A DNA stretch of 64,000 nucleotides, from contig JAUQPF010000046.1 in NCBI GenBank assembly GCA_030550535.1, positions 1-64,000 of the forward strand, given 5' to 3'. The notes beneath the pieces are model-generated. The model worked only from the letters and a program-made list of their open reading frames with translations, made no database searches and was not told where the DNA came from. The position numbers and the translations under genes were made by a program. Origin of the DNA: Candidatus Bipolaricaulota bacterium (GTDB lineage: Bacteria; Bipolaricaulota; Bipolaricaulia; Bipolaricaulales; Bipolaricaulaceae). Below, piece by piece: positions 1 through 64,000 of the stretch. Within the stretch, counting starts at the first letter, position 1, and every line of letters begins with the position of its first letter.

Positions 1-796
1 CGTACTTTTCGGCCACATCGTGGTAAGGGAGGAGTTCGACCCTTTGGATCCCTTTCCCCAGCTCGGCAAGGAAGGAAAGGAGCGCCTGGATGTTCCGCTC
101 GGTGTCGGTGATTCCGGGGATGAGGGGGACGCGCACGACCACGGGCCGGCGGAGTTCCACGAGCCGGCGGAGGTTTTCGTGGATGAGGCGGTTGGGCACC
201 CCGGTATAGCGGCGGTGCTCCTCCGCATCCATGGGCTTCAGGTCGAAGAGGAAGAGGTCCGTGAGGGGCGCGATCTCCTCCAAGACGGCGGGCGGGGCGA
301 AGCCGGAGGTGTCCACCACCGTGTGCATCCCTTGCTCTTTACAGGCCTTCAAGGCCGCGCGGAGGAAATCCGGCTGGAACAGGGGTTCCCCGCCGGAGAA
401 GGTGACCCCGCCCCCGGACCGATCGTAAAGAAGGACGTCCCTTTCCAGGGTGGAAAGGAGCTCCTCCACGGCGATGCGTTTTCCCAACAGGCGCCAGGCC
501 CCGCTTGGGCAGGCCTCCGCGCACCTTCCGCAGCCCAGGCACTTCCCCCGGTCCACCTGGGGCTTTCCCCTCGGCTCCCCGCGGATGGCGCCCTCCGGGC
601 AGACCTTAGCGCAGGTGCCGCACCCCAGGCACCGGTACTCAAAGAACATGAGCTCGGGGTTGGGGGAGATCCCCTCGGGGTTATGGCACCAAAGGCAGCG
701 CAGGGGGCAACCCTTGAGGAAGACCGTGGTGCGGATCCCTGGGCCATCGTGCACGGAGAAGCGCTGGATATCGAAAATGACTCCGGTTTCGTTCAT
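1..796 (-). CDS. Glycyl-radical enzyme activating protein (radical SAM, two ferredoxin-type clusters), 3' end off the window
   Basis: Reverse-strand translation from ATG at 794-796: MNETGVIFDIQRFSVHDGPGIRTTVFLKGCPLRCLWCHNPEGISPNPELMFFEYRCLGCGTCAKVCPEGAIR...; frame open to window edge with ...LLPYHDVAEKY; start overlaps the stop of the GRE gene. Confidence 0.93.
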   Translation of the reverse strand, partial: MNETGVIFDIQRFSVHDGPGIRTTVFLKGCPLRCLWCHNPEGISPNPELMFFEYRCLGCGTCAKVCPEGAIRGEPRGKPQVDRGKCLGCGRCAEACPSGAWRLLGKRIAVEELLSTLERDVLLYDRSGGGVTFSGGEPLFQPDFLRAALKACKEQGMHTVVDTSGFAPPAVLEEIAPLTDLFLFDLKPMDAEEHRRYTGVPNRLIHENLRRLVELRRPVVVRVPLIPGITDTERNIQALLSFLAELGKGIQRVELLPYHDVAEKY

Positions 797-3213
797 CACC
801 AATGTTTGTGTTCGGTGCGGGCGATGATCTCCTCTTGGAGCCCACGGGGCAGGTTCACGAAGTAGTCGCTGTAGCCGGCCACCCGCACCATGAGGTCCTG
901 GAAGTCCTGGGGCCGCTTTTGCGCCTCGCGCAAAAGCTCGGCGCTCACCACGTTGAACTGCACGTGGTGCCCGCCCAGATTGAAGAAGACGCGAATGAGC
1001 TGGGCCAGCTTCCTTAGGCTTTCCTCGTCGGCGAGAAGATCCGGGGAGAGTTTCTGGTTGAGGAGGGCCCCGCCAGTCTTGTCCCAGTCGCACTTGGCGA
1101 CGGAACGAAACACCGCGGCAATCCCCTTGCGATCCGTGCCCTGGACTGGGGAGACGCCCTCGGAGACCGGAGTGCCCGCCTTCCGGCCATCGGGCGTGGC
1201 CCCGGTAACTTTGCCGAAGTACACGTGCACGGTGGTGGGGAGGAAGTACACCCGGCGGGAGGCCCGCCGCACCGGCGTGGGCGGGAAGCTCTCCACCAAA
1301 CGCACCACCTCATCCACGATGGCCTTGGCAATGGAATCGGCATAGTCGTCGTCCTCCCCGTAGTGCGGGGATTTGTTGAGGAGGATCTGACGGGTGATCT
1401 CGTAGGGGCCAGAGAAATCGGCCTCCAGGGCCTTGAGGAGCTCCTCCATGGTGAAGGTGCGGCGCTCGAACACGTGGAGTTTCAGGGCCGCAAGGGCGTT
1501 GGTCAGGGTGCCCAGGCCCACGATCTGGAGGTACTGGGTGTTGTAGCGGGCCCCTCCCGCGTTGTAGTCCCGGGCGTTCCGCACACAGTCCTCGATCCAC
1601 AGGGACAGAAACGGCACAGGAAGATGGTGGGCGTAGAGGGCCTCGATGATGTCGTTCCCGCGCATTTTCACGCCCACGAAGTACGCGAGCTGCCGCAGGA
1701 ACGCGCGCCAAAGCTCCTCATAGGTTTTGAAGTGGCGAGGGTCGCCGGTCTCGATCCCCACCCTCTTCCCCGTGCGGGGATCCACCCCGTTGTGCAGGGT
1801 GATCTCCAGGATCTTGGGGAGGTTAAGGTAGCCCGTGAGGATGTAGCACTCCTTTCCGAAGGCCCCGGTCTCCACACAGCCGCTCACCCCCGCGGTGCGC
1901 GCGTCCTCCAGGGTCTTCCCCTGGCGCAGCATCTTCACCACAACCCCGTCGAAGTTGAAGAGCGGGGGCTCCCCGAAACCGGGGGCCACGACCGCGAGCG
2001 CCCGAAAAAGGAACCGGTCCGGAGTCCTGTTGCTGATGAGGACCGCGGTGTTGGGCTGAAGCGTCCGCATCTCCTCAAGGACCTCGAGGATGAGGTAGGA
2101 AAGCTCGTTCACCCCGTCGCTTCCGTCGGGCTTGAGCCCGCCCAGGTTGAGCTTGGAGAAGTCGTTGTAGGTGAAGCTCTCCTCGGCCGTGACCCCCACT
2201 TTGGGCACGGCCGGCTGGTTGTTGAACTTAAGCCAGAACGCCTGGAGGAGCTCCTTGGCCCGCTCCCGGGTGAGCCTCCCCTCCTCGAGGTCGCGCTTGT
2301 AGAAGGGATAGAGGTGCTGGTCGATGCGGCCGGGGCTGAAGGAGTCCCAGGGGTTCGTCTCGTAGGTGATCCCCACATGGATGAACCAGTAGTGCTGGAG
2401 GGCCTCCCAGAAGGTGCGGGGCGCGTGGGCCGGAACCCACCGGCAGATCCGGGCCATCTCCTCAAGCTCCTCCTTCCTTTGGGGGTCCGTCTCCGCTTGC
2501 GCCATCTCCTCGAGCTTTTGGGCGTAGCGGGAGGCATAGATGAGGAGGGCATCGGCCACGATGTCCATGGCCTGAAGCTCCGCGCGTTTCTCCTCATACT
2601 CGGGATCCGCAGGGTCCAAACGCTTCAGGACCTCGGCGATCTCGGCTTTGATGTCGAGGAGCCCCTTTTGGAACACGCGCTCGCCTCCAGCAGTGTGGCC
2701 GGGGGCCCGTTGCTCCATGAACTCCGTCCATACCCCGGCCTCGTAGGCGGCGTGCCACTCCGGCGGAAGGCTTTTAAAGAGGAGGTCGCGCAGGGATTGG
2801 CCGCGCCAGTAAGGGATGATCTCCTCGGCGTACAGGCGCTTCGTTTCCTCGTCCACCCGGTAGGGCATCTTCTCCCGGGTGTGGAGGATCTCCAGGTCCG
2901 CGAGGCTGTGGACGCAGATCTCGGGGTAAGTGGGGACCCTTTTGGGGCCGGTGCCGCGCAGGCCCACGATGAGCTGCCCCTCCTCGAGGGGCAGGCTCAC
3001 CCGCTCCATCAGGTACTTGAAGGCCAAAGCCCGCTGGATGGGGACCGGGAGCCCTTGGGCTTCTCCGGATTTGTAGAACTCCGTGAGGAGGCGGGCGCGT
3101 TCCGCGCACACCCAAACTTCTGTCTGCACGCTCTCCTCCCGCAGGCGGGCGATGCGGGCGTTCAGGGGTTTCACGGTTTTACGCCGCCGCTCCACCTCGA
3201 TTTCCAAAGCCAT
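796..3213 (-). CDS. Glycyl-radical enzyme, HypD (trans-4-hydroxy-L-proline dehydratase)-like clade
   Basis: 805 aa; active-site SGCVETGAFGKE, C-terminal glycyl motif RVAGYSDYF; N-terminal and central blocks resemble HypD as I remember it. Confidence 0.9.
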   Translation of the reverse strand: MALEIEVERRRKTVKPLNARIARLREESVQTEVWVCAERARLLTEFYKSGEAQGLPVPIQRALAFKYLMERVSLPLEEGQLIVGLRGTGPKRVPTYPEICVHSLADLEILHTREKMPYRVDEETKRLYAEEIIPYWRGQSLRDLLFKSLPPEWHAAYEAGVWTEFMEQRAPGHTAGGERVFQKGLLDIKAEIAEVLKRLDPADPEYEEKRAELQAMDIVADALLIYASRYAQKLEEMAQAETDPQRKEELEEMARICRWVPAHAPRTFWEALQHYWFIHVGITYETNPWDSFSPGRIDQHLYPFYKRDLEEGRLTRERAKELLQAFWLKFNNQPAVPKVGVTAEESFTYNDFSKLNLGGLKPDGSDGVNELSYLILEVLEEMRTLQPNTAVLISNRTPDRFLFRALAVVAPGFGEPPLFNFDGVVVKMLRQGKTLEDARTAGVSGCVETGAFGKECYILTGYLNLPKILEITLHNGVDPRTGKRVGIETGDPRHFKTYEELWRAFLRQLAYFVGVKMRGNDIIEALYAHHLPVPFLSLWIEDCVRNARDYNAGGARYNTQYLQIVGLGTLTNALAALKLHVFERRTFTMEELLKALEADFSGPYEITRQILLNKSPHYGEDDDYADSIAKAIVDEVVRLVESFPPTPVRRASRRVYFLPTTVHVYFGKVTGATPDGRKAGTPVSEGVSPVQGTDRKGIAAVFRSVAKCDWDKTGGALLNQKLSPDLLADEESLRKLAQLIRVFFNLGGHHVQFNVVSAELLREAQKRPQDFQDLMVRVAGYSDYFVNLPRGLQEEIIARTEHKHW

Positions 3214-3249
3214 GCCGTCCCCCTTAGGGCACTATATGCCGCGGGATCC

Positions 3250-4095
3250 TCAGGAGCAAGGGCCCTGAACCCGCAGGTTGCCCAGGATGGCGCCCGCCAC
3301 GATGAGGGCCGCGCCCAAGCTCGCGGTGGCCGTGAGCGTCTCCTTCCACCAAAAATGCGCCACCAATGCGGCCACCCCCGGCTCCAAGGTGGCCAGGATC
3401 ACGGCCTGAGTGGCGGGAAGGCGGCGCAGCCCCGCAAAGTACAGGGTGTACGCGCCGTACGTGGAGAAGACGGCGAGGAAGAGGAGTGCTCCCCAGGCCA
3501 TCCCGCTTTTGGGATGGAATTCCACGAAAGGCAAAAGGGTCAGGATTCCCGCGGGAAGGGCATAGGAAAACACCAAGGGGATGGGGTGTCGGAGGAGCGC
3601 GCGTTTGCCCCAAAGGTAGTAGAGAGCGTAGGAGAAGCCGGCGAGAAGCCCGAACCCCAGGCCCAAGGGGTGGAACTGGGCCTCGCCGGGATGGCTGACC
3701 AGGACGACCCCGAGAAGGGAGAGGGCCACGGCCAGACCCCGCGGGAAGGTGAGGCGCTCGCCCAAAACGAAAGGGGAGAGGAGCGCCACCCAGACGGGCG
3801 CGGTGTACAAAAGGATGGCGGCTAGGGCCGCGCCCCCAAAGCGGATGGCCATTTGATAAGCCCCGTAAAACAGGGTGATCCCCACAAGCCCAAAGGGCAG
3901 GAAGGTCCGCAGGTCTTTGGGGCGGAACCGGAGCTCGTGGCGGAAGGCGGCATGGGCCAAAAACAAGGGGTAGGCCAAGAGCGCCCGAAAGAACGCGACC
4001 TCCAAGGGGGCCAGCCCCTCTTGGAAGGCCAGGCGGGAAACGGGGCCGATCAAGCCCCAGAACGCCGCGGCCCCCAGCATCGCGAGGTGCCCCAT
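3250..4095 (-). CDS. EamA/DMT-family transporter
   Basis: 281 aa, ~10 hydrophobic helices, EamA repeats (MLGAAAFWGLIGPVSRLAFQEG..., ATLEPGVAAL). Confidence 0.85.
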   Translation of the reverse strand: MGHLAMLGAAAFWGLIGPVSRLAFQEGLAPLEVAFFRALLAYPLFLAHAAFRHELRFRPKDLRTFLPFGLVGITLFYGAYQMAIRFGGAALAAILLYTAPVWVALLSPFVLGERLTFPRGLAVALSLLGVVLVSHPGEAQFHPLGLGFGLLAGFSYALYYLWGKRALLRHPIPLVFSYALPAGILTLLPFVEFHPKSGMAWGALLFLAVFSTYGAYTLYFAGLRRLPATQAVILATLEPGVAALVAHFWWKETLTATASLGAALIVAGAILGNLRVQGPCS

Positions 4096-4140
4096 GGGCC
4101 GGGATTATAGAACCCCCTTCCTGCGCGGAGGAAGTCGCGC

Positions 4141-4170
4141 TTGACAGGCTGTTTGGCTTCGCCCTACCAT
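4141..4170 (+). promoter_or_regulatory. Candidate sigma70-type promoter for the liv operon
   Basis: TTGACA (4141-4146), 18-nt spacer, TACCAT (4165-4170); SD AAAGGAGGT upstream of ATG 4234. Confidence 0.55.
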
Positions 4171-4233
4171 CCTGAGGAAAGGAGGTGAGGGAAAAGCTTT
4201 TTGGGACCGACGGACCAAAAGGAGGTGGGTTGC

Positions 4234-5400
4234 ATGCGCGCGTTCATTTGTGGTCTGGTATTGGTGGCGGTGAGTGCTTGGGCTCAACCCATTCTCATCG
4301 GTTTTCAGGGGCCGCTCACGGGGCCCTGGGCAGTGGAAGGCGACTGGGCACTGAAGTCCGTGCAAATTGCCGTCGAGATTGTGAACGCTCGCGGCGGAAT
4401 CCTTGGTCGTCCCATTCAGCTCGTGGTGGAGGACGACGGCGGGACGCCCAAGGGCGGGACCTTGGCCGCGCAAAAATTGATCGCCGCCGGTGTGAAGTTC
4501 GTGGTGGGCACCTACGGCTCCATGGTGTGCATGCCCTCCAGCGAGCTCTACGAGGAGGAAGGGGTTCTCCACATCAACTACGGCTGCACCCGGGTGGACC
4601 TCTCCGCCCGCGGCTTTGGGTACTACTTCCGCACCTCCGGCCGGGATGACTCCCAGGCCCGCTTCTTCGTGGAGTACGTGATCCCCCTCTTTGGCGCCAA
4701 AAGGATCGCCGTGATGCACGACAACACCGCGTACGCCCTGGGCGTGGCCGAGGACGTCCTGCGCTACCTGAAGCCCCTTTTGGACGCCGGAGAGGTGCAG
4801 CTTGTCTACTACGACGCCATCATGCCCGGGGAGCGCGACCACACCCCCGCCCTCACGGCCCTGCGCGACGCCAACCCTGACATCTGGTACTACACCGGTT
4901 ACTACCCCGAGTGGGCCCTGCTTCTGCGCCAGGGGAAGGACCTCGGTCTGGATTGGAAGAAGATCAAGGCCGTGGGTTCCAACGCTTGCCCCATCTCGGA
5001 GACCGTGAAGATCGCGGGCCTGGACGCGGTGGTGGGGGCGATGATCACCCAGGAGCCCCTCCCGGCGTTCCTCGTGGAGAAGTATCCTTTGGCCAAAGAG
5101 TTCGTGGCCGCCTACGAGGCCAAGTTCGGCCCCATCCACGACAGCCCCTGGGCCACCTATGCCGCAGACGCCATCTTCACCTTGGCCTTCGCCATCGAGG
5201 CCACGAAGTCCTTGGATCCCGCGGTGGTGGCCCGCTACCTGCGCAGCGGCAAGGTCGTGGGCGAGGGCATCACCGGGCCCTTGAGCTTCAGCCCCGAGGG
5301 CGACCGTCTGGGCGTGCCCTACATGCTCCTCATCTGCGACGAGAAGGGCGAAAGCGCGCGCTTTGATCCCGCGGTGCACGGGCACCTCGTGGGCTTGTGA
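4234..5400 (+). CDS. ABC transporter substrate-binding protein (branched-chain amino-acid/LivK type)
   Basis: Signal peptide followed by QPILIGFQGPLTGPWAVEGDWALKSVQIAVEIVNARGGILGRPIQLVVEDDGG; SD before ATG 4234. Confidence 0.92.
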   Translation: MRAFICGLVLVAVSAWAQPILIGFQGPLTGPWAVEGDWALKSVQIAVEIVNARGGILGRPIQLVVEDDGGTPKGGTLAAQKLIAAGVKFVVGTYGSMVCMPSSELYEEEGVLHINYGCTRVDLSARGFGYYFRTSGRDDSQARFFVEYVIPLFGAKRIAVMHDNTAYALGVAEDVLRYLKPLLDAGEVQLVYYDAIMPGERDHTPALTALRDANPDIWYYTGYYPEWALLLRQGKDLGLDWKKIKAVGSNACPISETVKIAGLDAVVGAMITQEPLPAFLVEKYPLAKEFVAAYEAKFGPIHDSPWATYAADAIFTLAFAIEATKSLDPAVVARYLRSGKVVGEGITGPLSFSPEGDRLGVPYMLLICDEKGESARFDPAVHGHLVGL

Positions 5401-5404
5401 GGGA

Positions 5405-5440
5405 GAGGAGGGGGTCGGGGCGAGCCCTGGCCCCCTCTTC
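5405..5440 (+). other. Hairpin downstream of the liv SBP gene (possible mRNA-stabilising or attenuating element)
   Basis: GAGGAGGGGG / CCCCCTCTTC (10 bp, one G-U) with 16-nt loop; no U-tract. Confidence 0.45.
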
Positions 5441-5496
5441 CCATGCCTGCGGGCCAAGGGGAACGCTAGCGGGGCTGGTCAGAGGAGGAGCGCACG

Positions 5497-6408
5497 ATGC
5501 TGACCTTCGTGCAGCAGCTTCTGAACGGCCTTACCATCGGTTCCTTCTACGCGTTCGTGGCCCTGGGTTACTCCCTCATCTACGCGATCCTCAAGCTCAT
5601 CAACTTCGCCCACGGCGATCTCTTTGGGCTTGGGGCCTATTTGGGCTACACGGTCTTCGTGTACGCCTCCGGTGTCGTGGGGCGAACGCTGGGGTTGTGG
5701 GGGCTTTTGCCCATGGGCTTCGCCGCTGCTGCCCTGGGCACGGCGTGTGCCGGCTTGGTCATCGAACGCGTGGCCTACCGCCCCATCTATCCCATCGGCC
5801 GCCTCCCCGCCGTGGTCTCCGCCCTGGGCATGGCCATCTTCCTCTCCAACTTCATCATGGCCGTGTGGGGGCCGCGCTACCTCGCCTACCAAGAAAGCTT
5901 CATCCCTACAGGCTTTTGGCAGATAGGGGAGTTCAAAATCCGCGTGTTGCAGGTGCTGATCCTCGTGAGCTCCCTTGTGCTTTTGGGCGTGTTGTACTTC
6001 GTGGTGGAGAGGACCACGTTTGGGGCAGCGGTGCGGGCCGTGGCCCTGGACCGGGAGACCGCGGCCCTCATGGGCATTGATTTCTTGAAGGTCATTCGTT
6101 TTGCGTTTGCTGTGGGGCCGGCCTTGGGTGCGATCGCCGGCGTCTTCGTGGGCATGTACTACCGCCAGATCAACTTCACCATGGGCTGGGTGTACGGGCT
6201 CAAGGCCTTCACCGCCACGATCCTGGGCGGGATTGGCAACATCCCCGGGGCCATGGTAGGGGGGATCCTTCTTGGACTCCTTGAGGCCCTGACCGCGGGG
6301 TACATCTCCGCGGCCTGGAAAGATGTCTTCGTGTTCGCTGCCCTCATGCTCCTGCTCATCTTCCGGCCCACCGGCCTCCTTGGGGAGAAGGTGGCGGAGA
6401 AGGTATGA
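5497..6408 (+). CDS. livH: Branched-chain amino-acid-type ABC permease (LivH family)
   Basis: 303 aa polytopic; MLTFVQQLLNGLTIGSFYAFVALGYSLIYAILKLINFAHGD. Confidence 0.92.
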   Translation: MLTFVQQLLNGLTIGSFYAFVALGYSLIYAILKLINFAHGDLFGLGAYLGYTVFVYASGVVGRTLGLWGLLPMGFAAAALGTACAGLVIERVAYRPIYPIGRLPAVVSALGMAIFLSNFIMAVWGPRYLAYQESFIPTGFWQIGEFKIRVLQVLILVSSLVLLGVLYFVVERTTFGAAVRAVALDRETAALMGIDFLKVIRFAFAVGPALGAIAGVFVGMYYRQINFTMGWVYGLKAFTATILGGIGNIPGAMVGGILLGLLEALTAGYISAAWKDVFVFAALMLLLIFRPTGLLGEKVAEKV

Positions 6409-7385
6409 ATCTAGTGCGCCTGAGGAATTTCGCCGCGCATAAGCCCGTGCGGGTCGCGCTTTTCTTCCTCGTCTTTGGTTTTCTCGTGTCCTTCCCGTTT
6501 TGGGCCTCGCGGTACTGGGTGGACGTGGGCTTCTATGTGGGCCTCTACGCGCTTTTGGGGCTGGGATTGAATGTGATCCTCGGGGAAGTGGGGTTGTTCA
6601 ACCTGGGGCACGCGGCGTTTTGGGCCATCGGTGCCTACACCACGGCCATCTTGAACGTGCGCTTTGGCCTGCCCACCCTCGCGCTCCTTCCCATCTCCGC
6701 CCTTGTGGCCGCGGGCTGCGCCTGGCTCGTGAGCTCACCCATCATCCACTTGCGCGGCGATTATCTTTGTATCGTGACCATCGCCCTTGGGGAGATCGTG
6801 CGTCTTGTGCTCATCAATAACCCCGGGGGGCTTACGGGCGGCCCCAACGGGGTGGTGGGCATCGCCCGCCCCGCCTTCTTGGGCCACGTGATCCGCACCC
6901 CCATGGACTTCTACTTCTTGGTGTGGGCGGTGGTGGCCGTCTGTGCCCTTGCGCTTCGCCAGCTCCAGCGCTCCCGCATCGGCCGGGCCTGGAACTACAT
7001 TCGGGAGGACGAGATCGCTGCGGAGTCCATGGGCGTAGACGTGCGGGCTCTGAAGCTTTTGGCCTTCGTGCTCGGAGCGGCCCTGGCGGGCCTGGCCGGC
7101 AACATCTTCGCCGCCAAGATGCGCATGGTCTCCCCCGACAGCTTCACGTTCATGGAGTCCTGTTTGATGTTCTGCATCGTCCTCCTTGGGGGGATGGGCT
7201 CCGTTCCTGGGACGATCGTGGGAGCAGCTTTGGTCGTGCTCTTTCCCGAGGTCTTCCGACCCGTGGCCCAGTACCGGCTGCTCTTTTTCGGGTTGGCGTT
7301 GGCGGCCACCATGTACTTCCGGCCGGGCGGCCTTTGGCCGCGCCGCCGCGCCGTGGAGTTCCTCGTGGAGCGCCCAGGGCGATGA
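6405..7385 (+). CDS. livM: Branched-chain amino-acid-type ABC permease (LivM family)
   Basis: LGLNVILGEVGLFNLGHAAFWAIGAYTTAIL; overlaps livH by 4 nt. Confidence 0.92.
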   Translation: MNLVRLRNFAAHKPVRVALFFLVFGFLVSFPFWASRYWVDVGFYVGLYALLGLGLNVILGEVGLFNLGHAAFWAIGAYTTAILNVRFGLPTLALLPISALVAAGCAWLVSSPIIHLRGDYLCIVTIALGEIVRLVLINNPGGLTGGPNGVVGIARPAFLGHVIRTPMDFYFLVWAVVAVCALALRQLQRSRIGRAWNYIREDEIAAESMGVDVRALKLLAFVLGAALAGLAGNIFAAKMRMVSPDSFTFMESCLMFCIVLLGGMGSVPGTIVGAALVVLFPEVFRPVAQYRLLFFGLALAATMYFRPGGLWPRRRAVEFLVERPGR

Positions 7386-8164
7386 GAGACGAAGCCATCC
7401 TGGAGACCCGCGGGATCACCAAGCGCTTTCGGGGTTTGGTGGCCGTGGACCGCTTCGACATCGCCGTGCGGGAGCGCACCATCCATTCCCTCATTGGTCC
7501 GAACGGCGCGGGGAAGACCACGGTGTTCAACGTGATCACCGGGATCTATCGGCCCGAGGAGGGCAAGGTCCTCTTTGCCGGGCAGGTCCTAAACGGGCTC
7601 AAACCCCACGAGATTTTGGCGTTGGGCATCGCCCGTACGTTCCAGAACCCCCGGCTTTTCCGGAACATGACGTGCTTGGAGAACGTGATGGCCGGGCAGC
7701 ATGCCCACGGCCGCGCCGGCTTTTGGGCCTCGCTCCTGCGCTTACCCCACCAGCGCCGGGAGGAGCGGGCCATCCGGGAGCGGGCGGAGGAATGGCTCCG
7801 GAAGCTGAACCTCTGGTACTTCCGCCACGAGCTGGCCCGGAACATCCCCTACGGATGCCAAAAGCTTCTGGAGCTCGCACGAGCTTTGGCCGCCCAGCCC
7901 AAGGTTCTCCTCCTGGACGAGCCCACCTGCGGCCTCAACGAGGCGGAAAAGGAGGCCATGATGGGCTTCATCGAGGGCCTCCCTAAAGAGGGCCTCACCG
8001 TGCTTTTGGTGGAGCACAACATGAACGTGGTCATGGGCCTTTCGGACTGGATCACCGTCATGAACTACGGGAAGAAGATCGCGGAGGGCACACCGGAGGA
8101 GGTCTACAATAACCCCGTGGTGATCGAGGCCTACCTGGGTCGGGGGGAAGAGCGTGCTCCTTAG
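7382..8164 (+). CDS. livG: ABC transporter ATP-binding protein (LivG family)
   Basis: MRDEAILETRGITKRFRGLVAVD...GPNGAGKTT...LLLDEPTCGL; ATG at 7382. Confidence 0.92.
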   Translation: MRDEAILETRGITKRFRGLVAVDRFDIAVRERTIHSLIGPNGAGKTTVFNVITGIYRPEEGKVLFAGQVLNGLKPHEILALGIARTFQNPRLFRNMTCLENVMAGQHAHGRAGFWASLLRLPHQRREERAIRERAEEWLRKLNLWYFRHELARNIPYGCQKLLELARALAAQPKVLLLDEPTCGLNEAEKEAMMGFIEGLPKEGLTVLLVEHNMNVVMGLSDWITVMNYGKKIAEGTPEEVYNNPVVIEAYLGRGEERAP

Positions 8165-8927
8165 GGTGGAGAGCGTTTCCGTGGCTTACGGGGCCGTCGA
8201 GGCCTTGAAGTCCGTGTCCCTCTCGGTGGAGGGGGCGGAGATCGTGGCCGTGCTGGGGGCCAACGGCGCGGGGAAGACCACCCTCCTTAAGGCCATATCC
8301 GGCCTCGTTCCTGTGAAATCCGGGGCCATCGTCCACGACGGGAAAAAGCTGCACGGGCTTCCGCCCCACGTGATCGCCCGGCTAGGGGTGGTGCACATCC
8401 CCGAGGGCCGGCGGGTCTTCGCCACCCTCACCGTGGAGGAGAACCTGAACCTTGGGGGCTACGGCTGCCCCAAGGAGGAGGTGGCCCGGGCCAAGGAGCG
8501 GGTGTTCGCGCTTTTCCCGGTGCTCAAGGAACGGCGAAGGCAGCTTGCGGGGACGCTGTCCGGTGGGGAGCAACAGATGCTCGCCATCGGCCGGGGCCTC
8601 ATGCGCTCCCCAAAGCTCATGCTCTTGGACGAGCCCTCCCTGGGCCTGGCCCCTCTTTTGGTGGACCAGGTCTTCTCCACGATCGTGCAGATCAACAAGG
8701 AGGGCGTGCCCATCCTCATCGTGGAGCAGAATGCGCGCAAGGCCCTGAGCATCGCGGATCAGGCGCACATCCTGGAGGTGGGGCGCCTGGTCCTCTCCGG
8801 TCCGGCCCGGGAGCTTGCGGCGGACGAGCGCGTGCGCCAGGCTTACCTAGGCGGCGCCACCTACGAGCGCCGCCGAAGGATTAGGGAGAGCCGTGCGGCT
8901 GGAGAAGCACCCGATCCTCGAGGTTAA
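8154..8927 (+). CDS. livF: ABC transporter ATP-binding protein (LivF family)
   Basis: GTG start; GANGAGKTTLLKAISGL, LSGGEQQMLAIGRGLM, LLDEPSLGLAP. Confidence 0.92.
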   Translation: MLLRVESVSVAYGAVEALKSVSLSVEGAEIVAVLGANGAGKTTLLKAISGLVPVKSGAIVHDGKKLHGLPPHVIARLGVVHIPEGRRVFATLTVEENLNLGGYGCPKEEVARAKERVFALFPVLKERRRQLAGTLSGGEQQMLAIGRGLMRSPKLMLLDEPSLGLAPLLVDQVFSTIVQINKEGVPILIVEQNARKALSIADQAHILEVGRLVLSGPARELAADERVRQAYLGGATYERRRRIRESRAAGEAPDPRG

Positions 8928-10953
8928 GCGCGCGGAGCCCTTCGTCTTCTTCTTCCAGGGGAGGGAGCTCTTGGCCTACTCGGGGGAGACCATCGCCTCC
9001 GCCCTTTTTGCCCACGGCATCCGCGTCTTTGGGCGTCACCCCAAGGACGGTTCCCCCCAGGGGATCTTCTGCGCCAACGGGCAGTGCGCTCAATGCCTGG
9101 TCCTCGCGGATGGACGGCCTGTCAAGGCCTGCATGACCCTCGTGCGGCCCGGGATGCGCGTGGCCCCCTTGGATGGGCTTCCCCAGGCCCCGCCTCCGCC
9201 CGAGCACCTGGCGTTCCGGGCCATCGAAGAGGTCGAGGTGGAAGCCCTGGTGATCGGGGGCGGGCCGGCGGGGATGTCCGCAGCCCTCGAGCTCGGAAGG
9301 CTGGGGGTGAAGACCCTCCTTGTGGACGACAAACACCGCCTGGGCGGAAAGCTTCTCCTTCAGACGCACCGTTTCTTCGGCTCCCGGGAGGCCGTCTATG
9401 CCGGGACCCGCGGGATCGTCATCGCCGAGAACCTCGCCGCCGAGGTGCAGGCCCAAAGGTCTGTGGAGGTTTGGCTCAACTCCCCGGCCCTGGCGGTGTT
9501 CAGCGACCGCAAGGTGGGCATCCTGCGGGAGGGCCGAAGGTACGTGCTTGTGCGCCCGCGCGTCCTTGTGGTGGCCACCGGCGCGCGGGAGCGCTCCTTG
9601 GTCTTCCCCGGGAACACCTTGCCCGGGGTCTATGGGGCGGGCGCGTTCCAGACCCTGGTGAACCGGGACCTCGTGCGGGCTGCGGAGCGGTTGTTCGTGG
9701 TGGGCGGAGGGAACGTTGGCCTCATCGCTGCTTACCACGCGCTCCAAGCGGGGATCAGGGTGGTGGGCCTGTGCGAGGCCCTGCCCGAATGCACCGGCTA
9801 CAAGGTCCACAAGGACAAGCTCCTCCGTCTGGGTGTGCCCATCTACACTTCGCACACGGTGGTGGCCGCCCACGGGAAGGATCACGTGGAGGCCATCACC
9901 ATCGCCCAGGTGGACGAGAAATTCCAGCGCATCCCGGGCACCGAGAAGACGTTCGGTTGCGATACGATCCTCATTGCGGTGGGATTGGATCCCGTGGACG
10001 AGTTCTACCGCAAGGCCCAGGAGTTCGGGATTCCGGCCTTCGCCGCGGGCGACGCCCAGGAGATCGCCGAGGCTTCCGCGGCCATCTTCACCGGCCGCAT
10101 CGCCGGCCGCCGGGCCGCCCAGGCCCTGGGCCGGGGTGTGGAGATCCCCGCGGAGTGGGAAAGAACAGCGGAGGTCCTCAAATCCCGGCCCGGGCGGATC
10201 CATCCCCCGCCTGCCCTTCCCCCTCTTTCGGTTTTCCCCGTGCTCCACTGCGTCCAGGAGATCCCTTGCGATCCCTGCGCTTCCGTCTGCCCCCTGGGGC
10301 TCATCCAGGTGGACCGCGAGGACATTCGGAACCCCCCACGATTCCGTGGGGAAAGGCCTTGCAGCGGCTGCGCGCGCTGTGTTGCGTTCTGCCCAGGATT
10401 AGCCATCACCCTTGTGGACTTCCGTAAGGACCCGGAGCATCCGGTGGTGACCGTCCCCTGGGAGTTCGGCACCGATGCGCTTGGGGTGGGAAAGGCTGTG
10501 CTCGCTGTGGACGCGGAGGGGAAAGCCTTGGGTTCCGCGGAAGTCCTCGGGGTCTCCCAAGTGCCCGGTGCCGATCACACGCTCCTTGTGCGGCTTAAGG
10601 TGCCTGAAGAATGGGCCACGAGGGTCGCGGGGATGCGCGTTCTCCAAGAGGAGGAAGCGGGGATTCCGGCTGAGCCCCTCCCGATCTCGGAGGAGGCCAT
10701 CGTCTGCCGGTGCGAGCGCGTGGGGGCTAGCGCGATCCGAGCCCTCATTCGCCAAGGCGTGCGCGATTTGAACGAGATCAAAGCGGTGACTCGAGCTGGC
10801 ATGGGGGCCTGCGGGGGCAAAACTTGCCGGAACCTCATCCTCCGCCTCTTCCGGGAGGAGGGCGTGCCCTTGGAGGAGGTCACGGACTTCGTGGGGCGGC
10901 CCCTCTTTTTGGAGGTCCCGCTGGGGATCTTCGCGGGAATGGAGGAGCCGTGA
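8893..10953 (+). CDS. FAD-dependent oxidoreductase with N-terminal 2Fe-2S, internal 4Fe-4S and BFD-like 2Fe-2S domains (HcnA+HcnB / proline-hydroxyproline dehydrogenase alpha type)
   Basis: GIFCANGQCAQCLVLADGRPVKAC; GGGPAGMSAALELG; CDPCASVCPLG and CSGCARCVAFCPG; CRCERVGASAIRALIRQGVRDLNEIKAVTRAGMGACGGKTC. Confidence 0.85.
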   Translation: MRLEKHPILEVKRAEPFVFFFQGRELLAYSGETIASALFAHGIRVFGRHPKDGSPQGIFCANGQCAQCLVLADGRPVKACMTLVRPGMRVAPLDGLPQAPPPPEHLAFRAIEEVEVEALVIGGGPAGMSAALELGRLGVKTLLVDDKHRLGGKLLLQTHRFFGSREAVYAGTRGIVIAENLAAEVQAQRSVEVWLNSPALAVFSDRKVGILREGRRYVLVRPRVLVVATGARERSLVFPGNTLPGVYGAGAFQTLVNRDLVRAAERLFVVGGGNVGLIAAYHALQAGIRVVGLCEALPECTGYKVHKDKLLRLGVPIYTSHTVVAAHGKDHVEAITIAQVDEKFQRIPGTEKTFGCDTILIAVGLDPVDEFYRKAQEFGIPAFAAGDAQEIAEASAAIFTGRIAGRRAAQALGRGVEIPAEWERTAEVLKSRPGRIHPPPALPPLSVFPVLHCVQEIPCDPCASVCPLGLIQVDREDIRNPPRFRGERPCSGCARCVAFCPGLAITLVDFRKDPEHPVVTVPWEFGTDALGVGKAVLAVDAEGKALGSAEVLGVSQVPGADHTLLVRLKVPEEWATRVAGMRVLQEEEAGIPAEPLPISEEAIVCRCERVGASAIRALIRQGVRDLNEIKAVTRAGMGACGGKTCRNLILRLFREEGVPLEEVTDFVGRPLFLEVPLGIFAGMEEP

Positions 10954-12098
10954 GCTACGATGTTGTGGTGATCGGCGCGGGGAGCGTGGGCACCCCCGCG
11001 GCCTTTTATCTTGCCCGCGAGGGCCTTAGGGTCCTGGTGATCGACCGTTTGCCAAGTCCGGGACAGGGCTCGAACAAGGCCGCCATCGGCGGCGTGCGCG
11101 CCACCCACTCCGATCCCGCCAAGATCCGCCTGGGCCTGCGCACCATCGAGATCCTCACCCGCTTTGAGGAGGAATTCGGCTACGACGTGGAATGGCGTCC
11201 GGGCGGTTACGTGTTCGTGGCCTACCGTCCCGAGGAGGAACGGGTCCTCAAAGACTTGGTGGCCCTTCAGCGCTCCTTTGGCCTGAACATCCGCTGGTGC
11301 GAGGCCGACGAGCTTTTGCGCATCGTCCCGGATTTGAACCCCGAGGGCCTTCGGGGCGGGACCTATTCGCCGGGGGACGGCCATTGTTCCCCCCTCCTCC
11401 TTTGCCATGCCTATTACGAGCTCGCGAAAAAGGAGGGCGTGGAGTTTCGCTTCCGTGAGGAAGTGGTGGGGATTGAGGCGCGGGGTGGGCGGGTTCACGC
11501 GGTGCGCACGGACCGAGGCCTTTACCCCACAGCGGTGGTGCTCAACGCCGCCGGCGCTTGGGCGGCGCAAATCGGAAAACTTCTGGGTGTGGACCACCCC
11601 GTTTATCCCGATTGCCATGAGGCCGGGATCACCGAGCCTGTGGCCCACTTTCTCGATCCCATGATCGTGGACATCCGACCGGGTCCGGGCTCGGCCAACT
11701 GCTACTTCCACCAGCTCGCTACCGGGCAGATCGCCTTCTGCATCACGCCGGAGCCGCCCATCCTCGGCGAGGACCGCCGGGAGACGAGCGGGTTTTTGCC
11801 CCAGGTGGCCCGAAGGATCATCCAGGTGGTGCCGCGGCTTTCGGGAATACGGGTGCGCCGAACTTGGCGGGGTCTTTACCCCATGACCCCCGATGGCCTC
11901 CCCCTCGTGGGCTGGGCCGAGGAGGTGGAGGGGTACCTCGTGGCCATCGGGCTTTGCGGCCAGGGAGTCATGTTGGGGCCGGCGCTGGGCGAGCTTTTGG
12001 CCCGGCGCGTCGTGGGAACCCCTTGTCCCGAGGATCAGGTGGTCCTGCGCAACCTTTCCCCCGCGCGCAGCTTCCAAAAGGAGGAGGTCCTGCGCTAG
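10950..12098 (+). CDS. FAD-dependent oxidoreductase, DAO family (HcnC / sarcosine oxidase beta / proline dehydrogenase beta-like)
   Basis: SYDVVVIGAGSVGTPAAFYLAREGLRVLVIDRLPSPGQGSNKAAIGGVRATHSDPAKI; GTG overlapping previous stop. Confidence 0.88.
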   Translation: MSYDVVVIGAGSVGTPAAFYLAREGLRVLVIDRLPSPGQGSNKAAIGGVRATHSDPAKIRLGLRTIEILTRFEEEFGYDVEWRPGGYVFVAYRPEEERVLKDLVALQRSFGLNIRWCEADELLRIVPDLNPEGLRGGTYSPGDGHCSPLLLCHAYYELAKKEGVEFRFREEVVGIEARGGRVHAVRTDRGLYPTAVVLNAAGAWAAQIGKLLGVDHPVYPDCHEAGITEPVAHFLDPMIVDIRPGPGSANCYFHQLATGQIAFCITPEPPILGEDRRETSGFLPQVARRIIQVVPRLSGIRVRRTWRGLYPMTPDGLPLVGWAEEVEGYLVAIGLCGQGVMLGPALGELLARRVVGTPCPEDQVVLRNLSPARSFQKEEVLR

Positions 12099-12105
12099 CG
12101 TAGGA

Positions 12106-13026
12106 TCAGGACCTTCCCCCCAAAAGCAAGGCCAAGACGGCCTTCTGCGCGTGCAGCCGGTTCTCCGCCTGGTCGAAGATCACGGAGTTCCGACTGCGCG
12201 CGGCCTCGTAGGTGATCTCCTCCCCGTAGTGGGCGGGAAGGCAGTGCATGACGAGGCAGTCCGGCTTGGCGAAGGAAAGGAGCTCCAAGCTCACCGTGTA
12301 GCCCTGGAATTTTTTGCGGCGCAGCTCGGCCTGGGCCTCCTGCCCCATGCTGGTCCACACGTCGGTGTAGAGGACATCGGCGTCCTTGGCGGCCTCTTTG
12401 GGGTCGCGCAGGATCGCGATCTCCGCGCCCAAGGCCCGGGCCTCCGCCACGATGCGGGCGTTCGGCTCGTGTCCCTCCGGACAGGCGATGCGGAAGTGCA
12501 TCCCTAGCTTGGCCGAGGCCTCGATCAGGGAGTTCGCTACATTGTTGCCATCGCCGATGAAGGCGAGGGTCAGGCCCGAAAGCCTCCGTTTTTTCTCCCA
12601 GATGGTGAGCACATCGGCCAGGGCCTGGCAGGGGTGGAGGAGGTCCGAGAGCCCATTGATCACGGGCACGGTGGCAAAACGCGCGAGCTCCTCCACCACC
12701 TCGTGCCCGAACACGCGGGCCATGATCCCATCCACGTAGCGCGAGAGGTTCAGGGCCACGTCCTCCACGGTCTCCCGCTGCCCAAGCTTTATGTCCTCCG
12801 GACCGAGGTACAGGGCATAGCCGCCCAGCTGCCACATCCCCACCTCGAAGGAGACGCGGGTGCGCAACGAAGGTTTTTGGAAGACCATGGCCAAGGTTTT
12901 CCCCCGGAGGATGTGGTCGTGGCGCACGCCCGCCCTGTGTTCCCGCTTCAAATGAGCGGCGAGCTCCAAGACTTCCCAGATCTCTTGGGTACTCCAATCG
13001 CCTAGGCTCACGAGGTCGCGCTTCAC
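12106..13026 (-). CDS. argF: Ornithine carbamoyltransferase
   Basis: FQKPSLRTRVSFEVGMWQLGG, HPCQALADVLTI, HCLPAHYGEEIT. Confidence 0.92.
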   Translation of the reverse strand: MKRDLVSLGDWSTQEIWEVLELAAHLKREHRAGVRHDHILRGKTLAMVFQKPSLRTRVSFEVGMWQLGGYALYLGPEDIKLGQRETVEDVALNLSRYVDGIMARVFGHEVVEELARFATVPVINGLSDLLHPCQALADVLTIWEKKRRLSGLTLAFIGDGNNVANSLIEASAKLGMHFRIACPEGHEPNARIVAEARALGAEIAILRDPKEAAKDADVLYTDVWTSMGQEAQAELRRKKFQGYTVSLELLSFAKPDCLVMHCLPAHYGEEITYEAARSRNSVIFDQAENRLHAQKAVLALLLGGRS

Positions 13027-13295
13027 GACGCCCCCTTTCCGGGCTTGGTGGTGACGATGTGGGTGCTGGTGGAGAACACCCCCTCCACCTGGCGGATCTC
13101 CTCCGTCACGATCTTGTAGAGCTCCGCCACGGAGAAGCTGGAGGGGAGCTCATCGAACTCCAAATAGGCGATGATGTCGTAGTCGCCGAACACGGTGTCC
13201 ACCCTTTTCACGTGCGGTTTTTTCCGCAATTCCTCGGCCACCTTCTCCTCCGTTGCCCCCCGACAGCGAATGAGCACGTACGCGGCCACCGGCAT
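13023..13295 (-). CDS. Stand-alone Lrp/AsnC ligand-binding (RAM) domain protein
   Basis: 90 aa: MPVAAYVLIRCRGATEEKVAEELRKKPHVKRVDTVFGDYDIIAYLEF; no HTH. Confidence 0.85.
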   Translation of the reverse strand: MPVAAYVLIRCRGATEEKVAEELRKKPHVKRVDTVFGDYDIIAYLEFDELPSSFSVAELYKIVTEEIRQVEGVFSTSTHIVTTKPGKGAS

Positions 13296-13345
13296 GTTCT
13301 CACCGGGAGCATCTTATCCGCGGTCCCTTGGAGCGGCCACGGCGA

Positions 13346-13374
13346 TTGGGCCCTTTTGTGAGTCCCGCTACAAT
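13346..13374 (+). promoter_or_regulatory. Candidate leaderless promoter for gltX
   Basis: TTGGGC (13346-13351), 17-nt spacer, TACAAT (13369-13374), 8 nt before ATG 13383. Confidence 0.6.
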
Positions 13375-13382
13375 TCGTCGCT

Positions 13383-14693
13383 ATGACCGGCGTTCGCGTG
13401 AGGTTTGCGCCGAGCCCCACGGGCTACCTGCACGTGGGCGGAGCCCGTACGGCTCTGTTCAACTGGCTCTTTGCCCGCCATCATGGGGGCACGTTCATCC
13501 TGCGCATCGAGGACACGGACCGCACCCGTTCCACCGAGGAGGCCATCGACCAGATCGTGGCCTCCCTGCGCTGGCTTGGGCTGGATTGGGACGAGTTCTA
13601 TCGTCAGACGGAGAGGCTGAGTCTCCATCAGCGCTACGCGGAGGAGCTCCTCCGTCGGGGCGCGGCCTACGAGGCCGACGGCGCCATCTGGTTCCGCATG
13701 CCCAAAGAGGGCGTGACCGTTGTGCACGACCTCATCGCTGGAAAAGTGGAGTTCCAAAATCGCGAATTCAAGGATCTTGTGATCCTCCGCTCCGATGGCA
13801 CGCCCACCTACAACTTCGCCTGTGTCGTGGACGACACCGAAATGGGCATCACCCACGTGATCCGTGGGGACGAGCACCTCCCCAACACCCCAAAGCAACT
13901 GCACATGTACTGGGCCTTGGGTCTCACGCCTCCCAAATTCGCGCACATTCCCCTCATCCTTGGCCCGGATCGTACCAAGCTCTCCAAGCGCCACGGCGCC
14001 GTGTCCGTCCTGGAGTACCGCCGGAAAGGGATCCTCCCCGAGGCCATGGTGAACTTTCTGGCCCGTCTGGGCTGGTCCCACGGGGATCAGGAGATCTTCT
14101 CCCGGGAGGAGCTCATTCGGTATTTCGATCTGGACGGCGTGGGACAGTCGCCCTCCGTTTTCGACGAACAGAAGCTCCTTTGGCTCAATCGGGAGTGGAT
14201 GCGGCGCCTCCCGGTGGACGAACTCGCGGAGTTGCTCAAGGAGTTCCTGGTGCTAGAAGGGGTGGCCTCTTCGGAGGAGATCGAAGCCCTGCCTAAGACC
14301 ACCCTGTACCGGGCGGTGGAGCTCTTCCGCGACCGCAGCCGAACCCTCGTGGAGCTGGCGCACACGGCGCGCATGCTCTTCCCCGGGGAGCTTGCGGTCC
14401 CGGCCGAGGCCCAGGAGCTCCTCCAGCCGGAGCTGGCCGGACCCTTTGTGGCCATCGCCCAGGCCCTGGAGAGGGCTGGGGATCCAAGTCCAATGGGCCT
14501 GGAAACCACCATTCGGGAGGTGTTGGCCCAGCTGAACCTTCCGCTCAAGGCGGTGGCCCTGCCCATGCGGGTGGTGGTGAGCGGATCGCGGGTGGGGCCC
14601 GGGCTCTTCGAGGTGCTGGCCCTGGTGGGGCCCAAGCTGGCGGCGGAGCGCCTCCACCGGGCCGCGGAAAAACTCAAGGAGATGAAAGGGTGA
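13383..14693 (+). CDS. gltX: Glutamyl-tRNA synthetase
   Basis: RFAPSPTGYLHVGGARTALFNWLFARHHGG, KLSKRHGAVSV. Confidence 0.95.
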   Translation: MTGVRVRFAPSPTGYLHVGGARTALFNWLFARHHGGTFILRIEDTDRTRSTEEAIDQIVASLRWLGLDWDEFYRQTERLSLHQRYAEELLRRGAAYEADGAIWFRMPKEGVTVVHDLIAGKVEFQNREFKDLVILRSDGTPTYNFACVVDDTEMGITHVIRGDEHLPNTPKQLHMYWALGLTPPKFAHIPLILGPDRTKLSKRHGAVSVLEYRRKGILPEAMVNFLARLGWSHGDQEIFSREELIRYFDLDGVGQSPSVFDEQKLLWLNREWMRRLPVDELAELLKEFLVLEGVASSEEIEALPKTTLYRAVELFRDRSRTLVELAHTARMLFPGELAVPAEAQELLQPELAGPFVAIAQALERAGDPSPMGLETTIREVLAQLNLPLKAVALPMRVVVSGSRVGPGLFEVLALVGPKLAAERLHRAAEKLKEMKG

Positions 14694-14696
14694 ACT

Positions 14697-16343
14697 ATGC
14701 GCGCCCCGATCTTTCTCGCCCTCGCCCTTGGTCTTTCGGTTTGGTCCCAAGAGGTTCCCTTGGCCCCTGCGGATCCGGCTTCCTTGGGCCCGTGGGCCCA
14801 AGCGATCCTCCCCCTTCGCCTCCATCCCACCCCGGCAAGCCCGGTGCGCTTCGAGGGACCCTCCCTTTCCCTGCGCCTTTTTGGGGAGATCGCGCTGGGA
14901 CAGGCCCGCTACCCCTTCCTTTTGGGGGTAACCCCGCAGGGCGTTGTGAGCCTTTGGCTCGACAAAAACAGGGACGGAAGGCTCACCCCGGAGGAGGAGC
15001 TTCCCAGCGTTCGCGCCTCGAAAGCGGTGCTGTGGAGCGTCACGCTCCTTGCAGAGCCTGGCGACGGTGCTTCCTTTTCCTATCCGCTTCAGATCCTCTG
15101 GCCAGAGGGGAGGAGCTACGTGTTCCTCGTGGGCGGAGCGCCCCGGGCCGGGGAGTTCCAGGGGCGCACGGTGGTCCTCGTGGACGGGGACCTGGACGGA
15201 GTGTTTGGCACAAAGGGCGATTTTTTGGGTGTGGACGTGGACGGGGACGGCCGCATCTACGCCGAGCCCGATGGCCACGAACGCTTCAGCCTCGCCGAGG
15301 CCTTCACCTTGGAAGGCACAAGCTATCGGGTGAGCCAGGTGGCTCCGGACGGAGGGTTTATCCGTGTCGATCCCACAGCTTACGTTCCGCCCAAGGTCCC
15401 CTTGATCCCCGGGGCGCCGGCCCCTGATTTTTCCTTCCGCAACTTTTTGGATGGTCGGGTGCTGAGCTTGTCCCAATTCCGCGGGAAGGTGGTCCTTTTG
15501 GACTTCTGGGCCACGTGGTGCCCTCCTTGCATGGCCTCTCTGCCGGAGCTGCGGACGCTCTACGAGGAACTTCGCCCCCTGGGGTTCGAAATCGTGGGGG
15601 TGAGCTTGGACGAAAGCGGGGAGGATTTGAGACGCGTCGTGGAGAGCTATGCGGTGCCTTGGCCCATTGCGTTCTTCGGGCAGCGGTGGGACAACCCCGT
15701 GGCCAACCTGTACCGGGTTTACCAGATCCCCACCACGTATCTTTTGGACAGGCGCGGGATCATCCGTTTTCGGGACCTGCACGGCGAGGAACTGCGCGCG
15801 GCGGTGCGCGACCTCCTTGGGGAGCCCTCTGGAGCCGGGGAGGACGGGCAAGCCGCGGCCGCCCCTGTATTGGCCTTTTTCTTTCCCCAGGAAATTCGCC
15901 TCCGCTCGGGTGTCACCCGCTTTGCCTTGGAAATCCTGAACGACTCGCTTTTCCCGGCGGAGGAGGTGGCGATCTCCTGGGAAGGGCTGCCCGCAGGCGT
16001 AAAGGACGAGGTTCCGCCCCCTTTTCCCGTGGGGGCGGGGGAAAGGAGGCGGGTGGAGCTGACCTTGGCCGCGGACCGCTCCGTCGCCTTTTCCCAAGAC
16101 GTTTTTGTGGTGGTGAGCTACGGCTACCGAAGCGGGGACTCCCTAAGCCGTGCGACGCAGCGCCTCCCGGTACGGTTGGTCCTCGCTGAGGAAAGGCCGA
16201 AGGAGGAGGCGCCCTGGTGGGTTTGGGGGTTGCTCGTCCTCGGCCTCGCCTTGGCCGTGTGGGTCTTGGGGCGGGGGAGTCTCTTCCTTTGGCCCCTCCT
16301 TTTCCTTGTCCTCCCCCGGCTCCCGGGGTTCTGGAAGGTCTAG
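14697..16343 (+). CDS. Secreted/membrane TlpA-like thioredoxin-fold protein with EF-hand-like repeats and C-terminal TM
   Basis: KVVLLDFWATWCPPCMASLPELRTLY; DKNRDGRLTPEE, DGDLDG, DVDGDGRIY; signal peptide; hydrophobic C-terminus. Confidence 0.8.
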   Translation: MRAPIFLALALGLSVWSQEVPLAPADPASLGPWAQAILPLRLHPTPASPVRFEGPSLSLRLFGEIALGQARYPFLLGVTPQGVVSLWLDKNRDGRLTPEEELPSVRASKAVLWSVTLLAEPGDGASFSYPLQILWPEGRSYVFLVGGAPRAGEFQGRTVVLVDGDLDGVFGTKGDFLGVDVDGDGRIYAEPDGHERFSLAEAFTLEGTSYRVSQVAPDGGFIRVDPTAYVPPKVPLIPGAPAPDFSFRNFLDGRVLSLSQFRGKVVLLDFWATWCPPCMASLPELRTLYEELRPLGFEIVGVSLDESGEDLRRVVESYAVPWPIAFFGQRWDNPVANLYRVYQIPTTYLLDRRGIIRFRDLHGEELRAAVRDLLGEPSGAGEDGQAAAAPVLAFFFPQEIRLRSGVTRFALEILNDSLFPAEEVAISWEGLPAGVKDEVPPPFPVGAGERRRVELTLAADRSVAFSQDVFVVVSYGYRSGDSLSRATQRLPVRLVLAEERPKEEAPWWVWGLLVLGLALAVWVLGRGSLFLWPLLFLVLPRLPGFWKV

Positions 16344-16356
16344 CCCGGGGGCCCGG

Positions 16357-17118
16357 GTGGTCCGCTACCTCCTTCTCGGTTTGATCCAGGGGATCACGGA
16401 GTTCCTGCCGGTGAGCAGCTCCGCCCATCTTCTTCTGGCCCAGCGCGGGCTTGGGCTTGGGGAGCCTGGGCCTCTCCTTGTGGCCTTCGCCCATCTTGGG
16501 ACCCTGGGCGCGGTGCTCCTTTGGTTTTTCCGCGATTTGGCGGGCCTGGCCCAGGGGCTTTGGCGCGGGAATCCCGAGGCCCGGCGGTATTGGGGAGCCT
16601 TGGGCCTGGGAACCCTCCCCTTGGTCCTCGCGGCTGGGGTTGCGCGCGGTCGGCTCGACCAGGTTTTTCGCACAGAATGGGTGCCGTTCTTTCTTTTGGC
16701 AAACGGGCTCTTCCTTGTGGGGGTCGGACGCACGCCTTCCCCCCTGCCTTGCCGCACCTTGGGCCCGCGTGAGGCCCTTGCCGTGGGGCTTGCGCAGATG
16801 CTCGCCATCCTTCCCGGGCTTTCCCGCGCGGGCTTGACCCTGGCCACGGGCCTCCGCCTGGGATTAGAGGGGAAAGAGGTGTTTCGCTTCTCTTTCCTCC
16901 TTGGGATTCCGGCCATCGTGGGCGGGGCCCTGCTTGCGGCGTGGGAGGAAAGCGCGGGCGTGGAGAGCTGGGCCGGCTTGTCCTTGACCGCGGGGGCTGC
17001 GTTCCTCTCCGGCCTTTTCGCCCTGGCCTTGCTGGCCCGAGCTGTGCGGCGGCGCGCCCTCTGGCCGTTCGGCCTCTACTGCCTCCTTTTGGGCCTCCTC
17101 GCCCTGTCCTGGCGATAA
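16357..17118 (+). CDS. uppP: Undecaprenyl-diphosphatase (BacA/UppP)
   Basis: LLLGLIQGITEFLPVSSSAHLLLAQ; GLSRAGLTLATGLRLGL; likely GTG start 16357. Confidence 0.92.
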   Translation: MVRYLLLGLIQGITEFLPVSSSAHLLLAQRGLGLGEPGPLLVAFAHLGTLGAVLLWFFRDLAGLAQGLWRGNPEARRYWGALGLGTLPLVLAAGVARGRLDQVFRTEWVPFFLLANGLFLVGVGRTPSPLPCRTLGPREALAVGLAQMLAILPGLSRAGLTLATGLRLGLEGKEVFRFSFLLGIPAIVGGALLAAWEESAGVESWAGLSLTAGAAFLSGLFALALLARAVRRRALWPFGLYCLLLGLLALSWR

Positions 17119-17221
17119 GGGGACATTTGTCCAAAGCGGGGGCGCCGCTCCTCCCCTCCCCCAGGGCGGAAAACTCCCGTTCCCTTAAGCCACGCTGCCT
17201 TTTCGCTGAGGCTGTTCCCCC

Positions 17222-17238
17222 GGCACCCTCAGGGTGCC
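17222..17238. repeat. Perfect inverted repeat GGCACCCT-C-AGGGTGCC abutting a start codon
   Basis: 17-nt palindrome ending 1 nt before ATG at 17240. Confidence 0.7.
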
Positions 17239-17239
17239 A

Positions 17240-18133
17240 ATGCGCGAAGCGTGGGGACTCCTTCTGGCCTTGGTTATGGGGGTAGCGGGTCTGGGCTCCG
17301 CCTTTTGGGCCCAAGGGCAACGGGACAACGCGGGCTGGTTCTGGGCCCAAGAAGTTCATGCGCAATGGCGGTTCTTTGATCTGGCCTGGGAGGGAGAACA
17401 CCTGGTGTTCGCCATCACCCTGGAGACGCGGGACTGGATGGTCCCTCCGCCCCCCTTCCTTTCCGCCACTCTCACGTTTTCCTCGTTTGGCTGTGCCTCC
17501 CGAACCCAAAGCGTTCGCCTCCAGCGTGTGGCCAAGCAAGGCCCGTTCGTGCGCTACTTCGGGCAGGTCGTGCTTTCCCGCCGGGACGTAGGCTTCGGTT
17601 CGTATCTTGTGGTGAGTTTGCGCGCCCGAGCCGAGGCAAAAATTGGTGTTCACGAGCAGACCCTGGGCCTTGTGCGTATGCCCGTGGCTTGGGGGGGTAC
17701 GGCCGGATCGGACGGCCCCTTCGTCCCCGTGAACCCCGGGGGTGCTGGGGAAAGCGTTTCCCTCTCCGGGAAAAACCTGCCCCCCTTAGGCATTCGGGAG
17801 TGCCACGGACCTGAGGACGCTCCTTATCTTGCTCCCGGCACCTATCAAGGCGAGTTGGGTTGGCCGGGGCCGGGTCATGCCTTGGACGCCAGCGATTGGT
17901 TTCGGGTGAACCTTGCTCCTGGGCAACTGCTGGAGCTCCGCCTGAGCACGCCCTACCCCGTGATCCTCAGGGTCCTGAGCCCCAGCGGGCAGGAGGTGGG
18001 ACGGGTTACGGGGCAAGGCCGGTTGGGCTTGGTTTATGAAGCGCGTGAGCGCGGAGCGTATCACGTTTGCGTTTCCCTCGTTGAGAGCACCCCGCTTTTT
18101 TCCTACACCGTAGAGCTCCTCCTTCGCCGCTAA
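17240..18133 (+). CDS. Hypothetical secreted protein with C-terminal PPC-like beta-sandwich
   Basis: Signal peptide; DASDWFRVNLAPGQLLELRLSTPYPVILRVLSPSGQEVGR...GAYHVCVSL. Confidence 0.65.
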   Translation: MREAWGLLLALVMGVAGLGSAFWAQGQRDNAGWFWAQEVHAQWRFFDLAWEGEHLVFAITLETRDWMVPPPPFLSATLTFSSFGCASRTQSVRLQRVAKQGPFVRYFGQVVLSRRDVGFGSYLVVSLRARAEAKIGVHEQTLGLVRMPVAWGGTAGSDGPFVPVNPGGAGESVSLSGKNLPPLGIRECHGPEDAPYLAPGTYQGELGWPGPGHALDASDWFRVNLAPGQLLELRLSTPYPVILRVLSPSGQEVGRVTGQGRLGLVYEARERGAYHVCVSLVESTPLFSYTVELLLRR

Positions 18134-18142
18134 GCTTGCAGC

Positions 18143-19072
18143 GTGGACGCGGAGACCTTCCTCCTTTGCCTCTCGGAGGGTTTGGAGCCCTGGGAGGCGG
18201 TGGCCGCGCGGGCCCGTCTTTCGGTGGATCGGGCGCGCCTTTTTGCGCGCGCCTTGGGTGAGGCCGGCTACCCCGTGCTTCTGGAGGAGTCGGGAGTGGG
18301 GTTGGCCCCGGATTCCCTGGCCCCCCAGCACGTTCTTCCGCGGCTGAGAGGTCGCTTTGGCCGTCCCTATCGGTACTTGGGCACGGTGACAAGCACCCAA
18401 GACGTGCTGCGGGCCTGGCACGAAGCCCCCGAGGGAGCCCTGGTTGTCGCCGAACATCAGACCCGGGGCCGGGGCCGCCTGGGCCGGCCTTGGCTGAGCT
18501 CCCCTGGAAACCTGTGCTTTTCCCTCCTTTTGCGTCGGCCCCAGCCCCCCCTCCTGCCCCTGCGGGTTGGGGTAGCCCTGGCCCAGGCCGCAGGGTTCGG
18601 CCTTCTCAAGTGGCCCAACGATCTTTTGAGCCCGGATGGCCGAAAGCTCGGGGGGATCCTCATCGAATGCGAAGGAGGCCGCACCTTCGTCGGGGTAGGG
18701 GTGAACGTGGTCCAGGCCCCCTTGCCCACGGCCGCCGCCCTGAAGGAGTTTCGCGCGGTCAACCGCGTGGATCTCCTCGTGGCCTTCCTTTCCCTCTTGG
18801 AGGAGTGGCTGGCACCGCCCTCTTCCGTGGTCCTCCAGGCCTGGCAAGAGTGGGATGGCACGTTGGGGCGGGAAGTGCGCGTGCACACCCCAACCGGTGT
18901 GGTGGAGGGGGTGGCGGAAGCGATCAACCAAGAGGGAGCACTCCTTGTGCGCACCAATGCGGGAAGAAAAAGCGTGCGCGTGGGCGAGGTGGTTTTACCC
19001 CCGCCCCCGAACGTAGTAGAGGCCCAAGAGGGCCAGGGACAGGCGCAGGGCCGAGGCGCAAGCGAAGGCTAA
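18143..19072 (+). CDS. birA: Biotin--[acetyl-CoA-carboxylase] ligase
   Basis: TSTQDVLRAWHEAPEGALVVAEHQTRGRGRLGRPWLSSPGNLCFSLLLR; KWPNDLL. Confidence 0.92.
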   Translation: MDAETFLLCLSEGLEPWEAVAARARLSVDRARLFARALGEAGYPVLLEESGVGLAPDSLAPQHVLPRLRGRFGRPYRYLGTVTSTQDVLRAWHEAPEGALVVAEHQTRGRGRLGRPWLSSPGNLCFSLLLRRPQPPLLPLRVGVALAQAAGFGLLKWPNDLLSPDGRKLGGILIECEGGRTFVGVGVNVVQAPLPTAAALKEFRAVNRVDLLVAFLSLLEEWLAPPSSVVLQAWQEWDGTLGREVRVHTPTGVVEGVAEAINQEGALLVRTNAGRKSVRVGEVVLPPPPNVVEAQEGQGQAQGRGASEG

Positions 19073-19444
19073 AGCAAAAGCCCAGGGCCGGCGATTAAAG
19101 AGTGCCAGAACGTAGCTTGCCGCGGTGTCAGGGAAGCCCGGGATGAGGAGGAAAAGGAAGAGGGCCGGGGCGCCCACCCGGTTGACCCAGCGCTCCAGGC
19201 GAAGGGCCCAACGCTGGGCCTTCCGATCCTTGGCGCGCCAGGCCTCCAGGCGCTTCCAGTGCTTAAGGCGGTCGCCGGCGAAAAAGAGGAGGTAGGCGCC
19301 GAGGGCCCGGCCGGCCACCGCCACCAGGATCACCGCCCAGCCCGGCGCCTTGGCCACCGCACCCAAAACCAGCTCCTGAGGGCTGGGAAGGACAAGAACT
19401 GTCCCCACGCCGTAGAGGAAGGCGAGGAAAAGGGTCCAGGCCAT
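18995..19444 (-). CDS. VTT/DedA-like (YqaA-type) small membrane protein
   Basis: 149 aa; FLYGVGTVLVLPSPQELVLGAVAKAPGWAVILVAVAGRALGAYLLFFAG; convergent 78-nt overlap with birA. Confidence 0.65.
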   Translation of the reverse strand: MAWTLFLAFLYGVGTVLVLPSPQELVLGAVAKAPGWAVILVAVAGRALGAYLLFFAGDRLKHWKRLEAWRAKDRKAQRWALRLERWVNRVGAPALFLFLLIPGFPDTAASYVLALFNRRPWAFALAFACASALRLSLALLGLYYVRGRG

Positions 19445-19450
19445 GGGCCC

Positions 19451-20269
19451 CTAGCGAGGGCTCACGTTTTGGCAGCGCGGGCAGTAGTTGGTGCGCTGGC
19501 CCTCCATGAGCACTTCGCCGATGGGGGTGCCGCATACGCGGCATGGGGCCCCCGCCCTCCCGTGCACGAACAGGAAATCCCGTATCTCTTTGTCGAAAAG
19601 GTTTTCCCCCACGCGGGCCTTGATCTCCTTTGTGGCCCAGCGCAGCGTCTCCGGGATGGCCCTCCACAAGCGCTCCCGCTCTTCGTCCGTAAGGGTATGC
19701 ACGTACCTAAAAGGCGAAAGGCGCGCCCAAAAGAGGATCTCGTCCGCGTAGGCATTGCCGATCCCGGCCACGATGGACTGGTCGATGAGGGCCTTCTTGA
19801 GGGTACGACGTTTTCCGTGCAGGGCCTGGGCGAAGGCTTCCAACGTGAACTCCGGGGTCAGCGGTTCTGGGCCCAGCTTGGCCAAGGGCTCCGCCTGGGC
19901 CAAATCGGGGTACAGCCACACACCCGCGATCTGCGGGGTCCCCGGCTCGATCAGACGGAGATCCGTGCCGTCGTCGAAGGAGAGGACAAGGGTAGTGGCC
20001 TTCGTGACCTCGTAACGGGAGGGCCCATGCCAAAGCCAGCCGTACCGCATGAGGTGAATGAGAAGGAAGAGGGTTTGGTCAAAATGGAGGATCAGGTGTT
20101 TTCCGCGACGGGTGAGGTCGCGCAGGACCTTCCCCGAGAGAGGGGAGAGATCAGGGGGTCCGGCCTGGACGAGGCCAGGCCGGCGCACCCGCACCTCCCT
20201 CACCGCCCGGCCCAAAAGCCGGGCCGCCAAGTTCTCCCGAATGACCTCAAGATCCGGAAGTTCCGGCAC
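19451..20269 (-). CDS. Fpg/Nei family DNA glycosylase
   Basis: MPELPDLEVIRENLAARLLG; RRGKHL; C-terminal zinc finger CRVCGTPIGEVLMEGQRTNYCPRCQ. Confidence 0.9.
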   Translation of the reverse strand: MPELPDLEVIRENLAARLLGRAVREVRVRRPGLVQAGPPDLSPLSGKVLRDLTRRGKHLILHFDQTLFLLIHLMRYGWLWHGPSRYEVTKATTLVLSFDDGTDLRLIEPGTPQIAGVWLYPDLAQAEPLAKLGPEPLTPEFTLEAFAQALHGKRRTLKKALIDQSIVAGIGNAYADEILFWARLSPFRYVHTLTDEERERLWRAIPETLRWATKEIKARVGENLFDKEIRDFLFVHGRAGAPCRVCGTPIGEVLMEGQRTNYCPRCQNVSPR

Positions 20270-20836
20270 CTACGGATTGGTTGTGCCCAAGTAAATGGTC
20301 ACCCCACAGCCGCGCGGCGCCACACAGGTGGGGCAACGGTAGAGCTTCACGTACGGCGTGCACCAGGAGACCGCGCAGGGCTTCGACCATGCCCCAAAGC
20401 AGCCGAGGAAGAAAAACGGGAAACAGCAGGGCAAGCAGCAGTCCTGGCGGGCCACGATTTTCACGGTGTTCTCGTATTCCCCGGTTGTGGCGGAGACCAC
20501 GATCTTGTAGTAACCCGGGGCCACGGGGTTGCCCTGCGCATCCACCTGCTTCCACACCCATCTGCCCGGCGCCACGGGCGCGGGGAAGGTCTCCTGGTAG
20601 ACGACGTTCCCTTCCAAGGTCATCACACGCCAGCCCGTCACCTGGGGCTTGGGGTAGCAACAGGAGCACCAGAAGTACCAAGGGACCACGAGCTCAAAGC
20701 AAATGTCCTCGCCCTGCCAAAAGGCCGTAAAACAGGAAGGCTCAGGGGCGGGTGTGGCACAGGGAACACACCCCTGGGCCGCGGCCAACCCCCCTAAGGC
20801 ACCGATCGCCAAAGCCAAGACCGCCAAACGCTTCAT
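20270..20836 (-). CDS. Cysteine-rich secreted hypothetical protein with FlgD-Ig-like core
   Basis: Signal peptide MKRLAVLALAIGALGGLAAAQ; 17 Cys; VTGWRVMTLEGNVVYQETFPAPVAPGRWVWKQVDAQGNPVAPGYYKIVVSA. Confidence 0.75.
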   Translation of the reverse strand: MKRLAVLALAIGALGGLAAAQGCVPCATPAPEPSCFTAFWQGEDICFELVVPWYFWCSCCYPKPQVTGWRVMTLEGNVVYQETFPAPVAPGRWVWKQVDAQGNPVAPGYYKIVVSATTGEYENTVKIVARQDCCLPCCFPFFFLGCFGAWSKPCAVSWCTPYVKLYRCPTCVAPRGCGVTIYLGTTNP

Positions 20837-20899
20837 GCTCCATCCACCTCCTCGCCCAAGTTTTACACCGCTCGTCCCGGCTTAGGTTCACCCGCCTCC

Positions 20900-20927
20900 A
20901 TGCTATGCGCGAATCCCTCGCAGTCAA
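20900..20927 (-). promoter_or_regulatory. Candidate promoter for the Cys-rich secreted protein gene
   Basis: On minus strand: TTGACT, 16-nt spacer, TAGCAT. Confidence 0.5.
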
Positions 20928-20937
20928 GTAGTGCGCA

Positions 20938-21918
20938 TCACTTCGGATCCGGCCAAGCCTCGGGGTTGACCAGGGTGGGCGGGCGTTCCCCGCGCAGGGC
21001 CGCCAAGACGTTGTCCACGGCCAACGCGGCCATGCGCCGGCGCGTGGCCCACGTGGCCGAACCGATGTGCGGAGTGAGCACCACGTTCCCCAGGGTCAGG
21101 AGCTCCGGATGAACCAAGGGTTCACGCTCGAACACGTCAAGACCCGCTCCCCAGATCCACCCCTCTTTTAGAGCGCGGACCAAGGCTTCCTCGTCCACCA
21201 CGGGGCCGCGGGCCACGTTCACCAGGACGGCATCCCTTTTCATGAGGGAAAGCTCGCGGGCGCCAATGAGGTGCCGGGTCGCCGGAGTCAAAGGGACGCA
21301 GAGCACGACGAAATCGCTTTCTCTAAGAAGCTCCTCCAGGGGGGAGAACCGGGCGCCGAGGTCTTTTTCGGCCGCAGGGTTACGGGTGCGGGAGTAGTAG
21401 AGGATGGTCATGCCGAACCCGCGGGCCCGCCGGGCCACGGCCTGGCCAATGCGGCCAAAGCCCACGATCCCTAAAGTCCTCCCGAACACATCCAACCCGA
21501 GGTGTTTGGGGATGAACGTCCAGCCGGGGAAGCCCTCGCGACGGAGGTCGTTGTCGGCCTCCACGATGCGGCGGGCCACCGCCAACAGGAGGGCCCAGGC
21601 CAGATCCGCTGTGGCCTCCGTGAGCACCTCGGGCGTGTTGGTCACCAGAACCCTCTTCCGCGTAGCCGCAGCGACATCGATGTTGTCCACCCCCACCCCT
21701 AGATTGGCCACGATGCGCAGCCTGGGAAGGCCCTGCAGCACCCCCTCGTCGATGCGATCCGACAAGGCGACGATCAGGGCTTCCGCATCCCTGGCGAAGG
21801 CAATGAGCGCTTCCTTGCCTAAAGGGTTTCCCTCGTGCACGCAGACGTCGTGCCCGGCGCGCTTGAGACGCTCGATTTCTTCGGAAAAGAACTTCGTGGT
21901 GATCGCCACTTGGGCCAT
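20938..21918 (-). CDS. D-isomer-specific 2-hydroxyacid dehydrogenase
   Basis: RIVANLGVGVDNIDVAAATRKRVLVTNTPEVLTEATADLAWALLLA; LGIVGFGRIGQAVARR; VNVARGPVVDEEALV; SD AAAGGAGGAAGC. Confidence 0.9.
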   Translation of the reverse strand: MAQVAITTKFFSEEIERLKRAGHDVCVHEGNPLGKEALIAFARDAEALIVALSDRIDEGVLQGLPRLRIVANLGVGVDNIDVAAATRKRVLVTNTPEVLTEATADLAWALLLAVARRIVEADNDLRREGFPGWTFIPKHLGLDVFGRTLGIVGFGRIGQAVARRARGFGMTILYYSRTRNPAAEKDLGARFSPLEELLRESDFVVLCVPLTPATRHLIGARELSLMKRDAVLVNVARGPVVDEEALVRALKEGWIWGAGLDVFEREPLVHPELLTLGNVVLTPHIGSATWATRRRMAALAVDNVLAALRGERPPTLVNPEAWPDPK

Positions 21919-21939
21919 GCTTCCTCCTTTCGTTGGAGT

Positions 21940-22911
21940 CTAACCCAAGCGGGCAAGAAGAAAGAGGGTCAGGGAGAGGGTGGCGAGGGAAAAGAGGGTG
22001 GAGAGGAGGAGGACGGTGGCGGCGAGGTCCGGTCGGCGGCGGTATTGGGCCGCGAGGATATAGGCGTTCACGGCGCTCGGAACGCCCCCTCGATCACCAG
22101 GCTTCCGCGAACGACGGGGTCCCCGGTGAAAAGGGGCGCCAAAACCCAGGCTAAAAGGGAGGCCACGGCCAAGCGGGCAAGGGCCAAATAATCCCCCAGG
22201 CCGCCCCACGGCCGGAAGGTCCACGGAGGCCAGCTCCAGGCCCAAAAGGAGGAGGAAAAACGGGGATGGCCGCCTCGGCGAGGAGGCCGGAGGCCCGGGC
22301 CAGCACCGTGGGCCAGGCCTGGGCCGCGCGCACCCCCACCGCCAGGGCCACGGCGCAGGGCCAGGGAACCAGGAGCGCCTGGCGGGCCAAAGCCCGGGGG
22401 TCCAGACGGCCCCGCCCGGCGGCGATCCCGCCCTCAAGGGTGGCCAAAAGAACAGTGTTCGTGGCCAAAAAGATCACCCCTACGTCCTTGCCCCGCGTTC
22501 CAAACGCAAAAAGGAGGATGGGAAGGCCCAAGTTTCCGCAGTTCCCGAAGGTGAGGAGGAGGCTTGCAGCTCGCCGGGCATCGGAATCCGTTGGGAAAAG
22601 CTTTCGGCCGAATGGGAGGGACAGAAGAAACATGAGGCCGTAGTGGGTGAGGACGAAGAGGGCCACGAGGAGGGCGTCCTGGGCGGAAGCTGGGCCGTGC
22701 GCAGGGTCTCGAAGATGAGGGCAGGGGAAAGGATCCAGAAGCTGGCCTTGGCGAAGGGACGGGCGGGGAGTCTTCCGAAACGGCCGAGGAGGTAACCCAC
22801 GGCCACCAGGAGGAAGGTCGGACCGAGGACCTCCTGGATCACGGCCCCAAGCCTATCCAGGGAGAGGGTTCGTTTACAATCGCCGCGATGAAGGTGGGGA
22901 TCACAGGGCAC
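21940..22911 (-). pseudogene. AEC-family (auxin efflux carrier-like) transporter, multiply frameshifted
   Basis: Homologous-looking segments lie in different frames: VIQEVLGPTFLLVAVGYLLGRFGRLP / LFVLTHYGLMFLLSLPFGRK...NLGLPILLFAFG / FFLLLLGLELASVDLP / GDYLALARLAVASLLAWVLAP / SAVNAYILAAQYRRRPDLAATVLLLSTLFSL. Confidence 0.75.
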
Positions 22912-23400
22912 CCGGGGGTGGGGAAGACCACGCTGGTGAAGCGGGTGCTGGCGGCTGTATCCCTACGAGCGGGCGGCATGATCACCGAGGAGATCCGCAA
23001 ATGCGGCTTTCGCGTGGGATTCCTCCTCCGGGATGTGGTCACGGGTCGGGAGGGGCTCCTGGCCCACCGGCATCATTGCGACGGCCCGAAGTTCGGCCAA
23101 TACCGCCTCTGCCTGCGCGATCTGGAGGAGATCGGCGCGGCGGCCATCGAGCGCGCTGTGGAGGAAGCGGAGCTTGTGGTGATCGACGAGGTGGGGCCCA
23201 TGGAATTGAAATCCGCACGGTTCATCGCTGCCGTGGAGCGGGCCTTGGCCAGCGAGAAGCACCTCCTCGTTACCGTCCACCGTGCCTCCACTCATCGTTT
23301 GGCCTACCGCATCCGCCACGAGGTGGACCACCTGATCCGGCTCACCCAAAGCAACCGCGAGGAGAAGATCCAGGAGGTCATCCGGCTCTTTTCGGGTTGA
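22888..23400 (+). CDS. THEP1-family nucleoside-triphosphatase
   Basis: MKVGITGHPGVGKTTLVKRVL...GGMITEEIRKCGFRVGFLLRDVVTGREG...VVIDEVGPMELKS. Confidence 0.93.
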   Translation: MKVGITGHPGVGKTTLVKRVLAAVSLRAGGMITEEIRKCGFRVGFLLRDVVTGREGLLAHRHHCDGPKFGQYRLCLRDLEEIGAAAIERAVEEAELVVIDEVGPMELKSARFIAAVERALASEKHLLVTVHRASTHRLAYRIRHEVDHLIRLTQSNREEKIQEVIRLFSG

Positions 23401-24121
23401 TCCACACCGGGCCCGGAATCCCGTAGAACTTCCGGTAGAACGCATCAAAGACGCGTTCCAGTTCGCGCATCATGCGGTCCACGTCGTCTTCCTCGGGGAG
23501 GGAGGGGTCCGGCCAAATGGGTGGCGCGAAGTGCACCCCGATCCACCGTTTTTGCACCGTCTTCCGCAGGGCCCGGAGGACGCCGCGCCACACCGGAAGC
23601 CCTAGGGCTTCGGGTTCGTAGGTGGGGGCGTTCTCCAGCCCCACCGGGATCAAGGGTACCTGGGCTCGGCGGGCCAAAAGCGCCGCGCCCGCGTAGAGCC
23701 GGCGCTCCCAAAGCCTCTCGCCCTCCGGAAAAACCTGAAGGCTTCCGCCCCGCTTTAGAAATTGGGTGGCGGCTTCGAGCGTCTTGGGGTTGATCTCTTT
23801 TTTGCGCTCAGGGTCCTGGGTTACGCCAAATCTCCAGAAGCTTTGGGCCAGAAAGCGCGCCATACGGCCAGGACGATCCATGGAATAGAGGGCGAACCCC
23901 CGAAAGTGTCGGCTGGCCCAAGTCACAAAAAGGGGGTCGAACCCGTAGCCGCTGACGTGCGTCACGGCCAGAACACAGGGAGGCCGAGGTCTATGGCCTT
24001 CGCAGCGGATCCGCACAAGGCCGGCCAAAAGGAGGAGGAAAAGGATGTACCAACCCCAGAAGAACTCTTGTGCAACCCGGAGGCCCAGGGCCTTGAGTCG
24101 GGAGGCCAAACCCGAGCTCAT
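23378..24121 (-). CDS. Lysophospholipid acyltransferase (PlsC-like)
   Basis: LAVTHVSGYGFDPLFVTWASRH, LQVFPEGERLWER. Confidence 0.75.
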   Translation of the reverse strand: MSSGLASRLKALGLRVAQEFFWGWYILFLLLLAGLVRIRCEGHRPRPPCVLAVTHVSGYGFDPLFVTWASRHFRGFALYSMDRPGRMARFLAQSFWRFGVTQDPERKKEINPKTLEAATQFLKRGGSLQVFPEGERLWERRLYAGAALLARRAQVPLIPVGLENAPTYEPEALGLPVWRGVLRALRKTVQKRWIGVHFAPPIWPDPSLPEEDDVDRMMRELERVFDAFYRKFYGIPGPVWINPKRAG

Positions 24122-24846
24122 CCCTTTTTCTTTTCCGTCCAGCCGAACTTATACCGGAACCGCTCGTAGGGAATGCGGCCAAAGGGGCGGGCGAGCTCGG
24201 TGTAGAGGTAGATGGCGAGGGTACGGAGGGTTCCTTCCGTGGCGAACCTGCGGGTGGAACACAGGATCGGTCCTGTTCTCAAGAAGCCGATCTTGGCATG
24301 GCGGCGGATGCGGCTGATGTAGTCGTGGTCCTCCCGAAAAGCGGGGGTCTCGTCAAATCCCCCGATTTTTTCGTGCAGTTCCCTTCGCACCAGGATGGCC
24401 CAGCCCGGCACGTGGGGGTCGATCCGCTGGGTCGCCCAAAACAAAACGTTTCCGAACCGAAAAAGAAAGCGGTGCACGAGATTTCCATCCCACGCGCGAA
24501 TATAAAAGCCCGCGGCCCCCAACCCTCTTCGCTCGAACTCCTCCACGGCTTTGCGCAGAAAGTCCGGGCTGGGCAGGCGAACATCGGCGTCCAAAAAGAG
24601 GAGGAGCTCGCCCTGGGCGGCCTCGGCTCCCCGGTTGCGGCCGTAGCCTGGGCCGCGCTTCGGCCCCCCCACCACCTTGGCCCCATGCTGTTGGGCGATG
24701 TGCACCGTGTCGTCGGAAGAGCCCGCGTCGGACACGATGACCTCAAAGTCCCTCCAATCTTGGGCGGCAATGGTCTCCAAAAGACCCGGAAGATAGGCCT
24801 CCTCGTTGAGGGTGGGGATGACGATGGAAACCTTGGGCACCTTCAC
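24118..24846 (-). CDS. Family 2 glycosyltransferase
   Basis: VSIVIPTLNEEAYLPGLLETIAAQDWRDFEVIVSDAGSSDDTV; LLLFLDADVRLP. Confidence 0.9.
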   Translation of the reverse strand: MKVPKVSIVIPTLNEEAYLPGLLETIAAQDWRDFEVIVSDAGSSDDTVHIAQQHGAKVVGGPKRGPGYGRNRGAEAAQGELLLFLDADVRLPSPDFLRKAVEEFERRGLGAAGFYIRAWDGNLVHRFLFRFGNVLFWATQRIDPHVPGWAILVRRELHEKIGGFDETPAFREDHDYISRIRRHAKIGFLRTGPILCSTRRFATEGTLRTLAIYLYTELARPFGRIPYERFRYKFGWTEKKKG

Positions 24847-25967
24847 CCCCTTTCCCGCCGCACCTTATACCACGGATGCGAGCCGCGGAAGGACCGGAAA
24901 AAGGCCACGGCCACGGTCAGCTGCATCCAAAGGTAGAGGAAGGGGAAGGCCCAAAGGAGGGAGAGGGTGGGCTTGCCCTGGTCTAGGAGGCTGGAAACGG
25001 AGGAGGCAGCCCAAAGGAAGGCCAAAAACCCTGGAAGAGCCAGCGGCACAAGGACCCATTGCCCCCGCAGGCCATCCACCAAGAGGGCCGTTTGGGGGAA
25101 GTAGATCACGAGGGCCAATCCTGCCATGAGGAGTGCATAAGACAAGTGGCCCTTTCTTATCTCGTCCCGCATTTCTCGAATGCCCCCGGTATACCAGCGC
25201 AGGAATTGATGGAAAAGGTCGCGCAGGGTGGGTGCGTACTGGATGAGGCAGCGGGGGCCTCGCACGAAGGGCACCCGCACCCGGGCGCGGGCCAAGCGGA
25301 TGCCGAGGTCGAAGTCGTCCACCAAGGTTTTGGGATCGAATTCGCCCACCCTTTCCAGAAGATCCCTGCGCACGAAAAGCCCGCAGGTCATGAACACCGG
25401 GCGCCAAAGGAGACCCGAGAACACGAAGCACCGGGCAAAAGAAAAGAAGTGCTCTTGGGCCCGGATAACCCAGGTCTTGTGGGCATTGTAGGCGGCAAAA
25501 TCTGCGAAGACCGCCGGCGTCTGGGGGTGGGCCAAAAGCCTGGGATAGAAAGTCAAAGCTGCGCGATCCATGCGCGCATCGGCGTCCAGAAACAGCACGA
25601 CCCCTCCCGTCACGTGCTTGAGGGCGTGGTTGAGGGCCGCAGGCTTCCCCGTGCGGTGAGGATCAGGGAGCACCTTGAGCGCAGGGAGTTCCTGGCGGAG
25701 GCGGGCCAGGATCTGGGGCGTGGCGTCCGTGGAGCCGTCCACCACCACGATCTCCGTCTCAGGAGGGGCCTGGGCGGCCAGGGTGCGGATCGTGTTCTCA
25801 ATCACCGCCTCCTCGTTGCGGCTGGCGATGACGATGGAAAGCCTTCCCGGCTGGCCTGCCCGCGCCGCCAGCCTCCGCAGGGTCCAGCGGTTCTTCGCCT
25901 CCCCAAGGAGCGCGAGGGCTGCGCCCGCGAGAACCCCCACAAGGACTCCCCAAAGGATTGGGCTCAT
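24843..25967 (-). CDS. Family 2 glycosyltransferase (membrane-anchored)
   Basis: [56 protein letters not shown] segments. Confidence 0.9.
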
Positions 25968-28849
25968 CGCGCCACGATGGAGACAAGCTTTTCAGGCACA
26001 GCGATGACCCTTTCGATGCGCAGGCCCTGGAGACGCTCCTGCACCTCCGGGGCGGCGAGGACCAGGGCCTCCAGAGCTTTAGGATCCGCGGCCTTCGTGC
26101 GCGGAAGACGCACCCTCGCCCGCACCTTGCCGTTGATCTGCACGGGGATCTCCACCTCCGCCGCTTCGAGGGCCTTGGGGTCGTAGGTGGGCCAGGGCGT
26201 CTCCAGGACGGCCGTCCCTTCGCCCAACCGATGCCAGAGCTCCTCGCAGATGAAGGGCGTGAAAGGGGAGAGGACGAGGATGAGGTCGCGCAAAGCCCGG
26301 CGGAGCAGCCTGGGTTCGGCAGCAGGATCCTCGGCGTAATCCGAAAGGGCGTGGACAAACTCCATGATGGCCGCGACCGCCGTGTTCAGCGCAAGCCGTC
26401 CCTCGAACTCCTCCGTCACCTTCTTTACCGTGGCGTGGAGCTTGACCCAGAGACTTTCCTCCTTGGGCCCAAAAGAGCGGGGATCGGGGTCCTCCCGCAC
26501 GCCCTCCGTCCGCTCCAAGATCGAAAGGGCCACGTTCCAAAAGCGGTTCAGGAAACGCCAGGCCCCGCGCACGCCCTCCTCGCTCCACTCGATCTCCTTC
26601 TCGGGAGGCCCCATGAACAGGGTGTAAAGCCGCTCTGTGTCCGCGCCGTACTGGGCGATGAGCTCGTCGGGCGAGACCACGTTCTTTTTGGACTTGGACA
26701 TGGCCACAACCGAGACCACAAGCTCCGCGCCGCACTTGGGGCAGCGGTTGCCCGGCTGGACCTCCTTGGGCGGGATCCAGTGATGGGTGGGGCACCAATA
26801 AGCCGGATAGGTCACCATGCCCTGGGTGAAGAGCTTCTTGAACGGCTCGTCGAAGGAAAGCCAGCCCAGATCATGGAGGAACTTGGTGATGAAGCGGGCG
26901 TAGAGGAGGTGAAGGATGGCGTGCTCCACCCCGCCCACGTAGAGGTCCACGGGAAGCCAGCGGTTCACGAGCTCGGGATCGAAGGGGCGGGTGTCGTCCT
27001 TGGGGGAGATGAAGCGCAGGAAATACCAGGAGGAGTCGACAAAGGTGTCCATGGTGTCCGTGTCCCGGCGGGCCGGGCCGCCGCAGCGGGGGCAGGGGGT
27101 GGGAATGAACTCAGGGATGTCGGCCAAACCCAGTTTTCCGATGCGGTTCACCTCGGGAAGGAGCACGGGAAGGTCCTTCTCCGGGACGGGGACGATCCCG
27201 CAACGGGGGCAATGGATCATGGGGATGGGCGCCCCCCAGTAGCGCTGGCGGGAGATGAGCCAATCCCGGAGCTTATAGGTCACCGCGGCCTTTCCCAGTC
27301 CCTTCTCCTCGAGCCAGGCCACCGTCCTGCGCACGGCCTCCGCGCCTGGGGTTCCCGTGAGCGGCCCAGAGTTCACCATCTCCCCGTACTCCGCGTGGAA
27401 GAGGAGGTCGCGAAGGCCGGGCTCAGCCCAAAGGATCTCGGCCACGGTGCGCTTCCCCCTGCATGCGGGATCGCGTTCCTTGAGTTTCTCCAGGGCGCGG
27501 CGCTCCTCGGCCACGCTCCCCACCTCGATCGCTTCGTCCGGGAAGAGGATCCGCCAGCCGGGGCCCACCAGGGCGGCCCACCCCTTGGGGCGCAGGTGGG
27601 CTTGGATGAGGCGCTCCACCTCCCCGCTTCTAGGGGCAGGAAAAGCAGCGACCAGGCCAGCTTCCTCCACCTGAACTTCATGGCCGGCCGTCTGGAGGGC
27701 CGAGGCCAACGCGGGTTCGAAGGAGCCCGTGGGCACGAAGGCCTTAGCCCGCCCCGAGGGATGGGCGATCACCGGGATCACGGGGAACCCGTGGGCAAGG
27801 GCGAACTGGAAATCCCGCTCGTCGTGGGCGGGGACGCCCATGATCGCCCCCGTCCCATAGCCCATGAGCACGTAGTCGGCAATCCAGATGGGGATGCGCT
27901 CCCCCGTGGCTGGGTTTTGCGCATAGGTTCCCAGGAAGACCCCGGTTTTCTCCTTCTCCGTGGAGGTACGCTCCACCTCCGTGAGCCGATCGACGGCGGT
28001 CTGGTAGGCCTCGACCTCGGCGCGCCGTTCCGGGGCCGTGAGCTCCGGCACCAGGGGGTGCTCGGGAGCCAGAACGAGGAAGGTCGCGCCCCACAGGGTA
28101 TCAGGCCGGGTGGTGAACACGCGGATCTCCGGGCCCGCCTCCGTGGGGAAGACGATCTCCGCCCCTTCGGAGCGGCCGATCCAGTTTTCCTGCATCTTTT
28201 TTACGTGCTCCGGCCAGTCGAGCTTCTCCAAGTCCCTCAAGAGCCGCTCCGCATAGGCCGTGATCCGGAAGTACCACTGCTCAAGCTCCCGCTTCTCCAC
28301 GGGGGAGTGGCAGCGCCAGCAGCGGCCGCCGATCACCTGTTCGTTGGCCAAAACCACCTCGCAGTGGGGGCACCAGTTGACCTTGCCTTTGGCCCGGTAC
28401 GCCAGGCCCTTCTCGTAGAGCTTGAGGAAGATCCATTGGGTCCACTTGTAGTAGTCGGGCTCGCAGGTGGCGATCTCCCGATCCCAGTCGTACTCCACGC
28501 CCCAAGCCCGGAACTGGCGCTTGAACTCCCGGATGTTCGTCCAGGTCCAGTCCCGGGGATGGATGCCCTGCTCAATGGCCGCGTTCTCCGCGGGAAGGCC
28601 AAAGGCATCCCAGCCCATGGGGTTGAGGACGTTCCACCCGCGCATGAGCAGAAAGCGCACGATGGCGTCGCCGAGGATGTAGTTGCGGCCGTGTCCCGCG
28701 TGGAGCTTCCCCGAGGGGTAGGGGAACATGTTGAGGTAGTAGAACTTCCGGCGGGTGTCGTGGATCTTGGCCTTGAAGAACCCGCGTTCACGCCAGAAAT
28801 CCCGCCATTTTTCCTCGATCGCTTGGGGATTGTAGGGTTCGCGGCTCAC
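25964..28849 (-). CDS. leuS: Leucyl-tRNA synthetase
   Basis: [43 protein letters not shown] start overlapping stop of pgm gene. Confidence 0.95.
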
Positions 28850-30300
28850 AGCAAGCCCCCTTTCACCAAGGCTTCCGCAGCGTCCAGGACTTTCCGCACC
28901 TCTTTGGGATCGTCCATCTCGCAGTAGAGGCGGAGGATGGGCTCCGTGCCCGAGGCCCGAAGGAGGAGCCACCCCCGCGCAAACCGAAGTTTGAGGCCAT
29001 CCAAGGTTTCGATCCGCTGCACACGGTGGTCGGCCAACGCCTCCGGCGGCTTTTGGGCCACCCTTTCTGCGATCTCCAGGCGGTTGGGCAGGTGAAGATC
29101 CCGGCGGGCATAGTGGTGGGGCCCGAAACGGGAGAAGAGATCCTCCACCAGGGCGGAAAGGGGCTTTCCCGTGGTGGCCACGAGCTCCAAGAGGAGGAGG
29201 TTGGAGAGGATCCCGTCGCGCTCAGGAAGGTGCCAGCTATAACCGTACCCGCCGGATTCCTCGCCGGCGAAAAGCACCTCCTTCGTGACCAACCCCTTCA
29301 CCGCCCACTTGAAACCGATCTTGATCTCCTGGCAGGGCACCCCTACCTCGTCCGCGATCTTCTGGACGAGATCGGTGAGGGCAAAGGACTTGAGGATGGG
29401 GCCACGCAGGCCGCGGTTTCGGAAAAGGTGCCAGAGGATGAGGGAAGCGGTGCGATGGGTGTTGAGGAACTCCCCGCGCTCGTCCATGGCCGCCGCTCGA
29501 TCGCCGTCCCCATCCGTCACAAGGCCCACAAGGAGGCGCTGGCGGACCCGGCCGCGCAAGCCCCGGATCACCGCCCGCAACGGCCCCATGTTCTCCTCGA
29601 TGGGCTCAGGTTTTTTCCCGCCGAAGAGGGGATCGCGGCTGTGGCGCACGGCCACGTAGGGCACGCGCAGCTCCTCGAGGATCCTGGCCAAATACCCTTG
29701 GGCCGAGCCGTACATGGCGTCCACCACAGGGAAGATCGGCGCCTTGCGAATCAAGGCCAGGTCCACTTCCCTTTTGATCTTGGCCAAGTACGCCTCCCGC
29801 AAGGAGGTCTGGGGTATGTCGTTTGCCGCGAGCTTCGGGGCCTCCGAAGGGAGGAGGGCCTCGATGCGGCGGGTGATGTCCTCCGTGGCCGATCCGCCGT
29901 ATTCCGGCTTGAACTTGACCCCGTTGTACTCCGGAGGGTTGTGGGAGGCGGTGATCATCACCCCCCCGGCGCGTGTTTCCGCCACCACGGCGAAGGAAAG
30001 GGCGGGGGTGGGCACGGGCTCCGCCGTGACCCACACCGGGATGCCCTGCTCCCTCAGCACCTGCGCGAGCTCGAACGCGAAGGCTTGGGAAAGGAAACGC
30101 GTGTCGTAGCCCACAAGGAGGCCAGCTTCGGCGGGGCGGAGGGGCACGCCCCACTCCCGATAGACCGGGAGCTCCCCGCGCTCAGGGTCCCGGAGGTAGC
30201 GGGCCAGGGCCAGGCCCACCCGGGCCACGTTGGCGAAGGTGAAATCGCGGCCGATGATCCCGCGCCAGCCGTCCGTTCCAAACCGAATTTCGCTCGTCAT
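28846..30300 (-). CDS. Phosphoglucomutase/phosphomannomutase
   Basis: [55 protein letters not shown]. Confidence 0.93.
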
Positions 30301-30539
30301 CTCTTTTTGTATCGCCCGAAGTCCACCCGCTCCACGTGCGGCGGGATCTTCACCCCCTCGCTCTCCAAAAGCTCAACGATGAGATCGATGGGGATCGCCG
30401 TCTCCAGCCAAAGGTCCTCCACGGAGACCACACCATCCCGGATGGGCACGCGCTCAAACGCCTTCTCCAACGCCCGACAGTATCCCTCCCGCAGCTTGGC
30501 CAGCTCCTCCTCGAGCTCCGGCATCGCTAGTAGCGCCAC
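30297..30539 (-). CDS. Hypothetical protein (80 aa)
   Basis: Start overlaps the upstream gene, stop overlaps pgm; operon context. Confidence 0.55.
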   Translation of the reverse strand: MALLAMPELEEELAKLREGYCRALEKAFERVPIRDGVVSVEDLWLETAIPIDLIVELLESEGVKIPPHVERVDFGRYKKR

Positions 30540-31732
30540 TCCACCGTGTACTCCAGGGAGGTTTGGCCCTCCTTGGGCACGGGGACCACGAATTTTATCC
30601 GCTGGGCATCGAGGATCTCATAGGGAAGCGTGGAACTCAAGATTCGCCAGTAGCCGCTTAGGGTCTCGACGACCTCCACCTCCACGTCCTCCTTTTTGGC
30701 GGAGCTCAGGGTGATGCGCCAGGTCTCGCGGAAGAGGTTCTCCCCCAGGCGCTCGCGCCGCACCTGTTGGCGCTGGCCTGAGAGATCGAAGGCCGCTCCG
30801 ACCCGGAGTTCCACCTCCTTCCCCGGCGGCGTATGGGAAAGGGTGTGGGCTCCGACGAAGATGCCTTCGGCGTAGACGCGCATTTCGCCCCCCGGAAGCA
30901 CGGTGTCCGCCGTAAATCGCACGTACACCTCCACCCTTTGCCCGCTCAGGCGGTAGGTTTTTCGGGCGGGGACGGTCGCGCGCACAAGGGGGATGGCGAG
31001 CTGTCCTTGAGGGACGTCCCAAGGCCCGGGGAGGTCGTACCGGTGATATTCGAAGGCCTCGGTGGGCACGGCCTCCGGCGCCATGGCCAGGGCCCGCAGG
31101 CCCGCGTCCCCGCGGGGAGCCTGAACCTCTCCGGCGATCAGAACGAGGCTGGTCCTGGGGAAGTCAACCCCTGTGACGTTCTGGATCCAAGCCCTCCCCC
31201 CAAGGCGAAGCTCGCCCCCTTCCAGCTCTGCCTCGTAGGTGATCCTCCAGGCAAAGCCGCGCGCGAGGTACCGGAGACGCACGGCCTTTTCTCCTGGCTC
31301 CTCCGCGCGGTAGTGAAGGAGGGCCTGGGTTTCGGAGAGAGGGTCGGACTTGGGCCCCCGAACCCATAAGTATTCGCGCACGAGGACCGTGCCCTCCTCG
31401 GTGGCCAACACCAACCCTTCGGACGAGACAGCGCGGAGGATCCCACGGAAGGCCCCGGCCTGGGTTTGTACGGTCACCTCTTGCCCCACGAATTTGTTCA
31501 GGGTCCAGCTTTCCCGGGGCAGGGGGCGCAACGCCACAAGCTCCAAGCCCTCCACGGCCAAGGTCTCCCACAGCGTCTCCGCCGGAAACCCGCGCAGCTC
31601 AAGCACCCCTTCCCTGGCCAGGGAAAAGGGGCGGACTTCCTCGACGAGGGCCAGTCCTGAGGAGTAGAGGACGAGCCCGATCTGGCCAAACGCCGCGGCG
31701 CTCAACGCCCCTAACAGCAAAAAAGCCCACAT
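30527..31732 (-). CDS. Secreted DUF4139-like protein
   Basis: Signal peptide; GLVLYSSGLALVEEVRPFSLAREGVLELRGFPAETLWETLAVEG; C-terminal beta-rich region. Confidence 0.6.
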   Translation of the reverse strand: MWAFLLLGALSAAAFGQIGLVLYSSGLALVEEVRPFSLAREGVLELRGFPAETLWETLAVEGLELVALRPLPRESWTLNKFVGQEVTVQTQAGAFRGILRAVSSEGLVLATEEGTVLVREYLWVRGPKSDPLSETQALLHYRAEEPGEKAVRLRYLARGFAWRITYEAELEGGELRLGGRAWIQNVTGVDFPRTSLVLIAGEVQAPRGDAGLRALAMAPEAVPTEAFEYHRYDLPGPWDVPQGQLAIPLVRATVPARKTYRLSGQRVEVYVRFTADTVLPGGEMRVYAEGIFVGAHTLSHTPPGKEVELRVGAAFDLSGQRQQVRRERLGENLFRETWRITLSSAKKEDVEVEVVETLSGYWRILSSTLPYEILDAQRIKFVVPVPKEGQTSLEYTVEWRY

Positions 31733-31771
31733 GAACGACTCACCCCTCGGGCATCTTACCCGATTTGGCCG

Positions 31772-31987
31772 TTACTCCCCGAGCTCCTCCAGCTCCCGCT
31801 TCACCGCGGCGATTTCCTCCTCCAGATCCTTCTTGTAGCGCTCGAGCTCCTCCAGGTACTCGCGGAGGAAACGGCGATATTCCTCACGGCTCCACCCCGG
31901 GCCGAACCGCGTGGGGCCAAAGCGGAAGAAGAAAAACGGGGGGAAACCAAAGCCGAAAGCGCCGTAGCGCCACCAGCGCACGAACAC
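31772..31987 (-). CDS. Small aromatic/coiled-coil protein (about 70 aa)
   Basis: VFVRWWRYGAFGFGFPPFFFFRFGPTRFGPGWSREEYRRFLREYLEELERYKKDLEEEIAAVKRELEELGE; GGAGGT before GTG. Confidence 0.5.
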   Translation of the reverse strand: MFVRWWRYGAFGFGFPPFFFFRFGPTRFGPGWSREEYRRFLREYLEELERYKKDLEEEIAAVKRELEELGE

Positions 31988-31998
31988 CACCTCCTGCC

Positions 31999-33183
31999 TC
32001 AATGATAGGGGCTGGACGCCGGCGCCTCGGCGGGAAGGAGTTCGCCCAAAAGGCGACGAAGCTCGTCCAGGTTCTCCCCCGTTTTTGCGGAGACGAGAAC
32101 CCCGGGCTGGGCCTCCCGAAGGAGGGCCTCGGCCCTGGCCCAAGCCTCCGGTGTGGTCAGAAGATCCAGCTTGTTCAGGATGTAAAGGACAGGGGGGCGT
32201 GGGTCCTCGGGCCGAAGAACCTCCGTGAACACCACGCGGCGCACCACCTCCAGGTGCGCCAGGGCCGCGGGCGAGGCCGCATCGATCACGAAAAGAAGGA
32301 GGCTCGCTTCCCGCACCGCCTCCAGGGTGGCGTGGAAGGCGGGGATGAGTTGAGGGGGAAGGTCGCGGATGAACCCCACCGTGTCGGTGACCAGGACCAG
32401 GCGGCCGTCAGGAAGCCGGGCTCGACGCACTTTCGTGTCCAAGGTGGCGAAGAGCTGGTCGGCCACGAGCGCGTCGCCCCGGGTCAGGGCGTTGAAGAGG
32501 GTGGATTTCCCGGAGTTGGTGTAGCCCACGAGGGCGATCTCTGGAGGGCCGAAGCGGCGGCGCCGGGCTCGGCGGACTTCCCTGGCTCGCGCGGCCTCCT
32601 TGAGCTCCCGCTCCAGGGCTTGAATGCGGCGGCGGATGGCCCGGCGGCTTTGCTCCAGCCGCGTCTCCCCCGGCCCCATGGTGCCCACGATGCCGCCGGG
32701 GTCGGAAAGGGCCTGCCCCCAGCCCCGCAGCCGGGGAAGCAGGTATTGAAGCTGGGCAAGCTCCACGGCCAACGCCGCCTCCTTCGTCCCCGCATGGAGG
32801 GCGAAGATATCGAGGATGAGCTGGGAGCGGTCGATGATCTTGAGGCCCGTGAACTCCTCGAGGTTGCGGGCCTGGGCGGGGGTGAGCTCCACCCCGAAGA
32901 TGAGGGTGTCCGCGCCCACCCGGCGAGCAAGCTCCAGGACCTCCGCGACCTTTCCTTTGCCGATGTAGGTGGCGGGATCGGGACGATCGCGCTTCTGCAG
33001 GGCCTTCCCCACCACCTGAACGCCCGCGGTCCAGGCCAGGGCCGCGAGCTCCTCAAGGCGCTCCTCGGGGTCGGCCCCGGGCGGGGTGACCTCCACGAGG
33101 ACGGCCCGTTCGCCCCCGTAGATGCGGGCCCTAAGCCCAAGGTAGTCCTCGATGACCAGGCGCTTCAGCCCTGCTCTTCCCAT
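31999..33183 (-). CDS. hflX: GTPase HflX
   Basis: ATYIGKGKVAEVLELARRVGADTLIFGVELTPAQARNLEE; GPGETRLEQSRRAIRRRI; VGYTNSGKSTLFNAL; ATG 33183 inside murA 3' end. Confidence 0.93.
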   Translation of the reverse strand: MGRAGLKRLVIEDYLGLRARIYGGERAVLVEVTPPGADPEERLEELAALAWTAGVQVVGKALQKRDRPDPATYIGKGKVAEVLELARRVGADTLIFGVELTPAQARNLEEFTGLKIIDRSQLILDIFALHAGTKEAALAVELAQLQYLLPRLRGWGQALSDPGGIVGTMGPGETRLEQSRRAIRRRIQALERELKEAARAREVRRARRRRFGPPEIALVGYTNSGKSTLFNALTRGDALVADQLFATLDTKVRRARLPDGRLVLVTDTVGFIRDLPPQLIPAFHATLEAVREASLLLFVIDAASPAALAHLEVVRRVVFTEVLRPEDPRPPVLYILNKLDLLTTPEAWARAEALLREAQPGVLVSAKTGENLDELRRLLGELLPAEAPASSPYH

Positions 33184-34409
33184 ACCTGGGCGCCCAGGCC
33201 GCAGAGCTTTTCCCCGAGGTTTTCGTAGCCCCGCGCCAGGTGGTGCTCGCCCCGAACGAAGCTTACCCCCTCCGCAGCGAGGGCGGCCAGAACCAGGGCC
33301 GCGCCGGCCCGGATGTCCGTGGCCTCCACCTGGGCTCCCCGCAGCCGCTCCACTCCCTCCACCACGAGAACGTTCCCCATCACCTGGATCCTCGCCCCCA
33401 TCTGCAGGAGGGGCTCGACGTGGCCAAAGCGCGCGGCATACACGGTCTCGGTGACGGTGGACCTTCCCTCGGCCCGGGCGAGGAGGGCCACCATGGGCGG
33501 CTGAAGGTCCGTGGGAAAGCCAGGGTAGGGCCAGGTCCGGAAGTCCACGGCCTTGGGCCGCGGGGGACCTTGGACCTCCACCCAGTCTGGGCCCACCTCG
33601 ATCGCCGCGCCCGCGAGCTCCAGCCGATCCAAAAAGGCCCGCAGGTGCTCCGGGCACACGGAGAGGGCGCGCACCCGGCCTCCGGTGATGGCGCCCGCAA
33701 GAAGATAGGTGCCGGCCTCAATGCGGTCGGGGATGATCGTGTGCTCTGCCCCCGACAGCCTTGGGGTTCCCCGGATGGTCACGCGATCCAAATCCCAGCG
33801 AACTTCGGCGCCCATCTTCTGGAGGAGCACGGCCAGCTCCACCACCTCGGGTTCCCGGGCGGGGTTCACGATCACCGTCTCGCCCGGGGCCAAAGCCCCG
33901 GCGAGGAGGAGCTGCTCCGTGGCGCCCACGGAGGGGAAGTCCAGGTAGACCCGGGCGCCGCGAAGCCGGGTGGCCTTGGCCTGGACCGCGCCGTTGCCCA
34001 CTTCCACTTGGGCGCCGAGGCGCGCCAGCCCCTGGAGGTGGAAGTCCACGGGGCGGGGCCCCAGGGCGCAGCCGCCTGGCAGGGCCACCTTAGCCTGTCC
34101 TATCCGAGCTACGAGCGGCCCCAGGACCAAGAAGGAGGCGCGCATCCGCTGCACCAGCTCCGCCGGCGCCTCCGGACGGAGTTCCTCCCCGCCCGTGATC
34201 CGCAGGGTCCCGTTCGACCAGTGGACCTCCTTTCCCAGGGCCTGCACGAGCTCCACCGCGGTTTCCACGTCCAAAAGTTTGGGGACGTTGTGCAGAACCA
34301 AGGGCTCTGGGGTGAGGAGGCTTGCGAAGATCGCGGGGAGCGCGGCGTTTTTCGCCCCGGAGATCCGTACCTCCCCGTCGAGCCTCCGTCCGCCCAGGAT
34401 GCGGATCAC
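33165..34409 (-). CDS. murA: UDP-N-acetylglucosamine 1-carboxyvinyltransferase
   Basis: MIRILGGRRLDGEVRISGAKNAALPAIFASLL; GGCALGPRPVDFHLQGL. Confidence 0.95.
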   Translation of the reverse strand: MIRILGGRRLDGEVRISGAKNAALPAIFASLLTPEPLVLHNVPKLLDVETAVELVQALGKEVHWSNGTLRITGGEELRPEAPAELVQRMRASFLVLGPLVARIGQAKVALPGGCALGPRPVDFHLQGLARLGAQVEVGNGAVQAKATRLRGARVYLDFPSVGATEQLLLAGALAPGETVIVNPAREPEVVELAVLLQKMGAEVRWDLDRVTIRGTPRLSGAEHTIIPDRIEAGTYLLAGAITGGRVRALSVCPEHLRAFLDRLELAGAAIEVGPDWVEVQGPPRPKAVDFRTWPYPGFPTDLQPPMVALLARAEGRSTVTETVYAARFGHVEPLLQMGARIQVMGNVLVVEGVERLRGAQVEATDIRAGAALVLAALAAEGVSFVRGEHHLARGYENLGEKLCGLGAQVWEEQG

Positions 34410-35227
34410 GGCAGGAGAGGCCGGGGGTCCACAGGGGTGCCCAGGTAGCGCACCTCGAAGTGCAAATGGGGCCCGGTGGAAAGGCCCGTGTTCCCGGAAA
34501 GGGCGATCGTCTCGCCCGCCTGCACGTACTGGCCCACGGCCACGAGAACCCGGGAGAGGTGGGCGTAGTACGTCTCGTAGCCGTTGCCGTGGTCGAGGAC
34601 CACGAGGAGCCCAAAGCCGCTGTCGTGCCAGCCCGCGAAGGTCACGGTGCCGGCGGCGGCGGCGCGCACGGGCGTCCCCTCGGGCACGGCGAGGTCAATC
34701 CCCGTGTGGAAGGAGGGCACGTTGTAGACGGGGTGGATGCGCGGGCCAAAGCCGGAGGAGATCGTCCCCCGCACGGGCCACTGGAACGCCGCCCCGCGTG
34801 GGGAGGGGAGCGGTACGGTTTTGGGCTCGGGCACGAAGAGCTTGGTTCCCGGCTTGGGCTCGGCGGCGAGGTTGTTGGCGGCGCGCAGGGCCTCCGGGCT
34901 CACCCCGTAGGCCTGGGCGATGGCGCTCAGGGTTTCCCCCGGCTTCACCGTGTGCAGCACACCGCCCTTGGGGATGACCAATTGCTGGCCAGGATAGATG
35001 GTGGTGGAAGAGAGGTCGTTGCTGGCCATGATCCAGGCCACGGGGACGCCGAAGCGTGCGGCGATCGCGCTCAAGGTATCCCCGGCCCGCACTTGATAGG
35101 CGCTCGTCTGGAAGGAGAGATTGGGCAGGGTTTGGGCGGGCCCTCCGCGCTCCGGCGCGGAGGCCAGGGGCACAAAAAGAAGGGGCAAGCACAGGGCCAG
35201 GACCGCCAAAAGCCAGAGGTTATTCAC
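34406..35227 (-). CDS. LysM-repeat M23 family metallopeptidase
   Basis: Two LysM repeats (YQVRAGDTLSAIAARFGV, HTVKPGETLSAIAQAYGV); HTGIDLAVPEGTPVRAAAAGTVTFAGW; GPHLHFEVR. Confidence 0.92.
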   Translation of the reverse strand: MNNLWLLAVLALCLPLLFVPLASAPERGGPAQTLPNLSFQTSAYQVRAGDTLSAIAARFGVPVAWIMASNDLSSTTIYPGQQLVIPKGGVLHTVKPGETLSAIAQAYGVSPEALRAANNLAAEPKPGTKLFVPEPKTVPLPSPRGAAFQWPVRGTISSGFGPRIHPVYNVPSFHTGIDLAVPEGTPVRAAAAGTVTFAGWHDSGFGLLVVLDHGNGYETYYAHLSRVLVAVGQYVQAGETIALSGNTGLSTGPHLHFEVRYLGTPVDPRPLLP

Positions 35228-36467
35228 TGTTCATCAGCTCCAAGAACTGCTTGTTCGTTTTGGTCCGTTCCATGCGTTGCTTGATGAACTCCAGGGCCAC
35301 CCCTGGGTCCGGCATCTCGGAGATGAGCTTACGCAGGATCCACACCCGCCGAAGGACATCTGGCGCAAGGAGGAGTTCCTCTTTTCTTGTGCCGGACTGG
35401 ATGAGATCGATGGCCGGAAAGATTCGGCGGTTGGCGAGATCCCGATTGAGCACAAGCTCCATGTTTCCCGTCCCTTTGAACTCCTCGAACACCACTTGGT
35501 CCAGGCGGGAGCCGGTGTCGATGAGGGCGGTGGCGATGATGGTGAGGGAGCCGCCCTCCTCGATGTTGCGGGCCGCGCCGAAGAACTCCTTGGGCTTGTA
35601 GAGGGCCGTGGGATCGATGCCGCCGGAGAGGAGCTTCCCCGAGGGGGTGATGGAGAGGTTGTACGCCCGGGCCAGCCGGGTGAGGGAGTCCATGAGGATC
35701 ACCACGTCGTAGCCCACCTCCACGAGCCTCTTGGCCTCGGCGGTCACGAGCTCCGCGAGCTTCGTGTGGTGCTGGGGCTCCATGTCGAAGGTGGCGGCGA
35801 TGACCTCCGCCCGCTTCACCGAGCGCTTGAAGTCCGTGACCTCCTCCGGCCGCTCGTCCACAAGGAGGATGAGGAGCTTGATGTTGGGGTAGTTGGCCTC
35901 CAACCCCTGGGCGATGTGCTTAAGGAGCGTGGTCTTCCCCGCTTTCGGGGGGGACACGATGAGGCCCCGTTGCCCCTTCCCGATGGGCGCAAAAAGGTCG
36001 ATCATGCGGGTGGAGAGCTCCTCAGGGTCGTGCTCGAGGATGTACTGCTGGTTGGGGTGAAGGGGGGTGAGCTGGGAGAAGTCCTTGCGCTTTTTTACGA
36101 CCTCAGGATCGAGACCGTCCACCTCTTCCACGCGCAAAAGGGCGAAGTAGCGTTCGCCCTCGCGGGGCGGCCGCACCGGCCCCTTCACGATGTCCCCGTC
36201 CTTCAGGGCGAACTTGCGGATCTGGGAAGGGGAAACGTAGACGTCATAACGGCTGGGGAGACAGGATTTATCCCGAAGGAATCCGTATCCGTCGGGCATG
36301 ATCTCCAGGATGCCGGTGACGGTGAGCTCCTGGCGGTCGGCCAGGGCCCGCATCACCGCCATCTCCAGCTCGCTTGGGGAAAGCTCAGCGCTCCCGTCGA
36401 TCCCCAGCTTCTCCGCGAGCTCCACGATCTTTTCGTGCTCGAGGGCGCGGATCTCGCTGATCTCCAT
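35220..36467 (-). CDS. rho: Transcription termination factor Rho
   Basis: GILEIMPDGYGFLR; GQRGLIVSPPKAGKTTLLKHIA; LLILLVDERPEEVTDFKRSV. Confidence 0.95.
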   Translation of the reverse strand: MEISEIRALEHEKIVELAEKLGIDGSAELSPSELEMAVMRALADRQELTVTGILEIMPDGYGFLRDKSCLPSRYDVYVSPSQIRKFALKDGDIVKGPVRPPREGERYFALLRVEEVDGLDPEVVKKRKDFSQLTPLHPNQQYILEHDPEELSTRMIDLFAPIGKGQRGLIVSPPKAGKTTLLKHIAQGLEANYPNIKLLILLVDERPEEVTDFKRSVKRAEVIAATFDMEPQHHTKLAELVTAEAKRLVEVGYDVVILMDSLTRLARAYNLSITPSGKLLSGGIDPTALYKPKEFFGAARNIEEGGSLTIIATALIDTGSRLDQVVFEEFKGTGNMELVLNRDLANRRIFPAIDLIQSGTRKEELLLAPDVLRRVWILRKLISEMPDPGVALEFIKQRMERTKTNKQFLELMNSE

Positions 36468-36481
36468 AGGCCCTCACCTCG

Positions 36482-37117
36482 CTAGAACCTTCGGAAAAGG
36501 GACCGCACTACATCAGCGTACATGCCGAGCCGGTCCCGAAAGCCCCACCAAAACCCATATTTCTCCTCCTTACGGATGTGGCTCACGCCCTCCCAGACCA
36601 CGGTTTTTTGGCGCCAACCCTCGCGGAAGGCGAGCTTGGTGAGCGCGGTTTCGATCCCGAAGTCCGCCCCTTCGGCCACGGCCTCCGCCTTCTTCCAAAG
36701 GGAACGAGCAAGGATGCGCTGGCCGGAGAGGAAAGGGACGATCCGCTGGGAGAGATCCGTGGCCGGGCGGCCTTTGCGAAACACGGCGATCACCACCTCG
36801 GCATCCCCCTCTTGGTAGGCCCGCACCAAATCCTCCACATGCTTGGGGGTGAGCCCCGTGAGGTCCGCATCCAAAAAGAGCAGCACATCCCCTTGGGCCT
36901 CCCGTGCCCCTGCGACCAGGGCCGCCCCTTTGCCCCGGTTTTCCGGAAGGCGCACGACCTTCACCCCGTAGCGTGCGGCCACGGCCGCAGTCCCGTCGGT
37001 GGAGCCGTCGTCCACCACGATCACCTCGTGGATGGAGGGTGCGGCTAAAACCGGTTCCAGGACGGCGCCGATCCGTGCCGCTTCGTTGTAGGCGGGAATG
37101 ATGGCGGAAACTTTCAT
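36482..37117 (-). CDS. Family 2 glycosyltransferase
   Basis: VSAIIPAYNEAARIGAVLEPVL...VIVVDDGSTDGTAAVA; LLFLDADLTGL. Confidence 0.9.
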   Translation of the reverse strand: MKVSAIIPAYNEAARIGAVLEPVLAAPSIHEVIVVDDGSTDGTAAVAARYGVKVVRLPENRGKGAALVAGAREAQGDVLLFLDADLTGLTPKHVEDLVRAYQEGDAEVVIAVFRKGRPATDLSQRIVPFLSGQRILARSLWKKAEAVAEGADFGIETALTKLAFREGWRQKTVVWEGVSHIRKEEKYGFWWGFRDRLGMYADVVRSLFRRF

Positions 37118-37172
37118 CGGGATAAGACCCCAGGACGTTGCGGTCGCACTATAGCGCAGCCGTGGGACCAGG

Positions 37173-38894
37173 TCAACCGTTTTGGGCTAAGAGCTCCCGC
37201 ACCGCGCAGAGCACGGGATCGCGCCGAGCCTCCACCGCGCGCTTTTCCCCGTCCCGTCGGCGCTCCAATTCCACCCGGTTTTGGGCAGCGGCCCGCGGCC
37301 CCACCACCACGAGAACGGGGATCCCCCAAAGTTTGGCGTCGTGGAACTTCTCGCCCGCGCTCTGATCCCGATCGTCGAGAAGCACCTCGAGCCCCGCCTC
37401 CGCGAGCCCTTGGGCCAAGTCCTCCCCCAGGGCGAGGAGCTCCGGCCTTTTGGGGTCCAATACGCTGACCACCACCTGGAAGGGCGCGAGGTTCGCCGGC
37501 CAGACGATGCCCTCCTCGTCATGGTGGGCCTCGATGACCGCGGCCAAAAGCCTTCCCACGCCGATCCCGTAGCAGCCCATGATGAGGGGTTTGGGCCTCC
37601 CTTCCCGGTCGAGGAAGGTGGCCCCCATGGCCTCGGAGTACTTCGTGCCGAGTTTGAAGATGTGGCCGAGTTCAATGGCCCGCAGGAGGGAGAGGCGCCC
37701 GCCGCAGCGCGGGCAGCGATCGCCGTCCCGAACCAGGGCCACGTCGGCCACAAGGTCCGCCTGAAAGTCCCGGGGGAAGTTCACGTTCCGGAGGTGAAAG
37801 CCCTCGCGGTTGGCCCCGGCCACGAGGTTGCGGGCCTTGGGGATGGAGTCGTCCACCACCACCTTGACCCCGTCCCTTTTGATGCCGATGGGCGAGGCGT
37901 AGCCGGGGACCGCCCCAACGGCGGCGATCTCCTCCTCGCGGGCGGGCCAAAGCTCCGTGGTGCCCAAAGCCCTGGCGAGCTTAGCCTCGTTCACCTCGAG
38001 ATCCCCCCGGATGACCACGAACACGAGCTCCTTGGGGGTCCGGTAGAACACGGCCTTGGCGGTCTTGCGCGTGGGCACCCCGAGGAACTGGGCCACCGCC
38101 TCGATGGTGTAGCAGCCGGGCGTGGCCACCTCCTCCAAGGGGAGGAGGGGTTCAGGAGGATCCTCGTCCTTTGGGCTCACCGCGCCCTCGAGGTTCGCCG
38201 CGTAGTCCCGGTTTTCGCACTGGATGAAGGCATCCTCGCCGTAGGGGCTGGGGAGCATGAACTCGTGGGACTCGGAGCCGCCCATGAGGCCGGGGTCGGC
38301 CTCCACGGGCACCACGGCAAGCCCGCAGCGGTGGAAGATGTGGAGGTAGGCCTGGTACACCTTGCGGTAGAACTGGTCCAGGTCCTCTTTGGACTCGTGG
38401 AAGCTGTAGCCGTCCTTCATGGTGAACTCGCGGGCCCGCACGAGGCCCCCGCGGGGGCGGGGCTCGTCCCGGAATTTCGTCTGGATCTGATAGAACATGA
38501 GGGGAAGCTGCCGCCAGGACCGGATTTCCCTGCGGGCGATGTCGGTGATGACCTCCTCGTGGGTGGGGCCAAGCACCATCTCCCGCCCCGCCCGGTCGCG
38601 AAAACGGCCGAGGATGGGCCCAAAATCCTGGAGGCGGCCGGTCTCCGCCCACAGCTCCGCCGGATGAACCACGGGCATGGTGATCTCCATCCCGCCGATG
38701 GCGTCCATCTCCTCCCGGATGATCGTCTCGATCTTGTGCAGGACCCGCCGGCACAGGGGAAGGTACGTGTAAATCCCGGCGGCGAGCTTGCGGATCATCC
38801 CCGCCCGCAGGAGGAGCTTGTGGCTGGGAAGCTCGGCCTCCGCGGGATCCTCCTTCCAGGTGGGCAGGAAATACTGGCTTGCGCGGACCAGCAT
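37173..38894 (-). CDS. proS: Prolyl-tRNA synthetase (bacterial type with editing insertion)
   Basis: SHKLLLRAGMIRKLAAGIYTYLPLCRRVLHKIETIIREEMDAIG; GPTHEEVITD; YGIGVGRLLAAVIE. Confidence 0.95.
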   Translation of the reverse strand: MLVRASQYFLPTWKEDPAEAELPSHKLLLRAGMIRKLAAGIYTYLPLCRRVLHKIETIIREEMDAIGGMEITMPVVHPAELWAETGRLQDFGPILGRFRDRAGREMVLGPTHEEVITDIARREIRSWRQLPLMFYQIQTKFRDEPRPRGGLVRAREFTMKDGYSFHESKEDLDQFYRKVYQAYLHIFHRCGLAVVPVEADPGLMGGSESHEFMLPSPYGEDAFIQCENRDYAANLEGAVSPKDEDPPEPLLPLEEVATPGCYTIEAVAQFLGVPTRKTAKAVFYRTPKELVFVVIRGDLEVNEAKLARALGTTELWPAREEEIAAVGAVPGYASPIGIKRDGVKVVVDDSIPKARNLVAGANREGFHLRNVNFPRDFQADLVADVALVRDGDRCPRCGGRLSLLRAIELGHIFKLGTKYSEAMGATFLDREGRPKPLIMGCYGIGVGRLLAAVIEAHHDEEGIVWPANLAPFQVVVSVLDPKRPELLALGEDLAQGLAEAGLEVLLDDRDQSAGEKFHDAKLWGIPVLVVVGPRAAAQNRVELERRRDGEKRAVEARRDPVLCAVRELLAQNG

Positions 38895-38904
38895 GGTTAG
38901 GAGG

Positions 38905-41142
38905 TTACCGAAAGACCTGGGCTAGCACAACGTCCAGTTCCTCGGGCGCACTAAGGATCCGGGGTGCCGTGGGAAGGACGCGCAAGAAGTGGCCGCGGTA
39001 CCGGCGCGAGGCCAGGCGCGGGTCGGCCAAAAGGATGACGCCCCGATCGGTGGGGGTACGCACAAGCCTTCCCAAGCCTTGGCGGAGCTTCAGGACCGCA
39101 AGGGGCAGGGAAAGCGCGCGGAAGGCGTCGCGGCCCTGTTCCCGCAGGCGCTGGGCCTCGGCCTCGAGCACGGGGTCGCCCGGGGAGGGGAACGGGAGGC
39201 GCGCGATGACGAGAAGCTCCAGCTCCGCCCCGGGCAGGTCCACACCCTCCCAAAAGCTCTCCAGCCCGAGAAGGGCCGCGGGAGGGGGCATGGCCCGAAA
39301 ACGCCGCAGGAGCTGATCCCTCTCCCCGTCCCAGCCCTGGGCCAGATGGGGCACGTCCGCAAGGAGTTGATGGACCTCAGCGAGCGTCTTTCGCGCCGTC
39401 AAGAGGACCAGGGCCTTGACCGGGACCTTCGTCAACGCGGCGCGGAGGGCCTGGGCCAAGGCCGCCGGATAGCCCGGATCGTCGGGCTCCGGGAGGTACG
39501 CGAGGACGGCGATGGCCACGCGTTCGTAGGTGAAGGGTGAGGGCCAAGAGCGGAGCTCCACGTCCTCGGGTAGGCCCAGGCGCGCGGCCACAAAGCGCGG
39601 GTTTCCGGGAACGGAAAGGGTGGCGGAGGTGAGGACGGCCGCGCGAATCCCTGGCCAAAGGGCCTGCGCCAGGCGCGCGGAAAGATCGAGCGGAGTGAGG
39701 TTGAGCGCGATCCCCTCCTCCCGCGCGGACCAGGCCACCCAGTCCCCCTCCCCCGGTCGGAAGAAGAAGGCCAGGGACTGGGCTTGTTCGGCCAGGGCCA
39801 GGCCGAGCTCGCCAAGCTCCTCGTCCTTCTGGAGTTCCCGGGCTAGCCGTTGCAAAACTTCCGCAAGGGGACCGGCCTGGGCTTCCAGATAGTCCCGGAC
39901 CCCCGGGGCCAGGCGGGCCCGCCCCGGGGGAATAACCCCTTGCACGGCCGCCCAAAATTCGTCGTGCTTTCTTCGGGCCTCCTCCACCAAGGGGCGGAGC
40001 CCCTCGTCCGCACGGACCTCCCCAAGGAGGCTGGGCACCTCCGCGGGGGTGAGGCTCACGCCCAGCGCTTCCCGCAGGGCGGCGGGAAGAGCGTGGGCCT
40101 CGTCCACCACGAGGAACTCGTAGGCACCCAAAAGGGCGTGGTCCAGGGCGAGGTCCGCGCCCAAAAGCGCGTGGTTCACCACCACAAGCTGGGCCGCCTT
40201 GGCCTCCTCCCGGGCCAGGCGCGCGGGGCAGCGGGGAAACTCGGGGCAACGGGGGCCTAGGCACCGGCCGGGGCGGTCCCGGATCTCCGCAAGGAGACCG
40301 GTTTCCTCTATGAACCCGATCTCATCGGGCTCCGCCCGGCGCAGGGCCAGGAGCTCCAAGGGGAGGAGGATCTCCTCGGGCACGAGCTGGGCGCGCAGGC
40401 GGCGCAGCCGCCAAAGGCAGAGGTAGTTCTCCCGTCCCTTGAGCAGGGCCCGGCGCACCCGCAACCCTAGCTTCGCCTCTAGCCCGGGAAGATCCCGCTT
40501 CCAAAGCTGGTCCTGGAGGGTGCGGGTGCGCGTGGCCACCACCGCGCGCCCCCCTTCGCGCAACCGCAAAAGCAAGGGGATCAGGTACCCGAAGGTCTTT
40601 CCCGTGCCGGGGCCCGCCTCAAGGAGGACGACCTTACCCTGGGCCAGGGCTTCCCAAGCGGCCTGGGCGTAGGCCCGCTGCTCGGCTCGCTCCTCTAAGC
40701 CCAGCTCCTGCAGGCGGACAAAGGCTTCCTCCAAGGAGCGTGGAGGGCGAACAAGAATGCGTAGCGGCCGTGGCGGCAAGGACAGCCCCGCCGGGAGGAG
40801 CGCGGCCAAGGCTCGCCGGGCAGGATCCGGCCAGGCCCGCACCTCCTCCAGCGCGCGGAGAAAAAGCTGGCCCAAAAGCTCCGCGCGTTCCCACGGGTCC
40901 TCCGGCTGGGGGAGGCCCAGGCGCCGAAAAAGGCCCATGAGCTCAGGCTCCTCAGGCCATACCGCTCGGAACAGGACAGGCAGGGCGAAGGCCCCCCGGG
41001 GCTTGTGGGTCGCGCTTTCCGCGAGGACCGGGACCGCGGATGCCTCCTCTTTGCCCAGGATCAAACGTTCCACGGGCGAGGCCTGGCGGAACCGCACCGC
41101 ACAGAACCCCTTTTCGCTGGACGTGCAGACGAGGAACTCCAC
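38905..41142 (-). CDS. DinG-type ATP-dependent DNA helicase
   Basis: VVLLEAGPGTGKTFGYLIPLLLRL; LVVDEAHALP; QGLGRLVRTPTDRGVILLADPR. Confidence 0.9.
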   Translation of the reverse strand: MEFLVCTSSEKGFCAVRFRQASPVERLILGKEEASAVPVLAESATHKPRGAFALPVLFRAVWPEEPELMGLFRRLGLPQPEDPWERAELLGQLFLRALEEVRAWPDPARRALAALLPAGLSLPPRPLRILVRPPRSLEEAFVRLQELGLEERAEQRAYAQAAWEALAQGKVVLLEAGPGTGKTFGYLIPLLLRLREGGRAVVATRTRTLQDQLWKRDLPGLEAKLGLRVRRALLKGRENYLCLWRLRRLRAQLVPEEILLPLELLALRRAEPDEIGFIEETGLLAEIRDRPGRCLGPRCPEFPRCPARLAREEAKAAQLVVVNHALLGADLALDHALLGAYEFLVVDEAHALPAALREALGVSLTPAEVPSLLGEVRADEGLRPLVEEARRKHDEFWAAVQGVIPPGRARLAPGVRDYLEAQAGPLAEVLQRLARELQKDEELGELGLALAEQAQSLAFFFRPGEGDWVAWSAREEGIALNLTPLDLSARLAQALWPGIRAAVLTSATLSVPGNPRFVAARLGLPEDVELRSWPSPFTYERVAIAVLAYLPEPDDPGYPAALAQALRAALTKVPVKALVLLTARKTLAEVHQLLADVPHLAQGWDGERDQLLRRFRAMPPPAALLGLESFWEGVDLPGAELELLVIARLPFPSPGDPVLEAEAQRLREQGRDAFRALSLPLAVLKLRQGLGRLVRTPTDRGVILLADPRLASRRYRGHFLRVLPTAPRILSAPEELDVVLAQVFR

Positions 41143-41573
41143 TAGAGGTGGGAGAGAAGGTCGATGCGGCGGACCACGCCCACCAGGCGTCCCGCCGCGT
41201 CCACCACGGGGATCTGTTTCAGCCCCTTTCGCAGCATGAGGTCCGCTACATGGAGGTCCGTGTCCTCGGGTTTGCAGGCCACCACCTCCCGGGTCATGAA
41301 CCTCTCCACAGGAAGGTGCGCGATCTCCCTAAGCTTTTTGGCCATTTGGTTGAGGCTTGGGAGGAACGAGGCGGAGCGCAAGAGATCCATGTAGCCTGGG
41401 AGGAGGGCCCGGATGATGTCCCGTTCGGAGACGACGCCGATGACCCGCCCCTCCTCGTCCACCACGGGCAGGGAGGCGTGGCCGGACTGCTCCAAAAGGC
41501 GGATGACCTGGCCCAAGGGGGTGTCCCGGTCCACGGAGGTGAGGTCGCGCCGCAAGAAATCGCGCACCTTCAT
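41142..41573 (-). CDS. CBS-domain pair protein
   Basis: MKVRDFLRRDLTSVDRDTPLGQVIRLLEQSGHASLPVVDEEGRVIGVVSERDIIRALL; second CBS at C-terminus. Confidence 0.9.
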   Translation of the reverse strand: MKVRDFLRRDLTSVDRDTPLGQVIRLLEQSGHASLPVVDEEGRVIGVVSERDIIRALLPGYMDLLRSASFLPSLNQMAKKLREIAHLPVERFMTREVVACKPEDTDLHVADLMLRKGLKQIPVVDAAGRLVGVVRRIDLLSHL

Positions 41574-42535
41574 GGCCCGCCCCTTCGCACCTCCACCCGT
41601 TCCATCTCCGCCAGGATCCTGTCCTTGTCCAAGCAGAACTTCTCCTCGACCTCCGCGGAGGCCACGGCGGCGGCCATCCCGTAGCGCACGCTCTCCAGGA
41701 GGTCCTTGCCCTGGGCGAGGCCCACGAGGATCCCCCCCACCAGGGCGTCGTCCGCGCCCACGAAGTTCCGGAACGTGCTCAGGGGAACACGGGCCTCGAA
41801 CTCCCAAACCCCGTCCGCGGAGATGAGGACGTCGCCGGTGAGGTGGTGGGAGATGAGGCAGAGCTCCACGCCCTCTTGGATGGCCCTCTTCCCCGCCACC
41901 AGGATCTCCTCCTTGGTGCGCACGGGAAGCACTCCCAGGCGCAGGGCCTCGCGCACGTCGGGCTTCACCAAGAAGGGCCGCTCGGGGAAGGTGCGGAGGA
42001 GGGCCTCCCCGCCGGTGTGGACCACGACCTTCACGCCCTGGGCGCGGGCCCGGCGGGCCAACTCCCCGTAGAAGTCGGGGCCAAGCCCGGGCGCCAAGTG
42101 TCCGGCCAGGACCACAAAGCTTGCGCGCCGCAGCATCCGCTCGTACTTGCGCAGGAAGATCTCCACCGCCTCAGGCGTGACCCACGGGCCTTCCTCCGTG
42201 ATGTGAATGGGGTGGTATTCCCGTCCGCGCACGATGAGGGCCACGTTGGTGCGGTTCTCCCCCTCGATCCACACGAAGTTCGCGCTCACCCCTCGCGCCA
42301 GGAGGTCCCGCAGGATGATCTGCCCGCTGTGTCCGGCCAAAAAACCCATGGCCACCGTCTCCACGCCATGGGCCGCCAGGAAGACCGAGACGTTGATGCC
42401 TTTCCCGCCCGCGGAGGTCAGGGATTTCTCAGCCCTAATGAGGATCCCCTCCTCTGTAGGGGCCAGCGTCTCCGGCAAGGTCGCAAGCCAATAGAACTTG
42501 TCCAGGGCGGGGTTGGGGGTGACGGTGAGGATCAT
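41570..42535 (-). CDS. PfkB-family 1-phosphofructokinase/hexose-phosphate kinase
   Basis: MILTVTPNPALDKFYWL; SAGGKGINVSVFLAAHG; NFVGADDALVGG. Confidence 0.85.
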   Translation of the reverse strand: MILTVTPNPALDKFYWLATLPETLAPTEEGILIRAEKSLTSAGGKGINVSVFLAAHGVETVAMGFLAGHSGQIILRDLLARGVSANFVWIEGENRTNVALIVRGREYHPIHITEEGPWVTPEAVEIFLRKYERMLRRASFVVLAGHLAPGLGPDFYGELARRARAQGVKVVVHTGGEALLRTFPERPFLVKPDVREALRLGVLPVRTKEEILVAGKRAIQEGVELCLISHHLTGDVLISADGVWEFEARVPLSTFRNFVGADDALVGGILVGLAQGKDLLESVRYGMAAAVASAEVEEKFCLDKDRILAEMERVEVRRGGP

Positions 42536-43833
42536 GCCACCCGCTCCTTCACGGCGCCCAAGAGGGCGGCGGGCGTGGCCCCGCTCACCTCCACCTCCAC
42601 CAGCTCCCCAAGGAGTTCCGGTCCGCCCGGAGCCAGCACGGTGCGGAAGTCCCGGGTCTTGCCCAAAACCATCCCTTTCTCCGAAAGGTGCTCTTCCACG
42701 AGGATCTCCACGGTGGAGCCCAGGCGCTCCCGATGGAGCTCGAGGGCGATGCGTCGGGTCAGGTTCAGGACTTCCTGGAGGCGGCGGGCCTTCTCCCCGG
42801 CGGGGATGGGATCCCCCAACGGTTCCGCGGGCGTCCCCGGCCGCGGGGAATACGCCGCCACGTACACCGTGCCGAACCGCACCTCTTCGATCAGGGAGAG
42901 CGTCTCCTCGAAGTCCCTCTCCTCCTCGCCCGGGAAGCCCACGATCACGTCGGTGGTGATGTTCACCCCAGGAACAGCCCGGCGCAGCCGCTCCACAAGC
43001 CGGAGGAACCCCGCCCGGGTGTACCCGCGGCGCATGGCCCTGAGGATCCGATCGCTCCCGGATTGCACCGCCAAGTGCACATGCTCGCAGATGTTCTCCT
43101 CCTCCGCGATGGCGGCGATGACCTCCTCCGTCATGTACGCCGGATGCGAGCTCGTGAAGCGCACGCGAGGAATAGGGATCCTCCCCACCGCGCGAAGAAG
43201 GCCCGCAAAGTTCGCGCCATCCCGCAGGTCTAGGCCATAGGCGTCCACGTTCTGCCCAAGGAGGGTGACCTCCTTATAGCCCCGTTCCGCAAGCTCCCAG
43301 AGCTCCGCCAGGATCTCCTTGAGGGGGCGAGAGCGCAGGGGACCGCGAACCCTGGGGATCACGCAGTAGGCGCAGGCGTGGGAGCATCCCTCCGCGATCG
43401 TCACGTAGGCCTGGAAGGGGCTTTGGCGGAGCGCAGGGAGGCGCTCGAGCTCCACGGGCTCGGGGAGGTAGGCGAACCGTTCCCCTTGACGGGCCCGTTC
43501 GATGAGCTCCGGAAGGGAGCGCAAGCCCACAGTACCGAAGGCGAAGTCCGCCCCTTTGCAGATCCCCAGGATCCTTTCGCCGCGGCCCTGGGCCATGCAC
43601 CCGCCCACCCCGATGAGGAGAGGCCTTTCCCGCTTGAGCCGGGCAAGCTCCCGCACCCGACTCACCACCTTGTCCTCGCTCCGTTGCCGCACCATGCAGG
43701 TGTTGAGGAGGACAACGTCCGCGTCCTCCGGCCGGTCCACAAGGGTGTGGCCGGCTTGGGCGAGCACACCGGCGATCTCCTCGCTTTTGTGGTGGTTGAG
43801 CTGGCAACCCCAGGTGAGGATGCAAACCCGCAT
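42532..43833 (-). CDS. miaB: tRNA-2-methylthio-N6-dimethylallyladenosine synthase (MiaB)
   Basis: MRVCILTWGCQLNHHKSEEIAGVL; AEGCSHACAYCVIPRVRGPLRSRP; TRAM-like C-terminus. Confidence 0.92.
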   Translation of the reverse strand: MRVCILTWGCQLNHHKSEEIAGVLAQAGHTLVDRPEDADVVLLNTCMVRQRSEDKVVSRVRELARLKRERPLLIGVGGCMAQGRGERILGICKGADFAFGTVGLRSLPELIERARQGERFAYLPEPVELERLPALRQSPFQAYVTIAEGCSHACAYCVIPRVRGPLRSRPLKEILAELWELAERGYKEVTLLGQNVDAYGLDLRDGANFAGLLRAVGRIPIPRVRFTSSHPAYMTEEVIAAIAEEENICEHVHLAVQSGSDRILRAMRRGYTRAGFLRLVERLRRAVPGVNITTDVIVGFPGEEERDFEETLSLIEEVRFGTVYVAAYSPRPGTPAEPLGDPIPAGEKARRLQEVLNLTRRIALELHRERLGSTVEILVEEHLSEKGMVLGKTRDFRTVLAPGGPELLGELVEVEVSGATPAALLGAVKERVA

Positions 43834-43900
43834 GGCCTCTGATCCTATCCGTTTGAGGCCGAGGAGCAACCGTGTCGCGGCCCTTGGGTATCATTTTCCC

Positions 43901-46834
43901 GTGCGGCTGCGCTTGGACGCATACCTTCTGCGCGAGCTCCTTCCGCCTTTCCTCGTTTCCCTCTTGGCTTTCTTGGTGTTCATAAGCCTGGAGCTCGTGC
44001 TCTCCCTTTCCGATGCCCTTTTCGCCCGTGGCGTCCCCGCCCTTTCCCTTCTTAGGCTTTTGAGCTTCAAGCTTCCCAACATCCTGACCCTAGCGGCGCC
44101 CGCCGGGGCCTTGCTCGCCACCTTCCTGGCCTTGGCCCGCCTCGCCTCCGATCGCGAGCTTCTGGCCCTGCAGGCCCTGGGGTACTCCCTGCGCCGCATC
44201 CTCCTCCCGTTTTTGGGGTTTGGGCTCGCGGTGAGCGTCCTCTCCTTGGTGTTCTCCGAGCTCGTCGTGCCCGAGGCGGAGGCCCTCTACCGCCGGGAGC
44301 TTCTTGTGCTCCTTTACCGCGGCCCCACCCCCACCATCCAGGAGAACGTGTTCTTTCGGGGCGCAAAGGGTGAGCTCTTCTACGTGGAGCGCTACACCGG
44401 CTCCCGGGTGGAGGGCGTGGTGATCTACGACCTTTCGGCCCAGCTTTTCCCCCGCAGCCCCTTCCCCGCCGTGATCACGGCCAAAGAGGGCGTGCTCGAG
44501 CGGGGGGAGCTCCTCCTCCGGGAGGGCCGTGTTCTTCGGTTCGGCCCAGCCGGCGAACTCACGGAAGTCCTGGGCTTTGGGGAGTTGCGCTTCGAGGTGG
44601 GGGAGAAGCTGGAGGAGGCCGTTTTGGGCGGCCGTACCCCAAGCGAGATGTCCGCCCGGGAGCTCAGGGAACGCATCGACCTTCTCCGGCAAAGCGGGCA
44701 CGACGTGCGGGCGCTCTGGGTGGAGTACCACGGGAAGCTCGCCATCGCCGGTGCGGCCTTCGTTTTCGTGCTTTTTGGTGCGCCGTTGGGGGTCCTCTTG
44801 GGCCGGCGGGGCCGGGCCACGGGCATGGTGGTGGGGTTCCTGCTCGCGGCCGGCGCCCAGGCCCTGTTCCTTTGGGCCCGCACCCTCGCCCGCCGCGGCC
44901 TCCTCCCCCCCTTCCTCGGCGGCTGGCTCCCCCACCTCGTCTTGGGTTCCCTCGGGATCCTCCTCTACTTGGGCGCGGATCGGCTGCGCTTTCGCGGGGC
45001 CCTCCTTTTCCTTTTGGCCTTGGGCCTCACCGGCTTTGCCGCCCCGCCCCTCGCCGAGCTCTCCGCCGAGGAGTTGGTGGTGGCCGAGGAGGGCCGCTAC
45101 TGGTGCGGGCGGCAAGCGCGCCTGGTCCTTGCGGGCTACACCTTGGATGCGCGCGCGGCGGAGTTCTGGGAACGGGAGGGCTGGGAGCTCCAGGCCGAGG
45201 GGGCCCGGGTGGAGACCGAGGAGGGCTGGGTGGAGGCCCACACCCTGCGGGCGCGGCTCTCCCCGGAGGGCGAGCTCGTGTCCGCGGAGCTTCGGGATTT
45301 TCGGGGGGAGGTGCGGTTCGCTGGCCCCGAAAAACCGGAGACCCTCCGGTTCGCCGCGGCCCAGGGGGCGGTGGAGTTCCGCCAAGGCGAGATCACCCGA
45401 ATCCTCGGGAGCTCCGTCCTCCTCACCACCTGCCCCTGCCTCGAGGGCCCCCCCTACCTCATCTGGGCTGAGGAGTTCCTGCTCCTTCCCCAGCGCTGGC
45501 TCTTCGTGCGGAACGTGCGGGTGGACTCCTTCGGCTATCCCCTGGTTTGGCTTCCCTTCTATGCCGCGCGGCTTGGCGAGGAAAGCGTCCCGTTCCTGCC
45601 GGAGGTGGGCCGCACGGGCTTGGGTTGGTTTTTGCGCTGGTCCTTCCCGTGGACGCCCTGGGAGGGCGCCGTGGGAGCGTTGGTCCTCACCTGGTACCCG
45701 GAGGCCGGCCAGATCCGGCCCGGGCTTTCCGCCGCCTGGGAGGGCGGAAGCCTCTCCTTCGGGCTGGACCAGGGGTTCCTGCGCCTAAGCGGCCGGGTCC
45801 TCGGCGAGCCCTGGCAAGGGCAGGCCCGTTGGCTTGGGTCAAGCCTCACGCTGAACCTCTCGGGAAGGGTGCGGGGCTGGAGCCTCGGGATCCAGGCCGG
45901 AGCGGCGGAGGGGCCGCAGGGCCCGTACGCGCGGCTCCCCGAGCTCGCGCTCTCCCGCGCCCTCATGGCGTGGGGCGGGGATCTCCAAATCCGGCTGGGG
46001 GTCGGGCATTTTCAAGAGGGGGAGCGGGTGGGCTGGCGCGCCGGCCTCTCCTTGGGTTGGTCCCGGACCTGGGATCTTGCCCCCGTGCAGCTTAGGCTCG
46101 CTTGGGAAGGAGGGCTTGACCAGTATCCCGGGGCCGAGCGGCTGTATATCGCCCTCAACCCCAGCGCGGTCTGGGGCGGGCTCTCGCTCTGGGCCCAGCA
46201 GCGCCTGGCCCTGGGCCGCTCCCCCTTCGCCTTCGACGCTCTGCCCAGCCAGAGCCAGGCGGGCCTCACCCTGAGCGCCCGCCGCGCCCCGTGGACCCAC
46301 GAGCTCCGCCTGGGCTGGGATTTCCTGAGCCACGCACCTCTTCCCGCCTCCTGGACCCTAAGCGGGGCCAACTTCTCGCTCTCCGTTTCCCTGCAGCTCG
46401 TCCCGCCCAAGGTGCTGCAGGGGCAGGCGCGGTGGCGGGGGCAGGGTTCAGGCTGGACCCTGGCGGTGAGCGGCGGCTACGCCGGGACCTGGCAGGACCT
46501 TCTTCTGCGCGGCGCGTTCTCCCTATCCGGGCTGGAGCTCTCCTGGGGAGCCCGCCTCTCCCCTTGGCCGTTGGCCCCGCGTCGGGTTTACCTGAGCGCC
46601 GAGGGCGCCCTCGAGGGGGAATGGAGCTGGAGCATGGGGGTGGAGTACGACTTCCCCTCCCAGCGTTGGGTGCAGGCCGAAGTCGGGCTCTTCCACACCT
46701 TCGCCGGATGTTTACGGGTTGGGCTGCGCCTTGGGCTGGGCACCCTGCGCCTGAGCCTGGACATCCCGGCCTTCCCTGAGTTTTCCCTGCAGTTGGCGCC
46801 CCTGGACGAGGGCCTCCGCCTAGGCGGGCTATAA
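43901..46834 (+). CDS. LptF/LptG-type permease fused to LptD/OstA-like outer-membrane assembly domain
   Basis: Single ORF: N-terminal YjgP/YjgQ-like permease (MRLRLDAYLLRELLPPFLVSLLAFLVFISLELVLSLSDALFARG; LAIAGAAFVFVLFGAPLGVLLGRRGRATGM), then RLRFRGALLFLLALGLTGFAAPP, then OstA/LptD-like ELSAEELVVAEEGRYWCGRQARLVLAGYTLDARAAEFW...LLTTCPCLEGPPYLIWAEEFLLLPQRWLFVRNVRVDSFGYPLVWLPFYAARLG and a beta-barrel-like C-terminus. Confidence 0.88.
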   Translation: MRLRLDAYLLRELLPPFLVSLLAFLVFISLELVLSLSDALFARGVPALSLLRLLSFKLPNILTLAAPAGALLATFLALARLASDRELLALQALGYSLRRILLPFLGFGLAVSVLSLVFSELVVPEAEALYRRELLVLLYRGPTPTIQENVFFRGAKGELFYVERYTGSRVEGVVIYDLSAQLFPRSPFPAVITAKEGVLERGELLLREGRVLRFGPAGELTEVLGFGELRFEVGEKLEEAVLGGRTPSEMSARELRERIDLLRQSGHDVRALWVEYHGKLAIAGAAFVFVLFGAPLGVLLGRRGRATGMVVGFLLAAGAQALFLWARTLARRGLLPPFLGGWLPHLVLGSLGILLYLGADRLRFRGALLFLLALGLTGFAAPPLAELSAEELVVAEEGRYWCGRQARLVLAGYTLDARAAEFWEREGWELQAEGARVETEEGWVEAHTLRARLSPEGELVSAELRDFRGEVRFAGPEKPETLRFAAAQGAVEFRQGEITRILGSSVLLTTCPCLEGPPYLIWAEEFLLLPQRWLFVRNVRVDSFGYPLVWLPFYAARLGEESVPFLPEVGRTGLGWFLRWSFPWTPWEGAVGALVLTWYPEAGQIRPGLSAAWEGGSLSFGLDQGFLRLSGRVLGEPWQGQARWLGSSLTLNLSGRVRGWSLGIQAGAAEGPQGPYARLPELALSRALMAWGGDLQIRLGVGHFQEGERVGWRAGLSLGWSRTWDLAPVQLRLAWEGGLDQYPGAERLYIALNPSAVWGGLSLWAQQRLALGRSPFAFDALPSQSQAGLTLSARRAPWTHELRLGWDFLSHAPLPASWTLSGANFSLSVSLQLVPPKVLQGQARWRGQGSGWTLAVSGGYAGTWQDLLLRGAFSLSGLELSWGARLSPWPLAPRRVYLSAEGALEGEWSWSMGVEYDFPSQRWVQAEVGLFHTFAGCLRVGLRLGLGTLRLSLDIPAFPEFSLQLAPLDEGLRLGGL

Positions 46835-46843
46835 TCGCAGTTG

Positions 46844-47383
46844 ATGAGGAGGCGGGAGCGGCTTCCCGATTGGCTCACTGCCAGCAGGGTTCTCGTTGCC
46901 CTGGCCATCCTGGCCCTGATCCCGGTGGGGCCGCGGGCGCTGGGCGTGGTGGCCGGCCTCCTCCTTTTGGGGTGGACCACGGACATGGTGGACGGCCGGC
47001 TGGCCCGCCGCTACGAAAAGGGCCCCACCTGGCTTGGGGAGCACGACTTCCAGATCGACATGCTCATGGTCCTCGCCTCCGCCGTGTTCCTCGTGGGCAC
47101 CGGCCTCGTTCCTGTGGAGATCGGCCTTCCTTACATCGTCTCCGCCGTGCTCATCTCCCTTTACACCCTGCGCTACCGCCACTTCCTTAAGTTCAAGTCC
47201 GTGACCATGCTCCTTGCTTTCCCCTGGGTGTTCACGCCCTTCATCATCGCCCTCTTCCGCGATCCGGTGGCCGCCTACGCGGGCCTGGTGTGGATGGTCC
47301 TCGCCCTCGTTTTGGACTGGCGGCGCTTCCTTGGGGTGGTCGGCGATTTCCTGGCCGGGGCCAGGGCCTACTTCCGCCGCTAA
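46844..47383 (+). CDS. CDP-alcohol phosphatidyltransferase
   Basis: [46 protein letters not shown] (CDP-OH-P motif). Confidence 0.88.
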
Positions 47384-48381
47384 ACAAGCCGGGTGGGCGT
47401 GCGCCCAAGATGGGCGTAGGCCCGCTCCGTGGCCACCCGTCCCTGAGGGGTCTTGCGGATGAACCCCAGGGCGATCAGGTACGGCTCGTAAAGCTCGGCG
47501 ATCGTCTCCGGGTCCTCCCCCAAGGCCGCGCTCAGGGTCTCCAGTCCCACCGGACCGCCCTCGAAGCGGTCCATCATCACCGCGAGGATCCTGCGGTCCA
47601 GTTCGTCCAAGCCGGCCTCGTCGATCCCCAGCATCCGCAGGGTTTCCTGGGCCACGGCCAAGGTTATGGTGGAGAGGCCCTGGACCTGGGCCACGTCGCG
47701 GGCCCGGCGCAGGAGGCGCAGGGCGATACGGGGGGTGCCCCGGGCCCGCGCCCCCAGCTCCTCGGCCGCTTCCGCGGTGATCCCTACTCCGAGCCTGGGC
47801 GCGGCCCGCCGCAGGATCTCCGCGAGCTCCTCGGGCCTGTAGAACTCCAGGCGGAACACGACCTCGAAGCGGTCGCGCAGGGGGGTGGTGAGGAGGCCCT
47901 CCCGGGTGGTCGCCCCAATCAGGGTGAACGGAGCCAAGGGGAGCTCGATGCAGCGGGCATGGGGGCCCTCGCCCAAAACGATGGGAAGCTTCCAATCCTC
48001 CATGGCCGGGTAGAGGATCTCCTCCACTTTGGGGTGCAGCCGGTGGATTTCGTCCACAAAGAGGATGTCCCCTGGCGCGAGGTGGGTGAGGATGGCCGCG
48101 AGATCCCCCGGCCTCTCCAGGGCGGGACCGGAGGAGACCTTGATTTGCACGCCCATCTCGTGGGCGATGATGTGGGCCAGCGTGGTCTTCCCCAGCCCCG
48201 GCGGGGAGAGGAGGAGCACGTGGTCCAAGGGTTCCCCCCGGGCCTTGGCCGCCTGGATGTAGACCCTGAGGCGCTCCTTGATCTTCTCTTGGCCCACGAA
48301 CTCCTCGAGGGTTTGGGGGCGCAGGGCCCGAAGCTGGGGCTCCGCTGCCTCCGCCTGGGGATCCAGCCAACGGGAGCGCAT
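47380..48381 (-). CDS. ruvB: Holliday junction branch migration DNA helicase RuvB
   Basis: [59 protein letters not shown]. Confidence 0.96.
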
Positions 48382-48459
48382 CGCGTCGCCATTGTAGCGG
48401 GACTCACGGGCGTGGTGCCAGTTTGCTTCCGACCCCGGCGGCCCCTACAATGGCTCCCG

Positions 48460-49266
48460 ATGGGCGCGGTCCTTGCCGTCCTCCTTTTCGCTGTCCCTCT
48501 TTTCGGGCAAATTTGGAACCTCACCTCCTTGGATTGGTCCCACGACGGCCTTTGGGTGCTTTGGGCCAGCGAGGGCCAGCTGTACGTAGGTCTGGCGCCC
48601 GAAGGCCGGGAGCCGCGCCGGCTTTACCCGGAATTCCCGGTGGAGTGGGCCCGCTTTGGGGGGCCGGACTGGTTTGTCTTCGTTTCCCCCTTGCCCGAGG
48701 GGGAGCAGGGGCTTTGGCGGGGGTCTCTTGCCGGCGACCCTCCAGCGTTGCTTTATTCCTCCACCTCCCCCCTGCGCTGGCCCACGGTCTCCTGGGACGG
48801 AACAAAGGTCGCGTTCGTCGAGGACTGGGATCTTCTTAAGGTGCTGGATCTCCGCGCAAACCAGGTGGAGCTGGTGGTGGGCGGGGCTTGGCCCAAGGCC
48901 ACCCCGGAGTTCACTCCCGACGGGTTCGGCCTCCTCTTTGTAGGGCTCCTTCTCCAGGAGGAAGAGGGAAGTTGGGACCTTTTCTTTTGTGATCTGCGCA
49001 GCCGCGACCTTCTTCAGCTCACCGCGGATCCGTATTTCGATTGGTGTCCACGGGTCTCCCCGGATGGTCTTTGGGTGGCGTTCGTTTCCAACCGCGGCGG
49101 CGCCCCCGACCTTTGGGTTTTCCCGCTTTCCGGGGGCGAGCCCTTCCCGGTGACCGCCGACCCCTGGGAGGACGCTTTCCCCTCCTGGTCCCCGGACGGA
49201 AGCCTGCTGGGCTACGCCTCCCGGCGTCCCCAGGGCTGGGTTCTCCTCACCGCCGGCGCCTACTGA
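48460..49266 (+). CDS. Secreted TolB/PD40-like beta-propeller protein
   Basis: Signal peptide MGAVLAVLLFAVPLFGQ; WD-like repeats LDWSHDGLWVLWAS, PRVSPDGLWVAFVSNRGGAPDLWVFPLSGGEPFPVT, PSWSPDGSLLGYAS. Confidence 0.8.
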   Translation: MGAVLAVLLFAVPLFGQIWNLTSLDWSHDGLWVLWASEGQLYVGLAPEGREPRRLYPEFPVEWARFGGPDWFVFVSPLPEGEQGLWRGSLAGDPPALLYSSTSPLRWPTVSWDGTKVAFVEDWDLLKVLDLRANQVELVVGGAWPKATPEFTPDGFGLLFVGLLLQEEEGSWDLFFCDLRSRDLLQLTADPYFDWCPRVSPDGLWVAFVSNRGGAPDLWVFPLSGGEPFPVTADPWEDAFPSWSPDGSLLGYASRRPQGWVLLTAGAY

Positions 49267-49270
49267 TCCC

Positions 49271-50143
49271 ATGCGCGTGATCGCGGTGGGGCGCTTCGAC
49301 GGCGTCCACTTGGGGCATCGCCACCTGCTTGGGCAGGCCCGGGCTTGGGCGCGTGCCCGCGGTTGCTCCTTGCTGGCTTACACCTTTCCGCCGGAGCCCC
49401 CGGCCCTCCTCCCGCTTCCCGCAAAGGTCCGCCTCCTTGGGGAGGAAGCGGACGAGGTGGAGGTGGTGCCCTGGGAGAGGGTGCGGGACCTCGGGGCGGA
49501 GGAGTTCCTGCGGGAGGAGATCCAGGGGAGGCTCAAGGGGTGCGCCCTGGTCATGGGGCCCGATCATCGGTTTGGCCGGGGCCGCGAGGCCGGCCCCGCC
49601 CAGGCCCGTGAGCTGGGAGAAAAACTGGGGCTCGCGGTGGTGGTGGTGGAGGCCCTCCAGGTGGCCGGGAGGGTGGTGAGCGCCCGCCGCATTCGCGAGC
49701 TTATTGGCCAGGGCGAGGTGGACGAGGCGGCGCGGCTCCTTGGCCGTCCTCCCACCCTTTGGGGGCGGGTGGTCCCCGGGGTGGGGCTTGCCCGCCGCCT
49801 GGGCTTCCCCACCCTGAACCTCGCCCTCGATCCCCTGCTCGTTCGCCCCGCGGACGGGGTTTACCTGGCCTGGTCCTTTTGGCCTGGGGGCGGCGCGCCC
49901 GGCCTCTTCTATCACGGGAAGCGCCCCACCTTCCCCGGACTCTCCCCCTCCGCGGAAGTTCACCTCTTTTCCCCTCCGCCCCCCGATCTTGCGGAGGTCG
50001 AGGTGCACCTCCTTGCGCGCCTTCGTCCGGACCAAGTTTTCCCCTCACCGGCGGCCTTGGCCCGGCAGATCGAGCGGGACGTGGCGCAAGCCCGCGCCCT
50101 CCTTGCGGACCGTGGGCCGCCCCGCCCCCTCGTTTGGGTATGA
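49271..50143 (+). CDS. ribF: Bifunctional riboflavin kinase/FAD synthetase
   Basis: MRVIAVGRFDGVHLGHRHLLGQARAWAR; VSARRIRELIGQGEVDEAARLLGRP. Confidence 0.9.
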   Translation: MRVIAVGRFDGVHLGHRHLLGQARAWARARGCSLLAYTFPPEPPALLPLPAKVRLLGEEADEVEVVPWERVRDLGAEEFLREEIQGRLKGCALVMGPDHRFGRGREAGPAQARELGEKLGLAVVVVEALQVAGRVVSARRIRELIGQGEVDEAARLLGRPPTLWGRVVPGVGLARRLGFPTLNLALDPLLVRPADGVYLAWSFWPGGGAPGLFYHGKRPTFPGLSPSAEVHLFSPPPPDLAEVEVHLLARLRPDQVFPSPAALARQIERDVAQARALLADRGPPRPLVWV

Positions 50144-50153
50144 TCCTGCTCCC

Positions 50154-50813
50154 ATGCATGTCCTAGCCCTGGAGAGCGCGGGCAGCGTCGGCGGCGTAGG
50201 GATCCTTGGCCCCAAGGTCCAGGTGGAGCTCCTCACCTCCCTTGGGCCCGGCCGAGGGGAGATCCTTCCTGAGCTCGTGCAGGAGGCCCTGCGCCTGGCG
50301 CGCTTGACTTGGGAGGAAATCGGCCTTCTTGCCGTGGACATCGGGCCGGGTTCGTTCACCGGGCTCCGCATGGGCTTGAGCCTGGCCAAGGCCCTGGCCC
50401 AGGTGCGGGATCTCCCGGTGGTGGGCGTGCGCCAGACGGAGGTGCTCGGCCTGCCCTGGGCGGAGGTCTGGCCGGGGCGCGTCTGCGTGTGGATCCACGA
50501 CCGCCGGGAGTACGTGTACACAGCCTGGGTGGAGCGGGAGCGGGCGGGCGCGGAGACCGTGCTCCCCTTTCCCGAGGCGCTGGCCAAGCTGCGCGAGCGC
50601 ACGTCGGTGCTCCTTGTGGGCTCGGGGGCCCAGCGGTTCGCCGAGGAGCTCCGCACACAGGCTCCGGAGGTGACCCTTGCCCCCGCGCCTTTTTGCATCC
50701 CGCGTCCCCTCGTGGTGGCGCAAATAGGGCTGGCCAAGTACAATCGTGAAGGAGGCTCCGACGGTCTCGCCTTAGAACCGCAGTACGTGCACAAGGAGGG
50801 CGAACATGGCTAG
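50154..50813 (+). CDS. tsaB: tRNA threonylcarbamoyladenosine biosynthesis protein TsaB
   Basis: MHVLALESAGSVGGVGIL; DIGPGSFTGLRMGLSLAKALA. Confidence 0.9.
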   Translation: MHVLALESAGSVGGVGILGPKVQVELLTSLGPGRGEILPELVQEALRLARLTWEEIGLLAVDIGPGSFTGLRMGLSLAKALAQVRDLPVVGVRQTEVLGLPWAEVWPGRVCVWIHDRREYVYTAWVERERAGAETVLPFPEALAKLRERTSVLLVGSGAQRFAEELRTQAPEVTLAPAPFCIPRPLVVAQIGLAKYNREGGSDGLALEPQYVHKEGEHG

Positions 50814-50994
50814 GGAATGTGCGATCTGCGGCCGCAGGGTGAGCTACGCCCGGAGCGTTTCCCACTCCGGCAAACGCAGCCCGAAGGTCCGAGCTCCCAA
50901 CCTCCAACGGGTTCATGCCGTGATCGATGGGGTGCGGCGCAGGATCCGGGTGTGCACCCGGTGCCTCAAGGCCGGGAAAGTACCAAAGGCCTGA
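50806..50994 (+). CDS. rpmB: 50S ribosomal protein L28
   Basis: MARECAICGRRVSYARSVSHSGKRSPKVRAPNLQRVHAVIDGVRRRIRVCTRCLKAGKV. Confidence 0.93.
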   Translation: MARECAICGRRVSYARSVSHSGKRSPKVRAPNLQRVHAVIDGVRRRIRVCTRCLKAGKVPKA

Positions 50995-51012
50995 GAATTT
51001 TGACGACTGGGC

Positions 51013-52917
51013 ATGGGGAAAGAGCGGCTCTTGCGGGGGATAGCTGCACTGGCAGCCGTTGTGGGGTATGTGGCGGTGGGGCAGGTATTAACGGTGGGAA
51101 TTCTTGGGGATTTGACGACCACCAACGTTTGGACCTGCTTTGGCCCTGATACTACGGTGTGGAACAAATACGTTCTAGGCGGGCAGTACAGAGCGTTGTA
51201 TGGCCCCGTGGCGCCCACCTGGACGTGGCTCCCCAGCCTGGCCGATGGGTTCCCCAGCGACTTCGTGAAGGAAGAGGGGAGGTGGGTGGCCACGGTGAAG
51301 CTTCGCCAGGGCATCTTCTGGACCGACGGCACCCCTTTCACCGCGGACGATGTGGTGTTCACCTTCAACGTCCTCCTCACCGAGGTGGGCGGCATGCGCA
51401 TGGCCCTGGCCCTGGGCGGCAACTGGCCCAGCTACTGCCCGGATAGCCTCCTGGCCGTGGAGAAGGTCGATGACTACACCGTGAAGTTCGTGTACGCCAC
51501 GGAGCCGGGGCTTGGGGAGTGGGCGTTCGGGGCCCTCATGTGCCCCATCGTGCAGAAGGCCTACTGGGAGCCGAAGTTCCAGGCGGCCCTCCAGACTAGG
51601 GATCCCGCGGGCTCGCTCCTCGCCGTGGTTCCGGAGGATGAGCCCATTCTCGGCGGCTACGTCCTCGTGCGCTGGGAGCCCGGTGCCTTCGCCGTGGTGG
51701 ACAAGAACCCCACCTACTACGCCACGGGGGAGGTCCTCACCCTCTACGAGGGCGGCGGCGCCGTGATCCATAACCCCAAGCTGAACTACTACTTTGAGGC
51801 CTACGGTGGGGCCACCGGCCCTGTCCTCCACGAGCTCGTGGAGGGGCCCTACGTGGACTCCATCATTTACCCCATCTACCTCGACCAGGACGCGGCCGTG
51901 CTCGCTCTGCAGAAGGGCGAGATCGCCATGTTCCTGAACCCTCGGGGCCTGGCCAAGGGGTTTGAGGACCGGCTCAAGGCTACGCCCGGTGTGCAGATCA
52001 TCTCCAACCCACCCTGGGGGTTCCACTACTTGGCGTTCAACATGCGCCGCGAGCCCATGAACAACAAGGCCTTCCGCGTGGCCATCGCCACCCTCATCAA
52101 CCGGGAGTACCTCGCCGAGAGCGTCTTTCAGGGCGTCATCACCCCCGTGTACTCCGCGGTGCCTGATGCCAACTCGTTTTGGCATAACCCCGATATCGTG
52201 GTCTACGGGAAGGGTCTGACCCACGCCCAGCGGGTCATGGAGGCCGTGCGCATCCTCAAGGAGGCGGGCTTCTCCTGGGATGCGGAGCCCAAGGTGATCA
52301 ACCCCGGCACCCGCAACGAGACCGTGATCGGTGTGCTCCCGGACGGCACGGAGGTCCCCGCTCCCAAGGGCTTCAAGCTCCCCGACGGCCGCTACTGTCC
52401 GGAGCTCGAGCTCCTTGCGCCCTCCGCAGGGTATGACCCCTTGCGGGCCACGTTCGCTCTGTACATCGAGCAGTGGTGTAAGGAGCTGGCCATCCCCGTG
52501 AAGGCCAACCTCACCGGGTTCAACGTGATCGTGAACAAGGTGTGGGCTCCCGACGGCTTCTACTTCGACATGTACATCCTTAATTGGCCCTTGGGCAACC
52601 CAGCCTTCCCCGACTACCTCTCTTACTTCTGGCACTCATCCCAGGACGTACCCAGTGGTTTCAACACCCCGGGTTACCGCAACCCCGAGTACGACCGGTT
52701 GGCGGAGGAGTTCCTCGCGGCGAAGTCCGTGGAGGAGGCTCGGCCCTTGGTGTTCCGCATGCAGGAGATCCTGGCGGAGGACGTGCCCTACGTGATCCTG
52801 TTTGACACCCCGATCAAGGAGGCCTTCCGCGCAGACATGATCGAGTTCCCCTACACGGAGGTCCTGGGCGGCATCCAGTTCGTGTGGCCCCTCACCACGG
52901 TCAAGGCCCTGAAGTAA
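51013..52917 (+). CDS. ABC transporter substrate-binding protein, family 5 (peptide type)
   Basis: Signal peptide; VKLRQGIFWTDGTPFTADDVVFTFNVLL; FHYLAFNMRREPMNNKAFRVAIATLINREYL. Confidence 0.92.
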   Translation: MGKERLLRGIAALAAVVGYVAVGQVLTVGILGDLTTTNVWTCFGPDTTVWNKYVLGGQYRALYGPVAPTWTWLPSLADGFPSDFVKEEGRWVATVKLRQGIFWTDGTPFTADDVVFTFNVLLTEVGGMRMALALGGNWPSYCPDSLLAVEKVDDYTVKFVYATEPGLGEWAFGALMCPIVQKAYWEPKFQAALQTRDPAGSLLAVVPEDEPILGGYVLVRWEPGAFAVVDKNPTYYATGEVLTLYEGGGAVIHNPKLNYYFEAYGGATGPVLHELVEGPYVDSIIYPIYLDQDAAVLALQKGEIAMFLNPRGLAKGFEDRLKATPGVQIISNPPWGFHYLAFNMRREPMNNKAFRVAIATLINREYLAESVFQGVITPVYSAVPDANSFWHNPDIVVYGKGLTHAQRVMEAVRILKEAGFSWDAEPKVINPGTRNETVIGVLPDGTEVPAPKGFKLPDGRYCPELELLAPSAGYDPLRATFALYIEQWCKELAIPVKANLTGFNVIVNKVWAPDGFYFDMYILNWPLGNPAFPDYLSYFWHSSQDVPSGFNTPGYRNPEYDRLAEEFLAAKSVEEARPLVFRMQEILAEDVPYVILFDTPIKEAFRADMIEFPYTEVLGGIQFVWPLTTVKALK

Positions 52918-52938
52918 ACGTGACCCCGGGGATGGAAC

Positions 52939-52967
52939 GCGGGGGGTGGTGGGGAACCACCCCCCGC
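52939..52967 (+). terminator. Strong GC hairpin followed by CTTTT downstream of SBP gene (terminator/attenuator)
   Basis: GCGGGGGGTGGT-GGGGA-ACCACCCCCCGC perfect 12-bp stem then CTTTT. Confidence 0.75.
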
Positions 52968-52991
52968 CTTTTCGCCTAAGGAGGCCTGGGT

Positions 52992-54145
52992 ATGCTGCGG
53001 TTCATCGCCTGGCGCTTGGCCCAGATCGCCGTCACCTTTTCCTCGTTTTGACCGTGGTCTTCCTCCTCTTCCAGGCTATGCCCGGGGACTACACCAAGCC
53101 GTTCATCATGAACCCCAAGATCCCGCCCGAGGCCCGCAAGGCCCTGCAAGAGCGGCTCGGCCTTACAGGCTCCGTTTGGGACCAGTACATCCACGACGTG
53201 CGCAACGTGTTCACCGGAAATTTGGGCGTTTCCTTCCAGCACGACCCACGTGAGGTTTGGGACATCAGCAAGGAGCGCCTCCCCCGCACGGCCGTGCTCT
53301 TCCTCATCGCGGATCTTGTGGCCTTCGCCCTCGGTTACCCCTTGGGAAAGTACCTCGCCTGGCGAAGGGGGCGCCTCTCGGACTACGCGGTCACCGTGAC
53401 GGGCGTTCTTTTCTACACCATCTTCACCCCGCTTTTGGCCATCATCCTCCTTTTCGGGTTCTCCAATGTTTTGGGTTGGTTCCGCAGCGGGGGCTTCCTC
53501 ACCCCTACCCTTTGGTTGCGCCCCCCTGTCCAGCCTCAAACGGTGTTCCTCCTCCTTACAGCCACGGTCCTCGGCCGCCTGGGGATTGGGGCGGGGAGCT
53601 CTTTCTTGACCCGAAGGATCGGGCACCCTCGGCCCCGAGCGTGGTCCCGCAGGGGTCTCGTCCTTTTGGCCGTGGTTGCCGCCACGTGGGCCTGGTGGAA
53701 CTCCAGGCTTGGCCCCTAGGCCTGGGACATCGTCTGGCACATGTTCCTTCCGGTGCTCGCGGTGACCCTCATCTCCTTTGGGGGCACCATGCTCCTCACA
53801 TGCGGGACTCCATGCTCGAAGTGATCCGCGAGGACTACATCACCACGGCCAAGGCCAAGGGGCTTCCCGAAAAAGTCGTGCGCGACAAGCACGCGGCCCG
53901 CACCGCCCGCCTCCCCACGGTGACCAACTTCACCATCGGGCTAGGGTTCCTCGTCTCCGGTGGGATCGTCACGGAAAACCATGTTCTCCTGGAAGGGCCT
54001 GGGCCTCACTTACCTCGAGGCCGTGCCCCAGCAGGACTTCCCCCTGGCCATGGGTTGCCTCACCTTCACCGGGATCCTGGTCCTCCCTTTGCCCCTTGTG
54101 GTGGACGTGCTCGATGCCTTTCTGGATCCACGGATCTCGTGCTAA
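52992..54145 (+). pseudogene. Dipeptide ABC permease (DppB-like), about 3 frameshifts and one in-frame TAG
   Basis: MLRFIAWRLAQIAVTF / LVLTVVFLLFQAMPGDYTKPF...NSRLGP*AWDIVWHMFLPVLAVTLISFGGTMLLT / MRDSMLEVIREDYITTAKAKGL...GGIVTE / TMFSWKGLGLTYLEAV in successive frames. Confidence 0.85.
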
Positions 54146-54155
54146 AGGAGCGGCC

Positions 54156-55103
54156 TTGGTTTCGCAAACCGCGGTGAAGCTTGAGCCCCTCTGGCGGATT
54201 CGACTGCGCCTGTTCATCCGGAGTTTCCGGAAGAACTGGGCGCTCTCTTGGGAGTCGCGCATCGGCCCCTTGGGCCTGGGGATCATCCTCCTTTTTGTGC
54301 TCATGATGGTGGCACATCCGGTCCTCCTGGCGACCGTATGGGACCCCAAGGTCTACGATCCCATCGTGGGGTTTGACCCCGCGCTTTTGGGGAGGCATCC
54401 GGCCCCGCCCTCGTGGGCCCACCCCTTGGGGACAGACCCCATCGGACGCGACATCCTCTCTCAGCTCCTGTGGTCCACGCGCGCGGAGTTCGCCCTTGGG
54501 GTGACCTCCGCCCTCATCACTGTGATCATCGGCACCTTCATCGGCGCGATCTGCGCCTATTTCGAGGGCATTGTGGACACGATCTTCGTGCGTATTGCGG
54601 ATTTGGTCATGCTCTTCCCGTTCATCGCCCTCCTCATGGTCCTGCGCAGCGTGATCCATCTAGATCTTTTGCGCCTGGCCCTGGTGATGGGGATCCTTTC
54701 GGGGGTCGGGGGCATCACCATCACCCTTAAGGCCCAGGCCCTCACGGTGAAGGTCAAGCCCTACATTGAGGCCGCGAAGGTCGCGGGCGGCAGCGCCTTC
54801 CACATCATCCGCCGCCACATCATCCCCAACATCATGCCCCTTTCCTTCCTGTACATGATGTTCAACGTGACCGGTGCGGTCTTCACCGAGGCCGTGCTCT
54901 CCTATTCCGGCCTTTTGGACATCCGCATGAGCTGGGGCATCATGATCCACACCGCGGAGTCCGCGGGGTACTTGGGGGCCTTCAGCCAGTACTGGTGGCT
55001 TTGGGCCCCGCCGGGCGCGGCCATCACCCTCCTTTGCTTTGCCTTCTACCTTGTGGGCCGGGGTCTCGACACCGTGGTCAACCCCCGGCTGCGAAAGAGG
55101 TGA
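54156..55103 (+). CDS. Dipeptide ABC permease (DppC-like), intact
   Basis: LGTDPIGRDILSQLLWSTRAEFALGVTSALITVIIGTFIGAICAYF; TTG start after AAAGGAG. Confidence 0.85.
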   Translation: MVSQTAVKLEPLWRIRLRLFIRSFRKNWALSWESRIGPLGLGIILLFVLMMVAHPVLLATVWDPKVYDPIVGFDPALLGRHPAPPSWAHPLGTDPIGRDILSQLLWSTRAEFALGVTSALITVIIGTFIGAICAYFEGIVDTIFVRIADLVMLFPFIALLMVLRSVIHLDLLRLALVMGILSGVGGITITLKAQALTVKVKPYIEAAKVAGGSAFHIIRRHIIPNIMPLSFLYMMFNVTGAVFTEAVLSYSGLLDIRMSWGIMIHTAESAGYLGAFSQYWWLWAPPGAAITLLCFAFYLVGRGLDTVVNPRLRKR

Positions 55104-55106
55104 GCC

Positions 55107-56071
55107 ATGGCCCTTTTGGGCGTACGCAACCTCACCATGCACCACGTGACGAAGATGGGGGACGTCCACGCCGGGGACGACGTCACGTTCGCCATCGAGC
55201 ATGGGGAGGCCATTGGGCTCGTGGGCGAATCCGGCTGCGGAAAGACCTCCATCGCCCTCACCCTCCTCCGGCTTCTGCCGGACAACGCCAAGTTCCTGGG
55301 CGGCCAGGTGCTGTTTGAAGGCGTGGACCCCACCCGTCTCCCCGCGGGCGAGATGCGCCGGATCCGTTGGCGGGGGATCTCCATGATCTTCCAGGCGGCC
55401 ATGAACTCCCTGAACCCTGTGTACCGTGTGGGCGACCAGATCATCGAAGCCATGCAGACCCACATGAACGTGAGCTATGCCCAGGCCCGCAGGCGCGTGG
55501 CGGAGCTCTTCGACCTCGTGGGCCTTGCGCCCGAGCTCATGGATCGCTACCCCCTGAGTACTCCGGCGGGATGAAGCAGCGGGCGGTGATCGCCATGGCC
55601 CTGGCCTGCGCCCCCAAGCTCGTCATCGCCGATGAACCCACCACCGCCCTCGATGTGATCGTGCAGGACCGCACCCTCCGCTGAATTGACGAGGCAAGAA
55701 AACAGCTGAACATGGCCATGATGTACATCTCCCACGACATCGCCGTGATCGCCGAGGTGGCCCAACGCATCGGCGTCGTGTACGCCGGGAACCTCGTGGA
55801 ATTCGGGGACACCCTGACCATCTTCCCGCGCCCGGCCCATCCGAACACGATCGCCCTCATGTCCGCGTTCCCCTCCTTGGAGGGGGAGCAACGGAGGCTC
55901 CGAGGACCTCTGGGGGAGCCCCCGGATCCTCTACGGCCTCCTTCGGGTTACCGTTTCCACCCCCGTTGCGCCTTCGCCACCCAGGTCTGCACCGCTCAGA
56001 TGCCCCCCTATGAGGAGATAGAGCCCGACCATTTCGTGGCTTGCTGGCATCCCCAACCGAGGAGGTCCTGA
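55107..56071 (+). pseudogene. Dipeptide ABC ATPase (DppD-like), one frameshift and one in-frame TGA
   Basis: GLVGESGCGKTSIALTLLRLL...APELMDRYP / [76 protein letters not shown]. Confidence 0.85.
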
Positions 56072-57048
56072 TGCCCCCTCCCGTCTTGGTTGAAGGCCTG
56101 ACCAAGCTCTTCCCGGTGAAGCCGCGGGTGTTCGCCCTGCGGGTGCGGCAGTACGTTCACGCTGTGGACGGCGTCTCCTTCTCCGTGGAGGAGGGGGAGA
56201 TCCTCGGGCTGGCCGGGGAGTCCGGCTGCGGAAAGACCACAACCGGAAAACTCCTGGTGAAGCTTCTGGAGCCTACTGCAGGTCGAATTGCCCTTGAGGG
56301 TCAGGACACCACCAGCATTCGTCGGGGCGAGGCCATGCGCACCCTCCGGAGCAAGGTTCAGATGATCTTTCAGGACCCCTAAGAGTCCCTGAACCCCCGG
56401 TTCACCGTGTTCGACACCATCGCCGAGCCCCTTTTGATCCAGGGGGTGCGGTCGCGGGCGGAGCGGGAGGCCCTGGTGGCGGAGATCCTGGCCCAGGTGG
56501 GCCTCACCCCGCCGGAAACCTTCATGTTCCGCTACCCCCATGCGCTTTCCGGTGGGCAACGCCAGCGCGTGGCCATCGCCCGGGCCATGGTCATCCGCCC
56601 GAGGTTCGTGGTGGCCGACGAACCCACCTCCATGCTCGACGTCTCCCTCCGCGCCGGGGTCATGGACCTCCTCCTGGGATTGCGGCAGGAACTCGGGGTG
56701 GGCTATCTTTACATCACCCATGACCTCGCGGTGGCTCGGTACATGTGCGACCGCTTGGCCGTGATGCACTTGGGAAAGATCGTGGAGGTCGGTCCCACGG
56801 AGGAAGTGCTGCAGAATCCTCTTCATCCCTATACCCAGCCCCTCATCGCCGCGGTTCCCGTGCCCGACCCCACGTACAAGCGGGAGCCCCCGGAGATCAA
56901 GGGGGACGTGGTGGCCCCCATCAACCCTTCGCCCCAATGCCAGTTCCTTCCGCGCTGTCCGAAATCTCGAGAAATCTGCCAAAGGTCGCCCCATCCTCCC
57001 CTTGTGGACCGCCAGGGCCATGGGGTAGTCTGTTACCCTGGCGTGAAC
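56070..57048 (+). pseudogene. Dipeptide ABC ATPase (DppF-like) with in-frame TAA in the QDPYxSLNPR motif
   Basis: GLAGESGCGKTTTGKLLVKLLEP...VQMIFQDP*ESLNPRFTVFDTIAEPLLIQG...LSGGQRQRVAIARAMVIRPRFVVADEPTSMLDVSL; TAA at 56380-56382. Confidence 0.85.
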
Positions 57049-57495
57049 ATGGCCGAACGCTACCGCGTGGGCGACCTGGTCTGGGCTAGGGTCCTGGAGA
57101 TCTTGCCCAACGGCGCCCTCCTCTACCTTGATGGGGAGACCCAGGGCTTTTTGCACCTCTCGGAGATCGCCGAGGAGCCGGTGAACCGGGTGGAGGAGCG
57201 CCTGCAAGAGGGGATGGAGGTTTTGGTGAAGGTGATCGGTTACGATCGGCTGGGGAGGCCCACGGTTTCCCTGCGCCGGGTGACCGAGCTGGACCGGGAG
57301 ATGGCGGAGTTCCATCGGGAGGCCGTGGAGTTCCGGGCCCTCCTTTCCCAGCGCGTGGTGAGCCTGCCCGAGCCCCAACGGAGCGAGGAGCGCCTGGAGT
57401 GGCGGCTTGGCCGGTGGCTGGCGGAGGCCGAGGCCGCCCTGAGCAACATCCGCCGCCGGCGCAACGAACGCCTCTCCCGCGCCCTAGGAGAGTGA
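57049..57495 (+). CDS. S1 RNA-binding domain protein
   Basis: MAERYRVGDLVWARVLEILPNGALLYLDGETQGFLHLSEIAEEPVNRVEERLQEGMEVLVKVIGYDRLGRPTVSLRRV. Confidence 0.8.
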   Translation: MAERYRVGDLVWARVLEILPNGALLYLDGETQGFLHLSEIAEEPVNRVEERLQEGMEVLVKVIGYDRLGRPTVSLRRVTELDREMAEFHREAVEFRALLSQRVVSLPEPQRSEERLEWRLGRWLAEAEAALSNIRRRRNERLSRALGE

Positions 57496-57496
57496 G

Positions 57497-57724
57497 ATGC
57501 CCAAAGGGATGGTGGTGATCGACAAAGACCGGTGTAAAGGCTGTGGGCTGTGCGTGGAGACCTGCCCCTTCGGCGTCCTCGTGATCTCTCCGGAATTCAA
57601 CCGCTACGGTTACAACGTGGCCACCATGGGTGCCCCCGAAAAATGCACGGGCTGCGGCATGTGTGCCCAGATGTGTCCGGACGCGGCCCTCGACGTTTAC
57701 CGCGCGGTGAAGGAGGGGGTATGA
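57497..57724 (+). CDS. 4Fe-4S ferredoxin subunit of 2-oxoacid:ferredoxin oxidoreductase (delta)
   Basis: CKGCGLCVETCPFGVL, CTGCGMCAQMCPDAAL. Confidence 0.9.
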   Translation: MPKGMVVIDKDRCKGCGLCVETCPFGVLVISPEFNRYGYNVATMGAPEKCTGCGMCAQMCPDAALDVYRAVKEGV

Positions 57725-58773
57725 AGGTCCTCCTGCGGGGGAACGAGGCCATGGCGGAGGCGGCCATCCGTGCCGGTTGCCGCTGCTACTTCTGCTACCC
57801 CATCACCCCCCAAGGGGAGCTCGTGGAGTACATGGCCCGGCACCTCCCTCGGCATGGCGGCGTCTTTCTTCAGGCGGAAAGCGAGGTGGCCGCCATCAAC
57901 ATGGTGTATGGAGCCGCGGCCGCCGGCGTGCGCACCATGACCTCCTCCTCCTCCCCAGGGATCTCCCTCAAGATGGAGGGGATCTCCTACCTTGCGGGGG
58001 CACGGCTCCCCGCGGTGATCGTGAACGTCATGCGCGCCGGCCCGGGACTCGGGAACATCGCGCCCGCTCAAGGCGATTACTTCCAGGCCACCAAAGGCGG
58101 CGGGCACGGCGACTACCGCCTCATCGTCCTTGCCCCCTCCACCGTGCAGGAGGCGGCGGAACTCGTGATGCTCGCCTTCGATCTTTCGGATCGCTACCGT
58201 GTTCCCGCCATGATCCTTGCCGACGGCATGCTGGGGCAAATGATGGAGCCCGTGGAGCTTCCCGAGCCGATCCCGCCGGGGAGGATCCCGCCCAAGCCCT
58301 GGGCCCTCACCGGGGCCAAGGATCGCGCCCCAAACGTCGTCTCCAGCTTCGACCTCGACCCTTACCGCTTCCGGGAGATCCTGCGCGCCCTCTGGGCCGT
58401 TTACCGGGAGATCGAGCGCAACGAGGTACGGTGGGAGGAGTACGCGACGGAGGACGCGGAGCTCGTTCTTGTGGCCTACGGAACGATGGGGCGGATCTGC
58501 CGAACGGTGGTGCGGCGGGCGAGGAAGGAAGGGCTGCGGGTGGGCCTCTTTCGCCCCATCAGTCTTTGGCCCTTCCCCTATGCGCCTCTGCGCCGGCTTG
58601 CCGAGCGCGTTCCGGTCCTCCTCACCGTGGAGCTCTCCGCGGGCCAGATGTGGGAGGACGTGCGCCTGGCCGTGGAGGGGCGGGCCAAGACCCCGTTCTA
58701 TGGGGAGCTTGGGGGCGTTGTGCCCACCCCGGAGGAGATCCTGAGCGAGGTGAAAAAGCATGTCCGTGGTTGA
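57721..58773 (+). CDS. 2-oxoacid:ferredoxin oxidoreductase alpha subunit (Kor/Vor type)
   Basis: MKVLLRGNEAMAEAAIRAGCRCYFCYPITPQGELVEYMA; QAESEVAAINMVYGAAAAGVRTMTSSSSPGISLKMEG. Confidence 0.92.
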   Translation: MKVLLRGNEAMAEAAIRAGCRCYFCYPITPQGELVEYMARHLPRHGGVFLQAESEVAAINMVYGAAAAGVRTMTSSSSPGISLKMEGISYLAGARLPAVIVNVMRAGPGLGNIAPAQGDYFQATKGGGHGDYRLIVLAPSTVQEAAELVMLAFDLSDRYRVPAMILADGMLGQMMEPVELPEPIPPGRIPPKPWALTGAKDRAPNVVSSFDLDPYRFREILRALWAVYREIERNEVRWEEYATEDAELVLVAYGTMGRICRTVVRRARKEGLRVGLFRPISLWPFPYAPLRRLAERVPVLLTVELSAGQMWEDVRLAVEGRAKTPFYGELGGVVPTPEEILSEVKKHVRG

Positions 58774-59530
58774 GACCAAAGTGCCGGCCGGTTTCGTTCC
58801 GGTTTACACCCGGCCTAAATCCCTCTCGGACAAGCGCTTCACGTACTGCCCCGGTTGCCATCATGGGATCATCACCCGCCTTGTGGCCGAAGCCATCGAC
58901 GAGCTGGGGATTCAGGAGCGCACGGTGGGGGTGGCCCCCGTGGGCTGCGCTGTTTTCCTCTACGAGTTCTTCCGCTGCGATTTCGCCCAGGCCGCCCATG
59001 GCCGGGCCTGTGCGGTGGCCACGGGGATCAAACGGGCTAACCCTGATCTCATCGTGTTCACTTACCAGGGCGACGGGGACCTTGCGGCCATCGGCACCGC
59101 GGAGACCATCCACGCCGCCAACCGCGGAGAGAACATCACCGTGATCTTCGTGAACAACCAGATCTACGGGATGACCGGAGGGGAGATGGCGCCCACCACC
59201 CTTCCTGGGATGCGCACGGTCACCACGCCCGAGGGCCGGGATGTCCGCACCACCGGCTACCCCCTTAGGATCTCGGAGATGCTGGCCCAGCTCGATGGCC
59301 CGACCTACATCACCCGTCAGGCCGTGTTCGACGTGCGCCATGTACAGATGGCCCGGAAGGCCATCCTCAAGGCCTTCCGGAACCAACTGGAGGGGAAGGG
59401 GTTCTCCCTCGTGGAGGTGGTGGCGGCTTGCCCCACCAACCTCCGGATCCCGCCTGCGGAGGGGAACCGGTGGGTGAAGGAACAGGCCCTCAAGTACTTC
59501 CCCTTGGGCGATCTCAAGGTGCGGGATTAA
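58760..59530 (+). CDS. 2-oxoacid:ferredoxin oxidoreductase beta subunit (TPP-binding)
   Basis: YCPGCHHGIITRLVAEAIDELG; TYQGDGDLAAIGTAETIHAANRGENITVIFVNNQIYGMTGGE. Confidence 0.93.
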   Translation: MSVVETKVPAGFVPVYTRPKSLSDKRFTYCPGCHHGIITRLVAEAIDELGIQERTVGVAPVGCAVFLYEFFRCDFAQAAHGRACAVATGIKRANPDLIVFTYQGDGDLAAIGTAETIHAANRGENITVIFVNNQIYGMTGGEMAPTTLPGMRTVTTPEGRDVRTTGYPLRISEMLAQLDGPTYITRQAVFDVRHVQMARKAILKAFRNQLEGKGFSLVEVVAACPTNLRIPPAEGNRWVKEQALKYFPLGDLKVRD

Positions 59531-59540
59531 AGGGGAGGCC

Positions 59541-60077
59541 ATGGAGATCGGGGTGATCTTCGCGGGTTTTGGGGGGCAAGGGATCCTTCTTGCGGGGAAG
59601 GTGCTGGCCCAGGCCGCGATGGAACGGGGCTTCGAGGTGACTTGGCTCCCGAGTTACGGCCCGGAGATGCGCGGCGGCACCGCCAACTGTACCGTGGTCA
59701 TCGCCGATGAGCCCGTGGGCTCGCCCATCGTGGACCGGCCGCAGATCCTCGTGGCCATGAACGGCCCCTCCCTCGAGCGGTTCGGTCCCCGCGTGGCCCC
59801 GGGGGGCATGATCATCCTCAACTCCTCCTTGGTGAAGGAGCCATCGGTCCAAGGGAATGCCCGCCTGTTGCCCATCCCCCTGAACGACATCGCGCAGGAG
59901 CTTGGGGAGGTGCGGGCGGCCAACATGGTGGCCCTGGGCGCAGTGGTCAAGGTGCTAGGCCTTTTCCCCTTGGAGGCCGCGGCGGAGGCCCTGGCCAAGG
60001 AGTTGGGGGCCCGCGGCCGGGAAAAGCTCCTTGAGGTCAATCGCCAAGCCCTTTGGCGCGGTTTCGCCTTGGCCTAG
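59541..60077 (+). CDS. 2-oxoacid:ferredoxin oxidoreductase gamma subunit
   Basis: VIFAGFGGQGILLAGKVLAQAAMERGFEVTWLPSYGPEMRGGTANCTVVI. Confidence 0.93.
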   Translation: MEIGVIFAGFGGQGILLAGKVLAQAAMERGFEVTWLPSYGPEMRGGTANCTVVIADEPVGSPIVDRPQILVAMNGPSLERFGPRVAPGGMIILNSSLVKEPSVQGNARLLPIPLNDIAQELGEVRAANMVALGAVVKVLGLFPLEAAAEALAKELGARGREKLLEVNRQALWRGFALA

Positions 60078-60142
60078 AAGAGCTTCGCCTCTTGGTCTTT
60101 CGGCTTCGGCCGCGGATGCGATCGTCAAAGAAAAGCGATCCC

Positions 60143-60172
60143 TTGACAGCAACCCTGGTTTCTTGCTAAAAT
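60143..60172 (+). promoter_or_regulatory. Strong sigma70-type promoter
   Basis: TTGACA (60143-60148), 18-nt spacer, TAAAAT (60167-60172). Confidence 0.75.
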
Positions 60173-60193
60173 GAAAACCACCGGGAGGTGGTC

Positions 60194-60580
60194 ATGCGAG
60201 GTAAACTGCTTGGGGCCCTACTCTTGGGCCTGCTCGTCGGGGTAGTCGCCTTGGGGAAGGTGGAAGCGCTTATCCCCGAGGTGGGCTACGAGGTGAAGCC
60301 CGGCGCTCCAGGGTACCTGCTCCTTGTGATCCCCAACACCTACGGGGTGTCCCTGAACAGGTTTGGGATCTCCCTTATGGTGGAGGGGACGGTGACGGGG
60401 GCGTTGGCCCTGCAGGGCACGGGACCGGCGGTCATTGAGGGCGGCCCCATGTACTGGGTGGTGACCCTTCCTGGCGCGGGCCTCGCGCCCAAGGGCATCC
60501 TCCTTGTGAGCGTGAAGGTCCCGGCGGGGACGGACCTCAAGGCCGTGGTGGCCCGGATCGTCGGGTATCGGGTAAGCTAG
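60194..60580 (+). CDS. Secreted hypothetical protein
   Basis: SD GGGAGGTGG before ATG; signal peptide MRGKLLGALLLGLLVGVVALGKVEA; beta-rich. Confidence 0.65.
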   Translation: MRGKLLGALLLGLLVGVVALGKVEALIPEVGYEVKPGAPGYLLLVIPNTYGVSLNRFGISLMVEGTVTGALALQGTGPAVIEGGPMYWVVTLPGAGLAPKGILLVSVKVPAGTDLKAVVARIVGYRVS

Positions 60581-60653
60581 ACCAGGAGGTGGAGCCGAAG
60601 CGAGTTCGTTCGCTTTCCGGTCCTAAATCCTCATGCCGTACGGGAGGGAGGAT

Positions 60654-63113
60654 ATGCGGAAGTGGTTAGTGTTGGCGTTGGTTGTGACGTTGGCCTTGGG
60701 CGCCTGGGCGCAAGTGCGCCGCGGAGCCCTGGTGGACGAAGTGGTGTTCTTCGAGGAGCCCACGCGGGCCAAGGGCATCGACATGCTTATTGCCGGTGCC
60801 GCTGATATCTATGCCTTCGCCATTCCCGAGCCCGATCTCGTGAAAAAGATTCTGGCCAACCTACACTACTATGTGTCCTACGGATCGTACAACGAACTCA
60901 CCTTCAACCCCTACGGGCCGGAGTTCCGCGATGGCCGCTTGAACCCGTTCTACCTCAAGGAAGTGCGTGAGGCCGTGAACTGGCTCATCGACCGCGATTA
61001 CATGGTTCAGGAGTTCTACGGCGGCGTGGGCGCAGTGCCCCGGTACCTCGCGATCACTCCGAGCTTCCCGGACTATGCCCGCTTGGCCGATGTGGCCCGG
61101 GCTTTGGAGCTCAAATACGCCCCCAACCCCGAGAAGGCCAAGGCCATCATCTTTGAGAAGATGAGGGAGCTCGGGGCGGAGCTTGTGGACGGCAAGTGGT
61201 ACTACAAAGGCCAGCCCGTGGTCCTGACCTTCCTCATCCGCGTGGAGGACGAGCGCCGCCTCATCGGCGACTACGTGGCCACGCTGTTTGAGGGCCTGGG
61301 CTTCGAGGTGGAGCGGCTCTTCAAGACCGCCCGCGAGGCTTCCCCCTTGTGGATCGGCGCGGACCCCGCGGACGGCACGTTCCACGTGTACACCGGCGGT
61401 TGGGTGACCACGGCCATCTCCCGCGACCAGGGCGGGAACTTCAACTTCTTCTACACCCCGCGCGGCCGGCCTGAGCTCCTTTGGCAAGCATATAAGCCCG
61501 ATCCCGAGTTCGACGAGATCGCTGACCGCTTGGCCCGCCGCGACTTCAAGTCCATCGAGGAGCGCAACCAGCTCTTCGCCCGCGCCCTTGAGCTCTCCAT
61601 GAAGGACTCCGCCCGTGTGTGGTGCACGAACCTTGTGGGCTACAGCCCGGTGGGCAAGAACGTGCGGGTGGCCGCGGACCTCGCCGGCGGCGTGTACGGG
61701 GCCTGGCTCTGGAGCCGCACGGTGCACTTTGTGGATGCCGCGGGCAAGCCCGTCCCGGGCGGCACCCTCCGCATCGCCCAGCCCTCCATGCTCACGGAGC
61801 CCTGGAACGCTGTGGCCGGCACGAACTGGATCTTCGACATGATGATCATCCGGGGTGTCTCCGACTACGATACCTTGCCGGATCCCTATACGGGCTTGTA
61901 TTACCCGCAGTTGGTACAGAAGGCTGAAGTGTACGTGAAAGAGGGGCTCCCGGTGATGAAAACCTTGGACTGGGTGGAACTCAAATTCCTTCCCGAAATC
62001 AAGGTGCCGGAGGATGCCTGGGCGGACTGGGATCCTGTGGCCCAGCGGTTCATCACCGCTGCAGAACGGTTCCCTGAGGGCGCCACCGCCAACACCAAAG
62101 TCGTATGTTACTACCCTGAGGACCTGTACGAGCGTCTCTGGCACGACGGGTCCAAGTGGTCCCTGGCCGACGGCCTGCTGGCCTTCATCCTGACCTTCGA
62201 GCGGGCCAAGCCGGAGAGCCCCATTTACGATGAGGCTGCAAAACCCGCGTTTGACACGTTTATGCGCCACTTCAAGGGCCTCAAGATCCTCTCCGTTAAG
62301 CCCCTCGTGTTCGAGGTCTACAGCGACCTGTGGTACCTCGACGCGGAATGGATCGCTGCCGGGCGCACGGGTTACCTCATGCCGCAGTACGCGCAGGGTG
62401 TGTCTCCCTGGCACGTGATTGCTCTTGGCATCCAGGCCGAGGCTGCTAAAGAGCTCGCGTTTTCTTCGTCCAAGGCGAAGAGGCTGGGCGTGGAGTGGAT
62501 GAACTACCTCGCCGGGCCAAGCTTGGCCATCCTCACCCGCTACCTCGAGGAGAACCTCGCCACTGGCTACATCCCGTTCGAGAGCGTTCTTGGCCAGTAC
62601 GTGTCCAAGGACGAGGCCATCGCTCGTTACCAGAACCTCAAGGCCTGGTACGAGGCCAAGGAGCATCTGTGGGTGGCCAACGGCCCGCTGTATGTGGACA
62701 CGGTGAAGCCCGTGGAGAAGGTGGTCGTCCTCAAGAACTTCGAGGCCTTCGCGGATCCCGCGGACAAGTGGCTGGTCTTCGCTGAGCCCAAGATCGCCGA
62801 GGTGGAGGTCGCGGCGCCTGCGCCGGTTCTCCGCCGCGGCGCCCCCTGGGACTTCCTCGTGGAGGTCACCTTCAAGGATCAGCCCTATCCGCTGGGGGAG
62901 ATCGACTTCGTGACCTACCTCCTCTTCGACGCCGAGGGGAACCTCGTGCTTTCTGGGCGGGCCGAACCGGTGAAGGACGGCCTGTTTGTGGTGAGCGTGC
63001 CGGCGGACAAGACCGCGGGCCTGCCGGTGGGCTCTATCCGCATCGAGGTGGCCGTGGCTTCCAAGGTCGTGGCCATCCCGTCCTTTGCCCAGGCCACGTT
63101 CACCGTGTTCTAG
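60654..63113 (+). CDS. Large family-5 ABC substrate-binding protein with apparent permuted lobe order
   Basis: Signal peptide MRKWLVLALVVTLALGAWAQ; NPFYLKEVREAVNWLIDRDYMVQEFYGG early; GGTLRIAQPSMLTEPWN and WSLADGLLAFILTFERAKPESP late; SD GGGAGGGAGG. Confidence 0.8.
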   Translation: MRKWLVLALVVTLALGAWAQVRRGALVDEVVFFEEPTRAKGIDMLIAGAADIYAFAIPEPDLVKKILANLHYYVSYGSYNELTFNPYGPEFRDGRLNPFYLKEVREAVNWLIDRDYMVQEFYGGVGAVPRYLAITPSFPDYARLADVARALELKYAPNPEKAKAIIFEKMRELGAELVDGKWYYKGQPVVLTFLIRVEDERRLIGDYVATLFEGLGFEVERLFKTAREASPLWIGADPADGTFHVYTGGWVTTAISRDQGGNFNFFYTPRGRPELLWQAYKPDPEFDEIADRLARRDFKSIEERNQLFARALELSMKDSARVWCTNLVGYSPVGKNVRVAADLAGGVYGAWLWSRTVHFVDAAGKPVPGGTLRIAQPSMLTEPWNAVAGTNWIFDMMIIRGVSDYDTLPDPYTGLYYPQLVQKAEVYVKEGLPVMKTLDWVELKFLPEIKVPEDAWADWDPVAQRFITAAERFPEGATANTKVVCYYPEDLYERLWHDGSKWSLADGLLAFILTFERAKPESPIYDEAAKPAFDTFMRHFKGLKILSVKPLVFEVYSDLWYLDAEWIAAGRTGYLMPQYAQGVSPWHVIALGIQAEAAKELAFSSSKAKRLGVEWMNYLAGPSLAILTRYLEENLATGYIPFESVLGQYVSKDEAIARYQNLKAWYEAKEHLWVANGPLYVDTVKPVEKVVVLKNFEAFADPADKWLVFAEPKIAEVEVAAPAPVLRRGAPWDFLVEVTFKDQPYPLGEIDFVTYLLFDAEGNLVLSGRAEPVKDGLFVVSVPADKTAGLPVGSIRIEVAVASKVVAIPSFAQATFTVF

Positions 63114-63134
63114 GTCCGATAACGGAAGTGGAGA

Positions 63135-63167
63135 GGGCGCCGGTTGCACCCGGCGCCCTTTTTCTTT
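63135..63167 (+). terminator. Intrinsic terminator/attenuator between SBP and permease genes
   Basis: GGGCGCCGG-TTGCAC-CCGGCGCCC followed by TTTTTCTTT. Confidence 0.85.
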
Positions 63168-63197
63168 AGGATCGCCCGCGTACGGAGGCGAGCGGTA

Positions 63198-64000
63198 ATG
63201 TTGGAGAACTTGCGGCGTCTGGGCTCGTATATGATGGTGCGAGGACTCCTCCTTTTCCTCACGGTGGCCGTGGCCATTTGGCTCATCATCATCATTGCTA
63301 ACCTGGGCGGGGCCATGGACAAGGTCATCGAGTCGGAGATCAAGGAGCGCGTGGGCGCCATGCTCCAGAACCCCGACATCCAGCAGCTTCCGGCGGCTGA
63401 GCGTCTTCGGATCTATGAACAAAACGTGGAAATCTTGCGGCGTCAGTACGGTCTGGACCGCCCGTTCATCGAGCGCGCTGTGCGCTACCTTCTCAACGGC
63501 ATCACCCTTAACTTCGGATATGCCGACCGCCTCACGAGCGACACCGGTTCCAAACAAGTGAAACTGATCCTCCTTGAGCGCCTGCCGCACACGCTGCTTC
63601 TTTGGGGGACGTCCCAAGTCATCCTGTTCTTCCTCTCGGTGTTCATCGCCTTGATGCTTTCCCGCCGCTACGGCTCGCTGGCGGACCGGCTGGCGGTGGC
63701 CCTGGCCCCCACCTCCGCGCCCCCGGCCTGGTTCTATGGGATCCTCCTCATCCTGATCTTCGCTTCCATCCTGCGGGTGCTCCCCTATGGGGGGTTCGTG
63801 GAGGCCCCGCCCCCGCCCACCCGCCTGGGCTATGCCCTCAGCGTCCTCAAGCACATGACGCTGCCCGTCCTCTCCGTCATCATCGGCGGGATTTTTTCGG
63901 CGATCTATAGCTGGCGCACGTTTTTCCTCATTTACTCCAGCGAGGATTACGTGGAGCTGGCGCGAGCCAAGGGGCTGCCGGGGCGGGTCATCGAGCGGCG
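63198..64000 (+). CDS. ABC transporter permease (DppB/OppB-like), truncated by window end
   Basis: MLENLRRLGSYMMVRGLLLFLTVAVAIWLIIIIANLGG; RRQYGLDRPFIERAVRYLLNGITLNFGYADRL; YVELARAKGLPGRVIERR. Confidence 0.88.
   Translation, partial: MLENLRRLGSYMMVRGLLLFLTVAVAIWLIIIIANLGGAMDKVIESEIKERVGAMLQNPDIQQLPAAERLRIYEQNVEILRRQYGLDRPFIERAVRYLLNGITLNFGYADRLTSDTGSKQVKLILLERLPHTLLLWGTSQVILFFLSVFIALMLSRRYGSLADRLAVALAPTSAPPAWFYGILLILIFASILRVLPYGGFVEAPPPPTRLGYALSVLKHMTLPVLSVIIGGIFSAIYSWRTFFLIYSSEDYVELARAKGLPGRVIER

Follow-up and report, generated by a model that had tools for sequence, protein, structure and literature searches.

The Lpt system is the route that places lipid on the surface of diderm bacteria. 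LptF and LptG are its inner-membrane permease subunits and LptD is a Sec-exported outer-membrane barrel, and these proteins are normally encoded by separate genes. A locus in a Candidatus Bipolaricaulota MAG (assembly GCA_030550535.1) raises the question of how a permease and an outer-membrane barrel could be made from a single gene, and for which lipid. The window analyzed here is the whole stretch of 64,000 nt at positions 1-64,000 of contig JAUQPF010000046.1. The earlier note had described one continuous frame of about 977 codons in this DNA, and translation of positions 43901-46834 on the forward strand bore this out, giving a stop-free frame that opens with GTG and encodes 977 aa. The start region of this frame was also found in relatives whose frame opens slightly upstream. 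The features of the locus are as follows.

43901..46834, + strand: fused lptFG-lptD gene, whole; single frame of 977 codons plus stop, GTG start
43922..44968, + strand: LptF/LptG permease domain, residues 8-356 (TM1-3, periplasmic beta domain, TM4-6); from PF03739, PDB LptF and the helices and strands of the model
44981..45040, + strand: internal signal-peptide-like segment, residues 361-380 (RLRFR n-region, hydrophobic core, GFA/A site); from a 53-protein alignment
45056..45430, + strand: OstA/LptA-like periplasmic beta domain (LptD N-terminal domain), residues ~386-510; from PF03968 in relatives and model strands 386-509
45425..45610, + strand: LptD signature block TTCPC...RNVRVDSFGYPLVWLPFY...FLPEVG with conserved Cys511 and Cys513; aligns with the FTSC block of E. 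coli LptD
45602..46795, + strand: LptD-type beta-barrel, residues ~568-965, with conserved Cys937 near the end; from AlphaFold, Foldseek and cysteine conservation
46841..47383, + strand: CDP-alcohol phosphatidyltransferase, 6 bp downstream of the fusion; from PF01066 (1.7e-9) and neighbor conservation

Residues 8-356 matched the Pfam family LptF_LptG (PF03739) with E=2.6e-78 and 264 bits against a cutoff of 27.9, over profile positions 2-351 of 353, which is near full length. The permease half also matched solved LptF and LptG chains in the PDB, and the NCBIfam models TIGR04407 and TIGR04408 matched the permease domain below their equivalog cutoffs. The Pfam and PDB matches, along with the helices of the model, confirmed the earlier assignment of residues ~1-360 to an LptF/G permease. 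No second full PF03739 gene was found in the genome of origin or in the other 91 LptF/G-bearing genomes; the extra PF03739 rows were gene fragments or below-cutoff matches and were left out as second copies. Instead of two paralogues that form a heterodimer, as LptF and LptG do in E. coli, a single copy was present. Since LptF/G is single-copy, the permease halves would be expected to form a homodimer.

The permease is followed by a segment that reads D360-R-L-R-F-R-G-ALLFLLALGLTGFA/APP, with basic residues, a hydrophobic core and a signal-peptidase-like site, GFA/APP (the slash marks the predicted cut). The same order, TM6 followed by a net-positive n-region and then a hydrophobic core, was present in 53/53 fused proteins in the alignment. 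The motif [AGSVT]x[AGS][QADE] was found past the hydrophobic core in 46/53 proteins compared to 18±3 in shuffles, a contrast that is inflated by kinship since the statistic treats related sequences as independent. The median distance from the last K/R to the nearest small-x-small site was 13 residues, and the best -3/-1 site was mediocre in some relatives. The full-chain AlphaFold model had low confidence at 360-379. Signal peptidase S26 is encoded in the genome of origin. Segment seven had previously been read as an internal signal peptide cut at FAA/PP. The conserved junction features favor such a peptide, but GFA/APP is the likelier site because FAA/PP would place a proline at +1.

The earlier note had offered two fates for this chain, a polyprotein or a permanent tether between the inner and outer membranes (IM and OM). 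In the window, LptD is not a separate protein with its own N-terminal signal peptide, and such proteins were seen in the genomes G050, G056 and G077, which are described below. The conserved sites at the junction and the signal peptides on separate LptD genes make a polyprotein that signal peptidase I cleaves the most likely product, and they disfavor the tether. If the tether were correct, segment seven would stay in place as a TM anchor and one chain would bridge the IM permease and the OM barrel. This would fit the retention of the single frame in 76/92 LptF/G-bearing genomes, the TM-length of the hydrophobic segment and its uncharged flank (median 19 residues) and the lack of any free-standing PF03968 (LptA-type) gene beyond the fused or separate LptD frames in the genomes searched, including the genome of origin. 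However, the small-x-small sites are conserved directly past the hydrophobic core, the halves are separate in family f5 and in G077, where the LptD genes have N-terminal signal peptides, and the OstA domain starts ~6-10 residues past the segment. With so short a spacing, a tethered OstA domain would begin at the IM, so that a single domain would need to bridge the periplasm. A permanent tether is thus unlikely, and we are similarly doubtful that the chain is never cut and serves an LPS-free phylum as a covalent lipid bridge, with one protein anchored in both membranes. Another possible explanation is that the LptD half is also or mainly produced by internal initiation near the junction, or that the fusion is cut by another protease. 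TTG codons are present at residues 372 and 374, but no purine-rich Shine-Dalgarno-like stretch lies ahead of them and a start at either one would delete the basic n-region, and we regard this explanation as very unlikely.

After segment 361-380, the chain continues with an OstA-like part containing TTCPC...VRVDSFGYPLVWLPFY and then a barrel-like C-terminus. The C-terminal half of the window protein (~597 residues) had no match of its own in the Pfam or NCBIfam scans and, therefore, was identified through relatives, profiles and structure. PF03968 (LptD_N) was above cutoff at the same place in the fused or free LptD half of relatives. The LptD half in the window was below the PF03968 cutoff, yet it aligned with these PF03968-positive relatives. 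Of the curated barrel models, PF04453 matched in L044 (family f5) alone, with 17 bits, below the cutoff of 22.4, and PF19838 gave no match. LptD and LptA were among the weak best PDB matches of a 27-relative profile, and an alignment of the profile of relatives to E. coli LptD (E=6e-5) ran through the TTC and PFY blocks. For a 26-sequence profile and the free-standing LptD of L044, the alignment covered 533 columns (E=4.5e-37).

A full-chain AlphaFold model, which had been proposed as a check, contained helices, a jellyroll and a large barrel (pLDDT 77, pTM 0.41), and the C-terminal half was modeled with a pLDDT of 85 and a pTM of 0.62. The jellyroll and large barrel are the fold of LptD. In Foldseek, LptD ranked first for the full-chain model (E about 1e-20) and filled the first 37 places for the C-terminal-half model (4q35, E=9.7e-21). 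The best TM-score was a moderate 0.53 by query length, so the LptD fold family is firm but the structural details are not. Among rows with a residue at the position, C511 was conserved in 51/51, C513 in 48/51 and C937 in 47/47. E. coli LptD has an interdomain disulfide, with cysteines at a TTC-type block and near the C-terminus. Foldseek, the PF03968 matches of the relatives and the profile comparison all agree, and these predictions support the identification of the C-terminal half as LptD, which had been suggested from its OstA-like region, TTCP block and long barrel. A beta-barrel of different function that merely resembles LptD would be consistent with the missing Pfam match in the window, but given the LptD-only run of Foldseek places, the LptD_N family in relatives, the TTC and PFY blocks shared with E. 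coli LptD and the attachment to an Lpt permease, this is highly unlikely. The OstA region was longer than that of the window in L031, L033, L035 and L036 (families f4, f6, f8 and f3, respectively), where the LptD half apparently contains an extra OstA-type stretch.

LptF/G was found in 92/100 Bipolaricaulota genomes, with essentially one gene each, and the 76 single frames counted above are at least 900 aa long. Relatives had been suggested as a place to look for the fusion, and the same one-frame arrangement indeed recurs across the phylum, which rules out a sequencing error or a coincidence. Aligned members of the fusion were 26-79% identical to the window protein, and almost every named relative was a Candidatus Bipolaricaulota/Acetothermia MAG. 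The genome scan worked with a closer alignment; one built across the class was too diverse for it. No relative of the fusion was found in viral contigs. That two adjacent genes were joined through a lost stop by an assembly or sequencing artefact is barely conceivable, since a small indel could join genes that lie 2 bp apart as in family f5, but dozens of independent MAGs, two of which are single-contig genomes, share this frame, and the junction features are conserved.

Sixteen LptF/G frames were shorter. Those of G057, G060 and G099 end at contig ends, and the remaining ones, apart from three true separations, were apparently cut by contig ends or N runs, as judged from coordinates or second-contig matches. 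The possibility that the short frames are separate genes was rejected for those checked because of the contig ends, which leaves G050, G056 and G077. In G050 and G056 (family f5), lptFG and lptD are adjacent but separate, 2 bp apart, and are preceded by lptC-like and lptB genes. The f5 loci L044 and L045 have the order lptC-like, lptB, lptFG, lptD on one strand, with lptFG and lptD as unfused neighbors. In G077, LptF/G ends inside the junction segment (RRAVPFLGGLAAG, then a stop), and LptD, encoded >1 Mb from it, has its own signal peptide at the start (MRAIAAVAAVVCAVLAPVVLA/ADEV; L085 and L106). A simple misjoin is unlikely since this LptD has a full signal peptide; the G077 split is a natural, secondary fission of the fusion. 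In a quick tree of the permease domain, G077 fell among fused f2 members, and f5, on long branches, lay close to the root. Two separate genes in relatives had been named as grounds for refuting the fusion. This arrangement was seen in three genomes from two lineages, but it does not count against the fusion in the window. LptD was also absent, by profile, from the eight genomes without LptF/G, and the genome sequences indicate that the two are lost together. The eight are G037, G039, G083 and G084 (genus g14) and G041, G044, G047 and G053 (family f5), and Omp85 was retained in the members that were searched.

Other components of an Lpt system were also found, namely LptB, an LptC-like protein and BamA. 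LptB (G000:C10:28934-29635, in the genome of origin) scored 269.6 bits against an equivalog cutoff of 240. Just upstream, and abutting lptB, lies the gene for a 200-aa protein whose N-terminus resembles a signal peptide, and this neighbor was present in 24/25 of the own-family genomes searched. The protein matches the same places as the PF06835 LptC matches of G046 and G049 and, thus, appears to be a divergent LptC. The idea that this family has no LptC, based on the lack of a PF06835 match, was dropped because the divergent LptC adjoins lptB. The LptC-like protein (L054 5334-5936, C10 of the genome of origin) has a cleavable-looking signal peptide (AWAQ) instead of a clear anchor and, therefore, might act as a soluble LptA/C. 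Omp85/BamA was detected in 56/60 genomes, including the genome of origin. Within the window, LptB-profile matches at 55167-56820 fell in a sequence that resembles an ABC ATPase but is interrupted by in-frame TGA and TAA stops. The stops near 55556-55822 and 56158-56820 perhaps reflect an error in the frame or an ABC transporter gene that is broken.

LpxC, which marks the lipid A synthesis of an LPS-type Lpt system, was found in 0/60 genomes, the genome of origin included. This is in line with the statement that the Ca. Bipolaricaulis Ran1 genome has no LPS genes (PMC6092417). The CDP-alcohol phosphatidyltransferase is the same-strand neighbor of the fusion in every own-family locus whose downstream flank could be read, and also in the 3 f6 loci. 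From this gene order, the enzyme is probably co-transcribed with the fusion and is a candidate for making the cargo lipid. Since LpxC was not found and this enzyme appears to share an operon with the fusion, a non-LPS lipid, either a phospholipid or a glycolipid, is the probable cargo. The motif of the own-family enzyme is DxxDGxxAR-x9-GEH(D/E)-x3-D, which is one residue shorter ahead of the third acidic residue than the textbook motif ending Gx3Dx3D.

We consider it likely that the fusion encodes, as a single precursor that is later cut, both the LptF/G and the LptD of an Lpt machine that exports lipid in cells without LPS. The permease half would insert with both ends cytoplasmic, and the basic-hydrophobic segment would serve as a Sec signal peptide within the chain, directing the LptD half to the periplasm. 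Signal peptidase I would cut after GFA, and BamA would fold the freed LptD half into the outer membrane. A homodimer of two permease halves would be driven by LptB, and lipid would pass from the LptC-like protein to the OstA domain of LptD and on to the barrel.

In nearly all of a poorly known phylum that seemingly lacks LPS, one gene encodes both membrane ends of Lpt. The presence of LptD in a lineage described as having no LPS genes prompts the question of which cargo Lpt has when LPS is missing, and the lipid synthase in the same apparent operon provides a lead. If the precursor is cut, an outer-membrane protein would be delivered through the internal signal peptide of a multispanning precursor. 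The lineages with separate genes offer ready-made comparisons.

The Bipolaricaulota system shares with E. coli Lpt (LptB2FGC-A-DE) the LptF/G permease, the LptB ATPase, an LptC-like protein and an LptD with OstA domain, barrel and cysteines. It differs in that one LptF/G copy is fused to LptD and in that neither LpxC nor a free-standing PF03968 LptA gene was found in the genome of origin. The Lpt clusters of Negativicutes and Halanaerobiales, which make LPS, likewise have a single LptF/G homologue, LptB and OstA-domain proteins, but no LptD was found in them (PMC5007114), whereas Bipolaricaulota have LptD, fused to the permease, and no LpxC was found. Borrelia burgdorferi, an LPS-less diderm, has also kept Lpt orthologues, in a six-protein system with a proposed glycolipid cargo (PMC10353723); in contrast, permease and translocon are one gene here. 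A single LptF/G (PMC5007114) and an LPS-less Lpt (PMC10353723) are therefore already known, and no report of an LptF/G-LptD fusion was found in the literature searched. Our survey of its occurrence covered the phylum Bipolaricaulota. A similar layout is that of FbcH from Bradyrhizobium japonicum, a cytochrome b/c1 polyprotein in which an internal signal peptide connects a polytopic inner-membrane protein to the exported domain behind it. FbcH is a respiratory enzyme that is cut into two products, both of which stay at the inner membrane, whereas the second product in Bipolaricaulota would be an outer-membrane barrel.
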